The notes beneath the pieces are model-generated. The model had not been told where the DNA came from and ran no database searches. It saw only the letters and a list, made by a program, of their open reading frames with translations. Below, piece after piece: positions 1-64,000 of a DNA stretch of 64,000 bases (the stretch's first letter is position 1; each line of letters begins with the position of its first letter). The translations under genes and the position numbers were made by a program. The stretch is from Methanococcoides orientis (GTDB lineage Archaea > Halobacteriota > Methanosarcinia > Methanosarcinales > Methanosarcinaceae), in contig NZ_CP073710.1 in assembly GCF_021184045.1 (NCBI RefSeq), positions 62,001 to 126,000 on the forward strand, given 5' to 3'.

Positions 1-1
1 A

Positions 2-1384
2 GTGTTCCCGGCACAGGAGACGCATGGAATCCGTATAGAGCTGTTTGGTGATGAGATCGACAGGATCTCTTCTTTTGATCCTCTAACCGGTAAGACGCTC
101 GGGGTTGTGAAAGAAGATAACAGCATTGTGATATATCCTGCAAAGCATTTTGTAATGCCTCAGGAAGAGATGGTGCATGCGCTGGACTCTATTGAGGAGG
201 AGCTTGAGGACCAGGTCGCAAAGCTTGAGTCTGAGGACCGGATACTTGAAGCCCAGAGGCTGTTGCAGCGTACGAAATTCGATATGGAGATGATCCGTGA
301 ACTGGGATACTGCAGTGGTATCGAGAACTATTCCCGTCATTTCGACGGTAGGAGCCCGGGCGACCCTCCGTCCTCTCTGCTTGAGTTCTTCCCTGACGAT
401 TTTCTTCTGGTGATCGATGAATCCCATGTGACCATCCCGCAGATAAGGGGGATGCATAATGGGGACCGGGCCAGGAAGGAATCCCTGGTCAACTATGGTT
501 TCCGTTTACCTTCTGCTTTTGATAATAGACCTTTGAGGTACAATGAGTTCCACCAGAAGATAAACCAGGCGATATATGTGTCAGCCACTCCTGCAGACTA
601 TGAGCTGGAGATAAGCAGTGCAGTCGTGGAGCAGATCATCAGGCCGACCGGTCTTGTGGACCCTGAAGTATTCGTGCGCCCTGTGGAGAATCAGATCGAT
701 GATCTTATCGGTGAGGTCAACAAGGTCACAGAACGCGGCTGGCGCACTCTTGTGACAACCCTTACCAAACGAATGGCTGAAGACCTGACCGACTACTTGC
801 TGGAAATGGGGATACGGGTGCGGTACATGCATTCGGACATTGACACTCTGATGCGGGCGGAGATCATCCGGGACTTAAGGAAAGGCGAGTTCGATGTTCT
901 TGTCGGCATCAACCTTTTGAGGGAAGGTCTTGACATTCCTGAGGTTGCGTTTGTTGCGATCCTCGATGCGGACAAGGAAGGATTCCTGCGTTCGGAGAGG
1001 TCACTCATACAGACGATCGGTAGGGCATCCAGGAATGCGGAAGGTTATGTAATACTGTATGCTGACAATATGACTGGCTCAATGGCAGGTGCACTAAAGG
1101 AATCCGCCCGTAGGCGTGAGATGCAACTTGCGTATAACAAGGAGCATAACATAATCCCGCAGACCATCAGGAAGGCTTTGCAGAAAGAGCTTGTAGAAGC
1201 AGAATACGAGGAAGTGAAGTCCGAGGTGCTGGAGGTTGCAGAGGATCTTTCCGACATGGAACTTGCTGATATGATCATTGACCTTGAGGCAGAGATGCAC
1301 TCCGCGGCTGCAAATCTGGAATTTGAGAGGGCAGCGGCGCTAAGGGACCAGATCAAAGAACTTCGCAGTACATATATTTTATAA
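2..1384 (+). CDS. uvrB: Excinuclease ABC subunit B, C-terminal part (5' end outside window)
   Basis: UvrB is the damage-verifying helicase-like subunit of UvrABC nucleotide excision repair; with UvrA it loads on damaged DNA and then recruits UvrC. The 460 residues seen cover the second half of the protein: the [10 protein letters not shown] motif, YVSATP, the HSDID...[14 protein letters not shown] motif V region, QTIGRASRN motif VI, and a C-terminal UvrB/UvrC interaction helix ([14 protein letters not shown]). Family members are about 670 aa, so about 200 residues including the Walker A loop lie before the window. The GTG at position 2 is an internal codon, not the start. The reading frame is intact to TAA. 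It opens a neighbourhood of UV-repair genes. Confidence 0.97.
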
Positions 1385-1486
1385 CCGACTAATCTCTGTA
1401 TTGTATCTGACGCAATACTTTTTCACATGTCCGTTAATTTAGGCGAAAAGGTTATATTCTAAAAATGCAAGTTAGGGGATGCAAGT

Positions 1487-1558
1487 GCGCTGATGGTCTA
1501 GCGGCTATGACTGTGGCCTTCCAAGCCATAAACCCGGGTTCAAATCCCGGTCGGCGCA
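1487..1558 (+). tRNA. tRNA-Gly (anticodon UCC)
   Basis: A full cloverleaf folds by eye. The acceptor GCGCTGA pairs with TCGGCGC, the D arm is GTC/GAC, the anticodon arm GTGGC-CTTCCAA-GCCAT gives TCC, and the T arm is CCGGG-TTCAAAT-CCCGG. The discriminator is A and CCA is not encoded. A TATA-like GGTTATATTC sits about 30 bp upstream (1450-1459), so it has its own promoter between uvrB and the convergent transporter region. Confidence 0.97.
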
Positions 1559-1637
1559 TCTCTCTTTTATTATTCTTCTTGTTTTATGTTTTAAGATTCC
1601 AATAGAATTTTTTATACTTGTTTACGGTCTGGAAATA

Positions 1638-1847
1638 TTAGCACTGCGTCTCATAAATCTTATACGTGTCCATGTGTGGTATAAATGCTACTTCTAATAA
1701 AACGGGGCTGTGAGTGGAATTAATCAGCAGCTTTGACGCGATCTGCCTATTCGCAAGCTGTGTATGATGGGACATGGTATCCACTAGCACACCATCCATA
1801 TCGAAAATAACTGCCTTTAACAGATCACCATCGTTTTGGGGGAGCAT
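1638..1847 (-). pseudogene. HAD-family phosphatase fragment (N-terminal remnant)
   Basis: A 69-codon frame begins with ATG at 1847 and reads LLKAVIFDMDGVLVDTMSHH, the N-terminal motif I of HAD-superfamily phosphatases (DxD nucleophile and general acid). After about 25 residues the similarity disappears and the frame ends. HAD phosphatases are usually over 200 aa and need motifs II-IV, which are absent. It overlaps the 3' end of the BASS transporter gene by 23 bp on the same strand. I read it as the remnant of a gene that once followed the transporter; a short functional protein is unlikely. Confidence 0.6.
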
Positions 1848-2778
1848 CAGTTAGCATCTCTATGTCATTTTTGTCTTTACCAGATGACCAGTATGCAGCC
1901 AGCGCAGAGCCCATTATATTGTGCCAGATGCTGAATAAAGCGCCAGGCAGGGCAGCCAGGGGTGAGAAATACTTTACAGCAAGTGCGACACTTAATCCTG
2001 AGTTCTGCATGCCCACTTCTATTGCCAGTGTTCTGGCATCCTTGTCATCAAGCCCCAGCACTTTTGAAAGGAAATACCCACTGGCAAATCCAAAACCATT
2101 GTGAAGGGCCACCGCGATTATCACCATTTTTCCCGCAGTGAGAATATTATCATTGTTCAGGGCAATTATTATGGCAATGATAAATGCTATGGCAGCTACG
2201 GATAGTGCAGGAAATGCATGTTTGAATCTTTCAATATGCCTATCGAAAAGTGTGTTTATGATGATTCCAAGTGCCACCGGGATGAGCACTATCTTTGCAA
2301 TGCTCATCATCATGCTTCCAACCTCGACAGGTACTGCTTGTCCAATGTAGATCCATGTAAGTGCGGGAGTCAGGATAAATGCCATTACTGTGGATACGGA
2401 TGTAAGCGTTATTGAAAGGGCCACGTCACCTTTTGCAAGATAGCAGATAACGTTTGAAGCAGTCCCTCCCGGGCAGCAACCCAACAGTACCAGCCCTGCC
2501 ATGATCTCAGTGGGGAGATGAAGCATATATGATATGAGAAATGCAATAAATGGCATCAGTATATACTGCATGGCAGTTCCAAGTACAATTACGCCCGGCC
2601 TTTTGAGCACAAGCAGGAAGTCCTCTGCTGAGAGTGTAACTCCCATACCAAACATCACGACCCCGAGTAATGGGGTTATTGCATCCTTATAGGGGGAAAA
2701 AACATCAGGGTGCATAAAGGCTGCTATTGCGAAGATGATTGCCCACAAAGGGAAAAGGGAGGTGAATTTTCTTATCAT
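1825..2778 (-). CDS. Bile acid:sodium symporter (BASS) family transporter
   Basis: This is a 317-aa polytopic membrane protein with about nine to ten hydrophobic segments. It has two hallmark stretches of the BASS/SBF family: GCCPGGTASNV near residue 100 and EVGMQNSGLSVALA near residue 255, the crossing regions that bind sodium and substrate. Family members move organic anions with sodium; the substrate here cannot be told from sequence, and a bile acid is not implied in an archaeon. The start is the ATG at 2778, with only a weak purine run (GGGAC) upstream. Its upstream region carries a ten-copy TTTG repeat shared with the divergent UV endonuclease gene, so expression could be phase-variable. 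Confidence 0.88.
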   Translation of the reverse strand: MIRKFTSLFPLWAIIFAIAAFMHPDVFSPYKDAITPLLGVVMFGMGVTLSAEDFLLVLKRPGVIVLGTAMQYILMPFIAFLISYMLHLPTEIMAGLVLLGCCPGGTASNVICYLAKGDVALSITLTSVSTVMAFILTPALTWIYIGQAVPVEVGSMMMSIAKIVLIPVALGIIINTLFDRHIERFKHAFPALSVAAIAFIIAIIIALNNDNILTAGKMVIIAVALHNGFGFASGYFLSKVLGLDDKDARTLAIEVGMQNSGLSVALAVKYFSPLAALPGALFSIWHNIMGSALAAYWSSGKDKNDIEMLTDAPPKRW

Positions 2779-2840
2779 TTTTTGTCCCTGGATCTGACTT
2801 TAGAATTATAATCACCTTCAATTGATCTTTTCTCATATAG

Positions 2841-2879
2841 TTTGTTTGTTTGTTTGTTTGTTTGTTTGTTTGTTTGTTT
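2841..2879. repeat. (TTTG)n tetranucleotide microsatellite, about 9.75 copies
   Basis: An uninterrupted run of TTTG units sits in the intergenic region between the divergent BASS transporter (start 2778) and UV endonuclease (start 2951). It lies 63-101 bp upstream of one start and 72-110 bp upstream of the other, so it does not lie in a convincing reading frame. Changes in copy number would alter promoter geometry rather than a coding frame. Confidence 0.97.
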
Positions 2880-2950
2880 CTATACATCAAAAGAATTAAA
2901 TCACTCAGAGACTCAAGTTAAGTGGGGAATTTTTCCGGAGTGACTTGTCT

Positions 2951-3838
2951 ATGAAATTGGGTTATCCCTGTATTAACCGGAGCATTGGTTGTGCTGCAAA
3001 CAGGAAATTCAGGCTTTCTTCATATTCTGAAGAGAAATTGATCAACACGATAGCCAACAATCTGGATTGCATGCAGAGGATACTGAAATATAATCTCAGA
3101 AACAATCTTTTGTTCTTCAGGATAAGTTCTGATACTATTCCCTTTGCTTCACATCCCATATGTGACTTTGACTGGGCAGATCATTTCAGTTCAAAGCTAC
3201 TGGAGATCGGCCGGTTCATAATTACTAATGGCATGAGGATCTCCATGCATCCGGACCAGTTCATACTTCTTAACTCTCCTGATATGGATGTCACTCAAAG
3301 GTCTATCTCAGAACTTGAATACCACTGCAAACTTCTGGATTCCATGGGGCTTGATAGAAGTGCAAAGATACAGATTCATGTCGGGGGTGTCTACAAGGAC
3401 CGGAAACAGGCAGTTGGGCGGTTTGTTGAAAGATATGAGTCTCTCGATGAGAGTCTGAGGGAAAGGCTTGTTGTCGAGAACGATGACCGGCTCTACAGCC
3501 TCAGGGATTGTCTCCTGATAAATGAACTATGCGGGATGCCTGTTATTTTTGATAGTTTCCACCATGAATGTCTCAACAATGCTGAAGGCTTTTTCAATGC
3601 TGTGGGAAGTGCCTCTGCAACATGGTGTAAAGAGGATGGCATACCAATGATCGACTACAGCTGCCAGCAGGAAGGTGCAAGGAAAGGAAAGCATGCAACA
3701 TCCATAGATGTTGCGCTTTTTCGGGATTTTCTTGAAGAGGTCAGGGATTTTGACCTTGACATAATGCTGGAGATTCGGGATAAGGAAAAGAGCGCATTAA
3801 AGGGCATTGGTATTATGAAGGAACTAGGTCTGGTATGA
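2951..3838 (+). CDS. uvsE: UV DNA damage endonuclease (UVDE/UvsE family)
   Basis: This 295-aa protein matches the UVDE family, a TIM-barrel metal-dependent endonuclease that nicks 5' of pyrimidine dimers and 6-4 photoproducts and so starts an alternative excision repair. Barrel motifs with metal-binding residues are visible: SMHPDQF, IHVGG, VENDD, FDSFHHE, and a C-terminal MLEIRDKE. The length matches the family (about 300 aa). I chose ATG 2951 because GGAG (2937-2940) is 10 nt upstream; an in-frame TTG at 2945 is only 4 nt from it. It is transcribed towards the SOUL and photolyase genes and away from the TTTG repeat. Confidence 0.93.
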   Translation: MKLGYPCINRSIGCAANRKFRLSSYSEEKLINTIANNLDCMQRILKYNLRNNLLFFRISSDTIPFASHPICDFDWADHFSSKLLEIGRFIITNGMRISMHPDQFILLNSPDMDVTQRSISELEYHCKLLDSMGLDRSAKIQIHVGGVYKDRKQAVGRFVERYESLDESLRERLVVENDDRLYSLRDCLLINELCGMPVIFDSFHHECLNNAEGFFNAVGSASATWCKEDGIPMIDYSCQQEGARKGKHATSIDVALFRDFLEEVRDFDLDIMLEIRDKEKSALKGIGIMKELGLV

Positions 3839-3843
3839 TGGAC

Positions 3844-3863
3844 ATGATATGATATGATATGAT
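3844..3863. repeat. (ATGAT)4 pentanucleotide repeat
   Basis: Four perfect ATGAT units lie immediately 3' of the UV endonuclease stop codon. They are not inside a convincing reading frame. This is a second simple repeat flanking the same gene. Confidence 0.9.
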
Positions 3864-3949
3864 TTTGGATGTTATTACTGGAATATTATCAATATCTTTG
3901 CTTGTTTTCATTCTAAAGATTTATTAACTTATCTTCCCCATATATTATC

Positions 3950-4534
3950 ATGGAAAATAAGGGGGCAGTATTTGTGATAGTGGCAACATTGTTGGTACTT
4001 GTTGCAATCTGGTTCCTGATGGGGGTCAGGATATCTATGAGTACTGAACAGGTTAATTATACGGTGATCGAAGAGCTTGGCGGTGGTGTTGAGGTAAGGC
4101 AGTATGGGGGGAACACTTTCATCTCTGCAGATGCAGATGGCTCGAACTCCGGTTTCAGGATACTCTCCGGTTACATATTTGGAAAGAATGAACAAAATAC
4201 AAAGATAGCGATGACAGCTCCTGTGATCTCAAGGCAGGAGGGGGATGTTATGCATATGTCCTTCGTCCTGCCGGAAGGTTATGATTCTAAAAATGTACCC
4301 ACTCCTATGGATGACGATATTCTGATCCATGATGTGCCTCCAAGAAAACTTGTGGTGATCAAGTTCTCCGGCTATGTCACAGATTCTAAAATTGAATCGC
4401 ACAGGGCCATACTTGAGGAAAAGATCTCCGAAAATGGCCTGAATACAAAAGGCGAGGTATTCCTCATGAGATACAATCCGCCGTGGGTGCCACCTCTTAT
4501 CATGAAGAACGAACTTGCAGTGGAGATCGAGTAA
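3950..4534 (+). CDS. SOUL-family heme-binding protein, membrane-anchored
   Basis: This 194-aa protein has an N-terminal hydrophobic anchor at about residues 7-25 followed by a SOUL/HBP domain. The conserved KIAMTAPV core, the VEVRQYGG start and the C-terminal RYNPPW are seen. SOUL proteins bind heme or tetrapyrroles and are of uncertain role in archaea. The ATG follows an AT-rich stretch without an obvious Shine-Dalgarno and may be read from a near-leaderless transcript. Its TAA overlaps the ATG of the photolyase gene by one base (TAATG), so the two are translationally coupled. That pairing suggests a link to light or photodamage. Confidence 0.85.
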   Translation: MENKGAVFVIVATLLVLVAIWFLMGVRISMSTEQVNYTVIEELGGGVEVRQYGGNTFISADADGSNSGFRILSGYIFGKNEQNTKIAMTAPVISRQEGDVMHMSFVLPEGYDSKNVPTPMDDDILIHDVPPRKLVVIKFSGYVTDSKIESHRAILEEKISENGLNTKGEVFLMRYNPPWVPPLIMKNELAVEIE

Positions 4535-5964
4535 TGTCCCGCTTCCAGCGTTCTCTCTTTGTTTTCAGGAGGGATCTGCGGGTCGATGACAATACTGCTC
4601 TTCTTTCAGCTCTTGAGATGTCTCAGGAGGTGGTCCCTTGTTTCATCTTCGACCCGCGCCTGAGCGATCCTTCAAGGAAGAACTTCAACAGCAATGCCTT
4701 TCAGTTCCTTCTGGAATCGCTTGACGACCTCAGGGAGCAACTGGAAGCTGTGGGTGGCAGGTTGTACTTTTTTTCAGGTCTTCCGGAAGATGTGATCGGT
4801 AACCTTCTGGAAAATGCCGGTATTGATGCGATCTTCATGAACCATGATTACACTCCTTTCAGTTTTAAAAGGGATGAGCTAATCGCAAGTTTGTGCAATA
4901 ACAGGAATGTTGACCTGCTTCAATTCCACGATTGCCTGCTCACTGAGCCCGGAACCGTGCGTACTAAACAGGGTACTCCGTACAAGGTATTCACACAGTT
5001 CTTCCGGTCGGCCTCGAAATGGGATGTTCTCACTCCTTCAATGTTAAATGGTGTAAGTGAAGACATTACTGATCATTTTTACACCGGGGGTCTCGGGGCA
5101 GGTGAGGTCTATGTTGTTTCAGATGTAGCTTTTTTGAAAGGCTCGCTTCCTGAGAAAAACGATCAGCTGTTTACACATGGTGGGAGAAGCAATGGCCTGT
5201 CCGTTCTGAAGTCTCTTTCTGAGTTCTCGAACTATGGTCGTGAACGTGATCTGCCTTATGTCAGGGGGACGACCGGCCTTTCTGCACACAACAAGCTGGG
5301 TACGATCTCCATAAGGGAGTTCTATTATTCGGTCCTTCATGAACTTGGCAGGAATCACATACTAATCAGTGAACTGTACTGGCGGGATTTTTTCACACAA
5401 CTTGCTTTTGAGTTCCCTGAGGTCTTCAGACATGCATTCAAAAGAAAGTTCGATGATCTTGAGTGGGGCAATGACCGGAAGTTATTCGAAGCATGGTGTT
5501 CGGGAAACACAGGTTTCCCTATTGTGGATGCAGGGATGAGGCAGCTTAACAGCACTGGATACATGCATAATCGTGTGAGGATGATCGTAGCTTCCTTCCT
5601 TGTAAAAGATCTTCACATAGACTGGAAGTGGGGTGAGCGCTATTTCGCAAGTAAACTGGTGGATTATGATCCTTGTGTGAACAATGGGAACTGGCAATGG
5701 GCTGCTTCAACAGGTGCGGATTCCCAACCATATTTCAGGATATTCAATCCCTGGCGTCAGCAGAAGAAGTTCGACAGGGATTGTGAATACATCAAAGAGT
5801 GGGTCCCGGAGCTTGCAGACGTTGAATCGCCGGATATCCACAAGCTGGAAATGGGTGGTCGGTTAGAGGTCCTGAACTATCCAAAACCCATTGTTGACCA
5901 CAGCAAGGAGCGGCAAATTGCATTGTTAATGTTCAAGTCCGCAAGTCAGATCGCTGATGTCTGA
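4534..5964 (+). CDS. phr: Deoxyribodipyrimidine photolyase (class I type)
   Basis: This 476-aa flavoprotein would use blue light to split cyclobutane pyrimidine dimers. The N-terminal antenna Rossmann domain starts with LFVFRRDLRVDDNTAL. The C-terminal FAD domain shows SAHNKLGTISIREFY, the helix ELYWRDFFTQL, GFPIVDAGMRQL, the stretch around NNGNWQWAASTG and DSQPYFRIFNPW, all typical of class I photolyases; the length fits (about 470). The ATG at 4534 overlaps the SOUL stop; an upstream in-frame ATG at 4483 would need a 17-residue extension inside the SOUL gene and lacks family similarity. A cryptochrome function cannot be excluded by sequence alone, but neighbouring repair genes favour repair. 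Confidence 0.93.
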   Translation: MSRFQRSLFVFRRDLRVDDNTALLSALEMSQEVVPCFIFDPRLSDPSRKNFNSNAFQFLLESLDDLREQLEAVGGRLYFFSGLPEDVIGNLLENAGIDAIFMNHDYTPFSFKRDELIASLCNNRNVDLLQFHDCLLTEPGTVRTKQGTPYKVFTQFFRSASKWDVLTPSMLNGVSEDITDHFYTGGLGAGEVYVVSDVAFLKGSLPEKNDQLFTHGGRSNGLSVLKSLSEFSNYGRERDLPYVRGTTGLSAHNKLGTISIREFYYSVLHELGRNHILISELYWRDFFTQLAFEFPEVFRHAFKRKFDDLEWGNDRKLFEAWCSGNTGFPIVDAGMRQLNSTGYMHNRVRMIVASFLVKDLHIDWKWGERYFASKLVDYDPCVNNGNWQWAASTGADSQPYFRIFNPWRQQKKFDRDCEYIKEWVPELADVESPDIHKLEMGGRLEVLNYPKPIVDHSKERQIALLMFKSASQIADV

Positions 5965-5987
5965 GGACCTTCGCAGGGGTTCGGCCA

Positions 5988-6149
5988 ATACTCGGCTTCA
6001 ATTATGTTGCAAAGTTCTATTCTCGTGTTTATGGTGCGATCTGGATGGCAGCTTCGCTCGGTATGTATCTGATGTTCGTAGTTGTGGCGGTCATGTTCTT
6101 TATGGAAGTAGGATTCCTCATACACGCTTCGACTGAATCTGTTAATTGA
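5988..6149 (+). CDS. Possible 53-aa membrane protein (start uncertain, candidate ATA)
   Basis: A frame open from before 5988 to TGA at 6149 encodes GFNYVAKFYSRVYGAIWMAA followed by a strong hydrophobic segment (MYLMFVVVAVMFFMEVGF). No ATG, GTG or TTG precedes GFNYVAKF in this frame. The only canonical start, at codon 18 of the interval, would cut into the hydrophobic part. An ATA at 5988 follows AGGGG by eight to nine nucleotides. The alternative is a frameshifted remnant of an ORF beginning at ATG 5957. I do not recognise the family. It follows the photolyase stop closely. Confidence 0.35.
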   Translation: MLGFNYVAKFYSRVYGAIWMAASLGMYLMFVVVAVMFFMEVGFLIHASTESVN

Positions 6150-6250
6150 GGACTGTACGGGTTGCGATCTGGTTGCATGGAAAATAGATCCTGTCGTATC
6201 CATTGCATAAGATTAAATATAAAAAATGAGTTTACAGATTGTTTCTGTTT

Positions 6251-6338
6251 GCGGGGGTTGCCCAGCCAGGCCAAAGGCGCAGGGCTTAGGACCCTGTCTC
6301 GTAGGAGTTCGTGCGTTCGAATCGCACCCCCCGCACCA
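6251..6338 (+). tRNA. tRNA-Leu (anticodon UAG), CCA encoded
   Basis: This is a class II tRNA. The acceptor GCGGGGG pairs with CCCCCGC, the anticodon arm CAGGG-CTTAGGA-CCCTG gives TAG, a long variable arm (TCTCGTAGGAGTTC region) follows, and the T arm is GTGCG-TTCGAAT-CGCAC. The discriminator A (6335) is followed by encoded CCA (6336-6338), unlike the tRNA-Gly upstream. A TATA-like TTAAATATAAAA lies about 35 bp upstream. Confidence 0.97.
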
Positions 6339-6741
6339 TCTCAAATTCGAATAATCGGGTGTTTTTGTGCAATATTATTTTATTCCGGATCTCATGTTGT
6401 TTGTGAGATTGAAAATCCTGACTTTTCTTCGTTTTTTCAAATAATCAAAAAACTAATCGTGATCTATGAAAAGATGAGCCCCCACTCATCTGATTTCATT
6501 CCCAACCCTTTCATGCCCTGATACATCATATAGTGCGTTTGACTATATATTTATATCGAATTAATATAAGTTTTAATTCAAATTAGCTTTATTTGTGTTG
6601 TATTTTCCTCATAACATATGTGCATTTTAAGGTTCTTATTGCCTTTTCTTTAACTTTTCCAGAGATGTTAGATTCAAGACATTCAATCAATTATATTTTA
6701 TAACCTCTGTTTCGATTGTACTCATTTGAATGGGGGGATGC
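6339..6741. other. AT-rich intergenic stretch without a recognised gene
   Basis: About 400 bp with no credible coding frame. It holds a small hairpin, GATGAG-CCCCCA-CTCATC (6473-6490), without a downstream T tract, and several TATA-like runs near 6540-6580 and 6690-6705. The latter (TTATATTTTATAACC) is well placed as promoter for the small ORF and secreted-protein gene that follow. Confidence 0.5.
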
Positions 6742-6849
6742 ATGCCTGACTCTAATGCCTGTGCTGGTTCTGCTTGTTGTTGGAAGAGTTTAAAAGGGTT
6801 AAATACAAATTCTCTTATAACGAATTATAAACTGGGGTGTTATCTATGA
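6742..6849 (+). CDS. Possible 35-aa cysteine-rich small ORF upstream of secreted protein
   Basis: ATG 6742 follows a run of six G (6732-6737), a plausible Shine-Dalgarno. It opens a 35-codon frame beginning MPDSNACAGSACCWKSL with five cysteines in total. Its TGA overlaps the ATG at 6846 of the next gene (ATGA), a typical coupled arrangement. It may be a leader peptide controlling translation of that gene, or a small protein. It is not recognised and could be chance. Confidence 0.35.
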   Translation: MPDSNACAGSACCWKSLKGLNTNSLITNYKLGCYL

Positions 6850-7412
6850 AATTAAGATTAGTAATTTCAATGGTGCTTGTGGCTATGTTTTTCATGGTAC
6901 CTGCGAGTGCAGATCTGTTCGATGATCTAAATGCTCAGGTCGGTGAATACAATGATAAGATCGATCAGGTTCCCGGAACTGTGCAGTCTATATTTTCGGA
7001 TCAGCACGTGATCCTTGCTGTTTACATGAATGATGCTGAAAATGGGACTACGGATGGCCCTGACTTTGATGTGGTTCTCAGTGACGGCCCATTCGTTACT
7101 GAAAGTGGTGTCACCATGAACATGATCGCTATCACAGGTAGTGATGCTTCGGTATCTAATTTCGGCAAATGGGGCGAGCTGGATTCCGAATACAAGTGGG
7201 ATGGTGTAGACTTTACTGAAACCATCATTGTAACAACAAATGAGGATACGGCAAGAGCGATCCTGGATTCTGAATCTCCGGGTGAGGTCTTTCTGGAAGC
7301 ATACGACAGTGGTATGATCATAATTGAGGGTGCCGATGATGCAAGTATAACAACGAAAATATATATTGCAGTAATGCCCTTGGTGATGAAGTTATATGCT
7401 TTGATCAGTTGA
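6846..7412 (+). CDS. Secreted protein of unknown function
   Basis: This 188-aa protein has a clear signal peptide: KLRL, a hydrophobic core and a cleavage-like VPASA before DLFDDL. The mature part is acidic and beta-rich, with no motif I recognise, and ends in a hydrophobic stretch (IYIAVMPLVMKLYAL) that may be a C-terminal anchor. The start at ATG 6846 is supported by GGGGTG about 8 nt upstream; a GTG at 6837 lies inside that Shine-Dalgarno region. It is probably on the outer face of the cytoplasmic membrane. Confidence 0.7.
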   Translation: MKLRLVISMVLVAMFFMVPASADLFDDLNAQVGEYNDKIDQVPGTVQSIFSDQHVILAVYMNDAENGTTDGPDFDVVLSDGPFVTESGVTMNMIAITGSDASVSNFGKWGELDSEYKWDGVDFTETIIVTTNEDTARAILDSESPGEVFLEAYDSGMIIIEGADDASITTKIYIAVMPLVMKLYALIS

Positions 7413-7494
7413 TCTGATCATTTATTAATTTCAGCTCATTGGGGGGTTTCAATGGGCTGGTGCTTTTTTATATCTGTAAATAAGTTTTTGACAA

Positions 7495-7914
7495 GTGAAT
7501 ACCAAATTTATTAACATGGTTCGAAATCTTTACCTGTATTCTCTTGTTGTCTGGATGCTGTTCATATTTCTTGCCATAATAAATGGCACATCAAGAGGTC
7601 TTTATGCGCCTTATACGGGTGAACTTCTTGCACACCAGATAAGTTCGGTAATCTTCTGTATTGTTATATTTACAGTTTCCTATATATTCCTGAAATATTC
7701 GGGAGTTTCGGGAACCTCTGTCCAGTTCATTTATGTTGGTCTCATGTGGTTGTTCCTGACAGTATCCTTTGAATTCCTCTTCGGGCATTTTGTCATCGGT
7801 AACTCATGGGAACGCCTGCTACATGATTACTATTTTCTCGAAGGACGCATCTGGTTGCTTGTGCTTATTGTAACCGCAATATCTCCCTGGCTTGCCAACA
7901 GGATCCTGTCATGA
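7495..7914 (+). CDS. Four-helix membrane protein of unknown function
   Basis: This 139-aa protein has about four hydrophobic helices. The polar loop GHFVIGNSWERLLHDYYFLEGRIW between helices 3 and 4 looks like the likely conserved functional part. GTG 7495 sits about 25 bp after TTTTTATATC (7465-7474), which fits a leaderless transcript; ATG 7516 (MVRNLYLYS) is the alternative. No enzyme motif is seen. Confidence 0.65.
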   Translation: MNTKFINMVRNLYLYSLVVWMLFIFLAIINGTSRGLYAPYTGELLAHQISSVIFCIVIFTVSYIFLKYSGVSGTSVQFIYVGLMWLFLTVSFEFLFGHFVIGNSWERLLHDYYFLEGRIWLLVLIVTAISPWLANRILS

Positions 7915-7989
7915 GCTCAGGCAGAACTGCGGTCTTGTAATCTCCGAATTTTGGCATTGGTTTTGCCCTGTGATACTATTGATATTATG

Positions 7990-8679
7990 TCAGTAGTATA
8001 TCATAGGCCAGATCACGTGCCAGATGCTGTAGTCTGCAAGACGCCAGACCACAGGTGCCAGGAATCCGTACTTTCTGAAAAGCGTGATCGGTATCAGGTT
8101 GCCTGCGAAAATGAATATGAACAGTCCTCCTGCGAAGAATGAGCTTGTAAGCATCCCCATCTGGGACATGCCCATGATCTGCATGACGGGTTCCCACAGG
8201 CTTGCAAGGATCGCAATTGATACGAATACCTGAGCTTGTTTTTCTCCTTTTAACACAACTGTCGAGATCATCCATGTGAGAGCTACCACCGGGACAAGGT
8301 GGTATAATATCTCAAGAAAGATCCCTCCGCTTAGGTAAACAGGAATTGAGTATGGAAATCCCACATGAATATTGGGCAATTGAAGGGCTAATCCAACGAC
8401 TATCTCTATAATAGAAAAACCAACTCCCAGAGCTATTGGTATTGTGAACCTCTGTTTGTTCGGGATGCTCTTATCCCATATCTCCGGGAAACCTGCTTTT
8501 CCGGCAAGTTTTATACATATGGCTCCGAGAACTGCTACTGTAATGATCGCTGACCACGTGCCTGTCCATTGTTGCACGATGGGGTGGTTAACATCATAGT
8601 ATTCCCATGTGGCCTTCCCAAGCAGCATTAACACTATCAAACCCAGAAATGTCTGATCAGATGTTGTCAGTTTATTCAT
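7990..8679 (-). CDS. Polytopic membrane protein, distantly CPBP-protease-like
   Basis: This 229-aa protein has about seven hydrophobic segments. The sequence LEILYHLVPV and the late RLADYSIWHVIWP are arranged somewhat like the two short motifs of CPBP-type intramembrane proteins, but the EExxxR signature is not present. I leave the function open. The start is ATG 8679. It is convergent with the preceding gene and divergent from the small-protein pair. Confidence 0.6.
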   Translation of the reverse strand: MNKLTTSDQTFLGLIVLMLLGKATWEYYDVNHPIVQQWTGTWSAIITVAVLGAICIKLAGKAGFPEIWDKSIPNKQRFTIPIALGVGFSIIEIVVGLALQLPNIHVGFPYSIPVYLSGGIFLEILYHLVPVVALTWMISTVVLKGEKQAQVFVSIAILASLWEPVMQIMGMSQMGMLTSSFFAGGLFIFIFAGNLIPITLFRKYGFLAPVVWRLADYSIWHVIWPMIYY

Positions 8680-8858
8680 AGTAGAAATTTAGAATGATGT
8701 TTTACATAAACATATCTATTATATTTTCAATGGCTTGGCCAATAGTTGTTTACTCATTATTCATATCCTCGCTTCCTTGTGTTTATGAGAGTTTGATCTT
8801 ATTCTGATATTGGTTTGTTGGGCTATATATCTGGAAGAATAATAGAAACATTAATAAA

Positions 8859-8894
8859 TGATTAATCATTATATATGTGTGCAATGATTAATCG
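8859..8894 (+). promoter_or_regulatory. Promoter of first 55-aa protein: TATA box between two TGATTAATCR dyads
   Basis: TGATTAATCA (8859-8868) and TGATTAATCG (8885-8894) lie 26 bp apart on either side of the TATA box TTATATATG (8869-8877). The second dyad lies near the predicted transcription start. The whole block is repeated almost exactly upstream of the second paralogue. A repressor dimer pair masking TATA or the initiator is the simplest reading (inference). Confidence 0.7.
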
Positions 8895-8951
8895 TGATAA
8901 TTACTCATTGACTACACAAGAATTAAAAACTAAAATTGGGGGAAATAACAA

Positions 8952-9119
8952 ATGGATACATACCACGAAGGTTCTATGATGGACGACGAAGAGAACATTC
9001 TTGAATGGACTGCTAGAGGGCTTAATGTTGATGGCAACGGCGCATTCATTGTTACTCTTTCAGTTTCAATTGCCCTTATGGCCTTCCTAAGGTTTGCATC
9101 TTATGCCAGCCTTGTTTGA
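8952..9119 (+). CDS. 55-aa single-span membrane protein, copy 1
   Basis: The protein begins MDTYHEGSMMDDEENILEWT. An acidic N-terminal half is followed by one hydrophobic helix (FIVTLSVSIALMAFLRFA). GGGGG upstream (8938-8942) serves as Shine-Dalgarno. The paralogue at 9315 differs at only about ten positions and has the same length, so both are under selection as proteins. I do not recognise the family. A strong TATA promoter with dyads suggests regulated, possibly high, expression. It may be a small subunit or regulator of a membrane complex (inference). Confidence 0.8.
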   Translation: MDTYHEGSMMDDEENILEWTARGLNVDGNGAFIVTLSVSIALMAFLRFASYASLV

Positions 9120-9237
9120 ATAATGTGGATCAGGATCCAAGAATGGCTGTGGTTTGATCATATCTGTTTGTGATCCTGATATACTTCATATCTAATACAT
9201 CTTCATCTCAGAGGTCTATGACAGAAACCTTAATAAA

Positions 9238-9273
9238 CGATTAATCATTATATAAGTGTGCAATGATTAATCG
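9238..9273 (+). promoter_or_regulatory. Promoter of second 55-aa protein: duplicated dyad/TATA block
   Basis: CGATTAATCA (9238-9247), the TATA box TTATATAAG (9248-9256) and TGATTAATCG (9264-9273) reproduce the first promoter with the same 26-bp dyad spacing. Similarity runs from about 20 bp before the first dyad to TAATTACT after the second, then ends. Confidence 0.7.
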
Positions 9274-9314
9274 TGATAATTACTAATCACTCATAAAATA
9301 GGAGGAAAGAAGAA

Positions 9315-9482
9315 ATGGACACATACTACGAAGGTTCCATGATGGACGACGAAGATAACATTCTTGAATGGACTGCTAGAGGACTTAATGTTGATGGCAA
9401 AGGTGCATTCATTGCCACACTTACAGTGTCCATTGCTCTGATGGCCTTCCTCAGACTTGCATCTTATGTAAACCTCTTTTGA
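9315..9482 (+). CDS. 55-aa single-span membrane protein, copy 2
   Basis: This is the tandem paralogue of the protein at 8952, beginning MDTYYEGSMMDDEDNILEWT with the hydrophobic segment FIATLTVSIALMAFLRLA. GGAGG at 9301-9305 is a stronger Shine-Dalgarno than in copy 1. Conserved core residues are MMDDE, NILEWTARGLNVDG and IALMAFLR. Each copy has its own promoter, so this is a gene-plus-promoter duplication rather than an operon. A hairpin terminator follows. Confidence 0.8.
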   Translation: MDTYYEGSMMDDEDNILEWTARGLNVDGKGAFIATLTVSIALMAFLRLASYVNLF

Positions 9483-9485
9483 AGT

Positions 9486-9525
9486 AAAGGGAATTTCCGT
9501 TGATTCGGAAACTCCTTTATTTCAT
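9486..9525 (+). terminator. Hairpin terminator after second 55-aa gene
   Basis: AAAGGGAATTTCCG pairs imperfectly with CGGAAACTCCTTT around a short loop, followed by a T-rich stretch (TATTTCATAGTCTTTTC). Confidence 0.55.
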
Positions 9526-9574
9526 AGTCTTTTCATTATTCTCCATTATTTTCCATTTTCTTTTTTGAAATAAA

Positions 9575-10036
9575 TTATCTTGATCTTAGTTTTTCGAAGT
9601 ATTTCTGATGATATTCTTCTGCAGGATAAAAAATTGAAGCTGGGACAATTTCGGTTTTTATATCACTATCATATCTTTTGCTTTCTTCCTGCTTTTTCTT
9701 TGAACTCAGGGCAGCTTTTTTTTGCTTCTCATCATGGTAAAAGATCGCAGACCTGTATTGTGTGCCGATATCAGGTCCCTGCTTGTTCTTTGTGGTAGGG
9801 TCATGTATGTCCCAGAACACTTCCAGCAGTTCTTCGTATGAAATTATATCCGGATCGAAAATTATCTCTATGGATTCGGCATGTCCGGTGGTTCCTGTGG
9901 CTACATCATAGTATCCGGGATCTGCCATTAAACCGCCTGTGTATCCTACTTTTGTTGATGTTACTCCCTTTATCCGGCTGAAGTTTTCCTCAACTCCCCA
10001 GAAACATCCTGCTGCAAGTGTGGCTTTTTCCATCAT
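9575..10036 (-). CDS. msrA: Peptide methionine-(S)-sulfoxide reductase
   Basis: This 153-aa MsrA reduces methionine-S-sulfoxide in proteins, repairing oxidative damage in the cytoplasm. The catalytic GCFWGVEE motif is at residues about 11-18, and YDVATGTTGHAESIEI and FWDIHDPTTKNKQGPDIGTQYRS are typical. Length and motifs fit the short MsrA form; resolving cysteines at the C-terminus are not present, so recycling may use thioredoxin directly. Two ATG codons (10036, 10033) are adjacent. It lies just downstream of msrB on the same strand, as expected for a pair acting on opposite stereoisomers. Confidence 0.95.
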   Translation of the reverse strand: MMEKATLAAGCFWGVEENFSRIKGVTSTKVGYTGGLMADPGYYDVATGTTGHAESIEIIFDPDIISYEELLEVFWDIHDPTTKNKQGPDIGTQYRSAIFYHDEKQKKAALSSKKKQEESKRYDSDIKTEIVPASIFYPAEEYHQKYFEKLRSR

Positions 10037-10062
10037 TGTTACTCACCATTCACATGTGTTTT

Positions 10063-10461
10063 TTATTCATCTTCCCCGAACTGGAGGGCTGCAGAATTTA
10101 TACAATAACGCTTCCCTGTGGGTTCCGGACCGTCATCAAAAACATGTCCCAGGTGGCTTCCACAATTAGAGCAGATCACTTCTATCCGGTGCATGAAGTG
10201 GCTGTCGTCAGTGGCAAGTTCCACACGATCACTGGATATCACATCGTAAAAGCTTGGCCACCCGGATTGTGAATCGAACTTCTTATCTGATGCGAATATG
10301 ACCTGGCCACAGGCGCCGCAGTTATATGTTCCCTTTTTCTTGTTTGACAACAGTTTCCCTGTAAACGGCATTTCCGTTCTCTTTTCCCTTAAAATTGCAT
10401 ACTGTTCAGGTGTCAGCAGCTTTTTCCACTCCTCTTCTGACCTCTTTATTTTCTCTATTAT
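10063..10461 (-). CDS. msrB: Peptide methionine-(R)-sulfoxide reductase, apparent ATA start
   Basis: MsrB reduces methionine-R-sulfoxide. Zinc-binding CGAC and CSNC pairs, SGWPSFYD, the HxGHVFDDGP loop and the catalytic-cysteine region RYCINSAAL are all present. The first ATG (10371) would delete the conserved N-terminal helix. Upstream in frame lie 30 codons reading IEKIKRSEEEWKKLLTPEQ, exactly as MsrB proteins begin, with no ATG, GTG or TTG. AAAGGGGG (10476-10469) is followed by 7 nt and then ATA at 10461, which I take as the start (132 aa). A point change from ATG or a sequencing error is the alternative. Confidence 0.85.
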   Translation of the reverse strand: MIEKIKRSEEEWKKLLTPEQYAILREKRTEMPFTGKLLSNKKKGTYNCGACGQVIFASDKKFDSQSGWPSFYDVISSDRVELATDDSHFMHRIEVICSNCGSHLGHVFDDGPEPTGKRYCINSAALQFGEDE

Positions 10462-10649
10462 GCTAAAACCCCCTTTAGCAGAAAAATAATGTATAAAAAT
10501 TGGATCTTGAAGATAAGTACTTTATGTAATAATTAAGGTTACTGTGGTATATTTTATCCTTGTATAAATACATAATATGTAATTCATATATATGGGACAG
10601 GGGAATGTTCTTATACGGATGCCACAAATAATTAATGGGGTGATATGTC

Positions 10650-10985
10650 ATGGCGGAATATTTAGAATTATGCAGTACAACTGATGTACCGGAAGGGGAA
10701 ATGAGGAGCTTCACAGCTGGGGGTAGCGAGGTTCTGGTGGTTAACCTGAAAGGGGAATTCTATGGTCTTGATGCCATCTGCAATCACATGGGTGGCAAAT
10801 TGGTCGAAGGAAGGCTCAGGGATAACCTTGTGATATGTCCTGTTCACAGGTGCCGTTATGATGTGACTTCCGGCAAGGTCAAAAGGGGTGCAGGTTTTTT
10901 AGTTGAGACGTTTTCAGGAAAATGTGGTGACCAGAAAGCATACGAGCTCAAAGTAGAGGATGGCAAGGTCTTCGTAAATATGTAA
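10650..10985 (+). CDS. Rieske [2Fe-2S] ferredoxin-like protein
   Basis: This 111-aa soluble protein is made of a single Rieske domain. The cluster ligands are seen as CNHMGG (C-x-H) and CPVHRCRYD (C-x2-H). No signal peptide or membrane anchor is seen, so it is likely a cytoplasmic electron carrier of the small dioxygenase-ferredoxin type. ATG 10650 has GGGGTGAT upstream. A TATA-like sequence lies further upstream near 10585-10595. No partner oxygenase or reductase is adjacent, so its redox partner is unknown. Confidence 0.9.
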   Translation: MAEYLELCSTTDVPEGEMRSFTAGGSEVLVVNLKGEFYGLDAICNHMGGKLVEGRLRDNLVICPVHRCRYDVTSGKVKRGAGFLVETFSGKCGDQKAYELKVEDGKVFVNM

Positions 10986-11082
10986 GGTTGTTATTATTCT
11001 ATACTTGAACAATTTTGCTACGGTTCCTGATGTATTAGTTCCTACCGCAAATGCTTATATCAGGCAGTCTTATCATGTACTC

Positions 11083-11499
11083 ATGGCACTTCTACTTATA
11101 TTGGGATTCATTGTTGTTTTAGTATTAATTGCGTTAATTCTGCTTGGGATCGGTGTAAAGAATAGCTCTGACGCTGATCAGGGCTCAGTAATGTATCCCA
11201 AAGGCTACTGGCTTGGAAGGGGTATTGCCCTTGGTCTACTGCTTGGTGTGCCGCTGGGTCTTGGTGCAGGCATCTTAACCGGAAATCTCGGTCTCGGTAT
11301 TGCTCTTGGTCCTGTATTTGGAATAGGAGTTGGAAGTGCTATAGGATCTATACTTGAAAAGAAACATAAAAATAACATCCGGGAACTGACGGATGAAGAA
11401 AAAAGGCTTCAAAGGACACTTCTGGTTTTTACAATCAGCTTTCTGATCCTTGGTGTCACTGTGCTCTTTGCTTTGTTCTACTTATACAGTAGGATGTAA
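11083..11499 (+). CDS. Glycine-rich membrane protein of unknown function
   Basis: This 138-aa protein has an N-terminal helix, a central Gly-rich hairpin of two helices (LGVPLGLGAGIL, GPVFGIGVGSAIGS) and a C-terminal helix. A charged loop (KKHKNNIRELTDEEKRLQR) separates the last two. ATG 11083 lies about 25 bp after TTATAT (11056), fitting a leaderless message; a TTG at 11005 would add 26 residues with no Shine-Dalgarno. No known family is recognised. Confidence 0.6.
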   Translation: MALLLILGFIVVLVLIALILLGIGVKNSSDADQGSVMYPKGYWLGRGIALGLLLGVPLGLGAGILTGNLGLGIALGPVFGIGVGSAIGSILEKKHKNNIRELTDEEKRLQRTLLVFTISFLILGVTVLFALFYLYSRM

Positions 11500-11622
11500 T
11501 TACTTGTTTATGTGCCAGATCTTAAATTCAAGGTATATATCTGGCTTAAAAAATGACTTTTACCTGATCTTATCTACTGACAATAGTCAAATATGTATAT
11601 CATCTGTGTCTAATTATATTCT

Positions 11623-12519
11623 ATGGGTATTCTGGATATTGTTCCTTCCTGGCTCTCATGGGATGTTGCGATAATTTTTTCCGTTCTGGTCATAATATTG
11701 ACCTTCCTGTTAGCTAAGCTAATAGATCGGTTGCTAAAGGCATATTTTGTATTGGCCAGCAAAAAAATGAACATCGATGAGACAACTTATGGGCTTGTAC
11801 GACGAATAATAGTTGCGCTAGTCTATTTCTCCGGTTTCCTTGTGATCGTTTTCAGTAATCAAGGCCTTCGTGACCTGTCCATAGCTCTTTTTGCAGGGGC
11901 AGGATTTGCAGGTATTGTTATTGGTATGGCTGCCCAGAGCACGCTTTCCAATATCATTGCAGGTATTTCCCTTGCGACCTTCAGGCCATTTCGTGTAGGT
12001 GACCTGCTGACCATACATAATGAATATGGTCGTGTGACTGATATCACGCTGGGCTATACAAAGATCAGGACATGGGACAACAGGAGGCTGAACATTCCTA
12101 ATCATATCATAAGTGATGAGGCCATCATTAACTGGTCCATTGATGACCCTTCCGTTAACTGGACAGTTGAGATCGGAATAAGTTACGATTCAGATATCGA
12201 TCTTGCACGTAGTATAATGATCGCTGAGGCTCGTAAACATCCAAAGGTCATGAATTATGAACAACTCCTGCATTATCAGCCCAATAAACGGAGTGGTGAA
12301 GAGATCTCTGTGCTGGTCACTGAACTGGGTGATTTCGCGGTGAATCTTAAATTATATGTGTGGGTCCATGACCGCTCAGTTGCATTTGACACTGGCTGTG
12401 AACTGAAAGAGGCTATTAAGAAAAGGTTCGATGCTGAAGGAGTTGAGATACCATTCCCATACAGGACCATCGTTTACAAAAAGGACCTAGAAGAGTCGCA
12501 GCACGAGTCTGCGGCTTAA
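11623..12519 (+). CDS. mscS: Small-conductance mechanosensitive channel (MscS family)
   Basis: This 298-aa MscS-type channel releases solutes on hypo-osmotic shock. Three N-terminal membrane segments are followed by the pore-lining helix region (FAGAGFAGIVIGMAAQSTLSNIIAGI), then RPFRVGDLL and the beta domain (WDNRRLNIPNHIISDE). It ends with the alpha-beta C-terminal domain (GVEIPFPYRTI). Length and order match the family. ATG 11623 sits about 30 bp after AATATGTATATC, probably leaderless. Confidence 0.93.
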   Translation: MGILDIVPSWLSWDVAIIFSVLVIILTFLLAKLIDRLLKAYFVLASKKMNIDETTYGLVRRIIVALVYFSGFLVIVFSNQGLRDLSIALFAGAGFAGIVIGMAAQSTLSNIIAGISLATFRPFRVGDLLTIHNEYGRVTDITLGYTKIRTWDNRRLNIPNHIISDEAIINWSIDDPSVNWTVEIGISYDSDIDLARSIMIAEARKHPKVMNYEQLLHYQPNKRSGEEISVLVTELGDFAVNLKLYVWVHDRSVAFDTGCELKEAIKKRFDAEGVEIPFPYRTIVYKKDLEESQHESAA

Positions 12520-12556
12520 ACTTGCTTTTTGAAGATCTGGCATCTGATGTATGATT

Positions 12557-12853
12557 TCAGATAGGCTTCCCTCTCCAGGTCATGGAGTTCTCTTCACAGA
12601 TATCCACATAAGCAAGCTGGTTATTTGAAAGGTCGATTCCCAGGACCTTACCGGTATGTTCCATCTTCTCTTCTATTTCAAGATCAAGTGATGCAGTGGC
12701 GTATCCAAGATCGAGCACTTTCATTCCTTTTTCAATTGGCATCTCTGATGCGGCTCTTTCATAGAAGGAATGCCCGAATCCCAGCAACGTTGCGAAAATA
12801 TCGTAGTTCTTCCCACCATATATGGTCTCAAAGTCGTTACCCTTCGCACTCAT
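12557..12853 (-). pseudogene. Truncated SAM-dependent methyltransferase
   Basis: This 98-codon frame begins like a class I methyltransferase: KVLDLGYATASLDLEI is a degraded motif I (normally GxGxG), then GKVLGIDLSNNQL is motif II. It then runs abruptly into DICEENSMTWRGKPI and stops. Normal relatives exceed 200 aa. The weakened glycine loop and the short length suggest an internal deletion or decay that joined the N-terminus to a C-terminal stub. Confidence 0.65.
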
Positions 12854-13018
12854 CCAATATAATATTGGAAATCGTATTTTATATATTTATTTTCCATGTT
12901 ATATTCTTCCAGAATTCACCGCTGTTCTCATCCGATTTCAGGTAATGGGGAATGTTTAACAAATAATTTATACTACAATTCTGTTCTTAACTACAATCAG
13001 AATAGAGAATGTGCAATT

Positions 13019-13750
13019 ATGATAGGTCGATTCAAACACGGTGATGATGTTTTCTATGGTAGTGTCAGCGGGGAGCTCGTTACATCCATGGACCATGAAG
13101 GCAGGACATTTGAGCTATCTGAGCTTGCTTTACTTCCTCCTGCAACTCCTTCTAAGATAATATGTATTGGTCTGAACTATGTTGATCATGCTATTGAACT
13201 TGATATGGAGATTCCCACAGAGCCTGTAATATTCATGAAGCCTTCCTCTTCGTTGATCGGCCCTGGTGGCAAAATTGCTTATCCTGCCATGAGTCAACGC
13301 GTGGACTATGAGGCAGAACTGGCCGTTGTGATCGGGAAAAAGTGCAGGAACATCAGCTCAGATAATGCAATGGATGTCATCGCAGGTTATACCTGCTTTA
13401 ATGATGTGACAGCTCGTGACCTGCAGCAAAAAGATGGGCAATGGACACGCTCCAAGAGCTTTGATACATTTGCACCTTTAGGTCCTTTCATTGTTCCAAA
13501 AGAGGAACTTGATCCTTCTGATGTTAATATCAGCAGTTTTGTGAACGGTGAGGTCAGGCAAAGTTCAAGCACATCGAATCTGATATTTGATATTCCTCAC
13601 CTGATCGAGTTCATATCCGGGATCATGACCCTTGAGGTCGGTGATGTGATCGCGACAGGTACTCCGCCGGGAGTAGGCGAGTTGGAACGCGGTGACATTG
13701 TGGAAGTTAAGATCGAAGGAATTGGTACTTTGATGAATGAGGTTGTATAA
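13019..13750 (+). CDS. Fumarylacetoacetate hydrolase (FAH) family protein
   Basis: This 243-aa protein is an FAH fold. PSKIICIGLNYVDHAIE, EPVIFMKPSSSLIGPGG, the metal-ligand region DYEAELAVVIGK, the substrate loop QQKDGQWTRSKSFDTFAPLGP and TGTPPGVG are all diagnostic. Archaeal members are usually annotated as hydrolase, hydratase or acylpyruvase; the substrate cannot be assigned here. The start ATG 13019 matches the family; an upstream in-frame codon at 12896 would add unrelated sequence. Its stop overlaps the next gene's ATG (TAATG), so a regulator-like protein is co-translated. Confidence 0.9.
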   Translation: MIGRFKHGDDVFYGSVSGELVTSMDHEGRTFELSELALLPPATPSKIICIGLNYVDHAIELDMEIPTEPVIFMKPSSSLIGPGGKIAYPAMSQRVDYEAELAVVIGKKCRNISSDNAMDVIAGYTCFNDVTARDLQQKDGQWTRSKSFDTFAPLGPFIVPKEELDPSDVNISSFVNGEVRQSSSTSNLIFDIPHLIEFISGIMTLEVGDVIATGTPPGVGELERGDIVEVKIEGIGTLMNEVV

Positions 13751-14049
13751 TGCTATTTGACCAGATCAACAGGGAACTCGAGCTTACTGAAAGGCATTTG
13801 ATCGTTCTCCAGAAGGTCGTTGAAAAAGGACCTATTGGCATATTGAAGTTAGCCGAAGAAACGGGAATGCCAACTCATAAGGTAAGGTATTCGTTGCGTG
13901 TACTGGAGCAGGAGCATCTTATCAAGCCTTCCTCACACGGTGCAATGGCGGGTGACATGGCAGAAGAGTTCGTTGTAAAGTTCAATGAGAATATAGGCAG
14001 TATTCTGGAAAAGGTGAATCTGATCAGCGACCTGGGCGACAGGCTCTGA
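13750..14049 (+). CDS. Winged-helix DNA-binding protein
   Basis: This 99-aa protein has a helix-turn-helix in its first two thirds (GPIGILKLAEETGMPTHKVRYSLRVLEQEHLIKPS), with the wing replaced by SSHGAMAGDM, and a C-terminal helix that may dimerise. It is probably a transcription regulator. It overlaps the FAH gene stop by one base and is followed by gltX with a 66-bp gap. Its targets are unknown; autoregulation of the FAH pair is possible. Confidence 0.75.
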   Translation: MLFDQINRELELTERHLIVLQKVVEKGPIGILKLAEETGMPTHKVRYSLRVLEQEHLIKPSSHGAMAGDMAEEFVVKFNENIGSILEKVNLISDLGDRL

Positions 14050-14115
14050 TATTCATCTGCTTTTAAATTCATACATTACAGATTAAAAATTATTTGACCC
14101 TGCGAGGGATTTTAG

Positions 14116-15825
14116 ATGACCCTGACTGATGAAGATAAGATTACTATAGAGAAATTTGCGCTTCAAAACGCTGTAAAATATGGAAAGACCCCTCAGCTTG
14201 GAGCTGTTATGGGGCGTGTTATGGGCTCGTGTCCTCATCTGCGTCCTCTTGCAAAGGATGTTGGACCTATCATCCAGCAGATACTGGACGAGGTTTCAAA
14301 AGAGAGTCCTGGGCAGTGGGAATCCCGCCTTGAGGCGATAGCACCTGAGCTTATCGAGGAGCTTAACACGAAAAAAGTGCCTGATAAAGGGCTCAAGCCT
14401 CTTGACGTTGCAGAGGGTGAGAACGTTGTCATGCGTTTTGCACCAAATCCCAATGGTCCTCCTACAATTGGAAGCACCCGTGGCATTGTGGTAAACTCTG
14501 AATATGTCAAGAAGTATGGTGGCAAGTTCATCATTCGTTTTGATGATACAGATCCACAGACCAAGCGTCCGATGCTTGAGGCTTATGATTGGTACATCGA
14601 GGACTGTACATGGCTTGGTGCAAAACCGGATCAGGTGGTAATTGCATCAGATCAGATGGAGGTCTATTACGATTATGCAAGGCAGCTCATCGAGATGGGT
14701 CACGCCTATGTCTGCTTCTGTGAAGGCGGCGACTTCAAGAAGTTCAAGGATGCCAAGGAACCCTGCCCCCACCGTGGACAGAGTCCTGTGGTGAACCTTG
14801 AGCACTGGGATAAGATGCTTGCAGGCGAATATGAGGAAAAGGCTGCAGTGGTCAGAATAAAGACCGATATCAAGCACAAAGACCCTGCACTTCGTGATTA
14901 TGGTGCTTTCAGGATCGTCAAGACCCCTCACCCTCGTCCTGAGGTCGGTGACAAATATGTGGTCTGGCCTTTGCTTGACTTTGAAGGTGCCATTGAGGAC
15001 CATGAGCTTGGCATGACTCATATTATCAGGGGTAAGGACCTGATGGACAGTGAGAAGCGCCAGGGTTATATCTATAATTATCTCGGCTGGGACTATCCAA
15101 AGACTACTCACTGGGGCCGTATCAAGGTGCATGAGTTTGGCAAGTTCAGTACAAGCGGACTCCGGCAGGCAATAGAGGAAGGGGAGTATTCAGGGTGGGA
15201 TGATCCAAGACTTCCAACACTGCGTGCACTCCGAAGACGTGGTATCAAGCCTGAAGCGATCCGTAAATTCATGATCGAAATGGGTGTGGGTGAAACCGAT
15301 GTCAGTATCAGTATGGACACTCTATATGCAGAGAACAGAAAGATCATTGATCCTATTGCTAACAGGTATTTCTTTGTGTGGGATCCTGTTGAACTTGAGA
15401 TCGAAAATGCAGAAGCCTGTGTTGTGGAACCTTCATTGCATCCTACTGAAGAGAGGGGAAGGCGTAGCATCAATGTCGGATCAAATGTATTTGTCTGCAA
15501 TGATGATGTAGGGTCTGTCAAAGAAGGTGATGTCCTGCGTTTGAAGGATCTCTATAATATTGAGGTTACATCTGTAAGTCCGCTGAAAGGTCGTTGCATT
15601 GGAAACTCCATGGAAGATGCTAAAACCAGGAAGATGCGCATAATCCATTGGGCACCTGAGGACAACATCGCTATAAAGGTGCTGGCACCACATGGTGAGT
15701 TCACAGGTGTTGGCGAGAAGCAGGTTGTTGAAGAGCTTAACAATGTTGTCCAGTTCGAAAGGTTCGGCTTCTGCAAGATCGATTCAGTGGATGATGGTGT
15801 CGTTGCATACTTCACACATAAGTAA
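14116..15825 (+). CDS. gltX: Glutamate-tRNA ligase (archaeal type)
   Basis: This 569-aa GluRS charges tRNA-Glu (in archaea usually tRNA-Glu only, with GatDE making Gln-tRNA). It has an N-terminal helical extension, the Rossmann fold beginning FAPNPNGPPTIGSTRG, FDDTDPQTKRPM, a KMSKS-like KFSTSGLRQ, and the beta-barrel anticodon-binding half. The HIGH motif reads TIGS rather than HIGH; my recollection is that Methanosarcinaceae relatives share this. ATG 14116 has GCGAGGGA upstream. A hairpin terminator follows. Confidence 0.96.
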   Translation: MTLTDEDKITIEKFALQNAVKYGKTPQLGAVMGRVMGSCPHLRPLAKDVGPIIQQILDEVSKESPGQWESRLEAIAPELIEELNTKKVPDKGLKPLDVAEGENVVMRFAPNPNGPPTIGSTRGIVVNSEYVKKYGGKFIIRFDDTDPQTKRPMLEAYDWYIEDCTWLGAKPDQVVIASDQMEVYYDYARQLIEMGHAYVCFCEGGDFKKFKDAKEPCPHRGQSPVVNLEHWDKMLAGEYEEKAAVVRIKTDIKHKDPALRDYGAFRIVKTPHPRPEVGDKYVVWPLLDFEGAIEDHELGMTHIIRGKDLMDSEKRQGYIYNYLGWDYPKTTHWGRIKVHEFGKFSTSGLRQAIEEGEYSGWDDPRLPTLRALRRRGIKPEAIRKFMIEMGVGETDVSISMDTLYAENRKIIDPIANRYFFVWDPVELEIENAEACVVEPSLHPTEERGRRSINVGSNVFVCNDDVGSVKEGDVLRLKDLYNIEVTSVSPLKGRCIGNSMEDAKTRKMRIIHWAPEDNIAIKVLAPHGEFTGVGEKQVVEELNNVVQFERFGFCKIDSVDDGVVAYFTHK

Positions 15826-15857
15826 AGTTAAAATTCTGGATCTGGATCCTTCTATAA

Positions 15858-15895
15858 GGCTGGGTTAACCAGCCATTTCTCTTTTTATTTTAGCA
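15858..15895 (+). terminator. Terminator of gltX
   Basis: GGCTGG-GTTAA-CCAGCC forms a tight stem-loop about 30 bp after the gltX stop, followed by TTTCTCTTTTTATTTT. Confidence 0.8.
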
Positions 15896-16030
15896 ATATG
15901 GGCTGGTTAGCTGAAAGTGTGTTCTCAAATTGATGACCGAAGTCTCTTGATTCATCTTGAGGCAAATGAATATTCCTGCATTGCACATACGTTTGCAAGC
16001 TTAGCTAAAGCTAATTGAAAATGAATATTG

Positions 16031-16066
16031 TTAAAAAAAGATGTTAACGGTGACCAAAGGGTCACC
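16031..16066 (-). terminator. Terminator of the eS1 gene
   Basis: On the minus strand GGTGACC-CTTT-GGTCACC (16066-16049) is a perfect 7-bp stem about 15 bp after the stop codon, followed by GTTAACATCTTTTTTT. Confidence 0.8.
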
Positions 16067-16082
16067 ATTATGTTTTAAAAAA

Positions 16083-16787
16083 TCATTCCTCAGTTGTAGT
16101 CTCTACAACTTCCGGAGCTTCTTCAACTACCGGAGTTTCTTCAACTACTGGAGCTTCTTCAACCACTGGTGCTTCTTCAACTACTGGAGTTGCTACTGCG
16201 TGTGGTGGAACTACCTGAACTTCGGTCTTTCTGATCTCTACCCTTCTCAGTGGGTAGATGGATTTTGATTTCCTGTAGATGTTTGCGGAAAGTTTTCCGA
16301 CAATAGCTTCTTCTACGAACTGCTCAAAGTCGAGTTCTGATGCGCGTTTTGCTACTGTTTCGGTCATGACATCCCTGAGACCTTTGATCTGGCTTGTCCT
16401 TGCTCTCTTGACTGTAAAGCAGATAGGTTTGACCCTGATCTTGTAACCATCCTTTGTCTTGACATTGAGATTAGCATCAATTCTGGAAGTCTGGCGCTTT
16501 ACGATGGAACGCAGGTAATCGGTTGTGATCTCGTGGCCAATGAATCTTGTGTTTGCCACATCGCCGGTTACATTATCGATCTCAAGTTTGAGTTTGATGT
16601 TGTGCTTTGAGAAATCATTGGTGAGTTCACCAACGGTGGTCTCCACAATACGACCGAGAAGTTTCTCCGGTTCGTCAGTTGGGGTTACACCGATATGGTT
16701 GCTACCGATGAACTTTGGTGCAACGATGTTATACCACTCTTTTGATTTCCACTTATCCAGCTTCCTTTGTACTCTCTTTTTTGCCAA
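16083..16787 (-). CDS. rps3ae: 30S ribosomal protein eS1 (S3Ae)
   Basis: This 234-aa small-subunit protein is found only in archaea and eukaryotes. It is recognised by [19 protein letters not shown] at the start, [39 protein letters not shown] and the C-terminal [15 protein letters not shown] place the start at TTG 16787, with GGAGG 6 nt upstream; the upstream ATG adds unrelated residues. After residue about 200 comes an acidic tail of VVEEAP-type repeats, absent from typical family members. Confidence 0.94.
16115..16186. repeat. Four 18-bp tandem repeats in the eS1 tail
   Basis: Four units of GAGCTTCTTCAACTACYG (minus strand encodes P/A-V-V-E-E-A/T) lie at 16115, 16133, 16151 and 16169, differing by one to two bases each. 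They encode the acidic hexapeptide repeat of the ribosomal protein tail. Confidence 0.9.
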
Positions 16788-16954
16788 GCAATTCCTCCTT
16801 ATTATTGTGATAGTTGTTTTGATCAATAAATTGATCGAATTAAGTTTTGATGTTCGTGATTCTGACCGTTATAATTTCCGTGTGAATGGTTATTAATAGC
16901 GGGTCAATACTGTACATGTCTCTATATAAATAAATCGGTACGATGAAAAGGGAT

Positions 16955-18463
16955 TTAGAGGAAATGAATTCCCTTTGGCATTTCACCGACTCTCTTCCTG
17001 AACTCCTCTGGCCAGTTTTCGGGATCAAGACCCTTCTGTGCAAAGAATGCTGACGCCCAGCGCTCAAGTCCCACGCCTGAACAGCCTGACCATAGTTCTT
17101 CACCGGATTGGGATTTCACATTGAATCCTGATGGGTACTTGTTACCGTTGATACTGACATTCTGGAACTCAAGCCATTCCCCGTCATCGCCTCTGTAAGG
17201 CAGTGGTGCTTCATAGTCCGTGGTACCTGCTTCACCCTGCTCTGAAAGACCTGTAAGACCTTCCTGTGCCATGAACCATGGGGTTACCCATGCCTTTCTC
17301 CACTCAAGGTCAAGGATCTCATTAAAGATGTGCATGTACTTTTCATGCAATTCCTTTGCAGTTGCCACAACCTGTTCCTTTGTACCAAGCCATACGATCT
17401 CCACACGGTGGAACTCGTCCACGCGCTCCATTCCATGAATGCCGCCGCTCTCATATCGGTGTGATGTGCCTGACCTGTCAAATACCTTTATCGGGAAGTC
17501 CTCGGTAGGGATCGTTTCTCCCTGCAGGTACATCCAGAACGGAGGACATTGTGCATAGCACAGACCACCGATAGGATCTCCGATCTTCTCTTTAATAAGC
17601 TCTGTTGGCACCTCATGTGTGACCTTGTAGTGATCAGAGACCTCTTCCCAGAACTCAGGATCCCTGGTCTTTGGAGGGCAGACGTAGTAGATCTCAGGAT
17701 ATACGCCCTTAGCATGCCCGGATTTCTGCCAGACCTCCCATGGGATCAGTTTCGGGAAGATCATTTCCCTGTATCCCAGAGGTCCAAGGAGCTCTTCCAT
17801 AACGATCCTTTCGAAGGTCCTGAACATCTTTGTGGACTGCGGTCCATGGATCCACTGTCCGCGGCTTGCTCCTCGCTTGATCCATCCTTCTTTCATCATT
17901 TCCTGTGTGGGATCGCCATGGAATGTGTGTTCCTTCTTTTCACTTTCCCAGAGGACCTGCCAGTGCTCTGCTTTGCCACCGTAGTCCTTTGCCCTGACCT
18001 TTTCTTCCATAAGGGTCAGTATCCTGTCAGGGATACGGTTCTCAAGCTCGGATTCTCCGACCTCAAGCTCAAGGACTATGCCGCCTTCAACATTTGTGAT
18101 GTTGCTTACATGTGGGATCTTTATATTGTCAATTTTCTCTTCTGCAGGCATTTCAATGGTGAACTCTTTCACATCGATTCCACGAATGCCTATGTGGAAC
18201 TCTTTTCCAAGCTTTCCTGCAAGGGGTTTCCTGAGCCGGATTATTGCGTCATGTGCCCTGACGAACCTTCCTGATTCTATAGAGACCTCGACACTGTTAT
18301 CAACAATATTCCATTCTGTGATCCTTGCACCCTGTCCTTCTGGTGCTCCTTTTGTAAGGATGGTCTCATTTGCCTCATTGATATACTGGGCAATAATATC
18401 TTTTGCGTCGGTCGGGTCGGCGCTGGTCTTGAATGCTCCTTTCAGGTTGAATTTAAGTTCCAT
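16955..18463 (-). CDS. serS: Seryl-tRNA synthetase, methanogenic (type 2) form
   Basis: This 502-aa SerRS belongs to the rare class found in some methanogens, unlike the bacterial/eukaryal SerRS. In the known Methanosarcina barkeri enzyme the active-site zinc is held by two Cys and one Glu. The matching positions here are the Cys in [11 protein letters not shown], the Glu in [10 protein letters not shown] and the Cys in [13 protein letters not shown]. Class II motif 2 ([20 protein letters not shown]) and motif 3 ([11 protein letters not shown]) are present. It has the N-terminal tRNA-binding domain of the type. The start ATG 18463 has GAGGAAT upstream. Confidence 0.96.
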
Positions 18464-18711
18464 ACGTTATTCCTCTTGAAACTGGCCATACTTTGTCAAC
18501 AGGCTCTTATGTTTCATTTATGGTCATGATCGAATTAATTGTATTTATTGCATTTATTGCTAAAGCAAACAGTTATGAAATAGGCTCCAGATTTAATAAT
18601 TTTTCCAACAAAAACAGTTGTATTTATGATAATGCTAGCTTAAATTGTCGAGAGGGCAAAAATATGCTGGAGCCGATGATCTCACATTTGCATAAGATCG
18701 CCTTGTTCAAT

Positions 18712-19260
18712 TCATGAGAACAAATGCCTGTTCTCATCAATGAACCTGTGCTGGTCTTCTGTTCGGGATCTTGTATAGATCAATGCTGCCGGGTGGAATA
18801 TCTTAAGCACATTTCGTCCTTCGAAATCCTCGACAGCTCCCCATTCCATCTTATGTCCATTAAGGAAAGCCTTTTCAGCAGTATTTCCAAGGAGAATTAT
18901 CAATTTCGGATCAAGCAGTTCTATCTGCCTGTTCAGGAATGGTTTGCAGGATTCGAGTTCTTTCTTGTTCGGATTGCGGTTCTTTGGCGGTCTGCATTTG
19001 ATCGTATTGATGACTGCCCAATCACTATCTTCAAGTCCGGCATAGTCGATCAGTTCATCCAGTATCTTCCCTGCACGTCCGCAAAAAGGAACTCCTGTCT
19101 CATCCTCGTTCTTTCCCGGTGCTTCTCCAATAAATAATACTTTAGGTTTGTCCGATCCCTTGCGTACGACCTTATTGATAACAGTCTCAGAAAGCGGACA
19201 TGCCGTACAGTCAAAGATATTCTTTTCAACATCTTCGAGTGTTTTCCATTCAGAGCTCAT
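18712..19260 (-). CDS. Uracil-DNA glycosylase, family 4 (Fe-S)
   Basis: This 182-aa enzyme removes uracil from DNA. Motif 1 is GEAPGKNEDETG with the family-4 catalytic Glu, and motif 2 is the HPAAL sequence (FHPAALIYTRS). A [4Fe-4S] cluster is supported by four cysteines: CTACPLS near residue 18 and the pair in CRPPKNRNPNKKELESC. The start at ATG 19260 has GGAGG seven to nine nucleotides upstream; the ATG at 19266 touches that GGAGG. It overlaps the end of pcc1 by about 11 bp, so the three genes pcc1, udg and the DHH gene form one operon. Confidence 0.93.
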   Translation of the reverse strand: MSSEWKTLEDVEKNIFDCTACPLSETVINKVVRKGSDKPKVLFIGEAPGKNEDETGVPFCGRAGKILDELIDYAGLEDSDWAVINTIKCRPPKNRNPNKKELESCKPFLNRQIELLDPKLIILLGNTAEKAFLNGHKMEWGAVEDFEGRNVLKIFHPAALIYTRSRTEDQHRFIDENRHLFS

Positions 19261-19495
19261 TTTCATCCTCCACTTCCTTTATGATATCTTCGGCGATCTT
19301 TGCGTTCATGAGCAGATCGTCCACGGTCGCGATCATGGATGATATCTTCTCTGTTCTGATGGTTATGGATGCCTGTTCTTCTCCTATCATTGTTTCCATG
19401 TTGGTAAGATTGTCAGGTTTTAGTGAAAGTGCAACTTTCCTTGCAACATCAGGTGCATCCGGGCTGTTGAACTTGATCGTTGTAGATATCTTCAT
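19250..19495 (-). CDS. pcc1: KEOPS complex subunit Pcc1
   Basis: This 81-aa protein reads MKISTTIKFNSPDAPDVARK, then LKPDN, SITIRTEKISSMIATVDDLL, the compact alpha-beta fold of Pcc1. KEOPS makes the N6-threonylcarbamoyl-adenosine (t6A) at position 37 of ANN-decoding tRNAs; Pcc1 dimerises and binds Kae1. The start ATG 19495 was preferred over 19516 because family proteins begin near MKI. It lies between the DHH phosphoesterase and udg. Confidence 0.85.
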   Translation of the reverse strand: MKISTTIKFNSPDAPDVARKVALSLKPDNLTNMETMIGEEQASITIRTEKISSMIATVDDLLMNAKIAEDIIKEVEDENEL

Positions 19496-19517
19496 AATTT
19501 CAAATCCATTTTTCACA

Positions 19518-20822
19518 TCAGTTCAGCTGTTCTCCGATAATGTCATCGACAAGTGCAATGAATTCCTCTGTTCTTCCAAGTGGTATTGATGCACCGGAAG
19601 CTACACTGTGCCCTCCGCCATCCCCGCCAACAGATGATGCTGCAGTTCGCATTGCATAGGCAAGGTCAAGTCCTTTTTCGACCAGTTCCCTGCTTCCTCT
19701 TCCGGATATCTTGATCACGCCTTCCACCTCGTTAATTGCGATGAATGGCATGTCCGGATGTACATATCTTATAATTGTACTGGCAACCATTCCTGTGGAT
19801 TCAAGTTCCTTTCCACTCAGGTAGTAGATGTTCTTACCCTTTTGCAAGAGCTCTTCTGCTTTCTTAATGTCGGCGATGATGGCCTTCTGGCTTTTGAGAG
19901 TTATGTCCTGTGCTTCTTCCAGTGCTGACTCGTCCTTCATGCAAAGTGCAATGGCAAGTCCGGGAACTTTCTGTTTGCCACAGGTGTTCATGATGGCTAC
20001 AAGGTCGTAGGCATTCCTGACAATCTCTCTGTTCAGTATGTATACATCTCCAATAGCAGCTTCAATAGCTTCAGGGCTGGCGGCTTTTGTAAGTTTTAAT
20101 GCAATTGTGGATGTTAGTTTTTGCAGTTGTTCAGTATCAAGTGAATCGATATTGCCATGTATGTCAAGCATTTCCAGGAAATGATCTATTTTTTCACGTT
20201 CGCCTGTAATATCTAGGTAGGGTTCCGGTGTATTCTCCAGTATGTCCGCAATATCACCGCTGCCTACTTTCAGTCCCTTTTTCACAGAAACTATCCCGGC
20301 TTCAACAGCTTCATCCAGTATGACCTTGTTCGCAGTTTCGAACAGTTGTTTATCTCCAACGGCACCCGCTATAGCAAGTCCTGCAAGGTCAACATTTTCT
20401 TCATCCAGTGCCTTTGCAACAAGGTATGTTGTAGTGGCCGCACACAGGTGCACTGCTCCGTCAATTCCGACCATATGTGGGTTTATCATGGCTTTGGATG
20501 GCGAATCTCCGACTGGCTTGTGGTGATCGATCACGATCACATCCTGTTCGACCTTTTCGATTATCTCTGATTGCCCGCTACCCATATCGCAGAATATCAC
20601 AATATCATTATCAGAAGTAGTTTCATTTACCATCTCTGCAACGCTTTCGTCCAGACGTCCAACGATCGTCAGATGGTATGGTATCCCTTTTCTGAGCAGT
20701 GCCTGGCAGATGATCGCGGCTGAAGATATGCCGTCTGCATCATTATGGGAGATGACACGTGCATGTTCATATTCTTCAATGATGGAAGCTATCTGTTTTG
20801 CAAGTTCTATTAAATTCTGCAT
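19518..20822 (-). CDS. DHH/DHHA1 phosphoesterase (archaeal RecJ-like)
   Basis: This 434-aa protein has an N-terminal DHH domain: ISHNDADGISSAAI, DMGSGQ and DHHKPVGDSPS carry the metal-binding Asp and His residues. A linker follows, then a DHHA1 domain with VGGDGGGHSVASGA near the end. This is the archaeal single-strand exonuclease family (RecJ or GAN-like), which in some species associates with the GINS/CMG replisome. ATG 20822 follows a GGTGAT; the TTG at 20831 is less likely. Immediately downstream lie pcc1 and udg. Substrate (DNA, RNA or small nucleotides) is not certain. Confidence 0.9.
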   Translation of the reverse strand: MQNLIELAKQIASIIEEYEHARVISHNDADGISSAAIICQALLRKGIPYHLTIVGRLDESVAEMVNETTSDNDIVIFCDMGSGQSEIIEKVEQDVIVIDHHKPVGDSPSKAMINPHMVGIDGAVHLCAATTTYLVAKALDEENVDLAGLAIAGAVGDKQLFETANKVILDEAVEAGIVSVKKGLKVGSGDIADILENTPEPYLDITGEREKIDHFLEMLDIHGNIDSLDTEQLQKLTSTIALKLTKAASPEAIEAAIGDVYILNREIVRNAYDLVAIMNTCGKQKVPGLAIALCMKDESALEEAQDITLKSQKAIIADIKKAEELLQKGKNIYYLSGKELESTGMVASTIIRYVHPDMPFIAINEVEGVIKISGRGSRELVEKGLDLAYAMRTAASSVGGDGGGHSVASGASIPLGRTEEFIALVDDIIGEQLN

Positions 20823-20868
20823 TTCTATCAATCAGATCACCGTTTATTAATGTAAAAGTGGTTCTGTG

Positions 20869-22059
20869 TCACCTGACAAGCTCTCCGGGTTTCGTAAAGC
20901 TTCCACTTTTCATGACTGTTCCTACGTTTATGCTGGTGTTTATCCCGGTGTGGACATCGTCGCCCATGATGACGCCAAGCTTCCTTCTTCCTGAATCGGT
21001 CCTCTTTCCCTTGATATTGACCTTTATGTTCCTGCCATCATGTCTGAGGTTGGCAACTTTTGTTCCGGCACCGAAATTGCACTTTCGTCCTATAATACTA
21101 TCCCCTATGTAGGTCAGGTGTCCGATCTTTGTATCATCCATTATGATACAGTTCTTAACTTCAACGGCATTTCCAATATGAACCCTGTCTCCGATAGTTG
21201 TTGAAGGGCGTATGAAACAATTAGGTCCTATGTCGCAATCTTTTCCTATCACCACAGGTCCGATTATATATGCTCCGTTGCGTATGAGGGTTCCTTCTCC
21301 CACACTTACATCGCCTATTAGGGTGGCATTAGGTTCTACAAGACCTGATCTCACCGGCTTCATATCTTCTAACAGAACTGCATTAGCATCGAGGAGGTCC
21401 CACGGTCTGCCGATATCTATCCATTCTTCTTCCAGGACCTCATAACCAACATTGGCATCGCTATCGATCAGCATCTGAAGTGAATCCGTGATCTCGTATT
21501 CTTCTCTTGGTGACAGTGGGGTCTTTTCGATAAGTTCAAAAATAGATTCTCTGAATAGGTATATTCCTGCATTGGCGAGGTCTGTGGGTGGGTTTTCAGG
21601 TTTTTCTATTATTCTGGAAACGTTATCGCCGCTGATCTCGATGACTCCGAAATCCGAAGGATTTTCCACATGTTTGACCGTGATGACCGCATCCTCTTTT
21701 CTTTCGGTCATCCTCCTAATGTGTGATGAACTGACAAGAACATCTCCATTGAGTACGATAAACTTGTCTTTGACGTACTCTTTTGCATATCCAATGGCAT
21801 TGGCTGTACCAAGCTGTTCTTTCTGGTGAACGTAGTCAATAGTAACACCTCGTTCCTCTCCACTGCCAAAGTATTCACTGATACTTTCTTCATTATAACC
21901 TGTAATGAACACGAATCCTTCAATACCTGCTTCTATTGCTGCATCAACTATATGTTCAAGCATCGGTTTGTTGGCTATCGGAAGCATGACCTTTGGAATC
22001 TCTGATGTCAATGGTCGCATCCGGGTACCTTCTCCGGCTGCAAGTACTACCGCTTTCAT
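20869..22059 (-). CDS. glmU: Bifunctional GlcNAc-1-P uridylyltransferase / GlcN-1-P acetyltransferase
   Basis: This 396-aa protein has an N-terminal nucleotidyltransferase ([22 protein letters not shown]) and a C-terminal left-handed beta-helix acyltransferase of hexapeptide repeats. The acetyltransferase active-site residues known from archaeal homologues appear retained: H and Y in [12 protein letters not shown] and N in KVANLRHDG. It would make UDP-GlcNAc from GlcN-1-P in two steps for glycans. Its ATG overlaps the glmM stop (ATGA). Confidence 0.9.
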
Positions 22060-23357
22060 GCCAAACCTCTTCTTACAATATTTTCCACCATGTCGTATAG
22101 TTTGTCTACGCCTTCCCTTGCCTCAGCAGTTATGCGCATCTTGGGTTCTGTTCCGGATGGTCTTACAAGCACCCATCCTTCTTCCATGTCTACGCGTATT
22201 CCATCGATATCTGTGATCTCTCCGGAAGATCCAAGTTCAGAATGTACTAACTGCATTACAGCGTCCTTTCTTTCATTGTCGCATTTGACAGTTCCGCGGC
22301 GCGTTGGGTAGTGTGGGAGTTCAGCCTTTAGCTCTGATAGCTTTTTATCCTTTATGAGTTCCATCACCTTTGCAGCTGCATAGATGCCGTCAGGGCAATA
22401 TGATATTGCAGGGAATATCCAGCTTCCTGATGGTTCTCCTCCGAAGTCCGCTTCAGACCTTTTGATCTCCTCAGCGACATAGACATCTCCTACTCTTGTG
22501 CGGACAACTGTTGAATCTGGCAGTGCATCATCTATCATCATTGATGTATCAACCGGAACTACAAGTTTTGCGTCGCTTTTGCATTCGTGTCTGGCAAACA
22601 TCGCAAGCATTTCATCTCCGGTAATGAACTCTCCGTTTTCGTCCACGGTCATCATCCTGTCAGCATCACCGTCCTGAGCAATGCCTATGTCTGCGCCGAA
22701 TTCCTTCATTGCTTTTTTTAGTAACGTCAGATTTGCATCATTTGGTTCAGGATTTCGTGCAGGGAAGTGTCCATCAGGTTGTGAGTTCAAAGTTATGACC
22801 TCACATCCGATCTCTCGCAGGACGTAAGGGGTTATTGTGCTACCTGCTCCACACCCGCAGTCTATGATCACACGTTTTGATGACATTTCCACATTCTTCA
22901 CGATCATCTCAATGTGTTTCCTGATGGCATTGCTGTCTTCGGTCAGATTGCCGATCCTGTCCCATCTGACAGGCTCGAACGTTTCGTTCTCGATGATGTC
23001 TTCGATCTCTTCCTGCTGGGATGAATCAAATGCCATTCCGTCAGGATTCCACAATTTGATCCCCACATATTCTGCAGGATTGTGGGATGCTGTTATCATT
23101 ACTCCACATTCATAATCTCTGGAGGCATAGGCAAGTGTGGGTGTGCTTACCATTCCGATGCGTACTACGTCACAACCAGCTGAAAGAAGGCCAGATATGA
23201 CTGCATGTTCTATCATTTCTCCTGCAACCCGTGGATCACGTCCAATAACTGCAGTTCCTTTCGTCTTTCCAAGTGCAAGCCCGACCTTCAACGCAAGATC
23301 TACTGTTACGTCCTTGTTAGTAATCCCTCTGATGCCGGATGATCCGAATAATTTCAT
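22056..23357 (-). CDS. glmM: Phosphoglucosamine mutase
   Basis: This 433-aa protein belongs to the alpha-D-phosphohexomutase family. The start [16 protein letters not shown], the catalytic phosphoserine loop [18 protein letters not shown], the metal-binding DGDADRMM, the sugar-binding GGEPSGSW and the phosphate-binding [11 protein letters not shown] are all present. In this operon it most likely converts GlcN-6-P to GlcN-1-P. The start at ATG 23357 is set by homology. It overlaps the downstream glmU by 4 bp and follows glmS by 17 bp. Confidence 0.92.
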
Positions 23358-23374
23358 TTGATAACTCCATCCTT

Positions 23375-25219
23375 TTACTCTACAGTAACGCTCTTCGCAA
23401 GGTTCTTCGGTTTGTCTATGGAACATCCTCTTGCAAGGGCTGTATAATAGGCAAGCAGTTGCAATACTACGGTTGATAGCACCGGTGAGAGTAACTCATC
23501 TGTTGCAGGTATGCGCAATACCCAGTCAACGTATTTCTCTATCTCAGTATCATCCGCATTGGCAACAGCTATGACCGTTGCTTCTCTTGCTTTTATTTCC
23601 TTGATGTTGCTCAGGATCTTCTCGTATACATGTCCTTTTGTGGCAATTGCAACGACAGGTGTTCCATCCTCGATAAGCGCAAGAGGTCCATGTTTAAGTT
23701 CGCCACCTGCAAAACCTTCTGCGTGTATATATGATATTTCTTTAAGCTTCAAAGCACCTTCAAGTGCAATAGGATAATTAAGGTGTCTTCCAATAAAGAA
23801 ATAATCACTCTCTTTTGCGAACATTTTCGCACATTCGCGGATCGTATCCTTGCGGTTCAATATTTTCTGTATCTGTCCCGGGATGCGCTTCAGGTTCACA
23901 AGCAGGTCCTTTGCTTCATTTACATCTAGTGTCCCCTTGGCTCTTGCAAATCGGATCGCAAGTATGTAGAGCATGATGAGCTGTGCCGTAAAGGTCTTTG
24001 TTGCAGCTACACCTATCTCGGGTCCCGCATGTGTGTAAAGAACATTGTTTGCATCTCTTGTGATGCTGCTGCCAACGACATTGGTAATGGCGATCGAATT
24101 GCAGCCATATGATCTGCAGCTTCTGATCGCAGCAAGGGTGTCTGCTGTTTCACCTGATTGGGTGATCGCAATTGAAAGGACGTTCTCATTCATTATGGGA
24201 CTACTGTACCTGAACTCAGATCCGATATCTACATCGGTGTGTATGCCTGCGAGATTCTCAAAAAGATATTTGCCTACAAGGCCTGCATTCAAAGATGTTC
24301 CGCAGGCAATGATTTCGATCCTGTCAATATTCCTGATCTCTTCATTGGAGATGTTTAGCTCTTCAAGATTCACGGAACCATCTAGTTCGGATAACTTGCC
24401 TGAGAATGTATCATTCACAGATCTAGCTTGCTCATGTATCTCTTTAAGCATGAAATGTTCATATCCTGCTTTTTCTGCAGCTTCAATGTCCCATTCAATA
24501 GTGGTATTCTCTTTTTCAAGGACATTGCCATCGAGATCAAAAAATTCCACTCCTTCTGGCCTGATGGTAACAAGATCAAGGTCATCTACAAAAACTACTT
24601 CCTTTGTGTGATTGAGGAAAGCAGTGACATCAGATGCTGCATAGTATTCTCCATCTCCTATTCCGATTATCAGGGGACTGTCCTTTCTGGCTGCGAGCAT
24701 CAGGTCAGGTTCACTGGTACATACTGCAGTGACTGCATATGATCCTTCAACTTCTCGGAGTGTACTGCAGAGCGCTGTGAAGAAGTCACAAGTCTTTTTT
24801 GTGTTGTTAACATTTCCATATAATTTTGAGTGCAGAAGGTGTGCAATGACCTCTGTATCTGTGTCTGATAAAAATTCATAACCATTCTGCTGCAATTTTT
24901 CTTTGATAGAAAGATAGTTCTCGATGATTCCATTGTGCACTATGGATATGTCGCCGGAGTTATGTGGGTGGGAATTAACCGTACTTGGAATTCCATGTGT
25001 GGCCCATCTTGTATGTCCGATCCCTATATTCCCTTTTAGCTCTTCGGGGATGATCTTTTCCAGTTCCCTTATTTTCCCGACGGTCTTGTATGTGTCTATA
25101 TTTCCATTGAGTATTGTGATTCCGGCTGAGTCATATCCTCTGTATTCAAGCTTTTTTAAGCAATCTATTAGTATAGGCGCTGCCTCACGGTTGCCCACAT
25201 ATCCTATAATTCCACACAT
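23375..25219 (-). CDS. glmS: Glutamine-fructose-6-phosphate aminotransferase (isomerizing)
   Basis: This 614-aa enzyme makes GlcN-6-P from Fru-6-P and glutamine. The N-terminal glutaminase begins MCGIIGYVG, with Cys2 as nucleophile. Two SIS isomerase domains follow ([14 protein letters not shown]; then [28 protein letters not shown]), ending [11 protein letters not shown]. The length matches bacterial GlmS (about 609). The ATG 25219 is chosen because Cys2 must follow the initiator Met. It is the committing step of the UDP-GlcNAc operon. Confidence 0.96.
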
Positions 25220-25232
25220 ATTGCTTCCCCCT

Positions 25233-26450
25233 TTAGACAACAATGGAATTTTCAGGTAATATTCGAGTGATGGTTTTTCCGGATTCTATCTGGCAGTTGT
25301 GAGATATCATGGATCCCGCTTTTACGAGAACCCTGTGGCCGATCGTAATATCGTCACCAGTGATAGCTCCCAGTTTTTCAGCAGTATGAAGTTCATCTTC
25401 CATCTCGATCCTGACATTTTCCTTGTCTTCAGCAACAAAGTACGGTCCAATGATGTTGTTCAGTCCGATAATAGAATTTGGGATTGATCCATGTGAACGG
25501 ATTCTGGTGTTATTCATAATTATGCTGTTCTGTACTTGTGTGAAGGAGCCGATTGAGACGTTGTTACCAATAGTTGTGGATGGGAGTATGACGACATTGG
25601 GTGCAATTTCACAATTGTCACCTATCATTGCAGGTCCTACGATGTAACATCCGGATCTTATCACCGTGTTATTTCCAATACTGACCTTGCCATGGATAAT
25701 CGCCCCATCTTCAACAGTTCCTTTTATGTTGTAATCTTCTGATCGGTCAAGGACCATTGAGTTATCCTTCAACAGGTCCCATGCAAAGACTGCATCTCTC
25801 CATACTGATTTTGTAAGGGCATGATTAACTTCGATGCCATCTTCTATCATCTGTTGGATTGTATCGGTGATCGCATATTCTCCCTGTGGGGATATTTGTG
25901 TGTGTTCTATTTTTTCGAATATGGCATGGTTAAATATGTATATGCCTGTGCTGATGATGTGGCTGAGTTCCGTGGTTGGTTTCTCTATGATCTTTGTTAC
26001 TTTTTTTCCGCTTGAGATAATGACTCCATATCCGCTGATATGTTCTTTTTTTACGGTCAGTATCGTTGCGTCACCAGTATGCTTGTCTATGAGATCCTTG
26101 ATCGTTTGTGGTTCAATAACGTTGTCTCCATTGAGCACCATGAATTCGCTGTCATCTTCTTCCATCAGGTCTGCTGCTTGTTTAATAGCATGGGCTGTGC
26201 CAAGCTGTGCTTTCTGGTGAACGTACCTTATATTTACTCCAAAATCGAGTCCATCTTCGAAATAGTTCATTACGCGTTCTCGTTCGTAACCTACAACAAG
26301 TATCAGGTCCTTTATATCGTTCTTTGAAAGTGAATCGATGACATGTTCAAGTATCGGTTTATTAGCAACAGGAAGCATGACCTTTGACCTAGTGGCCGTA
26401 AGCGGTCTGCACCTGATCCCTTCCCCTGCAGCCAGAATAACAGCTTTCAT
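25233..26450 (-). CDS. GlmU-like sugar nucleotidyltransferase, altered acyltransferase half
   Basis: This 405-aa paralogue of the glmU gene shares layout and the start LAAGEGIRCRPLTATRSKVMLP. The nucleotidyltransferase half looks intact (LVVGYERERV, VLNGDNVIEP, GVIISSGKKVTKIIEKP). In the beta-helix half, the residues expected at the acetyltransferase site differ: SHGSI where GHLTY is expected, and FVAEDKE where KVANLRH is expected. It may be a nucleotidyltransferase for another sugar, with the C-terminal half acting in oligomerisation. It is the first gene of the glm operon. Confidence 0.85.
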   Translation of the reverse strand: MKAVILAAGEGIRCRPLTATRSKVMLPVANKPILEHVIDSLSKNDIKDLILVVGYERERVMNYFEDGLDFGVNIRYVHQKAQLGTAHAIKQAADLMEEDDSEFMVLNGDNVIEPQTIKDLIDKHTGDATILTVKKEHISGYGVIISSGKKVTKIIEKPTTELSHIISTGIYIFNHAIFEKIEHTQISPQGEYAITDTIQQMIEDGIEVNHALTKSVWRDAVFAWDLLKDNSMVLDRSEDYNIKGTVEDGAIIHGKVSIGNNTVIRSGCYIVGPAMIGDNCEIAPNVVILPSTTIGNNVSIGSFTQVQNSIIMNNTRIRSHGSIPNSIIGLNNIIGPYFVAEDKENVRIEMEDELHTAEKLGAITGDDITIGHRVLVKAGSMISHNCQIESGKTITRILPENSIVV

Positions 26451-26571
26451 AACTTCTACTGGTCATTCTATGAATTTATATCTTGCCTTTTAATAGACAT
26501 TGGAAGCTATTAGCTACTCTATTTTGAATTCTATGCCAACCTATGATTAGAAAATATAATCAAAAAATATA

Positions 26572-26612
26572 ATCAAAAAAAGATATTGTGATGCTCAGCA
26601 GAACTGAACATC
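26572..26612 (-). terminator. Terminator after rpsO
   Basis: On the minus strand GATGTTCAG-TTCTG-CTGAGCATC (26612-26591) is followed by ACAATATCTTTTTTT. A second hairpin, AAGCGG-CCAGC-CCGCTT, overlaps the rpsO stop. Confidence 0.75.
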
Positions 26613-26638
26613 AAAGAATTAATAAGCGGGCTGGCCGC

Positions 26639-27097
26639 TTATCTTGTGATCAGCATTTCTGCAGTTTCTGGTTTGTACTTCCAGTCTGAAGGGAGTACTT
26701 TTGTGGACTGGTAGTATTTAACGAGCCTTCTGATCTTGGACTCGGTTGACTGCAGTGATCTCTTGTTGTGTACGTCCTTATTGTTAACAACAAGGTGCTT
26801 GCGCATTCCGATAGCTTTTACAATAAGGTTGTAAAGATCTTCCGGTACGTTTGGAGCTTCATCGTTCTCTTTAAGGATGTCAGTGATCTTCTTTCCTGTT
26901 GCGAGTTTGACATCCGGAACTCCGTAGTTGTCCCTGAGGTGCATTCCAATGACGCTTGTGGAGTTACCAAGTTTCCACATGTCGAGGATCACAGTTGTGA
27001 TCTCTTCTGTGGTTGCTGTGGACCATGCTGGAGCTTCTGTCCTGATTGGTCTTGTTGATCCTGATTTACCTTTTGTACGAGTATGCATTTTTGCCAT
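26639..27097 (-). CDS. rpsO: 30S ribosomal protein uS15
   Basis: This 152-aa archaeal/eukaryal form of S15 starts [17 protein letters not shown] and contains the extended N-terminal part of that lineage plus the core [21 protein letters not shown]. It binds the central domain of 16S rRNA. GGAGGAATGCT precedes ATG 27097. It is monocistronic, with its own terminator. Confidence 0.97.
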
Positions 27098-27255
27098 AGC
27101 ATTCCTCCTGATGATTATAATTTGATTGTTTAGTGAATATTAATGTTTTGAATTTATGCTCAAGTTAAGGGAACGTTGGGATCAATAACTTGAATCGTTA
27201 CTTTGGCGAAGTGACCTACATACACCTTACATTTCATATAAAGCTTATGTTCCTA

Positions 27256-28422
27256 TTACCAGATGGAAAGCGTGATATCCAAATATCCCTTGTTAACTTT
27301 CCTGTATATTTGGTCCACCTGAACAGTTCTTAGTTCCTTTGTCGTGGTGATGTTCGTGGAGTTTATCATTTGTGAGACCGTTTCGTTTATGTCCGGGTCC
27401 ATATTGTTGTGCAGGTGTGTTGCAATGTTGTGTTGGTTATGGTCGATTATCTTTCTTTCAATAGTGGATACTATGCTGTTGTTCAGTTCTGCAGGCATGT
27501 AACTGGTTCCATATGTTGTGTTCGTGCCGTAATTCAGTATGTATGCTGCTATCAACATTTCAGTGTCCTTGTTTTCATCTTGTGGATTGCTGATGAATAT
27601 ATTTTCTGTGCTTTTTGTTTGGCCTTGCCTTATCAGGCTTCTAAGGTATTCTGAAGGGAATACGATGTCTGTCACTAGTACTGCAGTTGATACTGCTGCC
27701 TCATCGATGGTTTTGTTGAACGCCTGATGATATGCGTAGAACTTTGTCTTATTGGATGAATTATGAAGTTCTTCAAGCATGCTGTCATTTATGTTTGCAA
27801 AAAGTTCATCTCTGGATGTTCTGGTGTTTAATGGTAGTGTTATTCGTGAACTTTGGCGGACTGCATCGTATGGGGGTGTCATTCCAACTGATATGGAGCT
27901 TTTTAGTGGATAATCTTCTACAGGTTCCCAATTTGCTTCAAGGTGGTATTCATATCTGCCTCCTATTCTTTTATCGAGGTATGAAGCAATTGCTGTAGAT
28001 GTCTGTTCTTTATGTTCCCGTGCAATTGGATTTATGTAGCGGATAGTTCCATTGGCCTCGATTGCAAGCGTTAATATCATGTCTTCTGCGATCATATCTG
28101 CGAAAGTACGATGATGTTGCTGCCTTCCGAAAATTGTATTGATGGGGTCGTTAATGATGGCATTTTCAGGAGTTGTTATGCCTGTGATCGCAAGAGGTGT
28201 GATCTCATATTCAAATTCATCTATATTTGAGTTGAGTACTGAGCTTAAAAGGTGTGTGTCAAAGTCCTGTGTTGCGGTGTATGCTGCTGCATCGTATTGC
28301 CTTTCTGCCATTATGGATGGCATAATGATGACTGTTGCAATAGATATCAGTACAAGGAAAAATAGGGCATCTGCTGTTGAAGAGAATGCACGCTGGTCCT
28401 CTATGAGTTTCGTTTTTGGCAT
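27256..28422 (-). CDS. Membrane-anchored, pilin-like exported protein (388 aa)
   Basis: One hydrophobic segment at residues about 15-38 follows a short basic and polar leader (MPKTKLIEDQRAFSSTADAL). The rest (about 350 residues) is predicted exported, with several N-x-T/S sequons. The form resembles archaeal type IV pilin-like or accessory pseudopilins. It is the last of four consecutive genes of the same architecture. No catalytic motif is seen. A pilus ATPase or TadC-like gene is not in the window, so assembly partners would be encoded elsewhere. Confidence 0.6.
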   Translation of the reverse strand: MPKTKLIEDQRAFSSTADALFFLVLISIATVIIMPSIMAERQYDAAAYTATQDFDTHLLSSVLNSNIDEFEYEITPLAITGITTPENAIINDPINTIFGRQQHHRTFADMIAEDMILTLAIEANGTIRYINPIAREHKEQTSTAIASYLDKRIGGRYEYHLEANWEPVEDYPLKSSISVGMTPPYDAVRQSSRITLPLNTRTSRDELFANINDSMLEELHNSSNKTKFYAYHQAFNKTIDEAAVSTAVLVTDIVFPSEYLRSLIRQGQTKSTENIFISNPQDENKDTEMLIAAYILNYGTNTTYGTSYMPAELNNSIVSTIERKIIDHNQHNIATHLHNNMDPDINETVSQMINSTNITTTKELRTVQVDQIYRKVNKGYLDITLSIW

Positions 28423-28433
28423 ATTTCCCTTCT

Positions 28434-28931
28434 TTATATGTATCTTTTCCAGAGTCGGACCGTAAGAGTTCCTGATGTGTATTGTGCAGGATTTATCTCT
28501 ATAATAACCGGGATAGATGCTGCTATCACATTTCCGCTTGCTGCAGCTTTACTTTTATGGATTGACCAGTGGTGTTTTCCGTCATCGGTATGGATCTCTA
28601 CTGTGAATTCATTGTTGGCGGAGAATCGTGCAAAGAAAAGTTCATGTGTCTCTCTGTCTGAGACCGGGTCTGAAATACCTTCAAGTACTTCAGCGGATAT
28701 TATGTCTGGGCGTGTTCCCTGTATTTCATCCCAGCTGGCAATGCTTTCAGCTATGCGGGATGCTTCTTCGTAATTCTCTATAGAATGGCTCTGCTCATCG
28801 TAGATGAGGTAGGCTTTTGACATGACTGCAGCAAAGACCACAAATCCAATGACTATCAGTGCTGTGGCAAGGATATCATTGTGAGGTTCAAGGATTGCTT
28901 GCTCGTCATTGATGAACAAGTATAACTTCAA
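28434..28931 (-). CDS. Pilin-like membrane-anchored protein (about 165 aa)
   Basis: A hydrophobic segment (ILATALIVIGFVVFAAVMSKAYLIYDEQ) lies about 20 residues from the N-terminus, directly after the polar DEQAILEPHND, as in class III signal peptides of archaeal pilins. The exported domain has no recognised motif. TTG 28931 is the listed start; TTG 28919 (FINDEQAI) is equally possible. It overlaps the stop of the upstream gene by up to 26 bp. Confidence 0.6.
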   Translation of the reverse strand: MKLYLFINDEQAILEPHNDILATALIVIGFVVFAAVMSKAYLIYDEQSHSIENYEEASRIAESIASWDEIQGTRPDIISAEVLEGISDPVSDRETHELFFARFSANNEFTVEIHTDDGKHHWSIHKSKAAASGNVIAASIPVIIEINPAQYTSGTLTVRLWKRYI

Positions 28932-29514
28932 GTCTATTGACCTCGGAATCGTTTTTCAGGTAAATGGATGTTTTTTCAATATTGACTATTTTTCCTGTAT
29001 TTAATATTACTTCCTGGCTGCCAACAGTTGAGATCACCTCAAGGATTGTGGTTGTATCAGTGATCAAAGGATGTGCGAATGTGCCGGGCTGTCCATTGAA
29101 ATTGTTCGAAAGGACTTTTCTCATTTCAGTTTCATTAAGTGGAATTGTTCTGAACGTGAGTGGTTTGACCGAGTGAATTATCTTCTCGCTGTGGGTCGTT
29201 TCAAATCGTATGTATTCGTCGGAAATGAATGCATCAATCGGATATTCTGAATTGAATGAATATGTGGTATTTTGTATGATGCTATCGGGCGAGATACTAC
29301 CTATGTCCTCAATTGATGCCTTTAGTTTAATAGCTTCGGAATCAAGTTGTCTTTGCATTTGAATGTCGCTAAAATCGGCTCCGATCTGGTAGAATGCTGC
29401 AAGGAGGATTATGCTTGTTATCATCAAGGCCGCTTTTGATAGTGTGAACTCGATCCAACCGTTTCGATCCTTGAGCATATCCTGGATTGTATGGGGTAGT
29501 ATTTCGTTTTTCAT
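28906..29514 (-). CDS. Pilin-like membrane-anchored protein (202 aa)
   Basis: The N-terminal polar stretch MKNEILPHTIQDMLKDRNGW is followed by one hydrophobic helix (LSKAALMITSIILLAAFYQIG) and an exported domain of about 150 residues. It is two bases from the upstream gene and overlaps the downstream gene, so the four genes are one operon. Related by layout, not by clear sequence, to its neighbours. Confidence 0.6.
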   Translation of the reverse strand: MKNEILPHTIQDMLKDRNGWIEFTLSKAALMITSIILLAAFYQIGADFSDIQMQRQLDSEAIKLKASIEDIGSISPDSIIQNTTYSFNSEYPIDAFISDEYIRFETTHSEKIIHSVKPLTFRTIPLNETEMRKVLSNNFNGQPGTFAHPLITDTTTILEVISTVGSQEVILNTGKIVNIEKTSIYLKNDSEVNRLEVILVHQ

Positions 29515-29516
29515 TT

Positions 29517-29990
29517 TTATTGTTCAGATATTTTAATGAAGAGCATTCCTGTGCTGGTATCTCTTTCGCTTTCAAGTTTCAGTTCATGGTGCCCGGGAGT
29601 TATTACATATGCTCCGGTCATGTTCTCGTTGGAAAATGAGGATATTGAATCGTATATGATGTGTCGCTCATCGATTTGGATGTAGTAGTTTTTGGAGTTT
29701 GAAGGCCATAAATTATCTTCGTTCGGTAGTTCTCCCATATGCACGTATACATTCTCAGGAATGTCAATCTCCAGATAAATGATGCTTCCTTCTCCGCGTA
29801 CGGATATCTGTTCGGTGTTTGATACGAGTTTTTCAATTTCAACGATGGCAAGATTTTCGTCTGATTTTTCTTTTAGATCAGAGATCGCAGTGAAAAAAAG
29901 TATCATTATGAGTAATATCAGGAGGGATGCAATTGTGAACCTTAAGGGCAGTGAATCGGCTGCCCTTTCGTTTTTGAAAAGTGAATTCAT
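29517..29990 (-). CDS. Pilin-like membrane-anchored protein (157 aa)
   Basis: The start MNSLFKNERAADSLPLRFTI leads to a hydrophobic helix (IASLLILLIMILFFTAI), and then an exported beta-rich domain (IIYLEIDIPENVYVHMG; TPGHHELKLESERD). It is the first gene of the four-gene operon, 18 bp after hisS. I infer a cell-surface filament or complex; no experimental family name is claimed. Confidence 0.6.
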   Translation of the reverse strand: MNSLFKNERAADSLPLRFTIASLLILLIMILFFTAISDLKEKSDENLAIVEIEKLVSNTEQISVRGEGSIIYLEIDIPENVYVHMGELPNEDNLWPSNSKNYYIQIDERHIIYDSISSFSNENMTGAYVITPGHHELKLESERDTSTGMLFIKISEQ

Positions 29991-30008
29991 TTTGTGGGTA
30001 TTGTAATG

Positions 30009-31244
30009 TTAGTTGCTTTTTATCGATTGTATAGCTTCTTCAAGTGTAAGTTGCAGTTGCTCTCCACTTTGCATGTTCTTTACTGTCAATTTGCCTGATT
30101 CTATCTCTTTTTTGCCTACGATGACGGCGTAATCTGCCTCTGTATTGTTTGCATGGGATAGTTGTGACTTGAAGTTGCGCTTCATGATGTCCATGTAGAC
30201 TGTCAGTTCTTTTCGCATCTTTGTTGCCACCTTTATTGCATCGGTGCGGGTGTCATCAGTTGCTACGATCACTACTTTGTTTTCCTTTGGAGGCTGTATC
30301 TCACAGATCTCCATTATACGATCGAAGCCAACTCCGAATCCGGTGGATGGTATATCTCCGCCGCCAAAGAGGGATATGAGCTGGTAGGCGCCGCCACCAC
30401 AGACCTGGTTCTGTGCACCAAGGCCTTCTGCATATATCTCGAATACCATTCCTGTGTAATAGTCCAGTCCTCTGGCAATGCCAAGGTCAACGTTGTAGTC
30501 GATCTCATATGCGTCAAGCAGGTTGAGAAGTTCTTCGAATTTGTCGATCTCTTCGATATCTCCTAGTATCTCTCTTGCTTTTGCGATAGCCTCTGAACCG
30601 CTCAGGCAGATGAGCTCAAGAAGGTTTCTTCTGAGTTCGGCAGGTGCGTTGATCTCCTCAAAGTAATTGTCAAGTCCTTCATCATCCTTTTTATCGACAA
30701 GGCGCATGATCTTGCTCTTCTGTTCGTCCTCTGTATCCTTGAGGATGTGGCGTATAATTCCCAAGTGTCCAACATGCAGGTCCCCTTTGATACCTGCTGC
30801 TTCTATCATGTTCGTTGCAAGGGCAATGATCTCTGCATCTGCATCTGCGCGGTTGCTGCCTATAACCTCTACACCAAACTGCCAGAATTCCCTGAATCGT
30901 CCTTTTTGTGGCCTTTCATATCTGAAGCAATTCTCAAAATAGAATAATTTAAGAGGTCTGGGCATTGCCTGCATTTCATTGACGTACATCCTCATCACAG
31001 GGGCGGTAAGCTCTGGACGCAATGTCATGTCCCTGTCACCTTTGTCGCTGAAATTGTAAAGTTCGCCTACCACGCCTTCTCCTGATTTAAGGGTGAAGAG
31101 CTCCAGATGCTCGAATGTGGGTGTAATGACTTCTTTATATCCCCATTTTGTCACTACCTGCCTCATGATGTTCTCTACATTTCTCCTTCGAGCGGTCTCT
31201 TCTGGAAGGAAGTCCCTTGTACCTCTTGGTTTGCTGACTTTCAT
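30009..31244 (-). CDS. hisS: Histidyl-tRNA synthetase
   Basis: This 411-aa class II synthetase contains [16 protein letters not shown] at the start, motif 2 ([21 protein letters not shown]), the histidine-specific loop [14 protein letters not shown], and the C-terminal anticodon domain ([13 protein letters not shown]). The length is normal. The start ATG 31244 lies about 760 bp before the 16S gene, transcribed away from it. The pilin-like operon follows at 18 bp and may be co-transcribed. Confidence 0.96.
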
Positions 31245-31591
31245 TTTGATCGAATCCTGCTGATGCAGATTATTATAATAATTTCCGTTAACATGTTTTT
31301 GCCATTTTGCCTGTTATAGTATGTAGGACCTATGGGCGTTTGGCTGATGTATAGTAAGGAATGATGTATTTTAGATTTTCGATTAGTTTTCTCATGGTGG
31401 TGCCCTATGAATTACTGAATTTTGTTTTATTACGATAACTCGATGTTTTATTTCTCTGTGGCTGAGCTATCTTTGTTTGATGATTTATATGCTGGATATT
31501 TTTTTCTGTGATGGTTTATTGATAATGTGAGTTTGTTCGACGTATCAAATAACCCTTGAATATAAACCCATGCCACATATTGACACACAAC

Positions 31592-31752
31592 GTATAAATA
31601 CGAGTGAGCTATTGTAGGGGTGCTCTCAGTGAGCTGGTTGCTGTCGATTCTGACACGATCTACTGAGAGTTCGAAAAACGTCATACATTTCACGTATGTC
31701 GACACATTCTCCAAAAATGTGTCATAATCTTCCGATCAGGAAGGTATATATG
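31592..31752 (+). promoter_or_regulatory. rRNA operon promoter region with two TATA boxes and inverted repeats
   Basis: Two TATA-like boxes are seen: GTATAAATAC (31592-31601) and GGTATATATG (31743-31752). Between them lie four inverted repeats: CTCTCAGT/ACTGAGAG (31623-31630, 31662-31669), CATAC/GTATG (31682-31698), GACACATT/AATGTGTC (31701-31708, 31716-31723) and CTTCC/GGAAG (31729-31733, 31739-31743), the last touching the second TATA box. They could be operator sites for the second promoter or leader hairpins for the first transcript. The interval from hisS to 31590 holds no gene that I can see. Confidence 0.55.
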
Positions 31753-31851
31753 CGATGAGATGTATTATGAGAATCCCGCACAACGTGCGTGGAATTTCAA
31801 TCACCTCCATTTCAAAATCATTAGTGGAGACCGGAGCTTTTCCGGTCTGAC

Positions 31852-31887
31852 GTTGAAAGTGGCAGTTCGGTTAATTCTGACTGATAG
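31852..31887 (+). other. 16S processing stem, 5' strand
   Basis: GTTGAAAGTGGCAGTT (31852-31867), CGGT, bulge TAA (31872-31874) and TTCTGACTGATAG (31875-31887) pair with the matching 3' strand after the 16S gene. A four-pair central helix flanked by three-base bulges on opposite sides makes a bulge-helix-bulge, the substrate of archaeal splicing endonuclease. Confidence 0.9.
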
Positions 31888-32010
31888 TGACTTTATCTAT
31901 CAAACAGAACTAACCAACTATTGTGCAAAGAAAACAACTCTCTAATTAAACAAAAGAGTTCTTTTCCGACAATTCTTAGTTAACTTCCAAATTTTGTGTG
32001 CTTTAACAAA

Positions 32011-33494
<1,484 letters not shown>

Positions 33495-33523
33495 AGCAAC
33501 GATCCGCACAAAGCGGATCAACG

Positions 33524-33559
33524 CTATCAGTCAGAAATCGATAAACTGCCACTTTCAAC
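33524..33559 (+). other. 16S processing stem, 3' strand
   Basis: CTATCAGTCAGAA (33524-33536), ATCG, bulge ATA (33541-33543) and AACTGCCACTTTCAAC (33544-33559) complement the 5' strand at 31852-31887. A small hairpin GATCCGC-ACAAA-GCGGATC (33501-33519) sits between it and the 16S end. Confidence 0.9.
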
Positions 33560-33605
33560 AAACCACTTCAATGAAACAAGATTTCGCTGGAAAAAATGCG
33601 AGCGA

Positions 33606-33678
33606 GGGCTTGTAGATCAGTTGGAAGATCGTCGCCTTTGCAAGGCGAAGGCCCTGGGTTCGAATCCCAGCAAGTCCA
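33606..33678 (+). tRNA. tRNA-Ala (anticodon UGC) in the 16S-23S spacer
   Basis: The acceptor GGGCTTG pairs with CAAGTCC, the anticodon arm TCGCC-TTTGCAA-GGCGA gives TGC, and the T arm is CTGGG-TTCGAAT-CCCAG. The discriminator is A. This is the usual euryarchaeal spacer tRNA and is excised from the rRNA precursor. Confidence 0.97.
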
Positions 33679-33787
33679 TTGGATCAATTACGATTCACAA
33701 TCATCAAGTGCACCGAGCAAGTAATGTTGCTTGGGAAGGATGGATGCGCCCTTTCCCCGATATTGGGCGCTATGAGATCATGTATAT

Positions 33788-33816
33788 ATTACATATCAGA
33801 CGCTCACTGGACAAAG
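33788..33816 (+). other. 23S processing stem, 5' strand
   Basis: ATTACATATCAGA (33788-33800), CGCT, bulge CAC and TGGACAAAG (33808-33816) pair with the strand at 36752-36780 to make a second bulge-helix-bulge. Confidence 0.88.
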
Positions 33817-33821
33817 TGAGA

Positions 33822-36745
<2,924 letters not shown>

Positions 36746-36751
36746 GTTTTG

Positions 36752-36780
36752 CTTTGTCCAGGCGAAATCTGATATGTAAT
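36752..36780 (+). other. 23S processing stem, 3' strand
   Basis: CTTTGTCCA (36752-36760), GGCG, bulge AAA (36765-36767) and TCTGATATGTAAT (36768-36780) complement the 5' strand at 33788. Confidence 0.88.
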
Positions 36781-36812
36781 ATAATAACATGATCATTTCC
36801 AGTATTAGAGAT

Positions 36813-36939
36813 GAGTATGGCGGCCATAGCGGCAGGGCAACTCCTGTTCCCATTCCGAACACAGAAGATAAGCCTGCCCACGTTGCTTACTGTACTGAGG
36901 TACGAGAGTCCTCGGGAAATCTGCGTCGCTGCTATGCTC
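36813..36939 (+). rRNA. rrf: 5S ribosomal RNA, copy 1
   Basis: The sequence GAGTATGGCGGCCATAGCGG to GTCGCTGCTATGCTC folds as 5S, with the terminal stem GAGTATGGCGGC against GCTGCTATGCTC. The internal AACACAGAAGATAAGCC and CCTCGGGAAA are typical. It follows the 23S processing stem and is part of the rRNA transcript. Confidence 0.95.
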
Positions 36940-37131
36940 ACTCTTTACCTTAACTTTTCTTCGATCTGCTACAACTCATGAGTTGTAACTTTATCTTTTT
37001 CTGGTATTCAACAGTCATTGAGCTTTGCTTAAAGTTAGTACTGAGCTGGTGTCTTATCATCAGACTTGTGCCTTCATTGTCGCAATGTAAAGGCTTATAT
37101 GCCTGTATTACCTACTAGGATTCGTTCAAAT

Positions 37132-37203
37132 GCCAAGGTGGCGGAGCGGCTACGCAATCGCCTGCAGAGCGATTCCATTCCGGTTCGAATCCGGACCTTG
37201 GCT
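37132..37203 (+). tRNA. tRNA-Cys (anticodon GCA)
   Basis: The acceptor GCCAAGG pairs with CCTTGGC, the anticodon loop CTGCAGA gives GCA, and the T arm is CCGG-TTCGAAT-CCGG. The discriminator is T, as usual for tRNA-Cys. A TATA-like GGCTTATATGCC lies about 30 bp upstream, so it can be expressed alone. Confidence 0.96.
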
Positions 37204-37264
37204 TTCATCCGTTAAAAAAGTAAAGTCTGATTCAGCATCCTGACCTCTTGAGCAAAGCTCAAAG

Positions 37265-37316
37265 GTTGCGCGCTGCAGAAGCGCTGATCTGGATTCGGAC
37301 TTTGGCTTTCATCCAT
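37265..37316 (+). pseudogene. Degenerate tRNA-Cys 3' half
   Basis: TGCGCGCTGCAGAAGCGC keeps the anticodon-arm geometry of tRNA-Cys (loop CTGCAGA). GATTCGGACTTTGGCTTTCATCC matches its T arm, acceptor and 3' flank with a few changes. The D-arm half is not recognisable. It lies directly before 5S copy 2 and looks like a relic of a duplicated 5S/tRNA-Cys unit. Confidence 0.7.
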
Positions 37317-37328
37317 TAATATGAGTCC

Positions 37329-37455
37329 GAGTACGGCGGCCATAGCGGCAGGGCCACTCCTGTTCCCATTCCGAACACAGAAGATAAGCCTGCCCACGTT
37401 GCTTACTGTACTGAGGTACGAGAGTCCTCGGGAAATCTGCGTCGCTGCTGTGCTC
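37329..37455 (+). rRNA. rrf: 5S ribosomal RNA, copy 2
   Basis: It is nearly identical to copy 1, differing at a few positions (GAGTACGG for GAGTATGG, GGGCCACTCC for GGGCAACTCC, GCTGTGCTC for GCTATGCTC). The terminal-stem changes T/C and A/G compensate each other, so the fold is kept and the gene is probably functional. Confidence 0.93.
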
Positions 37456-37814
37456 ACTCTATTACCCTTTTTCTTTTACTGATCTTAACTCACTAGCTTT
37501 GAGTTTGCTGTTCTGATATGTTCTTATTCATGATCACAGTTTTGCAGATTCGAATCGCTATGAGCTATCGTTTCTCAGTTTATTTCTTTGATTTCTAACA
37601 TAGTTACTCTGATCATATCATGAATTTGCTAGGATCTAGAGCTTCTAAATTATTCTTTATTCCAATGCTTAACTGCATCAGAATCTCTCGTAAAATCTTC
37701 GATTTGACGTGATGATGAAAGGGACGCACGCTGCAGAAGCTCTGATCTGGGTGCATGATCTGGCTTTACTTCCGCAGAATATATCTACTTTATTGGATAT
37801 ATTAACTAGTTGTA
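37456..37814 (+). other. Intergenic region with a second tRNA-Cys relic
   Basis: About 360 bp without a coding frame. At 37720-37771, CGCACGCTGCAGAAGCTCTGATCTGG and the following TGGCTTTACTTCC match the relic at 37265-37316 in order and spacing. A TATA-like sequence (GGATATATTAAC, 37794-37805) lies just before the amidohydrolase start. Confidence 0.6.
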
Positions 37815-38927
37815 ATGTCATGTGAACAGATTATTTCTGGTACGATCATTCTTGGGGATGAACTGGAATCGATTGAAGGTTATATCTGCGTGGAGAATGG
37901 ACTCATAACTGAAATTGGTGAAGAGTCCACAAAAAGTAAGAATATCATTGCTCCATGCTTTGTTAATTCACACACTCATATCGGAGATTCCATTTGCAAG
38001 GACCCTGTACTTGGTTCATGTGAGAACTTCAGGGTGAAAAAAGACCTTGATTCATTGGTACGTCCTCCTGATGGGTTAAAGCACAGGATACTCGGAAAAA
38101 CGTCCTATTCTGATCTGGTTAATTCCATGAGGTCAACTATAGAAGATATGTTGGCAACCGGAACTTGTGCTTTTGCTGATTTCAGAGAGGGCGGGGTTCT
38201 CGGTATCCTTGCATTAGAAGAGGCTATTGATGATCTCATCATTGACAGCATAATTCTTGGAAGGCCGAATGATCCGGATTCATCGATTGATTCTGTATTA
38301 GCAGATGTTAATAGAGTCCTTCGGCATGCAGATGGGCTTGGGATGAGTGGAACAAATGATGTTGATATGGAACTTCTGCGTAGATCCAGAAAGTCATCAA
38401 CAAATAAGAACAAGATGTTTGCTATCCATACAGGAGAAAAATCTGACAATGATATCGATAAAGCTCTCTCTCTTGATCCTGATATTTTGATCCACATGAC
38501 GCAAGCAAAAAAATCAGATATAATGGCAGTTGCAGATGCTACTATCCCTGTTGTTGTATGTCCCCGTTCTAACTTCATAACCGATGTGGGGATGGCTCCT
38601 ATATCTGAAATGTTGGAATCTGGGGTTACTGTAGCAGTTGGTACTGACAATGTTATGCTGAATTCAGTTAATATGTTTTCTGAAATGGAGGTACTATCCA
38701 AGGTTTTTGGTCTTGAGGATAGACAAGTATTTAAGATGTGCACGCTAAATGGGGCATCTATTCTGGGATTTAATAATATGGGTTCCATTAAGAAAGGTAA
38801 CAAAGCCAATCTTATGATTCTGAATGGTACTTCCAATAACCTGATGGGTGTGAATGATCCTGTAAGCGGAATGGTCCGAAGAGGCAGGCCAGATGATATT
38901 TTATCCATAATCCATGCAAACGAATGA
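37815..38927 (+). CDS. Amidohydrolase-family (aminohydrolase) protein
   Basis: This 370-aa protein has the composite barrel of the amidohydrolase superfamily. Metal ligands are seen as HTHIGD, AIHTGE, ILIHMTQ and GTDN in the usual order. The Glu in HTGE and the Asp in GTDN suit a mononuclear deaminase (ATZ/TRZ, cytosine- or SAH-deaminase type). Substrate is not assignable. ATG 37815 follows a TATA-like element closely, so it may be leaderless. It precedes the Usp gene with a small overlap or contact. Confidence 0.85.
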   Translation: MSCEQIISGTIILGDELESIEGYICVENGLITEIGEESTKSKNIIAPCFVNSHTHIGDSICKDPVLGSCENFRVKKDLDSLVRPPDGLKHRILGKTSYSDLVNSMRSTIEDMLATGTCAFADFREGGVLGILALEEAIDDLIIDSIILGRPNDPDSSIDSVLADVNRVLRHADGLGMSGTNDVDMELLRRSRKSSTNKNKMFAIHTGEKSDNDIDKALSLDPDILIHMTQAKKSDIMAVADATIPVVVCPRSNFITDVGMAPISEMLESGVTVAVGTDNVMLNSVNMFSEMEVLSKVFGLEDRQVFKMCTLNGASILGFNNMGSIKKGNKANLMILNGTSNNLMGVNDPVSGMVRRGRPDDILSIIHANE

Positions 38928-38941
38928 TGGCGAGGGGTAAT

Positions 38942-39394
38942 ATGACAAGCGAATTGTACAAGAAAATATTGATAGCAACCGATGGTTCTGAAAAGAACAA
39001 AAAGGCAATATCTTATGGTATTGAATTTGCAAAGTTGAGTGGGGCAAAATTGTATGTTGTTTACGTGGTGGATACCGCTGCGTTTGCTTCAATTCCAATG
39101 GATGCAGGGTGGGAAATGATGTATGAACTTCTGGAGACTGAAGGCAAAGATGCAGCAAAGGGAGTTGAAGAGCTTGCAGCAAATGCAGGTCTGGAATCCG
39201 AATCAGCTGTCCTCGAAGGTCACCCCAGCCATGAGATAATTGAATTTGCAAAGAACAATGACATTGATTTAATAGTAATGGGTACACTTGGAAAGACCGG
39301 AATTGACAGGTTCCTCCTTGGAAGTGTGGCCGAAAAGATCACTCGCAACTCAGAAGTTCCCGTACTTATTGTACGTGGTGACCAAAACGAATAA
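38942..39394 (+). CDS. Universal stress protein, UspA family
   Basis: This 150-aa protein has KKILIATDGSEKNKKAISYG at the start and the ATP-binding MGTLGKTGIDRFLLGSVAEKI near the end, typical of ATP-binding Usp. The start ATG 38942 is preceded by GAGGGG (38932-38937); the ATG at 38924 lacks it. It is in line with the amidohydrolase and CBS genes, and nucleotide sensing may link the Usp and the CBS protein (inference). Confidence 0.92.
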   Translation: MTSELYKKILIATDGSEKNKKAISYGIEFAKLSGAKLYVVYVVDTAAFASIPMDAGWEMMYELLETEGKDAAKGVEELAANAGLESESAVLEGHPSHEIIEFAKNNDIDLIVMGTLGKTGIDRFLLGSVAEKITRNSEVPVLIVRGDQNE

Positions 39395-39418
39395 AATCAA
39401 TATTGAGGTTAAAAAAAC

Positions 39419-40270
39419 ATGCCTAAGGATACACTCGTTAGAGACGTAATGGTAAAGGATGTTGCATCTGTATCTCTTCCCGGCTCAAGGGATGAGGTTC
39501 TTTCCATTCTGAAAGACAAGCGGGTTTCAGGACTGCCTGTTATTAAAGACAATAAAGTGGTCGGTATTGTAAGTCGATCCAACTTACTGAAGAATCCCAC
39601 TGAAGAGCAGTTGGCACTATTGATGGCACGTGACCCTGTTACAATAACTTCTGATGAGGATATCACAATTGCAGCCCGTCTTCTTCTTAAACATGGCATA
39701 AGAAGACTTCCTGTAGTTGATGATGGTAAACTTGTGGGTCTGATCTCAGTTGCCGATGTCGTAAGCGGCATGGTGGATCTGAATATTACTGATCCAATTG
39801 GTGAATATCTTAACCATGGTGTTGGTCCTGTCTGGTATCAAACCCCTCTCCCTGTAGTTGCCCGGCATATGGAACTTGCTCATGTAAAAGCAGTTCCTGT
39901 GATCGATTCATCTCTTGATCTTGTAGGTATCATTTCTGATCGGGATATCATAAGTTCAAGTGTTATCGAGGATTCTGTTGAAATGTCTGACATGTCTGCA
40001 GGCTCTGATGATGATGAATGGACCTGGGAAAGCATGAGGGATACAATGAGCATCTATTATAGTGTCTCAAGGATCAAAGTGCCGGAAGTTCCTGTGGAGG
40101 AGGTCATGGTCAAAGATCCTATCACCGCATCAAACAACATGGGTGTAAGTGAATGTGCACTTAAAATGAAAAGGCACAGAATAGATCAGATGCCTGTTGT
40201 AGATGCAAATCAGAAATTTATCGGACTTTTGAGAGATCGCTACCTGTTAAAAGCACTTCTTAAGTACTGA
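39419..40270 (+). CDS. Four-CBS-domain protein
   Basis: This 283-aa protein has four CBS motifs: VRDVMVKDV...SGLPVIKDNKVVGIVSRSNL, MARDPVTI...RRLPVVDDGKLVGLISVADV, a third with VPVIDSSLDLVGIISDRDI, and VEEVMVKDPI...QMPVVDANQKFIGLLRD. CBS pairs bind adenine nucleotides or SAM and regulate partner proteins; no effector domain is fused. An acidic linker (SAGSDDDEW) separates the third and fourth. GAGGTT lies before ATG 39419. A terminator follows. Confidence 0.92.
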   Translation: MPKDTLVRDVMVKDVASVSLPGSRDEVLSILKDKRVSGLPVIKDNKVVGIVSRSNLLKNPTEEQLALLMARDPVTITSDEDITIAARLLLKHGIRRLPVVDDGKLVGLISVADVVSGMVDLNITDPIGEYLNHGVGPVWYQTPLPVVARHMELAHVKAVPVIDSSLDLVGIISDRDIISSSVIEDSVEMSDMSAGSDDDEWTWESMRDTMSIYYSVSRIKVPEVPVEEVMVKDPITASNNMGVSECALKMKRHRIDQMPVVDANQKFIGLLRDRYLLKALLKY

Positions 40271-40281
40271 TTCTGAAGTTG

Positions 40282-40318
40282 CCAGAGACATTTTGTCTCT
40301 GGTATTTTGTTTTATTTA
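40282..40318 (+). terminator. Terminator after the CBS gene
   Basis: CCAGAGAC-ATTTT-GTCTCTGG is a perfect 8-bp stem followed by TATTTTGTTTTATTTATTTT. The next gene starts only about 20 bp later, so it needs its own start signals or read-through. Confidence 0.8.
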
Positions 40319-40338
40319 TTTTCATAGGTTGTTTTGTT

Positions 40339-41022
40339 ATGGATAAGCCATTTACTTTCATCAATTCAGCAATGTCTGCTGATGGTAAGATCTCCACAAA
40401 GGAACGAAAGCAGGTTCGCATCTCCGGTGATGTGGACTTTGATCGGATGGATGAGCTTCGTGCAACTTCTGATGCCATCATGGTTGGAATAGGTACTATT
40501 CTTGCAGATGATCCAAGTCTTACTGTTAAGTCTGAAGAACGCAGATCTGCTCGCAAGAGCAAAGGTGCTGATGAAAATCCGGTTCGTATTGTAATTGATA
40601 GTAAAGCGAGAACTCCTCTGGATGCTGATATCTTCATAAAAGGAGAGGGTAAACGTATAATTGCAGTTTCAGGTTCAGCACCTGTTAATAAGGTTGAGGT
40701 ACTTCAGCAGAAAGCATTGGTCATAAGAACAGGGGATGAGAAGGTTGATCTGTCTGCATTAATGAAAGAACTGAATTACATGGGTATAAAGCGCCTTATG
40801 TTAGAGGGCGGAGCAACTCTTAACTGGGCTATGCTTTCAAACGGTCTTGTAGATGAAGTATATTCATTCGTAGGCAATCTGTTGATAGGTGGTGCCAGTG
40901 CTCCAACTCTTGTTGATGGTACTGGTTTTGCAGAATCTGATATCCTATCGCTGGAACTTAAGAGTATGGAAAAGATGGATGAAGGGGTTCTCCTGAAGTG
41001 GGCTGTCATTAACAATAACTAA
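40339..41022 (+). CDS. 2,5-diamino-6-ribosylaminopyrimidinone 5'-phosphate reductase
   Basis: This 227-aa RibD C-terminal-like reductase acts in archaeal riboflavin (and so F420/FAD) synthesis; it reduces the ribosyl side chain with NAD(P)H. Typical segments are FINSAMSADGKISTKERKQ, DAIMVGIGTILADDPSLT, NPVRIVIDSKARTPLDADIF and LMLEGGATLNWAMLSNGLVDE. The start ATG 40339 follows from homology. Confidence 0.92.
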   Translation: MDKPFTFINSAMSADGKISTKERKQVRISGDVDFDRMDELRATSDAIMVGIGTILADDPSLTVKSEERRSARKSKGADENPVRIVIDSKARTPLDADIFIKGEGKRIIAVSGSAPVNKVEVLQQKALVIRTGDEKVDLSALMKELNYMGIKRLMLEGGATLNWAMLSNGLVDEVYSFVGNLLIGGASAPTLVDGTGFAESDILSLELKSMEKMDEGVLLKWAVINNN

Positions 41023-41188
41023 TAATTTGGCATGTTCTATTATTTTTCCATTTTTTTTCAACATCGGTTTTGTCACATTGTGTCTAAATCGTGCAAAACC
41101 TTTAAATTAAAACAATGCTACTTTTATTCATGTACCGATATAATGATTCCTTAAATAAGATTATGTCATAGTTTTAACTGGTGATGGT

Positions 41189-41695
41189 ATGAAGTCCAAA
41201 ATATATCTTCTTGGATTGATCTTGGGCGTGGTCCTTGTTGCAGGGTGTGTTGCAGAGTTACCTCCTGTAGATGATGCCGGATCATTGGAATCGGGTGAAA
41301 GGGCAGCTATCCTTGTTACAGATCAGCAGCAAATAGATGATGCACTTGAAAATGGTCCTGTTCTAATCAAAGCAGGTGCTGATTGGTGTCCCCCATGCAG
41401 ACAATTGGATCCGGTCATCGATGGGCTTGCAAGAGACTATGAAGGGCGTGCAACAGTTATGTATATTGACACTGAGCTCACTCCAGGGCTTGGCGCCAAA
41501 TTCAATGTATATTCAATACCTGATACAACTGTGATCGTTGACATTGAAGATGGAAATTATGTATTCATGAGGTATGGTGGTGTAAAAGAAATGGATCGTA
41601 ATAAAGCCAGAATTATCGGTTATATGGATAAGGGTACTTTTGAAACGATCCTCGATCATGCGATCGAATACAGGGAAGATATTTCCGAGGGTTAA
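41189..41695 (+). CDS. Thioredoxin-like lipoprotein
   Basis: This 168-aa protein has a signal peptide ending in a lipobox (VLVAGC, Cys at about residue 20), then a thioredoxin fold with active site WCPPC and the cis-proline segment YSIPDT. It would be lipid-anchored on the outer face of the membrane as a disulfide reductase. The CcdA-like gene follows at 43 bp; CcdA passes electrons across the membrane to such proteins, so the two form a thiol-reducing relay. In other organisms that relay reduces apocytochrome c before heme attachment. Confidence 0.9.
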   Translation: MKSKIYLLGLILGVVLVAGCVAELPPVDDAGSLESGERAAILVTDQQQIDDALENGPVLIKAGADWCPPCRQLDPVIDGLARDYEGRATVMYIDTELTPGLGAKFNVYSIPDTTVIVDIEDGNYVFMRYGGVKEMDRNKARIIGYMDKGTFETILDHAIEYREDISEG

Positions 41696-41738
41696 TATTT
41701 CTTTGAATAGATTTTATATTGGTATTGGGTGATTGAAA

Positions 41739-42383
41739 ATGGAATTTGGAGGGGTGACACCGCTAGCGGCATTTATGGCAGGGTTGATCAGTATATTTTC
41801 TCCCTGTGTCCTTCCACTCCTGCCCGCAATATTTGCTTATTCGACCTCTAAAGGACCTTTAAGGCCCTTTGCAATAGTGCTCGGTCTTACAATATCTTTT
41901 ACCGTTATGGGGGTTGTAACATCTGCATTTGGTTCGTTGTTCCAGCAATATCTTCCATATCTTAGCTTATTTGCAGGTCTTATTATCATACTTTTTGGAG
42001 TCACACTACTCTTTGATCTTGGTACCTTCAACATATCTGGTAGCTTTTCTGGAATTGGTGTACAAGAAAAAGGTCTTCTTGGGGGTTTACTTTTTGGAAT
42101 GTCGCTCGGCATCATATGGATACCCTGTGTAGGTCCGATATTAGCATCCATTCTTACATTGGTGGCTATTGAAGGCGACATTGCCTATGGTGCTTTCCTG
42201 CTTTTCATTTACTCAATGGGGGTAGGTATCCCAATGCTTGTGATAGCATATTCTGCGAATATTTCTTCATCAGCTCTTAGCAGCATCGCGAAGTATGACT
42301 CGTATCTCAAAAAAGGTGCAGGTATAGTATTGATATTTGTTGGTCTGTGGATGCTTTATACCAATGTCCTGTTAAGACTATAA
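41739..42383 (+). CDS. ccdA: Cytochrome c biogenesis / thiol-transfer membrane protein (CcdA family)
   Basis: This 214-aa membrane protein has six hydrophobic helices. The first helix carries ISIFSPCVLPLLPA and the fourth IIWIPCVGPILAS, the two conserved Pro-Cys motifs of CcdA/DsbD that pass reducing power inward to outward. The ATG 41739 is preferred to TTG 41733. It is co-oriented with the thioredoxin lipoprotein. A pentaheme cytochrome c is found later in the window, so a role in its maturation is plausible. Confidence 0.92.
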   Translation: MEFGGVTPLAAFMAGLISIFSPCVLPLLPAIFAYSTSKGPLRPFAIVLGLTISFTVMGVVTSAFGSLFQQYLPYLSLFAGLIIILFGVTLLFDLGTFNISGSFSGIGVQEKGLLGGLLFGMSLGIIWIPCVGPILASILTLVAIEGDIAYGAFLLFIYSMGVGIPMLVIAYSANISSSALSSIAKYDSYLKKGAGIVLIFVGLWMLYTNVLLRL

Positions 42384-42482
42384 TCTCTCTATATGGGGAG
42401 TTATTGCTACGATCATAACAGATGAAGCCTAATGGTAATAATAGGAATAAAAAAAGATTGAAGAAAAGATCGGTGTATGGTA

Positions 42483-43208
42483 TCAACACTCGTCCTTTTC
42501 TTTTGCAATGGCAACAAGCTCGTTGACACAGGCAACAGCCATTGGTGTTCCGCCACGTGTTCCAATGCAGGTGATAGATGGAACGTCCATCTTCCTTACT
42601 TCTTCCTTGGATTCTGCTGCGTTGACGAACCCAACAGGGGTTCCGACTATAAGTGCCGGTTTGATGCCGTGCTCTATCATCCTGCACACTGCAAGTGCTG
42701 CAGATGGTGCATTTCCGATAGCCACAATAGAACCTTCAAGCCTGTCCCTTGCTAATAGGAATCCTGCAGCAGTTCTTGTGATGCCATATTTCTTGGCAAC
42801 TTCTGCATTCTGGTCTTCATCAAGGACACAGATTACTTCACAGTCATGTCCTTTCTTTGTAATTCCAGCTTTGACCATGTTGATATCTACGAAAATTGGA
42901 GCGCCATTTTTAATAGCTTCAACTCCCGCATCTACAGGATTGTTGGTGTAGGACATAATATCTGCAACTGATGGATCTCCTGTGGAGATCACACAACGTT
43001 GAGTTACACGTTCTTCTGGGGTTTCCTTTTCTCCCTTAACTATAAGGTCGTGAGCAATGCGACGACTTGTCATGTAGATGGTCTTAGCTTCATCTGTGCG
43101 AGCACCCGAGTCAGAACAATCTTTAATAAGCTCCTGATCGATGTTAACTGTCATCTCTACCAGATCTTCAAGTTCCGGGATGTCCTTATTTTTGTTTTCA
43201 GTAGTCAT
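42483..43208 (-). CDS. cbiC: Cobalt-precorrin-8 methylmutase
   Basis: This 241-aa CbiC moves a methyl group from C11 to C12 to give cobyrinate. Family stretches include RRIAHDLI, STGDPSVADIMSYTNN, FVDINMVKAGI, GNAPSAALAV and GTPVGFVNAAESK. It is the last gene of the cobalamin cluster and overlaps cbiH by 11 bp. ATG 43208 has GAGG upstream. Confidence 0.95.
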   Translation of the reverse strand: MTTENKNKDIPELEDLVEMTVNIDQELIKDCSDSGARTDEAKTIYMTSRRIAHDLIVKGEKETPEERVTQRCVISTGDPSVADIMSYTNNPVDAGVEAIKNGAPIFVDINMVKAGITKKGHDCEVICVLDEDQNAEVAKKYGITRTAAGFLLARDRLEGSIVAIGNAPSAALAVCRMIEHGIKPALIVGTPVGFVNAAESKEEVRKMDVPSITCIGTRGGTPMAVACVNELVAIAKEKDEC

Positions 43209-44001
43209 ATTTCCTCTGATACCCCCTGGGTGTGATTATCTTCTCGCCTTTCTCACTCTTCCAGATGCGAGAGTCAGCATTACAGACAATGATCATTGTG
43301 CTCATGTCTACCCAGTCATTATAGTCAAGCACATCTTCAAGGGTTGTGACAATGTAGTCCTGGCTCTCTCCACGAAGTGCATTCTTGACAAGTCCTACTG
43401 GCACTGATCCGTCCTTGTGCTTCTTTATGATCTCAATAGCCCTTGAGAAATTGGAATGGCGCTGCCTGCTCTTTGGGTTGTATAGTGATATCACAAAATC
43501 AGCAGATGCTGCTGCATCCAGGCGCTTCTCAATTACTTCCCATGGTGTAAGGAGGTCACTAAGACTGATAACTGAAAAGTCATTTACAATAGGTGCACCG
43601 AGTACACTTGCACCGGCAGTGATGGCAGTAACTCCGGGAAGCACTTCTACATCGACATCAAGATCTTCGTGCTCTGCAACTTCAAGAACAAGACCTGCCA
43701 TACCATAGACATTTGCATCTCCACCGCTTATCATGGAAACGACCTTGTTCTCTTTAGCAAGGTTTACTGCCTTTTTAGCACGGTCTACTTCTTTACCCAT
43801 TGCACTGCGGATGATCTCCTGTTCGCCCAGGAGACTTTCCATCTGATCAAGATAGGTGCCGTTGCCGACAATATAATCTGAATTCAGTATAACGTCTCTG
43901 GCACGTACAGTAAGCTGTTCAACAGAGCCAGGTCCAATGCCGATAATAAATAATTTACCATTTTCATTTTCATTCTGCGATTGCAATTGTGATCCTTCCA
44001 T
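43198..44001 (-). CDS. cbiH: Cobalt-precorrin-3 C17-methyltransferase
   Basis: This 267-aa SAM methyltransferase does the C17 methylation and ring contraction. FIIGIGPGSVEQLTVRA, MISGGDANVYGMAGLVLEV, VLPGVTAITAGASVLGAPI and SLYNPKSRQR are typical of CbiH/CobJ. The exact start is unclear: ATG 44001 overlaps the upstream cbiG-C gene by 32 bp, while TTG 43986 is better spaced from a GGA. Confidence 0.94.
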   Translation of the reverse strand: MEGSQLQSQNENENGKLFIIGIGPGSVEQLTVRARDVILNSDYIVGNGTYLDQMESLLGEQEIIRSAMGKEVDRAKKAVNLAKENKVVSMISGGDANVYGMAGLVLEVAEHEDLDVDVEVLPGVTAITAGASVLGAPIVNDFSVISLSDLLTPWEVIEKRLDAAASADFVISLYNPKSRQRHSNFSRAIEIIKKHKDGSVPVGLVKNALRGESQDYIVTTLEDVLDYNDWVDMSTMIIVCNADSRIWKSEKGEKIITPRGYQRKYDY

Positions 44002-44323
44002 ATACTTTTTTTTCCAGTATCAATTTCTTATTATCAGATAATGCTAATGCTGCCGGCTCAGCAACACCTTTGAGGCCAAATCGGCTTGCCTGTGAGTCGG
44101 ATGGCACTTCAAAAGCGTTCAGGACGTCATCAGGCAGGAACTTTATCTCAAATCCCATTTTATCTATCGCTTCTATAAGGCCGGTCTCGTTCTCCTTTAG
44201 GGTGGATGATGCGAACATCTTTATTTCACTTTCATCCCTTCCGACCTCATTCAAAGCATGCTTTACAGCATCGATGACCTCTTCGGATGATACGCCTCTG
44301 CGAGCACCTATTCCAAAGTACAT
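43970..44323 (-). CDS. CbiG C-terminal domain protein
   Basis: This 117-aa protein corresponds to the CbiG_C domain. YFGIGARRGVSSEEVIDAV and ASSTLKENETGLIEA are family motifs, with SRFGLKGVAEPAALAL near the end. CbiG opens the delta-lactone and loses acetaldehyde in the anaerobic pathway. In this genome the gene is split: this ATG (44323) overlaps the stop of the N-terminal gene, and the break falls at the usual linker, suggesting true fission rather than a frameshift. Confidence 0.88.
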   Translation of the reverse strand: MYFGIGARRGVSSEEVIDAVKHALNEVGRDESEIKMFASSTLKENETGLIEAIDKMGFEIKFLPDDVLNAFEVPSDSQASRFGLKGVAEPAALALSDNKKLILEKKVYGRITIAIAE

Positions 44324-44859
44324 TACTGGTCCGCCTTATCTTTTTTCAACACCGAAACATCATTTTCCACGATAACTATCTTTGGCCCCTTTATCTCCAG
44401 GACTTCCACGTCCTGATCAAGCAGAGCACAGTTAACGTCCCTCGTGGATTCCTTGTTAACGATGTCGTATCCCAGCTTTGCTGCAATACCTTCTACAGAG
44501 TTGCGATTGTGTACTTCAGTAGCTGTAGTTATAACGGGAACTACGCCCATCTCGGATATTTTGCGTACAAGCTCATTTGCACCATGATGTCCTCCGAGCA
44601 GTGATATGGCGAAGTTCAGATTGGAATCGACCACCACTACGGCGGGGTCTTCCCATTTATCGACTACCAGTGGTGCGATCTCACGCACGACTATCCCTGT
44701 TGCAAAGACTGCAACCAATGCCTGGTAGTCTTTGAAGATCTCCTCAAAGATCCCCTTTTTGTAAATAATAACATCTGCATCGATGTGGTCTGCAAGTTTG
44801 TTGGCCACATCGAGGTTACGTTCAAATGTTATTACAGCGGTTTTTGTGCTACTCCGTAT
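44323..44859 (-). CDS. CbiG N-terminal and central domains, apparent ATA start
   Basis: The coding part includes [20 protein letters not shown], then [21 protein letters not shown] and the central [15 protein letters not shown], matching CbiG. The first GTG (44808) would cut within the conserved N-terminal strand. Upstream in frame there is no ATG, GTG or TTG, but AGGAGG (44873-44868) is followed by 8 nt and ATA at 44859. This gives a 178-aa product starting [10 protein letters not shown] after the initiator, overlapping cbiF by 28 bp. It works with the C-terminal gene next door. Confidence 0.8.
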
Positions 44860-45563
44860 AAGTGTGACCTCCTGTAATCGACAGGGTCTACTACACCGCC
44901 GATAAGGATCATTGCGGAACGTATGATGCCTTCATCCTTTACCTTCTGTGCAATGTCCGCTACTGTGCCATAAATAATCTTCTGGTCAGGCCAGGATGCG
45001 TGGAATACAACAGCTACCGGGGTATCGTCTGAATACTCTACCTTTTCCATGATCTCTTCGATCTTTTGGGTGCCGAGGAAGACTGCCATTGTTGTATTGT
45101 GTTTTGAGAGACCTTTCAGATCATCTTCTTCCAGTGTCTTTCCTGCAGGGCGTGTGATGATGAGGGTGTCGGAAACACCATTGAGTGTAAGCTGGGTGCC
45201 AAGTGCTGCAGCGGTTGCGAAAACAGAAGAGACTCCTGGTACACGCTCTACTGTAATATCGTACTTCTTCAGCTCTTCCATCTGCTCAACGACGTTACCG
45301 TAGAGGGATGGATCTCCGCTGTGCAGGCGTACGACCTTCTTTCCTTCCTTAATGGCATCTGCCATTTTCTTTGTGATCTCGTCAAGGGTCAGGCCATAAC
45401 TATCTACCTTCTCTCCCTTACAGTAGTTGACGACTTCAGGGTTCACAAGTGAACCTGCGTAGACAACAAGATCTGCTTCTTCCAGTTTCTCGCGTCCAAG
45501 AAGTGTGATAAGTTTTGGGTTTCCCGGTCCGGCACCCACAAAAGTAATTACGTTATCTGTCAT
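44832..45563 (-). CDS. cbiF: Cobalt-precorrin-4 C11-methyltransferase
   Basis: This 243-aa CbiF/CobM has the SAM-methyltransferase motifs [56 protein letters not shown] and the C-terminal [16 protein letters not shown]. The upstream gene cbiL ends 14 bp before its ATG. It overlaps the next gene, cbiG-N, if the ATA start is accepted. Confidence 0.95.
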
Positions 45564-45577
45564 TTAAGATGGCCTCT

Positions 45578-46189
45578 TTAGTCCTTTTTCGCATACACGA
45601 TGCTGAAGTAGTTTCCTTTTTCAGGGATCTCTTCTGAGTTCTTGATAATAACTTCTCTGTCAGAGAATAGTCTCTCTGCAAAGACAAATTCGTTATATCC
45701 TTCCTTTCTAAAGTCATCCATGATCTCTTTTGGATGGACTGCCTTGAGTCTGATCTTGTGCTTCTTTTCAGATCCATCGCTGACCTCAAAGGAGCTATCA
45801 ACTTCTGCATCAGCTCTTGCAGCAAAGGATGTTATTGAACTTATTCCCGGTACTGTTGAAGTTTCAACGTCAGGGTAATGCTTGTTCATGACACGCTTCA
45901 GGTGTGTGAACGTGGAAAAGAAATTTGGATCTCCTATAAGACCGAAAGCGACAGTTCCGTTTCTTGATTCATCTGCAATAAGGTCAGCATTCTTCTTCCA
46001 TACTTCGTTCAGAACATCATAGTCCCTTAACATTGGGAAATCCAGAATCACTGGTGTCGCATATGGTTCTACAAGTTTTGCTGCCATATCTCCAGGTACA
46101 TACACCTTATCGCTGCTCTTGAGAATTTCCACAGCTTTAAGTGTAAGAAGTTCCGGGTCACCTGGGCCAAGTCCTACTCCTATCAACAT
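45578..46189 (-). CDS. cbiL: Cobalt-precorrin-2 C20-methyltransferase
   Basis: This 203-aa protein has the first CbiL motif LIGVGLGPGDPELLTLKAVEI, FGLIGDPNFFSTFTHLK and VPGISSITSFAARADAEVD. It carries out the first methylation specific to the corrin branch in the cobalt-early route. cbiT lies 65 bp upstream. Confidence 0.94.
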   Translation of the reverse strand: MLIGVGLGPGDPELLTLKAVEILKSSDKVYVPGDMAAKLVEPYATPVILDFPMLRDYDVLNEVWKKNADLIADESRNGTVAFGLIGDPNFFSTFTHLKRVMNKHYPDVETSTVPGISSITSFAARADAEVDSSFEVSDGSEKKHKIRLKAVHPKEIMDDFRKEGYNEFVFAERLFSDREVIIKNSEEIPEKGNYFSIVYAKKD

Positions 46190-46254
46190 TTTTCTATCTC
46201 CACTGTATTATAAATATTATCGATTATGTATCATTAAAGGCGTCAGTTCCTTTT

Positions 46255-46812
46255 TCATTCACTCTGCAGTTTACCTACTACAATATAGACCGGGTTCTCG
46301 GGTTTGAACATTGTTTCGCCTGTAAGTTCATAACCCCTGGTAATGGTGACGTGGATGACCTCTGAGTATATTCCCAGTTCTTTCATCTTATTCATCACAC
46401 TGACCACGGTTTCGATCCTTACCGCGTTAACAACAATATTTCTTGCCTTTTTCTTATAGAGCACATCCAGTACCTTGGATATGTTCTTTGTCCCGCCTAC
46501 AAACGCACAGTCAATGGATCCTATCTCAGCGTTCTCATCAATAGATTCGGAAGATTCACCACTAATTAGTGTAACATCCTCAACGCCGAAGTTCCTGAAG
46601 TTCTGTCTTGCAACATCGATTGCTTTTTCTCTTGCATCGATGGCAACGACCTTAAGGCCACGTGCTATTTTCGATGCTTCAATAGAAACAGCACCTGTTC
46701 CACATCCTACATCATAGAATGTGATCCCGTCTTTCAGGTCCATTTTTGATAGTGATATCGCAATGACCTCTGGCTTTGTTGGCCCTCCGCTTATGTGCAA
46801 TAGATCTGACAT
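46255..46812 (-). CDS. cbiT: Cobalt-precorrin-6B C15-methyltransferase (decarboxylating)
   Basis: This 185-aa class I methyltransferase shows GGPTKPEVIAISLSKMDL, then DVGCGTGAVSIEAS and GSIDCAFVGGTKNISKVL, the CbiT pattern. It methylates C15 and decarboxylates C12 acetate. It is the first gene of the minus-strand cobalamin operon (cbiT-L-F-G-G-H-C) and divergent from cbiP, so one shared intergenic region (46813-46888) may control both directions. Confidence 0.92.
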   Translation of the reverse strand: MSDLLHISGGPTKPEVIAISLSKMDLKDGITFYDVGCGTGAVSIEASKIARGLKVVAIDAREKAIDVARQNFRNFGVEDVTLISGESSESIDENAEIGSIDCAFVGGTKNISKVLDVLYKKKARNIVVNAVRIETVVSVMNKMKELGIYSEVIHVTITRGYELTGETMFKPENPVYIVVGKLQSE

Positions 46813-46888
46813 TTTTCACCTAACTAAAGTAAATTGGAGTTAATTAGATATAGCATAATAAACGTTGTCACATAAAAGGTTGTTGTGA

Positions 46889-48364
46889 ATGAATACTAAA
46901 AAACATCTGTTAATATTGGGAACAGCATCTCATGTTGGCAAGAGTGCAGTTGTGACCGGTCTTTGTCGCATACTTTCAGCTAACCATAAGGTTGCTCCTT
47001 TCAAAGCACAGAACATGAGTCTTAACTCATGGATCACACAGGACGGGAAAGAGATCGGCATCGCTCAGGCAATACAGGCGATGGCAGCAGGCATTGAGCC
47101 GACTGCAGACATGAATCCTGTACTGCTTAAGCCCAAAGGGGATCGTGTTTCACAGGTAATACTCCTGGGGGAGCCCTATGCTGACAAAAGTGCAGGCTCA
47201 TACTATGACTCCATAGAGGAAACTCATGATGTTCTCAGAGGTGCACTTCAAAGGCTCGCAGATGAGTACGATATCATTGTTATGGAAGGCGCCGGCGGCG
47301 CTGCTGAGATCAATCTCTATGAGCGCGATATTGTCAATATCGGTACTGCAAGACTGACCGATGCGCCTATCATTCTGGTAGGGGATATCGAAAGAGGTGG
47401 TGTTTTTGCAAGTATTTATGGTACTATTGAGCTCCTGCCTGAGGATGTACGTAAGAATGTCTGCGGTTTTATCATAAACAAGTTCAGAGGCGATCCTACA
47501 ATACTGGAGTCCGGTCTTACTGAGCTTGAAGAGCGCACAGGTATCCCTGTTCTTGGGGTTCTTCCACATTTCAAGCTGCGTATTCCTTCTGAGGATTCCG
47601 TATCCATTGGTGATAAGTCCTCTGACGATGCCGGAGTTCATGATGTTGATATTGCGGTCATACGCCTTCCCAGGATCTCCAATTTCACGGATTTCGAGCC
47701 TCTGGAACGTATGGCAAAGGTGAGATATGTGGATCTTGATGATGATCTTGGTACTCCTGATGCGATTATAATCCCTGGTACTAAGAACACTACCAGTGAC
47801 CTGCACGATCTAATGGAAAGTGGAATGGCTGGAAAAATAAGATCCTTTAATGGTAAGGTCCCGATACTTGGTATCTGTGGCGGTTACCAGATGCTTGGAA
47901 ATTCAATTGTTGATTCCGGCATTGAAGGCGGCGAATCTGCTCGCTTTGAAGGTCTTGGCCTGCTCGACATTGATACTGTGTTCGATGCATATGAGAAACG
48001 AACAGTTCAGGTAACGAAAACCATTAACGAATGTGGTCCTATTCTAGGATGCATAAATGGTGAGGTTGTAAAGGGATATGAGATCCATATGGGCATGTCA
48101 ACATCAAATAGACCGGTTTTCGGAGATGATGGTTGCGCTGATGAAAGTGGTCTTGTGATCGGCACATATCTTCATGGATTATTTGAGAACCAGAATGTCA
48201 GGCATGCTCTTATAAGATATCTGGCTGAAAAGAAGGGTCTGGTCTTTGAAGATGAGGACATTCCTGAGCAGGATCCTTATGACGAACTTGCTGATGTTAT
48301 GCGAGAACGTCTGGATATGCCTCGTATCTATGAAATGCTTGGATTAGGTCCTGAAGGGCTCTGA
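46889..48364 (+). CDS. cobQ: Cobyric acid synthase
   Basis: This 491-aa glutamine-dependent amidotransferase amidates the b, d, e and g side chains of adenosylcobyrinate a,c-diamide. The N-terminal synthetase domain has GTASHVGKSAVVTGLCRIL and PFKAQNMSLNSW; the C-terminal glutaminase domain has ILGICGGYQMLG with the nucleophilic Cys and GTYLHGLFEN. Length fits the family. It is divergent from cbiT. The cbi naming (cbiP) also applies. Confidence 0.95.
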   Translation: MNTKKHLLILGTASHVGKSAVVTGLCRILSANHKVAPFKAQNMSLNSWITQDGKEIGIAQAIQAMAAGIEPTADMNPVLLKPKGDRVSQVILLGEPYADKSAGSYYDSIEETHDVLRGALQRLADEYDIIVMEGAGGAAEINLYERDIVNIGTARLTDAPIILVGDIERGGVFASIYGTIELLPEDVRKNVCGFIINKFRGDPTILESGLTELEERTGIPVLGVLPHFKLRIPSEDSVSIGDKSSDDAGVHDVDIAVIRLPRISNFTDFEPLERMAKVRYVDLDDDLGTPDAIIIPGTKNTTSDLHDLMESGMAGKIRSFNGKVPILGICGGYQMLGNSIVDSGIEGGESARFEGLGLLDIDTVFDAYEKRTVQVTKTINECGPILGCINGEVVKGYEIHMGMSTSNRPVFGDDGCADESGLVIGTYLHGLFENQNVRHALIRYLAEKKGLVFEDEDIPEQDPYDELADVMRERLDMPRIYEMLGLGPEGL

Positions 48365-48572
48365 TCCGCATTTGACTTTTACTTTACTTTTCTTTTCCTT
48401 TTTCTTTTTTTCTCTTCAGATCATATCTATCCTCCTTTTGCATTAACTTCTTCTTTTGTTTCCTGCTGATGTATTTACATTATCAGTTTCATCAGCATCT
48501 GTATTATGTGGATGTGGCTTGATCTGCATTGTATTCTCTATCTCTTTTTTCCTTTCTGCGAACTGAATAAAG

Positions 48573-48609
48573 TTTATATACAAAGACATTTGTTATACAT
48601 TATTGTACA
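48573..48609 (+). promoter_or_regulatory. trp operon promoter with TGTACA operator candidate
   Basis: A TATA box (GTTTATATAC, 48572-48581) is followed by TGTACA (48604-48609) at the likely transcription start, within TTATTGTACACAATTATAC. In Methanothermobacter the regulator TrpY binds TGTACA boxes in the trp promoter. A similar operator here is inference; no trpY gene is in the window. Confidence 0.5.
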
Positions 48610-48640
48610 CAATTATACATTAATGCAAGAAGGTGTCATG

Positions 48641-49702
48641 ATGAAACGTTGTCTCCAAAAATTAATTGATGGTTATGATCTGACAATGGCCGAGGCAGAA
48701 GCAGCCATGGAGCAGATACTCGAAAATGCTACAGACGCGCAGATCGGTGCATTTGTAATGGGTATGAAGATGAAAGGCGAGACTCCGGAAGAGGTCGCAG
48801 GATTTGTAAAGGCCATGCTGAAAGAGGCTAATCTGATATCTCCTGATGTATCAGGTACTCTTGTGGATATAGTTGGTACAGGTGGTGACCGCCACAACAC
48901 TATCAATATTTCAACAACAGCTGCTATTGTTGCAGCAGCTGCAGGGGTTACTGTGGCAAAACACGGTAACTTTTCCTTCACATCCCTCTCAGGAAGTGCG
49001 GATGTCCTTAGGGAGCTCGGGATAAAGATAGACCTTGAACCCGATCAGGTCAAAAAATCGATTGAGGACATTGGAATTGGCTTTATGCTCGCCCCGAAGT
49101 TCCATCCTGCAATGAAGAGGGTAGTGGGACCACGGAAAGAGCTTGGGGTAAGGACTATGTTCAATATTCTCGGTCCTCTGACAAATCCTGCGGGTGCAAA
49201 GTCACAGGTCATAGGTGTCTTCGACAAGAACCTGTGCAGGCTTATGGCAGAAGTTCTCTGCAAGCTTGGTAAGGAGCATATACTAGTACTTCACGGCGAT
49301 GGAATGGATGAGGTCAGTACAATTTCCGAAACATACGTCGTTGAGCTCAAGGACGGCGCAATCTCAACATATACAATAACTCCTGAGGACCTGGGGATCC
49401 CGAGGGCTAAAGCTACTGATATTGTAGGTGGTACTCCGGAAGAGAATGCCCGGGATATTCTTTACATCTTCAATGGTGAAAAAGGTCCGAAACGTGATAT
49501 TGTCGTCGTCAATGCTGCAGCTGCGATCTACGTTGCAGGTATGGCTGATTCCATAAAGGAAGCCATCCCGATTGCAGAAGAGGCAATTGATAGTGGCAAA
49601 GCATTAGATAAATTGAAGGAGTTCATCGAATTCACATCCGGCGAAAAGGTGGAAAATGAATCACTCAACACGTGTCAAAGTATGCGGCATGAAGTCTGTT
49701 GA
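48641..49702 (+). CDS. trpD: Anthranilate phosphoribosyltransferase
   Basis: This 353-aa enzyme joins anthranilate and PRPP. VDIVGTGGDRHNTINISTTAA is the PRPP-binding signature, followed by KHGNFSFTSLSGSADVL and KFHPAMKRVVGPRKELGVRTMFNILGPL. Start: ATG 48641 (or 48638), 5 nt after AGGTG. The last residues overlap trpF by 47 bp. First gene of trpDFEG. Confidence 0.95.
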   Translation: MKRCLQKLIDGYDLTMAEAEAAMEQILENATDAQIGAFVMGMKMKGETPEEVAGFVKAMLKEANLISPDVSGTLVDIVGTGGDRHNTINISTTAAIVAAAAGVTVAKHGNFSFTSLSGSADVLRELGIKIDLEPDQVKKSIEDIGIGFMLAPKFHPAMKRVVGPRKELGVRTMFNILGPLTNPAGAKSQVIGVFDKNLCRLMAEVLCKLGKEHILVLHGDGMDEVSTISETYVVELKDGAISTYTITPEDLGIPRAKATDIVGGTPEENARDILYIFNGEKGPKRDIVVVNAAAAIYVAGMADSIKEAIPIAEEAIDSGKALDKLKEFIEFTSGEKVENESLNTCQSMRHEVC

Positions 49703-50330
49703 AGACGTCGATCTCGCAGTAAGTTCAGGTGCAGATGCTGTTGGTTTCATAACCGATGTTCCTGTTGAAACGCCAAGGAAGATCGATCTCAAAAAGGCAG
49801 AAGAACTTGTTTCTCAGGTGCCTTTTTTTGTGGATTCAGTATTGGTTATCATGCCAAAGTCTGCCACAGAGGCTATTGATATGATTAATTCCATAGGACC
49901 TGATGTGGTTCAGATACACAATGCTCTTGGTATTGATGATCTGGGATATGTTCGTGATAATACAGATGTTAATATAATTCGCACCTTCCATGTTCCTTCG
50001 GAAAGTAATGTGCTGGTGAATGAACTTGTAAGTGAGATCAATTTGCTTTCATCTGAAGATCTTATCGATGGCATTCTGCTGGATTCTTATGTTTCCGGTA
50101 AGGTCGGTGGTACAGGTCAGGTCCATGATCTTTCTATAAGCAGGCAGGTCGTGGAACTTGTGGATCTACCTGTGGTATTGGCAGGTGGCTTGAATGCCGA
50201 GAATGTTGCAGAGTGTGTAAAGCAGGTCTCTCCCTTTGCTGTGGATACAGCTTCAGGTGTTGAAACCGATGGGATAAAGGATGCTGAAAAGATGAGGCGT
50301 TTTGTAAAAGAGGTTAGGTGTGCAAGATGA
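49656..50330 (+). CDS. trpF: Phosphoribosylanthranilate isomerase
   Basis: This 224-aa TIM-barrel enzyme converts PRA to CdRP. The start RVKVCGMKSVEDVDLAV holds the catalytic Cys; SADAVGFI, VQIHNALG, DGILLDSYVSGKVGGTGQ (phosphate loop) and VVLAGGLNAENV fit. It overlaps both trpD (47 bp) and trpE (ATGA). Confidence 0.95.
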   Translation: MNHSTRVKVCGMKSVEDVDLAVSSGADAVGFITDVPVETPRKIDLKKAEELVSQVPFFVDSVLVIMPKSATEAIDMINSIGPDVVQIHNALGIDDLGYVRDNTDVNIIRTFHVPSESNVLVNELVSEINLLSSEDLIDGILLDSYVSGKVGGTGQVHDLSISRQVVELVDLPVVLAGGLNAENVAECVKQVSPFAVDTASGVETDGIKDAEKMRRFVKEVRCAR

Positions 50331-51898
50331 TATCGTTCGATCTTACAAAAGATGAGTTCACAAAGCTTGTGAATATTTCAGAGAAACCTGCACTTGTACA
50401 GCTGATGGCTAAAGTAAGGTCGGATTGTACTCCTTTGCAGTTATATACAACTTTCCAGGCTGAAAATTATTCTTACATGCTTGAATCGGTGGAAAAAGAA
50501 AAAAAGCATGCACGTTTTTCCTTTGTTGGTGCTTATCCTGATGTTGTTGTTAAGATAAGTAGACGCAAGCTTACTCTTGAATACGGGGTAGATTCTGTAC
50601 TGATCGATGCTATTCGTTCAAAGCTGGATCTTGAATTTGAGAACATTGTGGATGACGGTTCCATTCTGATGGCCGATATAATGGATGGCTCGGATGTGGT
50701 GGATGCACTCCGTACAGTATTCCCTACAGCCGATGGAACTGTTCTTCTAAATGAGAAAAGGTTTGACAGACAGACCTTTCTTGGGGGTGCCATCGGTTAC
50801 AATGGTTATGACATGATCTACGACTGCTGGTTAGATATTGGCAGGAGTCATCAATCAGATGTTCCTGATATGCAGTTCATTCTTACTACTCGGACATTTG
50901 TCTTTGATCACCTGACCGATGAGACTTACATGGTGGTGACGCCATTTGCAGGTTTGGATTGCGATCCCGGTAAATTGTATGATGATGCGCTGAATGAAGC
51001 TGAACGTATGTGCCAGTGTCTTCGCGATGCAGCCGCTGTCCGGCTTGGCGAAGTGCCGGCGGTGTCTGGCTCATCAGAAGCTGTCTGCAATATGGATCAG
51101 GATTCATTTGAAAATGCAGTACGTGCAGCAAAGCAGCATATTCTGGATGGGGATATCTTCCAGGTGGTACTTTCCAGACGCTATTCGATGGAAATAGAAC
51201 AAACTCCTCTGGAGTTATATCGTACCCTCAGGGATATCAATCCCAGTCCGTATATGTACCTGTTCAGTTTCCGCGACCTTGACATTGTGGGTGCTAGTCC
51301 AGAGACTCTTATGACAGTTCATGAGCGCAAGGTAATAACAAATCCTATCGCAGGAACATGCCTTCGGGGTAAAGATGAAGCTGAGGATGATGAATTTGCT
51401 GCTAAGATGATGTCCGATAAGAAAGAGCGTGCTGAGCACGTTATGCTTGTGGATCTTGGTAGGAATGATGTACGTATGGTCTCAAAGTCCGGTTCGGTGG
51501 AGGTCAGTGATTTCATGAGCGTTGTGAAATATTCTCACGTGCAGCACATAGAGAGTACTGTTTGCGGAGAACTTCGACCCGAATGTGACCAGTTCGATGC
51601 TACACGAGCTATCTTTCCTGCAGGAACTCTTTCAGGTGCTCCTAAAATAAGGGCAATGGAGATCATCGATGAGTTCGAGCCATCAGCACGTGGGATCTAT
51701 GGGGGTGGAGTTGGATATTACTCGTGGAACGGTGATGTGGATACGGCCATTGTCATAAGGACAGTAATTATCAAGGATGGTGTTGCCAATGTACAGGCAG
51801 GGGCCGGCATCGTTGCAGATTCCGATCCGACTTATGAATATGAGGAAACAGAACGCAAGATGGCTGCCATGATCGCTGCCATAGGGGGTAAACGATGA
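50327..51898 (+). CDS. trpE: Anthranilate synthase component I
   Basis: This 523-aa enzyme makes anthranilate from chorismate and ammonia from TrpG. SYMLESVEKEKKHARFSF is the LLES-type tryptophan feedback site. The chorismate domain shows GDIFQVVLSRR, NPSPYMYLF, NPIAGTCLRGKDEAEDDEF, LVDLGRNDV, GTLSGAPKIRAMEIIDE and VQAGAGIVADSDP. ATG 50327 overlaps trpF stop; family start. Confidence 0.96.
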   Translation: MISFDLTKDEFTKLVNISEKPALVQLMAKVRSDCTPLQLYTTFQAENYSYMLESVEKEKKHARFSFVGAYPDVVVKISRRKLTLEYGVDSVLIDAIRSKLDLEFENIVDDGSILMADIMDGSDVVDALRTVFPTADGTVLLNEKRFDRQTFLGGAIGYNGYDMIYDCWLDIGRSHQSDVPDMQFILTTRTFVFDHLTDETYMVVTPFAGLDCDPGKLYDDALNEAERMCQCLRDAAAVRLGEVPAVSGSSEAVCNMDQDSFENAVRAAKQHILDGDIFQVVLSRRYSMEIEQTPLELYRTLRDINPSPYMYLFSFRDLDIVGASPETLMTVHERKVITNPIAGTCLRGKDEAEDDEFAAKMMSDKKERAEHVMLVDLGRNDVRMVSKSGSVEVSDFMSVVKYSHVQHIESTVCGELRPECDQFDATRAIFPAGTLSGAPKIRAMEIIDEFEPSARGIYGGGVGYYSWNGDVDTAIVIRTVIIKDGVANVQAGAGIVADSDPTYEYEETERKMAAMIAAIGGKR

Positions 51899-52485
51899 AA
51901 ATACTTTTCATTAACAACCGGGATTCGTTTGTATGGAATCTTGTGGACTATGTTTCCATGTTCGAATCTGATACTCTGGTCGTTCCAAATACTATCTCTG
52001 TAGATGAGGTTCGGAAAATATCTCCTGATGCAATAGTCATATCTCCAGGTCCTGGAAATCCTGAAAACAGTCGTGATGTCGGAAGTTGCATTGAGATCAT
52101 CCATGAATTTGGTGCTAGGATCCCTATACTTGGGGTTTGTTTTGGTCATCAGTCTATAAACACTGCTTTTGGTGGATCGGTAGGTCATTCGAAGGGTGGT
52201 CCGGTGCATGGCAAGGCTTCAATAGTAATACATGACACTTCATCTCTGTTCGATGGAGTCCCTACCTCATTCTATGCAGGCAGGTATCACTCTCTTTCAG
52301 TTGAAAGGCTGGCAGAAGATCTGGAAATAACTGCACAGGATGAGAATGGTCTGATCATGGGAATTAGGCATAAAGAATATCCGATCTATGGCGTCCAGTT
52401 TCATCCGGAGTCAGTCCTGACACCTGAAGGTTTAAAACTCATTGAAAATTTCCTGAAAATTGCAGGTATGGGGACGAAGGATTAA
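51895..52485 (+). CDS. trpG: Anthranilate synthase component II (glutaminase)
   Basis: This 196-aa class I glutamine amidotransferase supplies ammonia to TrpE. ISPGPGNPENSRD, GVCFGHQSINTAFGG with nucleophile Cys, and GVQFHPESVLTPEG with the catalytic His-Glu are present. It overlaps trpE by 4 bp (ATGA), as expected for a stoichiometric complex. Last trp gene in this cluster; trpC, trpA and trpB are not in the window. Confidence 0.96.
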   Translation: MKILFINNRDSFVWNLVDYVSMFESDTLVVPNTISVDEVRKISPDAIVISPGPGNPENSRDVGSCIEIIHEFGARIPILGVCFGHQSINTAFGGSVGHSKGGPVHGKASIVIHDTSSLFDGVPTSFYAGRYHSLSVERLAEDLEITAQDENGLIMGIRHKEYPIYGVQFHPESVLTPEGLKLIENFLKIAGMGTKD

Positions 52486-52511
52486 TGTCCATTGGCAGCA
52501 TGTGAATATGC

Positions 52512-53057
52512 ATGATCATCGGACTTACTGGAACTCCTGGCACAGGTAAAACTTCTGTTTGCAGGATACTTGAGGGTCGTGGATATCGTGTTATACACAT
52601 GAACGACCTTATCAAGAATGAACATCTTTACAGTGAGGTCGACGAGGCACGGGATACTGTTGTAGCTGATATGGACAGAGTGCTCTCTCGTGTATGTGAA
52701 CTTGTGGGTGATGATGAAGCTGTAACCATACTTGACAGCCACATGTCACACTACATTGCTGACATCGTGATAGTGTTGCGAACTGCTCCTTCCGAACTTA
52801 AGAAACGTCTGGAGGCTCGTAATTATTCTGATGCCAAAGTGCAGGAGAATGTTGAAGCTGAAGGTCTTGATGTGATCCTTGTGGAATCTGTGGAATGGTG
52901 TCAGCTGGTCTATGAGGTAGATACCACTGGCAGAAATGCTGATGATGTTGTCAAGGATGTTGAAACGATAATTTCCGGTATTCTTTCAGGCGATGATACT
53001 CTTGTTTACTCTCAATACAAGCCGGGTTCGTTCGACTGGAGCGAAGATATCTTTTAA
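52512..53057 (+). CDS. AK6-type adenylate kinase (Fap7/hCINAP-like)
   Basis: This 181-aa P-loop kinase has MIIGLTGTPGTGKTSVCRIL (Walker A), NDLIKNEHLYSEVDEARDT, VILDSHMSHYIAD and RLEARNYSDAKVQENVEAE, and ends with PGSFDWSEDIF. Archaeal and eukaryotic relatives (Fap7, hCINAP) act in 18S/16S rRNA maturation with uS11. It lies 26 bp after trpG and may share its transcript. Confidence 0.9.
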   Translation: MIIGLTGTPGTGKTSVCRILEGRGYRVIHMNDLIKNEHLYSEVDEARDTVVADMDRVLSRVCELVGDDEAVTILDSHMSHYIADIVIVLRTAPSELKKRLEARNYSDAKVQENVEAEGLDVILVESVEWCQLVYEVDTTGRNADDVVKDVETIISGILSGDDTLVYSQYKPGSFDWSEDIF

Positions 53058-53068
53058 ATTGGAATGCT

Positions 53069-53266
53069 TTATTTTGGGATCGGCTTGTCGGGTGTAACTC
53101 CATAATACTCCGTTCTGGCTTTACCCCATATGCAGCCTTTTTTTCCAACGATCTTCAATTCAATTTTTTGAATTGCTTTACCTATACTATTTCCTGCTCT
53201 CGCAGATCTACAAACAGGGCAGTATTTTTCACAGAATACAGGGGCTTTTTCTTTTGATGTTGTCAT
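53069..53266 (-). CDS. 65-aa cysteine-containing small protein
   Basis: The frame starts at ATG 53266 and contains CEKYCPVCRSARAGNSIGKA, a C-x3-C-x2-C cluster, and a further Cys in KGCIWGKARTEYYG. It is basic and small, and might bind zinc or RNA (inference). It is convergent with the AK6 gene at 11 bp. I do not recognise a named family. Confidence 0.55.
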   Translation of the reverse strand: MTTSKEKAPVFCEKYCPVCRSARAGNSIGKAIQKIELKIVGKKGCIWGKARTEYYGVTPDKPIPK

Positions 53267-53469
53267 TTTGTGGTCTCTTTTAGTTTGTCTTATGAATGCT
53301 GAGATTCATCCATCATCATAAATTACATGTTGGTGTCAGCTGATATATTTGTCTGTCATAAATGTGTACAAAACAAGACGTAGTGTAGTAAAATAACCCT
53401 TGATTTTAAGAAATAATTTGATATACTTTTCCATCATTCCAGTTATAAGTATTATAAAGGAGTATTTTT

Positions 53470-53931
53470 ATGAAATTTACAAAGATGGGGATGATTTTAC
53501 TTTTAATGGCTGTACTGGTGGTGTCGGGTTGTTCCGATTCAGAAGAAGGTCCTGGGGGGGTGTCTGAAATGGCTGAAGAGCTCGGTGTTGATGTTATCAG
53601 CACATCATTCGATGATTTTGGTGTGGTTTTCTGTGATCCTGAAACATCACAGGATGAAATTGCAGCTCTTGTCGATGAAGAATATAAGGGCAACTTCGTC
53701 CAGTGGACAGGGACGATATATGCAGTTACCAATAATGGTAAATCCTATACTGTACAGGTGCAGCATTGTCCTGATTCTCTTTCAGATGCTGCCGTAACTT
53801 TCAATATAAATCAAAATGAAGCTGCATCGAATCTCATAAAAGGTCAGGAGCTCACCTATCTTGGAAGAATAACACGTTATCAGAAAGGTGTTGGTTTCTG
53901 GGTAGAGGAAGCTTCCATTGTGTCTGAGTAA
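53470..53931 (+). CDS. Lipoprotein with OB-fold-like domain
   Basis: This 153-aa protein has a signal peptide with lipobox (LVVSGC, Cys at about 21), a short acidic linker and a domain with WTGTIYAVTNNGKSYTVQVQ and ELTYLGRITRYQKGVGFWVEEASI, resembling the small OB-fold domains of secreted tRNA_anti-like proteins. Its ligand is unknown. GGAG lies about 7 nt before ATG 53470. Confidence 0.7.
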   Translation: MKFTKMGMILLLMAVLVVSGCSDSEEGPGGVSEMAEELGVDVISTSFDDFGVVFCDPETSQDEIAALVDEEYKGNFVQWTGTIYAVTNNGKSYTVQVQHCPDSLSDAAVTFNINQNEAASNLIKGQELTYLGRITRYQKGVGFWVEEASIVSE

Positions 53932-54010
53932 TTTAAAAAGTATTAAACTTATCATGATGGTGGCATTGTGTCACCACATGTCTTTTGTTGATCAAAGAAA
54001 TCTCTTTTCA

Positions 54011-54547
<537 letters not shown>

Positions 54548-55584
54548 TCAGCGGAATGGAGCACCTTCGCATTCGAATGTGAACTTCTCGTACACTTCTT
54601 TGTAGTGTTCAGAGTTGTTGTTGTGCTTCATTGTTGCCAGTTTTTCAACGAGGCTTATTCCCGGCTTTGGATCTTCCATGAACTCGAGTTCACTTTCGAC
54701 CATCTTGAAATACTTCTCACCTGCATCGGTGCGGAGAAGTACGCAGTTCCAGCCATCAGGGGTTCCTACTGAACCGACGGCGATGTCAGCAAAGACTGAT
54801 GTGTAGTCATTGCAGTGGTGGCATGGGTTTCTTGCATGTGGAGCAACCTCTGCGATTTTAACGCTGTGCTCTTCACCATCTTTGGTGTATGCCCAGAATT
54901 TACCTTTGCCGAAATCCATCTTGACAACATCTTCAGCTTTTACGCCCATGATCTCTGGTATGATCTTATCTGTCATTACATCGCCATAGAAACTTTCCAT
55001 GCAAAGTAAACCTACGATAAGAACAATCTTGTCATTGACATTTTCTGAAATAAGTCTGGCGCCGTGTGCCTGGCATGGTACACCGATCACAGCGATCTTT
55101 TCATACTCATTGAATGGATCTCTGAGCATAGAAAGAACTGAATCATAGGTATACTTGGTACCTTTTGCCTTTTCAACATCATCTGCACTAGTGAAAAGTT
55201 CAAGTTCGGTTTCCCATTTTTCGTTTCTAGTGATTCCGACAACACAGTCGATTTCACCTTGTCTTAGGAGTGACCGAGCAATAGCGGAAGTAACACCACC
55301 GTCCTGACCGGCAATGTTGCTCTTTGCAGCGAGGAAGCTTCGAACGTTTGCAAATTCATCTTCGAAGTAACCGTCTACAACCGGGCAGATCCTGCTGCAT
55401 GTAAGGCAACCCTCACATACATTTGGTGCAGCACCATGTGAGTAAAGCGAAAGATTGTCCGGATCCCGGATCTCTGCAGCTTTCTCTCCCATTACTATTG
55501 CACCGGCAGGACATGCTGATACGCATGCCCCACAAGCGGTACAGACGTCATGCTCGATGACGTCCATTATTTTCGGATGGACCA

Positions 55585-55585
<1 letters not shown>
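54548..55585 (-). CDS. fpoF: F420H2 dehydrogenase subunit FpoF (F420-oxidising, FrhB family)
   Basis: This 345-aa protein has two ferredoxin-like [4Fe-4S] motifs at the N-terminus (CTACGACVSACP, CEGCLTCSRICP) and the FrhB-type F420/FAD domain (GQDGGVTSAIARSLL; VIGVPCQAHGARLI; CHHCNDYTSVFADI). FpoF delivers electrons from F420H2 to the Fpo membrane complex and can also act alone as an F420H2:ferredoxin oxidoreductase in the cytoplasm. Its ATG overlaps the mer stop, the same arrangement known for Methanosarcina. Confidence 0.92.
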
Positions 55586-56571
<986 letters not shown>

Positions 56572-56589
56572 TTAAATCCTCCAATTTAA

Positions 56590-56620
56590 TAATGCTATTC
56601 AGGATTACATGCATATATTA
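56590..56620 (-). promoter_or_regulatory. mer promoter
   Basis: On the minus strand TAATATATGC (56620-56611) is a good TATA box; about 25 bp later (near 56590) gives a 5' leader of about 20 nt carrying GGAGG. A short leader and strong box suit a highly expressed catabolic gene. Confidence 0.55.
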
Positions 56621-57081
56621 AAACCTTATTGGTTTATCCCGAACGTCTGGTTACTATTTATGCTAAGCTTAATATCTGTTTGTACGACGTTTTCCCAAAA
56701 TCAGATATAATTTATAGTAATTTGTTTATATTTTAGGAAGAAGGCCTTTTTCAAGCGTGCCCTTTCTTTTGCCTATAGCTTTCTGGCAGTCCTTTGTGAA
56801 AATACCGATATGCATAAATATTCATCTAACGTATTTTTAAGAGTAAGGACGAATCCATTTAATGTGATTCCAGGGACTTTCCGGGGTTATCTTTCAATAC
56901 ATTTGGGAATTGTATTGATGAAGTATATTTTCAGGTAGCTGTAAAAATGTTTCCTGTTAATATATTCTGAGATCATTGTTCCTTTCTGTATTTTTGTTGC
57001 CTTTTGGAAAAATATCCTGTGCAGTATAGCCGTTGGAACAATATTAAAAAGCACCTTTTCGAAAAAGAATCCGGTGATCGA
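56621..57081. other. Intergenic region between divergent mer and Cys-rich genes
   Basis: About 460 bp without a recognised gene. A TATA-like TGCATAAATATTC (56811-56823) and later AT-rich blocks are present on the plus strand. No clear repeat or RNA fold was seen. Confidence 0.4.
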
Positions 57082-57318
57082 ATGAAATGCTATGAATGTG
57101 CAAAGAACGGAAAAGACACTGATGCCGTAGGTATCTGCATTGTATGTGGTGAAGGAGTTTGTAAGGACCATCTTAAGCGTGAAAAAATACCTCTGTGGGA
57201 TGGTGAGTTTGACGTCAAGCTCAGGTGCATGGGTGAATCATGTAAACTAAAGGATGTGGACCCACAGCTTAAGATATTGTGCACAAAATGCCATTATGCC
57301 CTGGTAGAGAACAATTGA
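57082..57318 (+). CDS. 78-aa cysteine-rich protein (DUF2180-like), copy 1
   Basis: It begins MKCYECAKNGKDTDAVGICIVCGEGVCKDH: paired cysteines C-x2-C and C-x2-C-x4-C-x2-H that may hold zinc, and a late CTKCHYAL pair. The start at ATG 57082 matches the paralogue that follows. The form resembles DUF2180 archaeal proteins; function unknown. GGTGAT lies upstream. Confidence 0.75.
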   Translation: MKCYECAKNGKDTDAVGICIVCGEGVCKDHLKREKIPLWDGEFDVKLRCMGESCKLKDVDPQLKILCTKCHYALVENN

Positions 57319-57328
57319 GGTGATCATG

Positions 57329-57550
57329 ATGACGAAATGTTATGACTGTATGGAAGAAGGCAAAGAAACTGATGCTGTAGCTGTTTGTATCGTATGTGGT
57401 AAAGCTCTTTGTATGGATCACTCAAAAGAACTTATTCTCCCAGTTTCTGTTGGGAAGCCACCTAATGTCAAACACTTGCACAATGGTCTTCCAAGGAACA
57501 TGTGCAACTATTGCTTGGGCAATGTGGTTGATGAAGGATTCTGTGTATGA
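57329..57550 (+). CDS. 73-aa cysteine-rich protein (DUF2180-like), copy 2
   Basis: MTKCYDCMEEGKETDAVAVC aligns with copy 1, including CIVCGKALCMDH; the C-terminal pair is CNYC. The middle differs (VSVGKPPNVKHL). Two ATG codons are adjacent; 57329 is 6 nt after GAGGTG. The genes are 10 bp apart and co-transcribed. Tandem duplication with divergence suggests related but distinct roles, perhaps as redox or zinc proteins of the following cluster. Confidence 0.75.
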   Translation: MTKCYDCMEEGKETDAVAVCIVCGKALCMDHSKELILPVSVGKPPNVKHLHNGLPRNMCNYCLGNVVDEGFCV

Positions 57551-57594
57551 CTGGGTTCATAATCATATTCTAATTCAAAAGGGAGTAACTAAAC

Positions 57595-57942
57595 ATGAGC
57601 GAAAGTAGGGAAGTAATAGAAAGTATCGGGGAAAAGATGGGTTTTACACCTCAGATCCTTGAAACGTTGGATGCTATAGATCCTCATTTTGTCAGGAAAT
57701 ACACAAGATGTGATCACAAGATCCTGTCCGATGGTGCCCTTCCGGCAAAAATGAAGATATTAATGGCTCTTGCTGTTGTAGCATCCAAACAATGCGAATC
57801 ATGTACTGTGGCACAGATGAAAAGCGCATTAAAACACGGTGCAACAAAAGAAGAGATCATGGAGACAATGGAAGTTATCTCTATCACATCAGGGGCGCCT
57901 GCTATTGCAGCATGCCGTGATGCATTGAAGTTGTTAAAATAA
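57595..57942 (+). CDS. AhpD-like carboxymuconolactone decarboxylase family protein
   Basis: This 115-aa protein has the AhpD/CMD helical fold. [32 protein letters not shown] carries the C-x2-C redox pair. In AhpD the pattern is C-x2-C-x3-H; here the last position is Gln, so the proton-relay His is missing. It may be a disulfide reductase in peroxide defence. GGGAG precedes ATG 57595. Confidence 0.85.
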
Positions 57943-58090
57943 GCTATACTTCCACTTTTTTGGTGGGGTCAAAGGGAACAATTCAATAAAGGATCGCATG
58001 TTTTTTTTTCTGCGTTCCTCTTTTTTAGAGATTGTCCCTCTTTCACTTATATTTTTATTATAATCTATCATATATCGAGGAGGATTTCGT

Positions 58091-59482
58091 ATAAGGTCTA
58101 TTCACTCTTGTTCTATCCTGTTATTTTTCGTATCGTTCGTCCTGTTAATGGCAGGTGCTGCTACTGCAGCAGAACCTACTGGGTTTGGTGAACTTGATTC
58201 GGAAGACTTCGACAGTCATTCCAAATGTGCCAACTGTCATGCCATAATACGAAGTCAGTGGCAGGGGAGCATGCATGCCTATGCCTATACCGATCCTCTT
58301 TATCAGGCAGAGCTGCAGATGGCAGGCGAAGAGACCGGCGGGCAGACTGATGAGTTCTGTTCACGCTGCCATACTCCGATCGGTGTGATGAGTGGTGAGG
58401 TGCCTCCGATCGATGGTTCCATGGCAAGTGATGTAGCGTTAGAAGGTGTCCAGTGTGATTTCTGTCATACTGTTCCCGAAGGAGCTGTCGGTGACGGTGC
58501 ATTTGTTTCAACTCCTGGGGAAATAAAGTGGGGTCCGCATGATGATGCGCCTTCTGCTGCCCATGAGTCCGAGTTCAATGACTTCTACACCAATGCTGAA
58601 TATTGTGGAATGTGCCACAACGTCAACAGTCCTTTCAATGGCCTTCCTCTTGATGACACTTATATATCATGGGCTAGCAGCCAATATGCTGAGGACGAAG
58701 TTACATGCCAGGACTGTCACATGAGCCCGGGAATTACACAATTTGAGGCAAATCCTGGAAGGTCCGCATCCAGTGCTCCAAAGAGGGACCATATTTCCCT
58801 GCATGATATCGTCGGAGCAAATTCCTTCATGCTGGGGGAACTTAGCGATGGACAATATGGTGAAACGGCTGTGGAAAGACTCCAGCAGGCTGCAATACTT
58901 GAAATCTCCGTGCCCGATGAAGCAAGCTCTGGTGAAGATGTCAACGTCGATGTCTCAATTACCAATTCAGGGGCAGGGCATAAGCTTCCAACAGGTATTA
59001 CTGAAGTGAGGCAGATGTGGCTGGAAGTTTCTGTTACTGATGCTGAAGGTAAGGAGCTGTACAGTTCAGGACAGCTCGATCCAGAAGGGGCTATCCAGGA
59101 CGCGGTGATATACCATACTGTTCTTGCAGATGCTGATGGGGAATTTACTGACAAGTTATGGGAAGCCGAATCCATTGTTTCAGATAACAGGATCCTTCCG
59201 AAAGAAACAGAAGTTGAAACCCATTCCTTCGTGATGCCTGAAGATGCAGTAGATCCGATACTTGTTGAAGCAAAGTTATTATATCGTTCTGCACCGCAGG
59301 GTATGGTAGATGAATTATTTGGTGAAGGTACTTATGATGTCCCTGTGATCGATATGAATATTGCCTATGGCTCTATCAATGGCGAAGCTGATATTCCATC
59401 TGAACCAACTCCTGGGTTTGGTGGTCTTTTGCTCGTAATATCCCTGATCGCAGTGGCGTGTATCTATAGGATCAAAAAATAA
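58091..59482 (+). CDS. Pentaheme c-type cytochrome, exported and C-terminally anchored; apparent ATA start
   Basis: Five CxxCH heme sites are seen: CANCH, CSRCH, CDFCH, CGMCH and CQDCH, in a cytochrome c554-like region, then a beta-rich domain (VSITNSGAGHKLPTGITE) and a C-terminus PTPGFGGLLLVISLIAVA ending IKK, a PGF-CTERM-type sorting signal. The first ATG (58148) starts inside the signal peptide. Upstream in frame IRSIHSCSILLFFVSFVLL forms a good signal, with no ATG, GTG or TTG; GGAGG (58079-58083) is followed by 7 nt and ATA 58091. That gives 463 aa. It would sit on the outer membrane face and carry electrons; the partner is unknown. Confidence 0.88.
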   Translation: MRSIHSCSILLFFVSFVLLMAGAATAAEPTGFGELDSEDFDSHSKCANCHAIIRSQWQGSMHAYAYTDPLYQAELQMAGEETGGQTDEFCSRCHTPIGVMSGEVPPIDGSMASDVALEGVQCDFCHTVPEGAVGDGAFVSTPGEIKWGPHDDAPSAAHESEFNDFYTNAEYCGMCHNVNSPFNGLPLDDTYISWASSQYAEDEVTCQDCHMSPGITQFEANPGRSASSAPKRDHISLHDIVGANSFMLGELSDGQYGETAVERLQQAAILEISVPDEASSGEDVNVDVSITNSGAGHKLPTGITEVRQMWLEVSVTDAEGKELYSSGQLDPEGAIQDAVIYHTVLADADGEFTDKLWEAESIVSDNRILPKETEVETHSFVMPEDAVDPILVEAKLLYRSAPQGMVDELFGEGTYDVPVIDMNIAYGSINGEADIPSEPTPGFGGLLLVISLIAVACIYRIKK

Positions 59483-59498
59483 CGTTGGAGGAATTAAC

Positions 59499-60128
59499 AT
59501 ACCTGGTAATGTAATAAAACTGCTTGGAATATCCGGAAGTCCTCGAAAGAAGGCAACAGATCGCATGGTCAGGGCGGCTTTGGAATTTGCTGAGGAGAAA
59601 TATGATGTGGAAATTGAATATTTCTCTGCAAAAGGAAAGGATCTGAAGTTCTGTATCCATTGTGACCATTGCGTCCGAACCAAACAGGGTTGCATCCATA
59701 AGGACGACATGCTTGAACTCTATGATAAGATGGAGTGGGCAGATGCCTGGATAATAGGCACTCCTGTTTACCAGGGAACTCTTAGCGGGCAGACGAAAGT
59801 TATGATGGACAGATGCCGTGCGGTGGTTGCCCGTGATCCTAAGGTTTTCATGAATAAGGTTGGGGCAGGCATGGCTGATGGTGGTGATCGCGTAGGCGGA
59901 CAGGAGCCGGCTTTGCAGGCCATCCACAACTTCTATATTATCAGTGAGATGCTTCCTGTATCTGGTGGTTCCTTTGGTTCTAATCTTGGAGGCACTTTCT
60001 GGTCACAGGACAAAGGTGCTGAGGGCGTGGAATCAGATGATGAAGGCTTAAGAAGTATGCGAAAGACCGTTCGCAAACTTATCCAGACCGCTCAGATGGT
60101 AAAGACGGCATCTGTGGAGGACAAATAA
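59499..60128 (+). CDS. Iron-sulfur flavoprotein (Isf family), apparent ATA start
   Basis: This protein has the Isf order: an FMN-binding LLGISGSPRKKATDRM, the compact cluster motif CIHCDHCVRTKQGC (C-x2-C-x2-C-x6-C, [4Fe-4S]), WIIGTPVYQGTLSGQTK, and a late GGDRVGGQEPALQAIHNF. The only canonical start, ATG 59565, would remove the FMN loop. GGAGG (59487-59491) is followed by 7 nt and ATA 59499; no other start lies in frame. That gives 209 aa, as expected (about 190-200). Isf proteins of Methanosarcina relatives reduce O2 and H2O2 with ferredoxin electrons. It follows the cytochrome by 16 bp. Confidence 0.88.
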   Translation: MPGNVIKLLGISGSPRKKATDRMVRAALEFAEEKYDVEIEYFSAKGKDLKFCIHCDHCVRTKQGCIHKDDMLELYDKMEWADAWIIGTPVYQGTLSGQTKVMMDRCRAVVARDPKVFMNKVGAGMADGGDRVGGQEPALQAIHNFYIISEMLPVSGGSFGSNLGGTFWSQDKGAEGVESDDEGLRSMRKTVRKLIQTAQMVKTASVEDK

Positions 60129-60827
60129 ATGGAATTTGAAGCACTTATTACTGAAATCATACAGCAGACGCATGATGTTAAAAGCTTCAGGCTCGAAAGA
60201 CCTGAAGGTTTCGATTATAAAGCAGGACAGTATTTCTTTGTCAGCATCCCTGTAAATGGACAGATCCAGCGCAAGCCTTTCACAATATCAAGCAGTCCGA
60301 CAGAAAAGGGTTTCTTGGAATTCACAAAGAAGCTAACAGGGCATGAGTTCTCTGATGAGCTTGATGCTATGAATGTTGGTGATGTTGTAGTTATTAACGG
60401 TCCATATGGCAGGTTCACATTCGAAGGTGAGTTCGAAAAGATCGCCCTTATCAGTGGCGGTATTGGTATTACTCCGATGATCAGTATCTGCAGGTATTGC
60501 AATGATACAAGATCGGATACTGATATTATTATTCTGAGTAGCAATAAAAAAGCTGAAGATATTGCATTCAGGGACGAACTGGAGGAAATGAACAATAAAA
60601 ATGCCAACCTAAAAGTCGTGCATACTCTGACACGTGCAGAAGACGACTGGCCCGGTTGTAAGGGGCGAATTTGTGATACTATCATCATGGATTATATCCC
60701 TGATTTCATGGACCGTGTTCTCTATGTTTGTGGTCCGCCAGCGATGATGAAAGCAACGGAAGAATTGCTACTTAATATGAATGTGCCTAAAGAACAGATC
60801 AAGAAGGAAGCACTTGTGGGATTCTGA
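60129..60827 (+). CDS. FNR-like flavin oxidoreductase
   Basis: This 232-aa protein has the FAD-binding barrel (GQYFFVSIPVN...RKPFTISSSP) and the NAD(P)-binding domain (LISGGIGITPMISI; LYVCGPPAMMKATEELL). It lacks a Cys-rich tail for [2Fe-2S], unlike dihydroorotate dehydrogenase B subunits. It should link NAD(P)H with a one-electron carrier. ATG 60129 is one base after the Isf stop, so the two are co-translated and likely partner. Confidence 0.9.
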   Translation: MEFEALITEIIQQTHDVKSFRLERPEGFDYKAGQYFFVSIPVNGQIQRKPFTISSSPTEKGFLEFTKKLTGHEFSDELDAMNVGDVVVINGPYGRFTFEGEFEKIALISGGIGITPMISICRYCNDTRSDTDIIILSSNKKAEDIAFRDELEEMNNKNANLKVVHTLTRAEDDWPGCKGRICDTIIMDYIPDFMDRVLYVCGPPAMMKATEELLLNMNVPKEQIKKEALVGF

Positions 60828-60878
60828 GACATATTTATAAATTATTTGTTTGAATTATGATGAAATGAGGTGTGCAAT

Positions 60879-61451
60879 ATGGAATTAAAAGGTAGTAAAA
60901 CCGAAAAGAACCTGTTGAAGGCCTTTGCAGGTGAATCACAGGCAAGGAATCGATATACTTACTTTGCATCAGTTGCGAGAAAGGCAGGATATCAGCAGAT
61001 CTCTGCTATCTTTTCTGAAACTGCTGATAATGAGAAAGAGCATGCAAAAAGACTCTTCAAGTTCCTTGAAGGTGGCGAGGTGGAAATAACTGCTTCCTAT
61101 CCTGCAGGTATGATCTCTGACACAAGAGCAAATCTTGAATCTGCTGCACAAGGTGAGAACTACGAACACTCAACAATGTATCCGGAGTTCGCAGAAGTGG
61201 CTGAAAAGGAAGGCTTCCTCGAAATCGCAGATGTGTTCAAGCACATAGCTATTGCAGAGAAAGGTCATGAGGAGCGCTACCGTAAACTTGCTGCCAATAT
61301 TGATCACGAAATGGTCTTCAGGAAAGATGGCACTGTTGCATGGAGATGTCGAAATTGCGGATATATCCATGAAGGTCCTGAACCTCCTGAGGAATGTCCT
61401 GCATGTGCACATCCACAGGACTATTTCGAGATAAAGGCTGAGAACTATTGA
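60879..61451 (+). CDS. rbr: Rubrerythrin
   Basis: This 190-aa protein has the di-iron four-helix bundle ([16 protein letters not shown], then [14 protein letters not shown] and [15 protein letters not shown]) and a C-terminal rubredoxin domain ([10 protein letters not shown]...CPACAHP). It is an NAD(P)H-linked peroxidase in anaerobes; electrons could come from the upstream FNR-like protein or AfpA (inference). GAGGTG lies 6 nt before ATG 60879. Confidence 0.96.
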
Positions 61452-61466
61452 TCATGAGGTTATAAT

Positions 61467-62012
61467 ATGAAACGTATAGCATGGGGGATTACAGGTTCAG
61501 GTGACCAGATCGTTGAGACCTATCAGGTAATGCGTGATATTAAAGAACGTACTGATATCGAGTTCATGGTTTTCCTTTCAAAGGAGGGGGAGGTCGTAAT
61601 GAAATGGTATCGCATGTGGGATGATATCCAGAGAGATTTTCCTAACTTCAAGACCGATGCAGGTCCTAACTCACCATTTATTGCCGGTCCTCTTCAGGTA
61701 GGTCATTATGATGCCCTTATCATCGCACCGACTACTGCGAATAGTGTTGCCAAGATCGTGTATGGTATTGCAGACTCGCTGGTGACGAATGTGGTTGCTC
61801 AGACTGCCAAGGGTGATACTCCGATCTATATTCTGGCAGTTGACCAGAAAAGAGGAACTGTGGATACTGTTGCACCAAATGGAAAGAAGATGACCCTTAA
61901 GATGCGTGAAGTGGATGTGTCCAATTCGGAAAAGCTCGCACAGATGGAGAATATCACACTGCTTGAGACACCCGAAGACCTCTATGCTCTTGTGGGTCTG
62001 GATAAAGAGTAA
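61467..62012 (+). CDS. afpA: Archaeoflavoprotein AfpA
   Basis: This 181-aa FMN protein shows RIAWGITGSGDQIVETYQVM, ALIIAPTTANSVAKIVYGIADSLVTN and ILAVDQKRGT. AfpA of Archaeoglobus accepts electrons from ferredoxin and has been linked to Isf-type flavoproteins (family knowledge). It sits 15 bp after rubrerythrin in the same direction, ending the redox cluster. A terminator follows. Confidence 0.88.
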   Translation: MKRIAWGITGSGDQIVETYQVMRDIKERTDIEFMVFLSKEGEVVMKWYRMWDDIQRDFPNFKTDAGPNSPFIAGPLQVGHYDALIIAPTTANSVAKIVYGIADSLVTNVVAQTAKGDTPIYILAVDQKRGTVDTVAPNGKKMTLKMREVDVSNSEKLAQMENITLLETPEDLYALVGLDKE

Positions 62013-62033
62013 GTTCTTAGTTTGGTTCATTCT

Positions 62034-62058
62034 GGAGGTATCTTCCTCCTCTTTTTTA
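62034..62058 (+). terminator. Terminator of the redox cluster
   Basis: GGAGG-TATCTT-CCTCC then CTTTTTTATTTATC, 20 bp after the afpA stop. Short stem but the T tract is good. Confidence 0.6.
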
Positions 62059-62118
62059 TTTATCTAATTTATCTGATCTAAGCGAAGCTATTTTCATTGG
62101 TATCTTTTCAAAAGTCTG

Positions 62119-62946
62119 TTAGTCGTAGATCATCCCCTCTGAAAGATACTCTTCTGCTAAAGGTGTGCTACTTTCCATCTTTTGCAGTGCATGATAAGCT
62201 GCATATGCTGCAAGTATGCTATCCAGGGCATCACCTTCCGTGTCCTCAAGAGCCGCTTTTATGACTTCCTTTTCAAGTTCTATTTTCCATGTCTTTATGG
62301 TGGATAGTATGATTCGGCGGTTTTCGAGTTCCCTGTTGTTCTTTCCTTTGTAATGTATGTAAATGCCATTTCTCTTGAGTGTACATGCAGGGCATATCTC
62401 TATCACTGAAGCCTTGCCAGCAACTTGTTCTTGCATTGGTATTATGCAGGCAGCCTTTTTCTTTACAAGTGGTTCTATTATGCATCTGATGCCGTAATAT
62501 GTCTGCCTGTAAAGCCTGAGGTTGTAAACACAAAATGGAGCTTTTTTCTGAATTTCGGTTGTACGCTTGACTTCTTTGTTTCCCATGGTATTACGACATT
62601 TGTTACGAAAGTCTTCAGGGGAGTTGTAACTTTTTGAAAAATTCAGTATCGAGCTTTCCCAACTTTGGTCATTGATAATTGCTTGGGGGAAGCCCAGTGA
62701 AAGGTCAAGGCCGAAGATGGCCTCTGTTTCGATTGAAATTAGTTCTCGGAGAAAAGAAAGGCAGTTGTCCCTTTCTTTCCTGATGTCATTATGCATCAGG
62801 TTGGAGATCGGGCAACAACTGTTGATGTGAAGTGTTTCGTTATGTATTGTTCCTCTGCTGACCCATATCTTCTTACATGCGGTCTTTGATCCGCTGAAGT
62901 CTACCCCATAAACAAGGGTTTTCGGGTTGGCAGGGGATGAGGGCAT
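62119..62946 (-). CDS. DUF429-like protein (RNase H-like fold suspected)
   Basis: This 275-aa protein begins with PKTLVYGVDFSGSKTACKK, contains FGLDLSLGFPQAII, and near the end EDTEGDALDSILAAYAAYHAL; acidic residues at these three places are what an RNase H-like nuclease fold would need, and DUF429 proteins show them. Function unknown. It is 8 bp downstream of the inositol-phosphate synthase gene and convergent with afpA. Confidence 0.75.
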   Translation of the reverse strand: MPSSPANPKTLVYGVDFSGSKTACKKIWVSRGTIHNETLHINSCCPISNLMHNDIRKERDNCLSFLRELISIETEAIFGLDLSLGFPQAIINDQSWESSILNFSKSYNSPEDFRNKCRNTMGNKEVKRTTEIQKKAPFCVYNLRLYRQTYYGIRCIIEPLVKKKAACIIPMQEQVAGKASVIEICPACTLKRNGIYIHYKGKNNRELENRRIILSTIKTWKIELEKEVIKAALEDTEGDALDSILAAYAAYHALQKMESSTPLAEEYLSEGMIYD

Positions 62947-62954
62947 TGGGAGTT

Positions 62955-64000
62955 TTAATTTTCCCTTGTGCCTTCGATAAATTCGTTTGTCATGCGATAT
63001 GCATCATCATCAGTGAACTGCTTTGGTGGGTGCTTCATGAAATATGAGGCTGGGGAGTAAAGAATTCCACCTGTTCCTCTGTTCAATGCTATCTTGCAGC
63101 AGCGGATTGCATCAATGACAACTCCTGCAGAATTGGGTGAATCTTCCACTGAAAGGCGGAGTTCAAGGTTCATTGGCACATCGCCGAAAAGCTTACCTTC
63201 CATTCTGAGGAAGCATAGTTTGTTGTCTTGCTGCCATGGGACATAGTCACTTGGTCCGACGTGGATATTGTGATCTTCCAGTCTCTCGGCAAGTACTGAC
63301 TGCACTGCTTCTGTCTTTGATGTCTTCTTGGAAGAAAGCCTGTCCCTGTTGAGCATGTTGAGGAAGTCTGTGTTACCGCCTGTGTTAAGTTGGTATGTTC
63401 TTTCAACCTTAACTCCTCTCTTCCTGAAAAGATCTGCAAGGGTTCGGTGTGTAATGGTAGCTCCAAGTTGTGCTTTAATGTCGTCTCCTATGATCGGGAT
63501 TCCTTTTTCTTCGAACTTTTGTGCCCATTCAGGATTACTGGCAATGAATATTGGCATGTTGTTGATAAAAGCAACACCTGCATCCAGTGCACATTGTGCA
63601 TAGAACCGAGTTGCAATTTCAGAACCAACTGGAAGGAAATTCAAAAGGATCTCTGCGCCGGATTCCTTTAATACGGAGACTATCTCCTCGTCTGTGGATT
63701 CTTTTTCGGAGGATGGGATGAATCTGTATTCATCTTCATAGTTCACCATGTGTTCGGAGACACCATCCTTGATGTTTCCCATCGTGACCTTTACGCCGGT
63801 CTTTGGCACATCGGGACAAAAGACTGTTGTGCAGTTAGGAGCTGCAAAAATAGCATCTGCAACATCTTCTCCAACTTTTCTCTCATCAATGTCGAATGCT
63901 GCTACTACTTCAATATCAAAAGGTCTGTACCCGCCAACATCCCAATGCATTAGTCCTATCGCATCTTTTTCCGCTTTTTCTTTGTAGTACTCAAGACCCT
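62955..64000 (-). CDS. ino1: Inositol-3-phosphate synthase (N-terminus outside window)
   Basis: The frame remains open to the window edge (GLEYYKEKAEKDAIGLMHWDVG), so the gene begins beyond 64000. The 348 or so residues seen include FAAPNCTTVF, FLPVGSEIATRFYAQCALDAGVAFINNMP, GDDIKAQLGATITHRTL, LNTGGNTDFLNM and GPSDYVPWQQDNK, all INO1 features. The enzyme converts glucose-6-phosphate to inositol-1-phosphate for archaeal inositol lipids or osmolytes. Usual length is about 360-380 aa, so little is missing. Confidence 0.92.
   Translation of the reverse strand, partial: GLEYYKEKAEKDAIGLMHWDVGGYRPFDIEVVAAFDIDERKVGEDVADAIFAAPNCTTVFCPDVPKTGVKVTMGNIKDGVSEHMVNYEDEYRFIPSSEKESTDEEIVSVLKESGAEILLNFLPVGSEIATRFYAQCALDAGVAFINNMPIFIASNPEWAQKFEEKGIPIIGDDIKAQLGATITHRTLADLFRKRGVKVERTYQLNTGGNTDFLNMLNRDRLSSKKTSKTEAVQSVLAERLEDHNIHVGPSDYVPWQQDNKLCFLRMEGKLFGDVPMNLELRLSVEDSPNSAGVVIDAIRCCKIALNRGTGGILYSPASYFMKHPPKQFTDDDAYRMTNEFIEGTREN

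Follow-up and report, generated by a model that had tools for sequence, protein, structure and literature searches.

The window, our name for the whole stretch of 64,000 nucleotides analysed here, comes from Methanococcoides orientis, whose genome is a single contig of 2.49 Mb. It contains a gene for a pentaheme c-type cytochrome and, directly downstream, a gene for an FMN-reductase or flavodoxin-like protein that also lacks a canonical start codon. The features of this pair, and of two further genes of the window, are collected in Table 1. The initial annotation called the cytochrome pentaheme, and that label is right because the translation holds five CXXCH motifs (CANCH, CSRCH, CDFCH, CGMCH and CQDCH) between 58226 and 58720. 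The signal peptide was assigned by eye and from aligned relatives rather than with a predictor. The C-terminal tail may be an anchor of the PGF-CTERM kind. If TTATATTTTTATTATAA is a promoter, the transcript could possibly start just before the Shine-Dalgarno sequence (SD).

Table 1. Features of the cytochrome locus and of other genes in the window with a proposed ATA start
Feature	Position	Strand	Basis
Possible promoter, TATA-like AT-rich stretch TTATATTTTTATTATAA	58047..58063	+	sequence only
In-frame stop TAA, bounds any upstream extension	58061..58063	+	
SD GGAGG, 7-nt spacer to ATA	58079..58083	+	sequence; G-rich SD here in all 10 genus copies
Pentaheme c-type cytochrome, 463 aa	58091..59482	+	Pfam Cytochrome_C554, 2.7e-09
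Proposed start codon ATA	58091..58093	+	ATA/ATT in 10/10 Methanococcoides; ATH in further genera
Signal peptide: positive n-region, hydrophobic core, ATAA end before EPT	58091..58171	+	translation; aligned relatives with canonical starts
First in-frame ATG, end of hydrophobic core, not conserved	58148..58150	+	
PGF motif, hydrophobic helix and basic tail (PGF-CTERM-like anchor), C-terminal	59411..59479	+	sequence
SD GGAGG of FMN-reductase gene, 7 nt ahead of ATA 59499	59487..59491	+	
FMN-reductase/flavodoxin-like protein, proposed start ATA 59499	59499..60128	+	Pfam FMN_red, 4.8e-32; orthologues
MsrB (SelR), proposed start ATA 10461, GGGGG at 7 nt	10063..10461	-	orthologues
CbiG N-terminal-domain protein (CbiG_N), proposed start ATA 44859, GGAGG at 8 nt	44323..44859	-	orthologues

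Read from the TAA at 58061, the cytochrome frame runs S-I-I-Y-R-G-G-F-R to ATA 58091, continues as RSIHSCSILLFFVSFVLL and then reaches ATG 58148. There is no ATG, GTG or TTG in this frame between the TAA and that ATG. Our reading of the frame agrees with the initial annotation on each of its positional points: no canonical start precedes ATG 58148, GGAGG at 58079-58083 stands 7 nt before the ATA, and the ATG falls past the signal core, at the end of the hydrophobic stretch. Other ATH codons, such as ATT 58100, are present in the frame, and the choice among them has to be made by comparison.

Ten other Methanococcoides genomes were searched and nine have the gene; the one without it (G001) is 76% complete. 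This gives ten copies to compare, the window's genome and the nine others, from separately sequenced isolates and MAGs that include M. vulcani. The codon at 58091 is ATA in nine of the ten and ATT in the tenth (G005), each time behind a G-rich SD, and the codon after it is AGG or AAG, which opens a positively charged n-region. Of the in-frame ATH codons, only the one at 58091 is found at a constant place and SD distance in relatives. Codon 4 (ATT 58100) can be dismissed as the start, because two species have GTT or GCT there. Within the genus no canonical codon comes earlier than a TTG at codon 8, which some members have 28 nt from the SD and which may be a weak start there. Most copies have in-frame stops 12-27 nt upstream of the start, and stops as near as 12 nt close off longer versions of the cytochrome in most species. 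The ratio pN/pS is 0.62 in the signal segment, a mild constraint, against 0.88 in the leader, which is unconstrained. The conservation of codon and SD in relatives supports the original argument that only a start at the ATA brings the signal peptide into the protein.

A gene finder restricted to canonical starts will call ATG 58148, the first canonical codon, which would make the protein cytoplasmic or the gene a decaying one. We consider this very improbable. The ATG occurs nowhere else: the other nine species have GCT, ATC or GTC there, so ATG 58148 is not an ancestral start. It has no SD and lies inside the conserved signal peptide. Attachment of c-type heme requires export, and the frame is intact in nine of the ten genus members. 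The exception is a single in-frame TAG in G009 (L011). Since Methanosarcinaceae can read TAG as pyrrolysine, it may be a pyrrolysine codon, or the copy may be broken.

It could also be argued that a canonical start lies upstream and that the cytochrome frame is reached from it by frameshifting or splicing, since four species (L008-L011) have an out-of-frame ATG 20-22 nt upstream. However, it stands 22 nt away in L008 and 20 nt away in L010, which would call for different shifts, and several genus members lack it altogether. Most species also have the in-frame stops just described. The placement of an SD before the ATA would be pointless, and we give this idea very little credence.

The pattern extends beyond the genus. 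We read the starts of 75 orthologous cytochromes, those of Methanococcoides included, and in 21 of them the codon placed by the SD is ATA, ATT or ATC and every canonical codon lies out of the SD's reach. These clear cases are the 10 Methanococcoides copies and eleven from three other genera, namely four in g3 (ATT), two in g5 (ATT) and five in g4 (ATT or ATC in G073, G079, G084, G085 and G088). Six more are less clean but likely non-canonical. The four in g14 have ATT at the SD position and an ATG or TTG three codons later, 16 nt from the SD, which may be a weak start; the one in g6 has ATC at the SD position and an ATG without SD six codons later; and the one in g11 (G033) has ACG where G123 has an aligned ATG. 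Nearly all of the remaining orthologues start with ATG, GTG or TTG, G099 and G089 being ambiguous. The sisters of the ATT and ATC orthologues carry ATG (g4) or GTG (g8/g7), and in another genus the same aligned start reads ATG AAA CAC (L104/L107) in some copies and ATT AGA CAC in one (L121). A tree of 30 full-length cytochrome proteins requires a minimum of five changes of start type. Clades therefore inherit their state, and over longer times one type can give way to another. The cytochrome thus lacks a canonical codon, keeps normal SD spacing and has relatives with a canonical codon in its place, as a near-cognate AUH start should.

These comparisons also bear on another explanation, in which editing of the mRNA turns AUA into AUG or the A is an error of sequencing or assembly. 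ATA and ATG are one G/A difference apart, which is the appeal of both ideas. But the same ATA was found in nine separately sequenced genomes, and relatives have AUU, AUC and ACG at this position, which no single type of one-step edit would explain. Of the explanations considered here this is the least probable.

One genome in the comparison, G102, is very likely M. acetivorans by our assumption, and its cytochrome homologue, at 53% identity, is presumably MA3739. We regard MA3739 as very likely the orthologue of the Methanococcoides cytochrome. Like that protein, it has five hemes (PMC6703419); unlike it, the gene in G102 begins with GTG behind an SD rather than with AUA. One listing gives MA3739 0 transmembrane helices and an unknown localization (PMC6703419). 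The protein is raised when AQDS is being reduced (PMC6703419) and also in an mmcA mutant (PMC11024163). The Methanococcoides cytochrome has the five CXXCH motifs and, judged by eye and from aligned relatives, the N-terminal signal peptide of the MA3739 group. The ExtKL multiheme cytochromes (NF040886) were considered as another family. The match to their profile is partial, and its 66.5 bits fall far under the family cutoff of 250 bits, so membership was rejected; the present protein also differs in being archaeal and in having a PGF-CTERM-like tail.

By comparison of sequences, the AUA start is no quirk of the cytochrome: the neighbouring gene and three or more others appear to behave alike. 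In the FMN reductase, the FMN_red domain and the GISGSPR loop extend upstream of the first ATG (59565), and the proposed start is ATA in six clade-A species, the four clade-B species having ATG at the aligned position. For MsrB, five clade-A genomes show ATA, one genome (L159) shows GTA, and clade B has TTG. The CbiG_N start is ATA in all 17 genomes, from eight genera, and shares its nucleotides with the end of the upstream gene (Y-R-R-S-H-L-Y-G-V). A change to ATG would alter a conserved tyrosine of that gene, which explains the persistence of the ATA, and the overlap by itself preserves nucleotides, so this conservation is not independent proof. A KamA-like gene, named by resemblance and with a sub-threshold Pfam Radical_SAM match, starts with ATA in 10/10. 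Weaker candidates are a CTG in a SepCysS-like gene and an ATT in a rubrerythrin-like protein of two species.

Three other ORFs belong with these weaker cases. A fumarase-like ORF (L071, G000:C1:321859-322518, - strand) has an ATC start and stops after 219 aa, about 60% of the Lyase_1 profile, and is either interrupted or a split gene. In G005 a corrinoid-protein-like ORF (L233, about position 13943, + strand) has ACG 7 nt after GGAGG where ATG is expected, and in G102 a Cas1-like ORF (L264, about position 7129, - strand) has ATC 7 nt after GGAGG.

How common are such starts? We screened 464 kb of the host genome for GGAGG or GGGGG 5-9 nt before the first possible start with no canonical start within 5 codons. 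ATA was returned five times and all other non-canonical codons together five times, which is more ATA than chance. The five others are one ATC and one CTG, both plausible starts, and CAA, CGT and CTT, which are register neighbours of the same sites. Because an SD was a condition of this screen, the association of AUA with a strong SD is partly built in. An orthologue screen without that requirement, using reciprocal best hits on non-overlapping ORFs, returned the same genes. Across the genome GGAGG-N7-ATA is not enriched (it has 67 sites, and the reversed pattern has 65), and we reject the motif as a sign of frequent AUA use; AUA starts are few. All 67 sites were read, and three are clear starts while one is unsure. 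The unsure one is an RCK/TrkA-like ORF (L299, G000:C1:2181900) with ATA 7 nt after GGAGG and an ATG six codons on. With three or four in 67 genome-wide, the rate of 5/442 in the 464-kb sample is not representative.

Taken together, we believe it highly probable that AUA 58091, a near-cognate codon behind a strong SD, is where translation of the cytochrome begins, that the signal peptide exports the protein, and that such starts are rare, inherited and shared by several genes in Methanosarcinaceae. The GGAGG at 7 nt would position the ribosome over the AUA, and the initiator tRNA would read it despite a mismatch at the third position, so that methionine is presumably the first residue. The signal peptide made from this start would direct the cytochrome across the membrane, where heme would be attached. 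AUA is a poor codon that probably keeps the initiation rate low, and a strong SD 7-8 nt away probably makes up for it. We looked for an altered initiator tRNA in the 464-kb sample and saw none: both initiator-type genes there are identical and have the ordinary anticodon CAU. Near-cognate reading by the normal initiator tRNA is then the simplest account.

The closest precedents are bacterial. In E. coli, infC and pcnB start with AUU and are controlled by IF3. They share with our cases a near-cognate AUH start with an SD, an ordinary initiator tRNA and conservation across species. They differ in that the present starts are archaeal, that AUA is the commonest codon in Methanococcoides and that a controlling factor is only proposed. 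By analogy, these starts might be conserved because they are regulatory, initiation being tied to the levels of initiation factors (aIF1 or others) as in infC, and electron-transfer genes would thereby be coupled to the translational state of the cell. This would add to near-cognate reading rather than replace it. Non-canonical cytochrome starts are kept across many species, the adjacent cytochrome and FMN reductase both have ATA in one clade, and aIF1 discriminates against non-canonical starts, as cited in a 2021 review (PMC8211752). Against this, canonical and near-cognate codons interchange with a minimum of five changes on the tree, so a regulatory start would be dispensable, and the affected genes have no clear common function. 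Nor is there a sign of a structured leader or riboswitch, as five start regions folded no better than shuffled sequence did (z +0.6 to +1.5). We think regulation unlikely. A broader proposal, that AUA, AUU and AUC are true and long-conserved starts in Methanosarcinaceae and that the cytochrome/FMN-reductase pair is a translational control point through which electron-transfer proteins respond to initiation-factor stringency or growth state, is a little less doubtful to us but still unlikely and speculative.

GUG and UUG are also alternative starts used with an SD, but their mismatch is at the first position and annotation pipelines accept them, whereas AUA, AUU and AUC mismatch at the third position and are not accepted. 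Annotation restricted to the accepted codons drops the N-terminus of every AUH-start gene. The losses here would be the cytochrome's signal peptide, the flavin-binding loop of the FMN reductase and part of MsrB. Because extracellular electron transfer is being studied in the MA3739 group, wrong N-termini can mislead both localization and the design of constructs. The 2021 review describes archaeal non-canonical events demonstrated in elongation and termination only (PMC8211752), and a limited literature search found no earlier report of AUA, AUU or AUC starts in archaea. The paired ATA and ATG orthologues in Methanococcoides offer a direct route to start-codon stringency in archaea, and conserved AUA, AUU and AUC starts would add initiation to the non-canonical events of archaeal translation.
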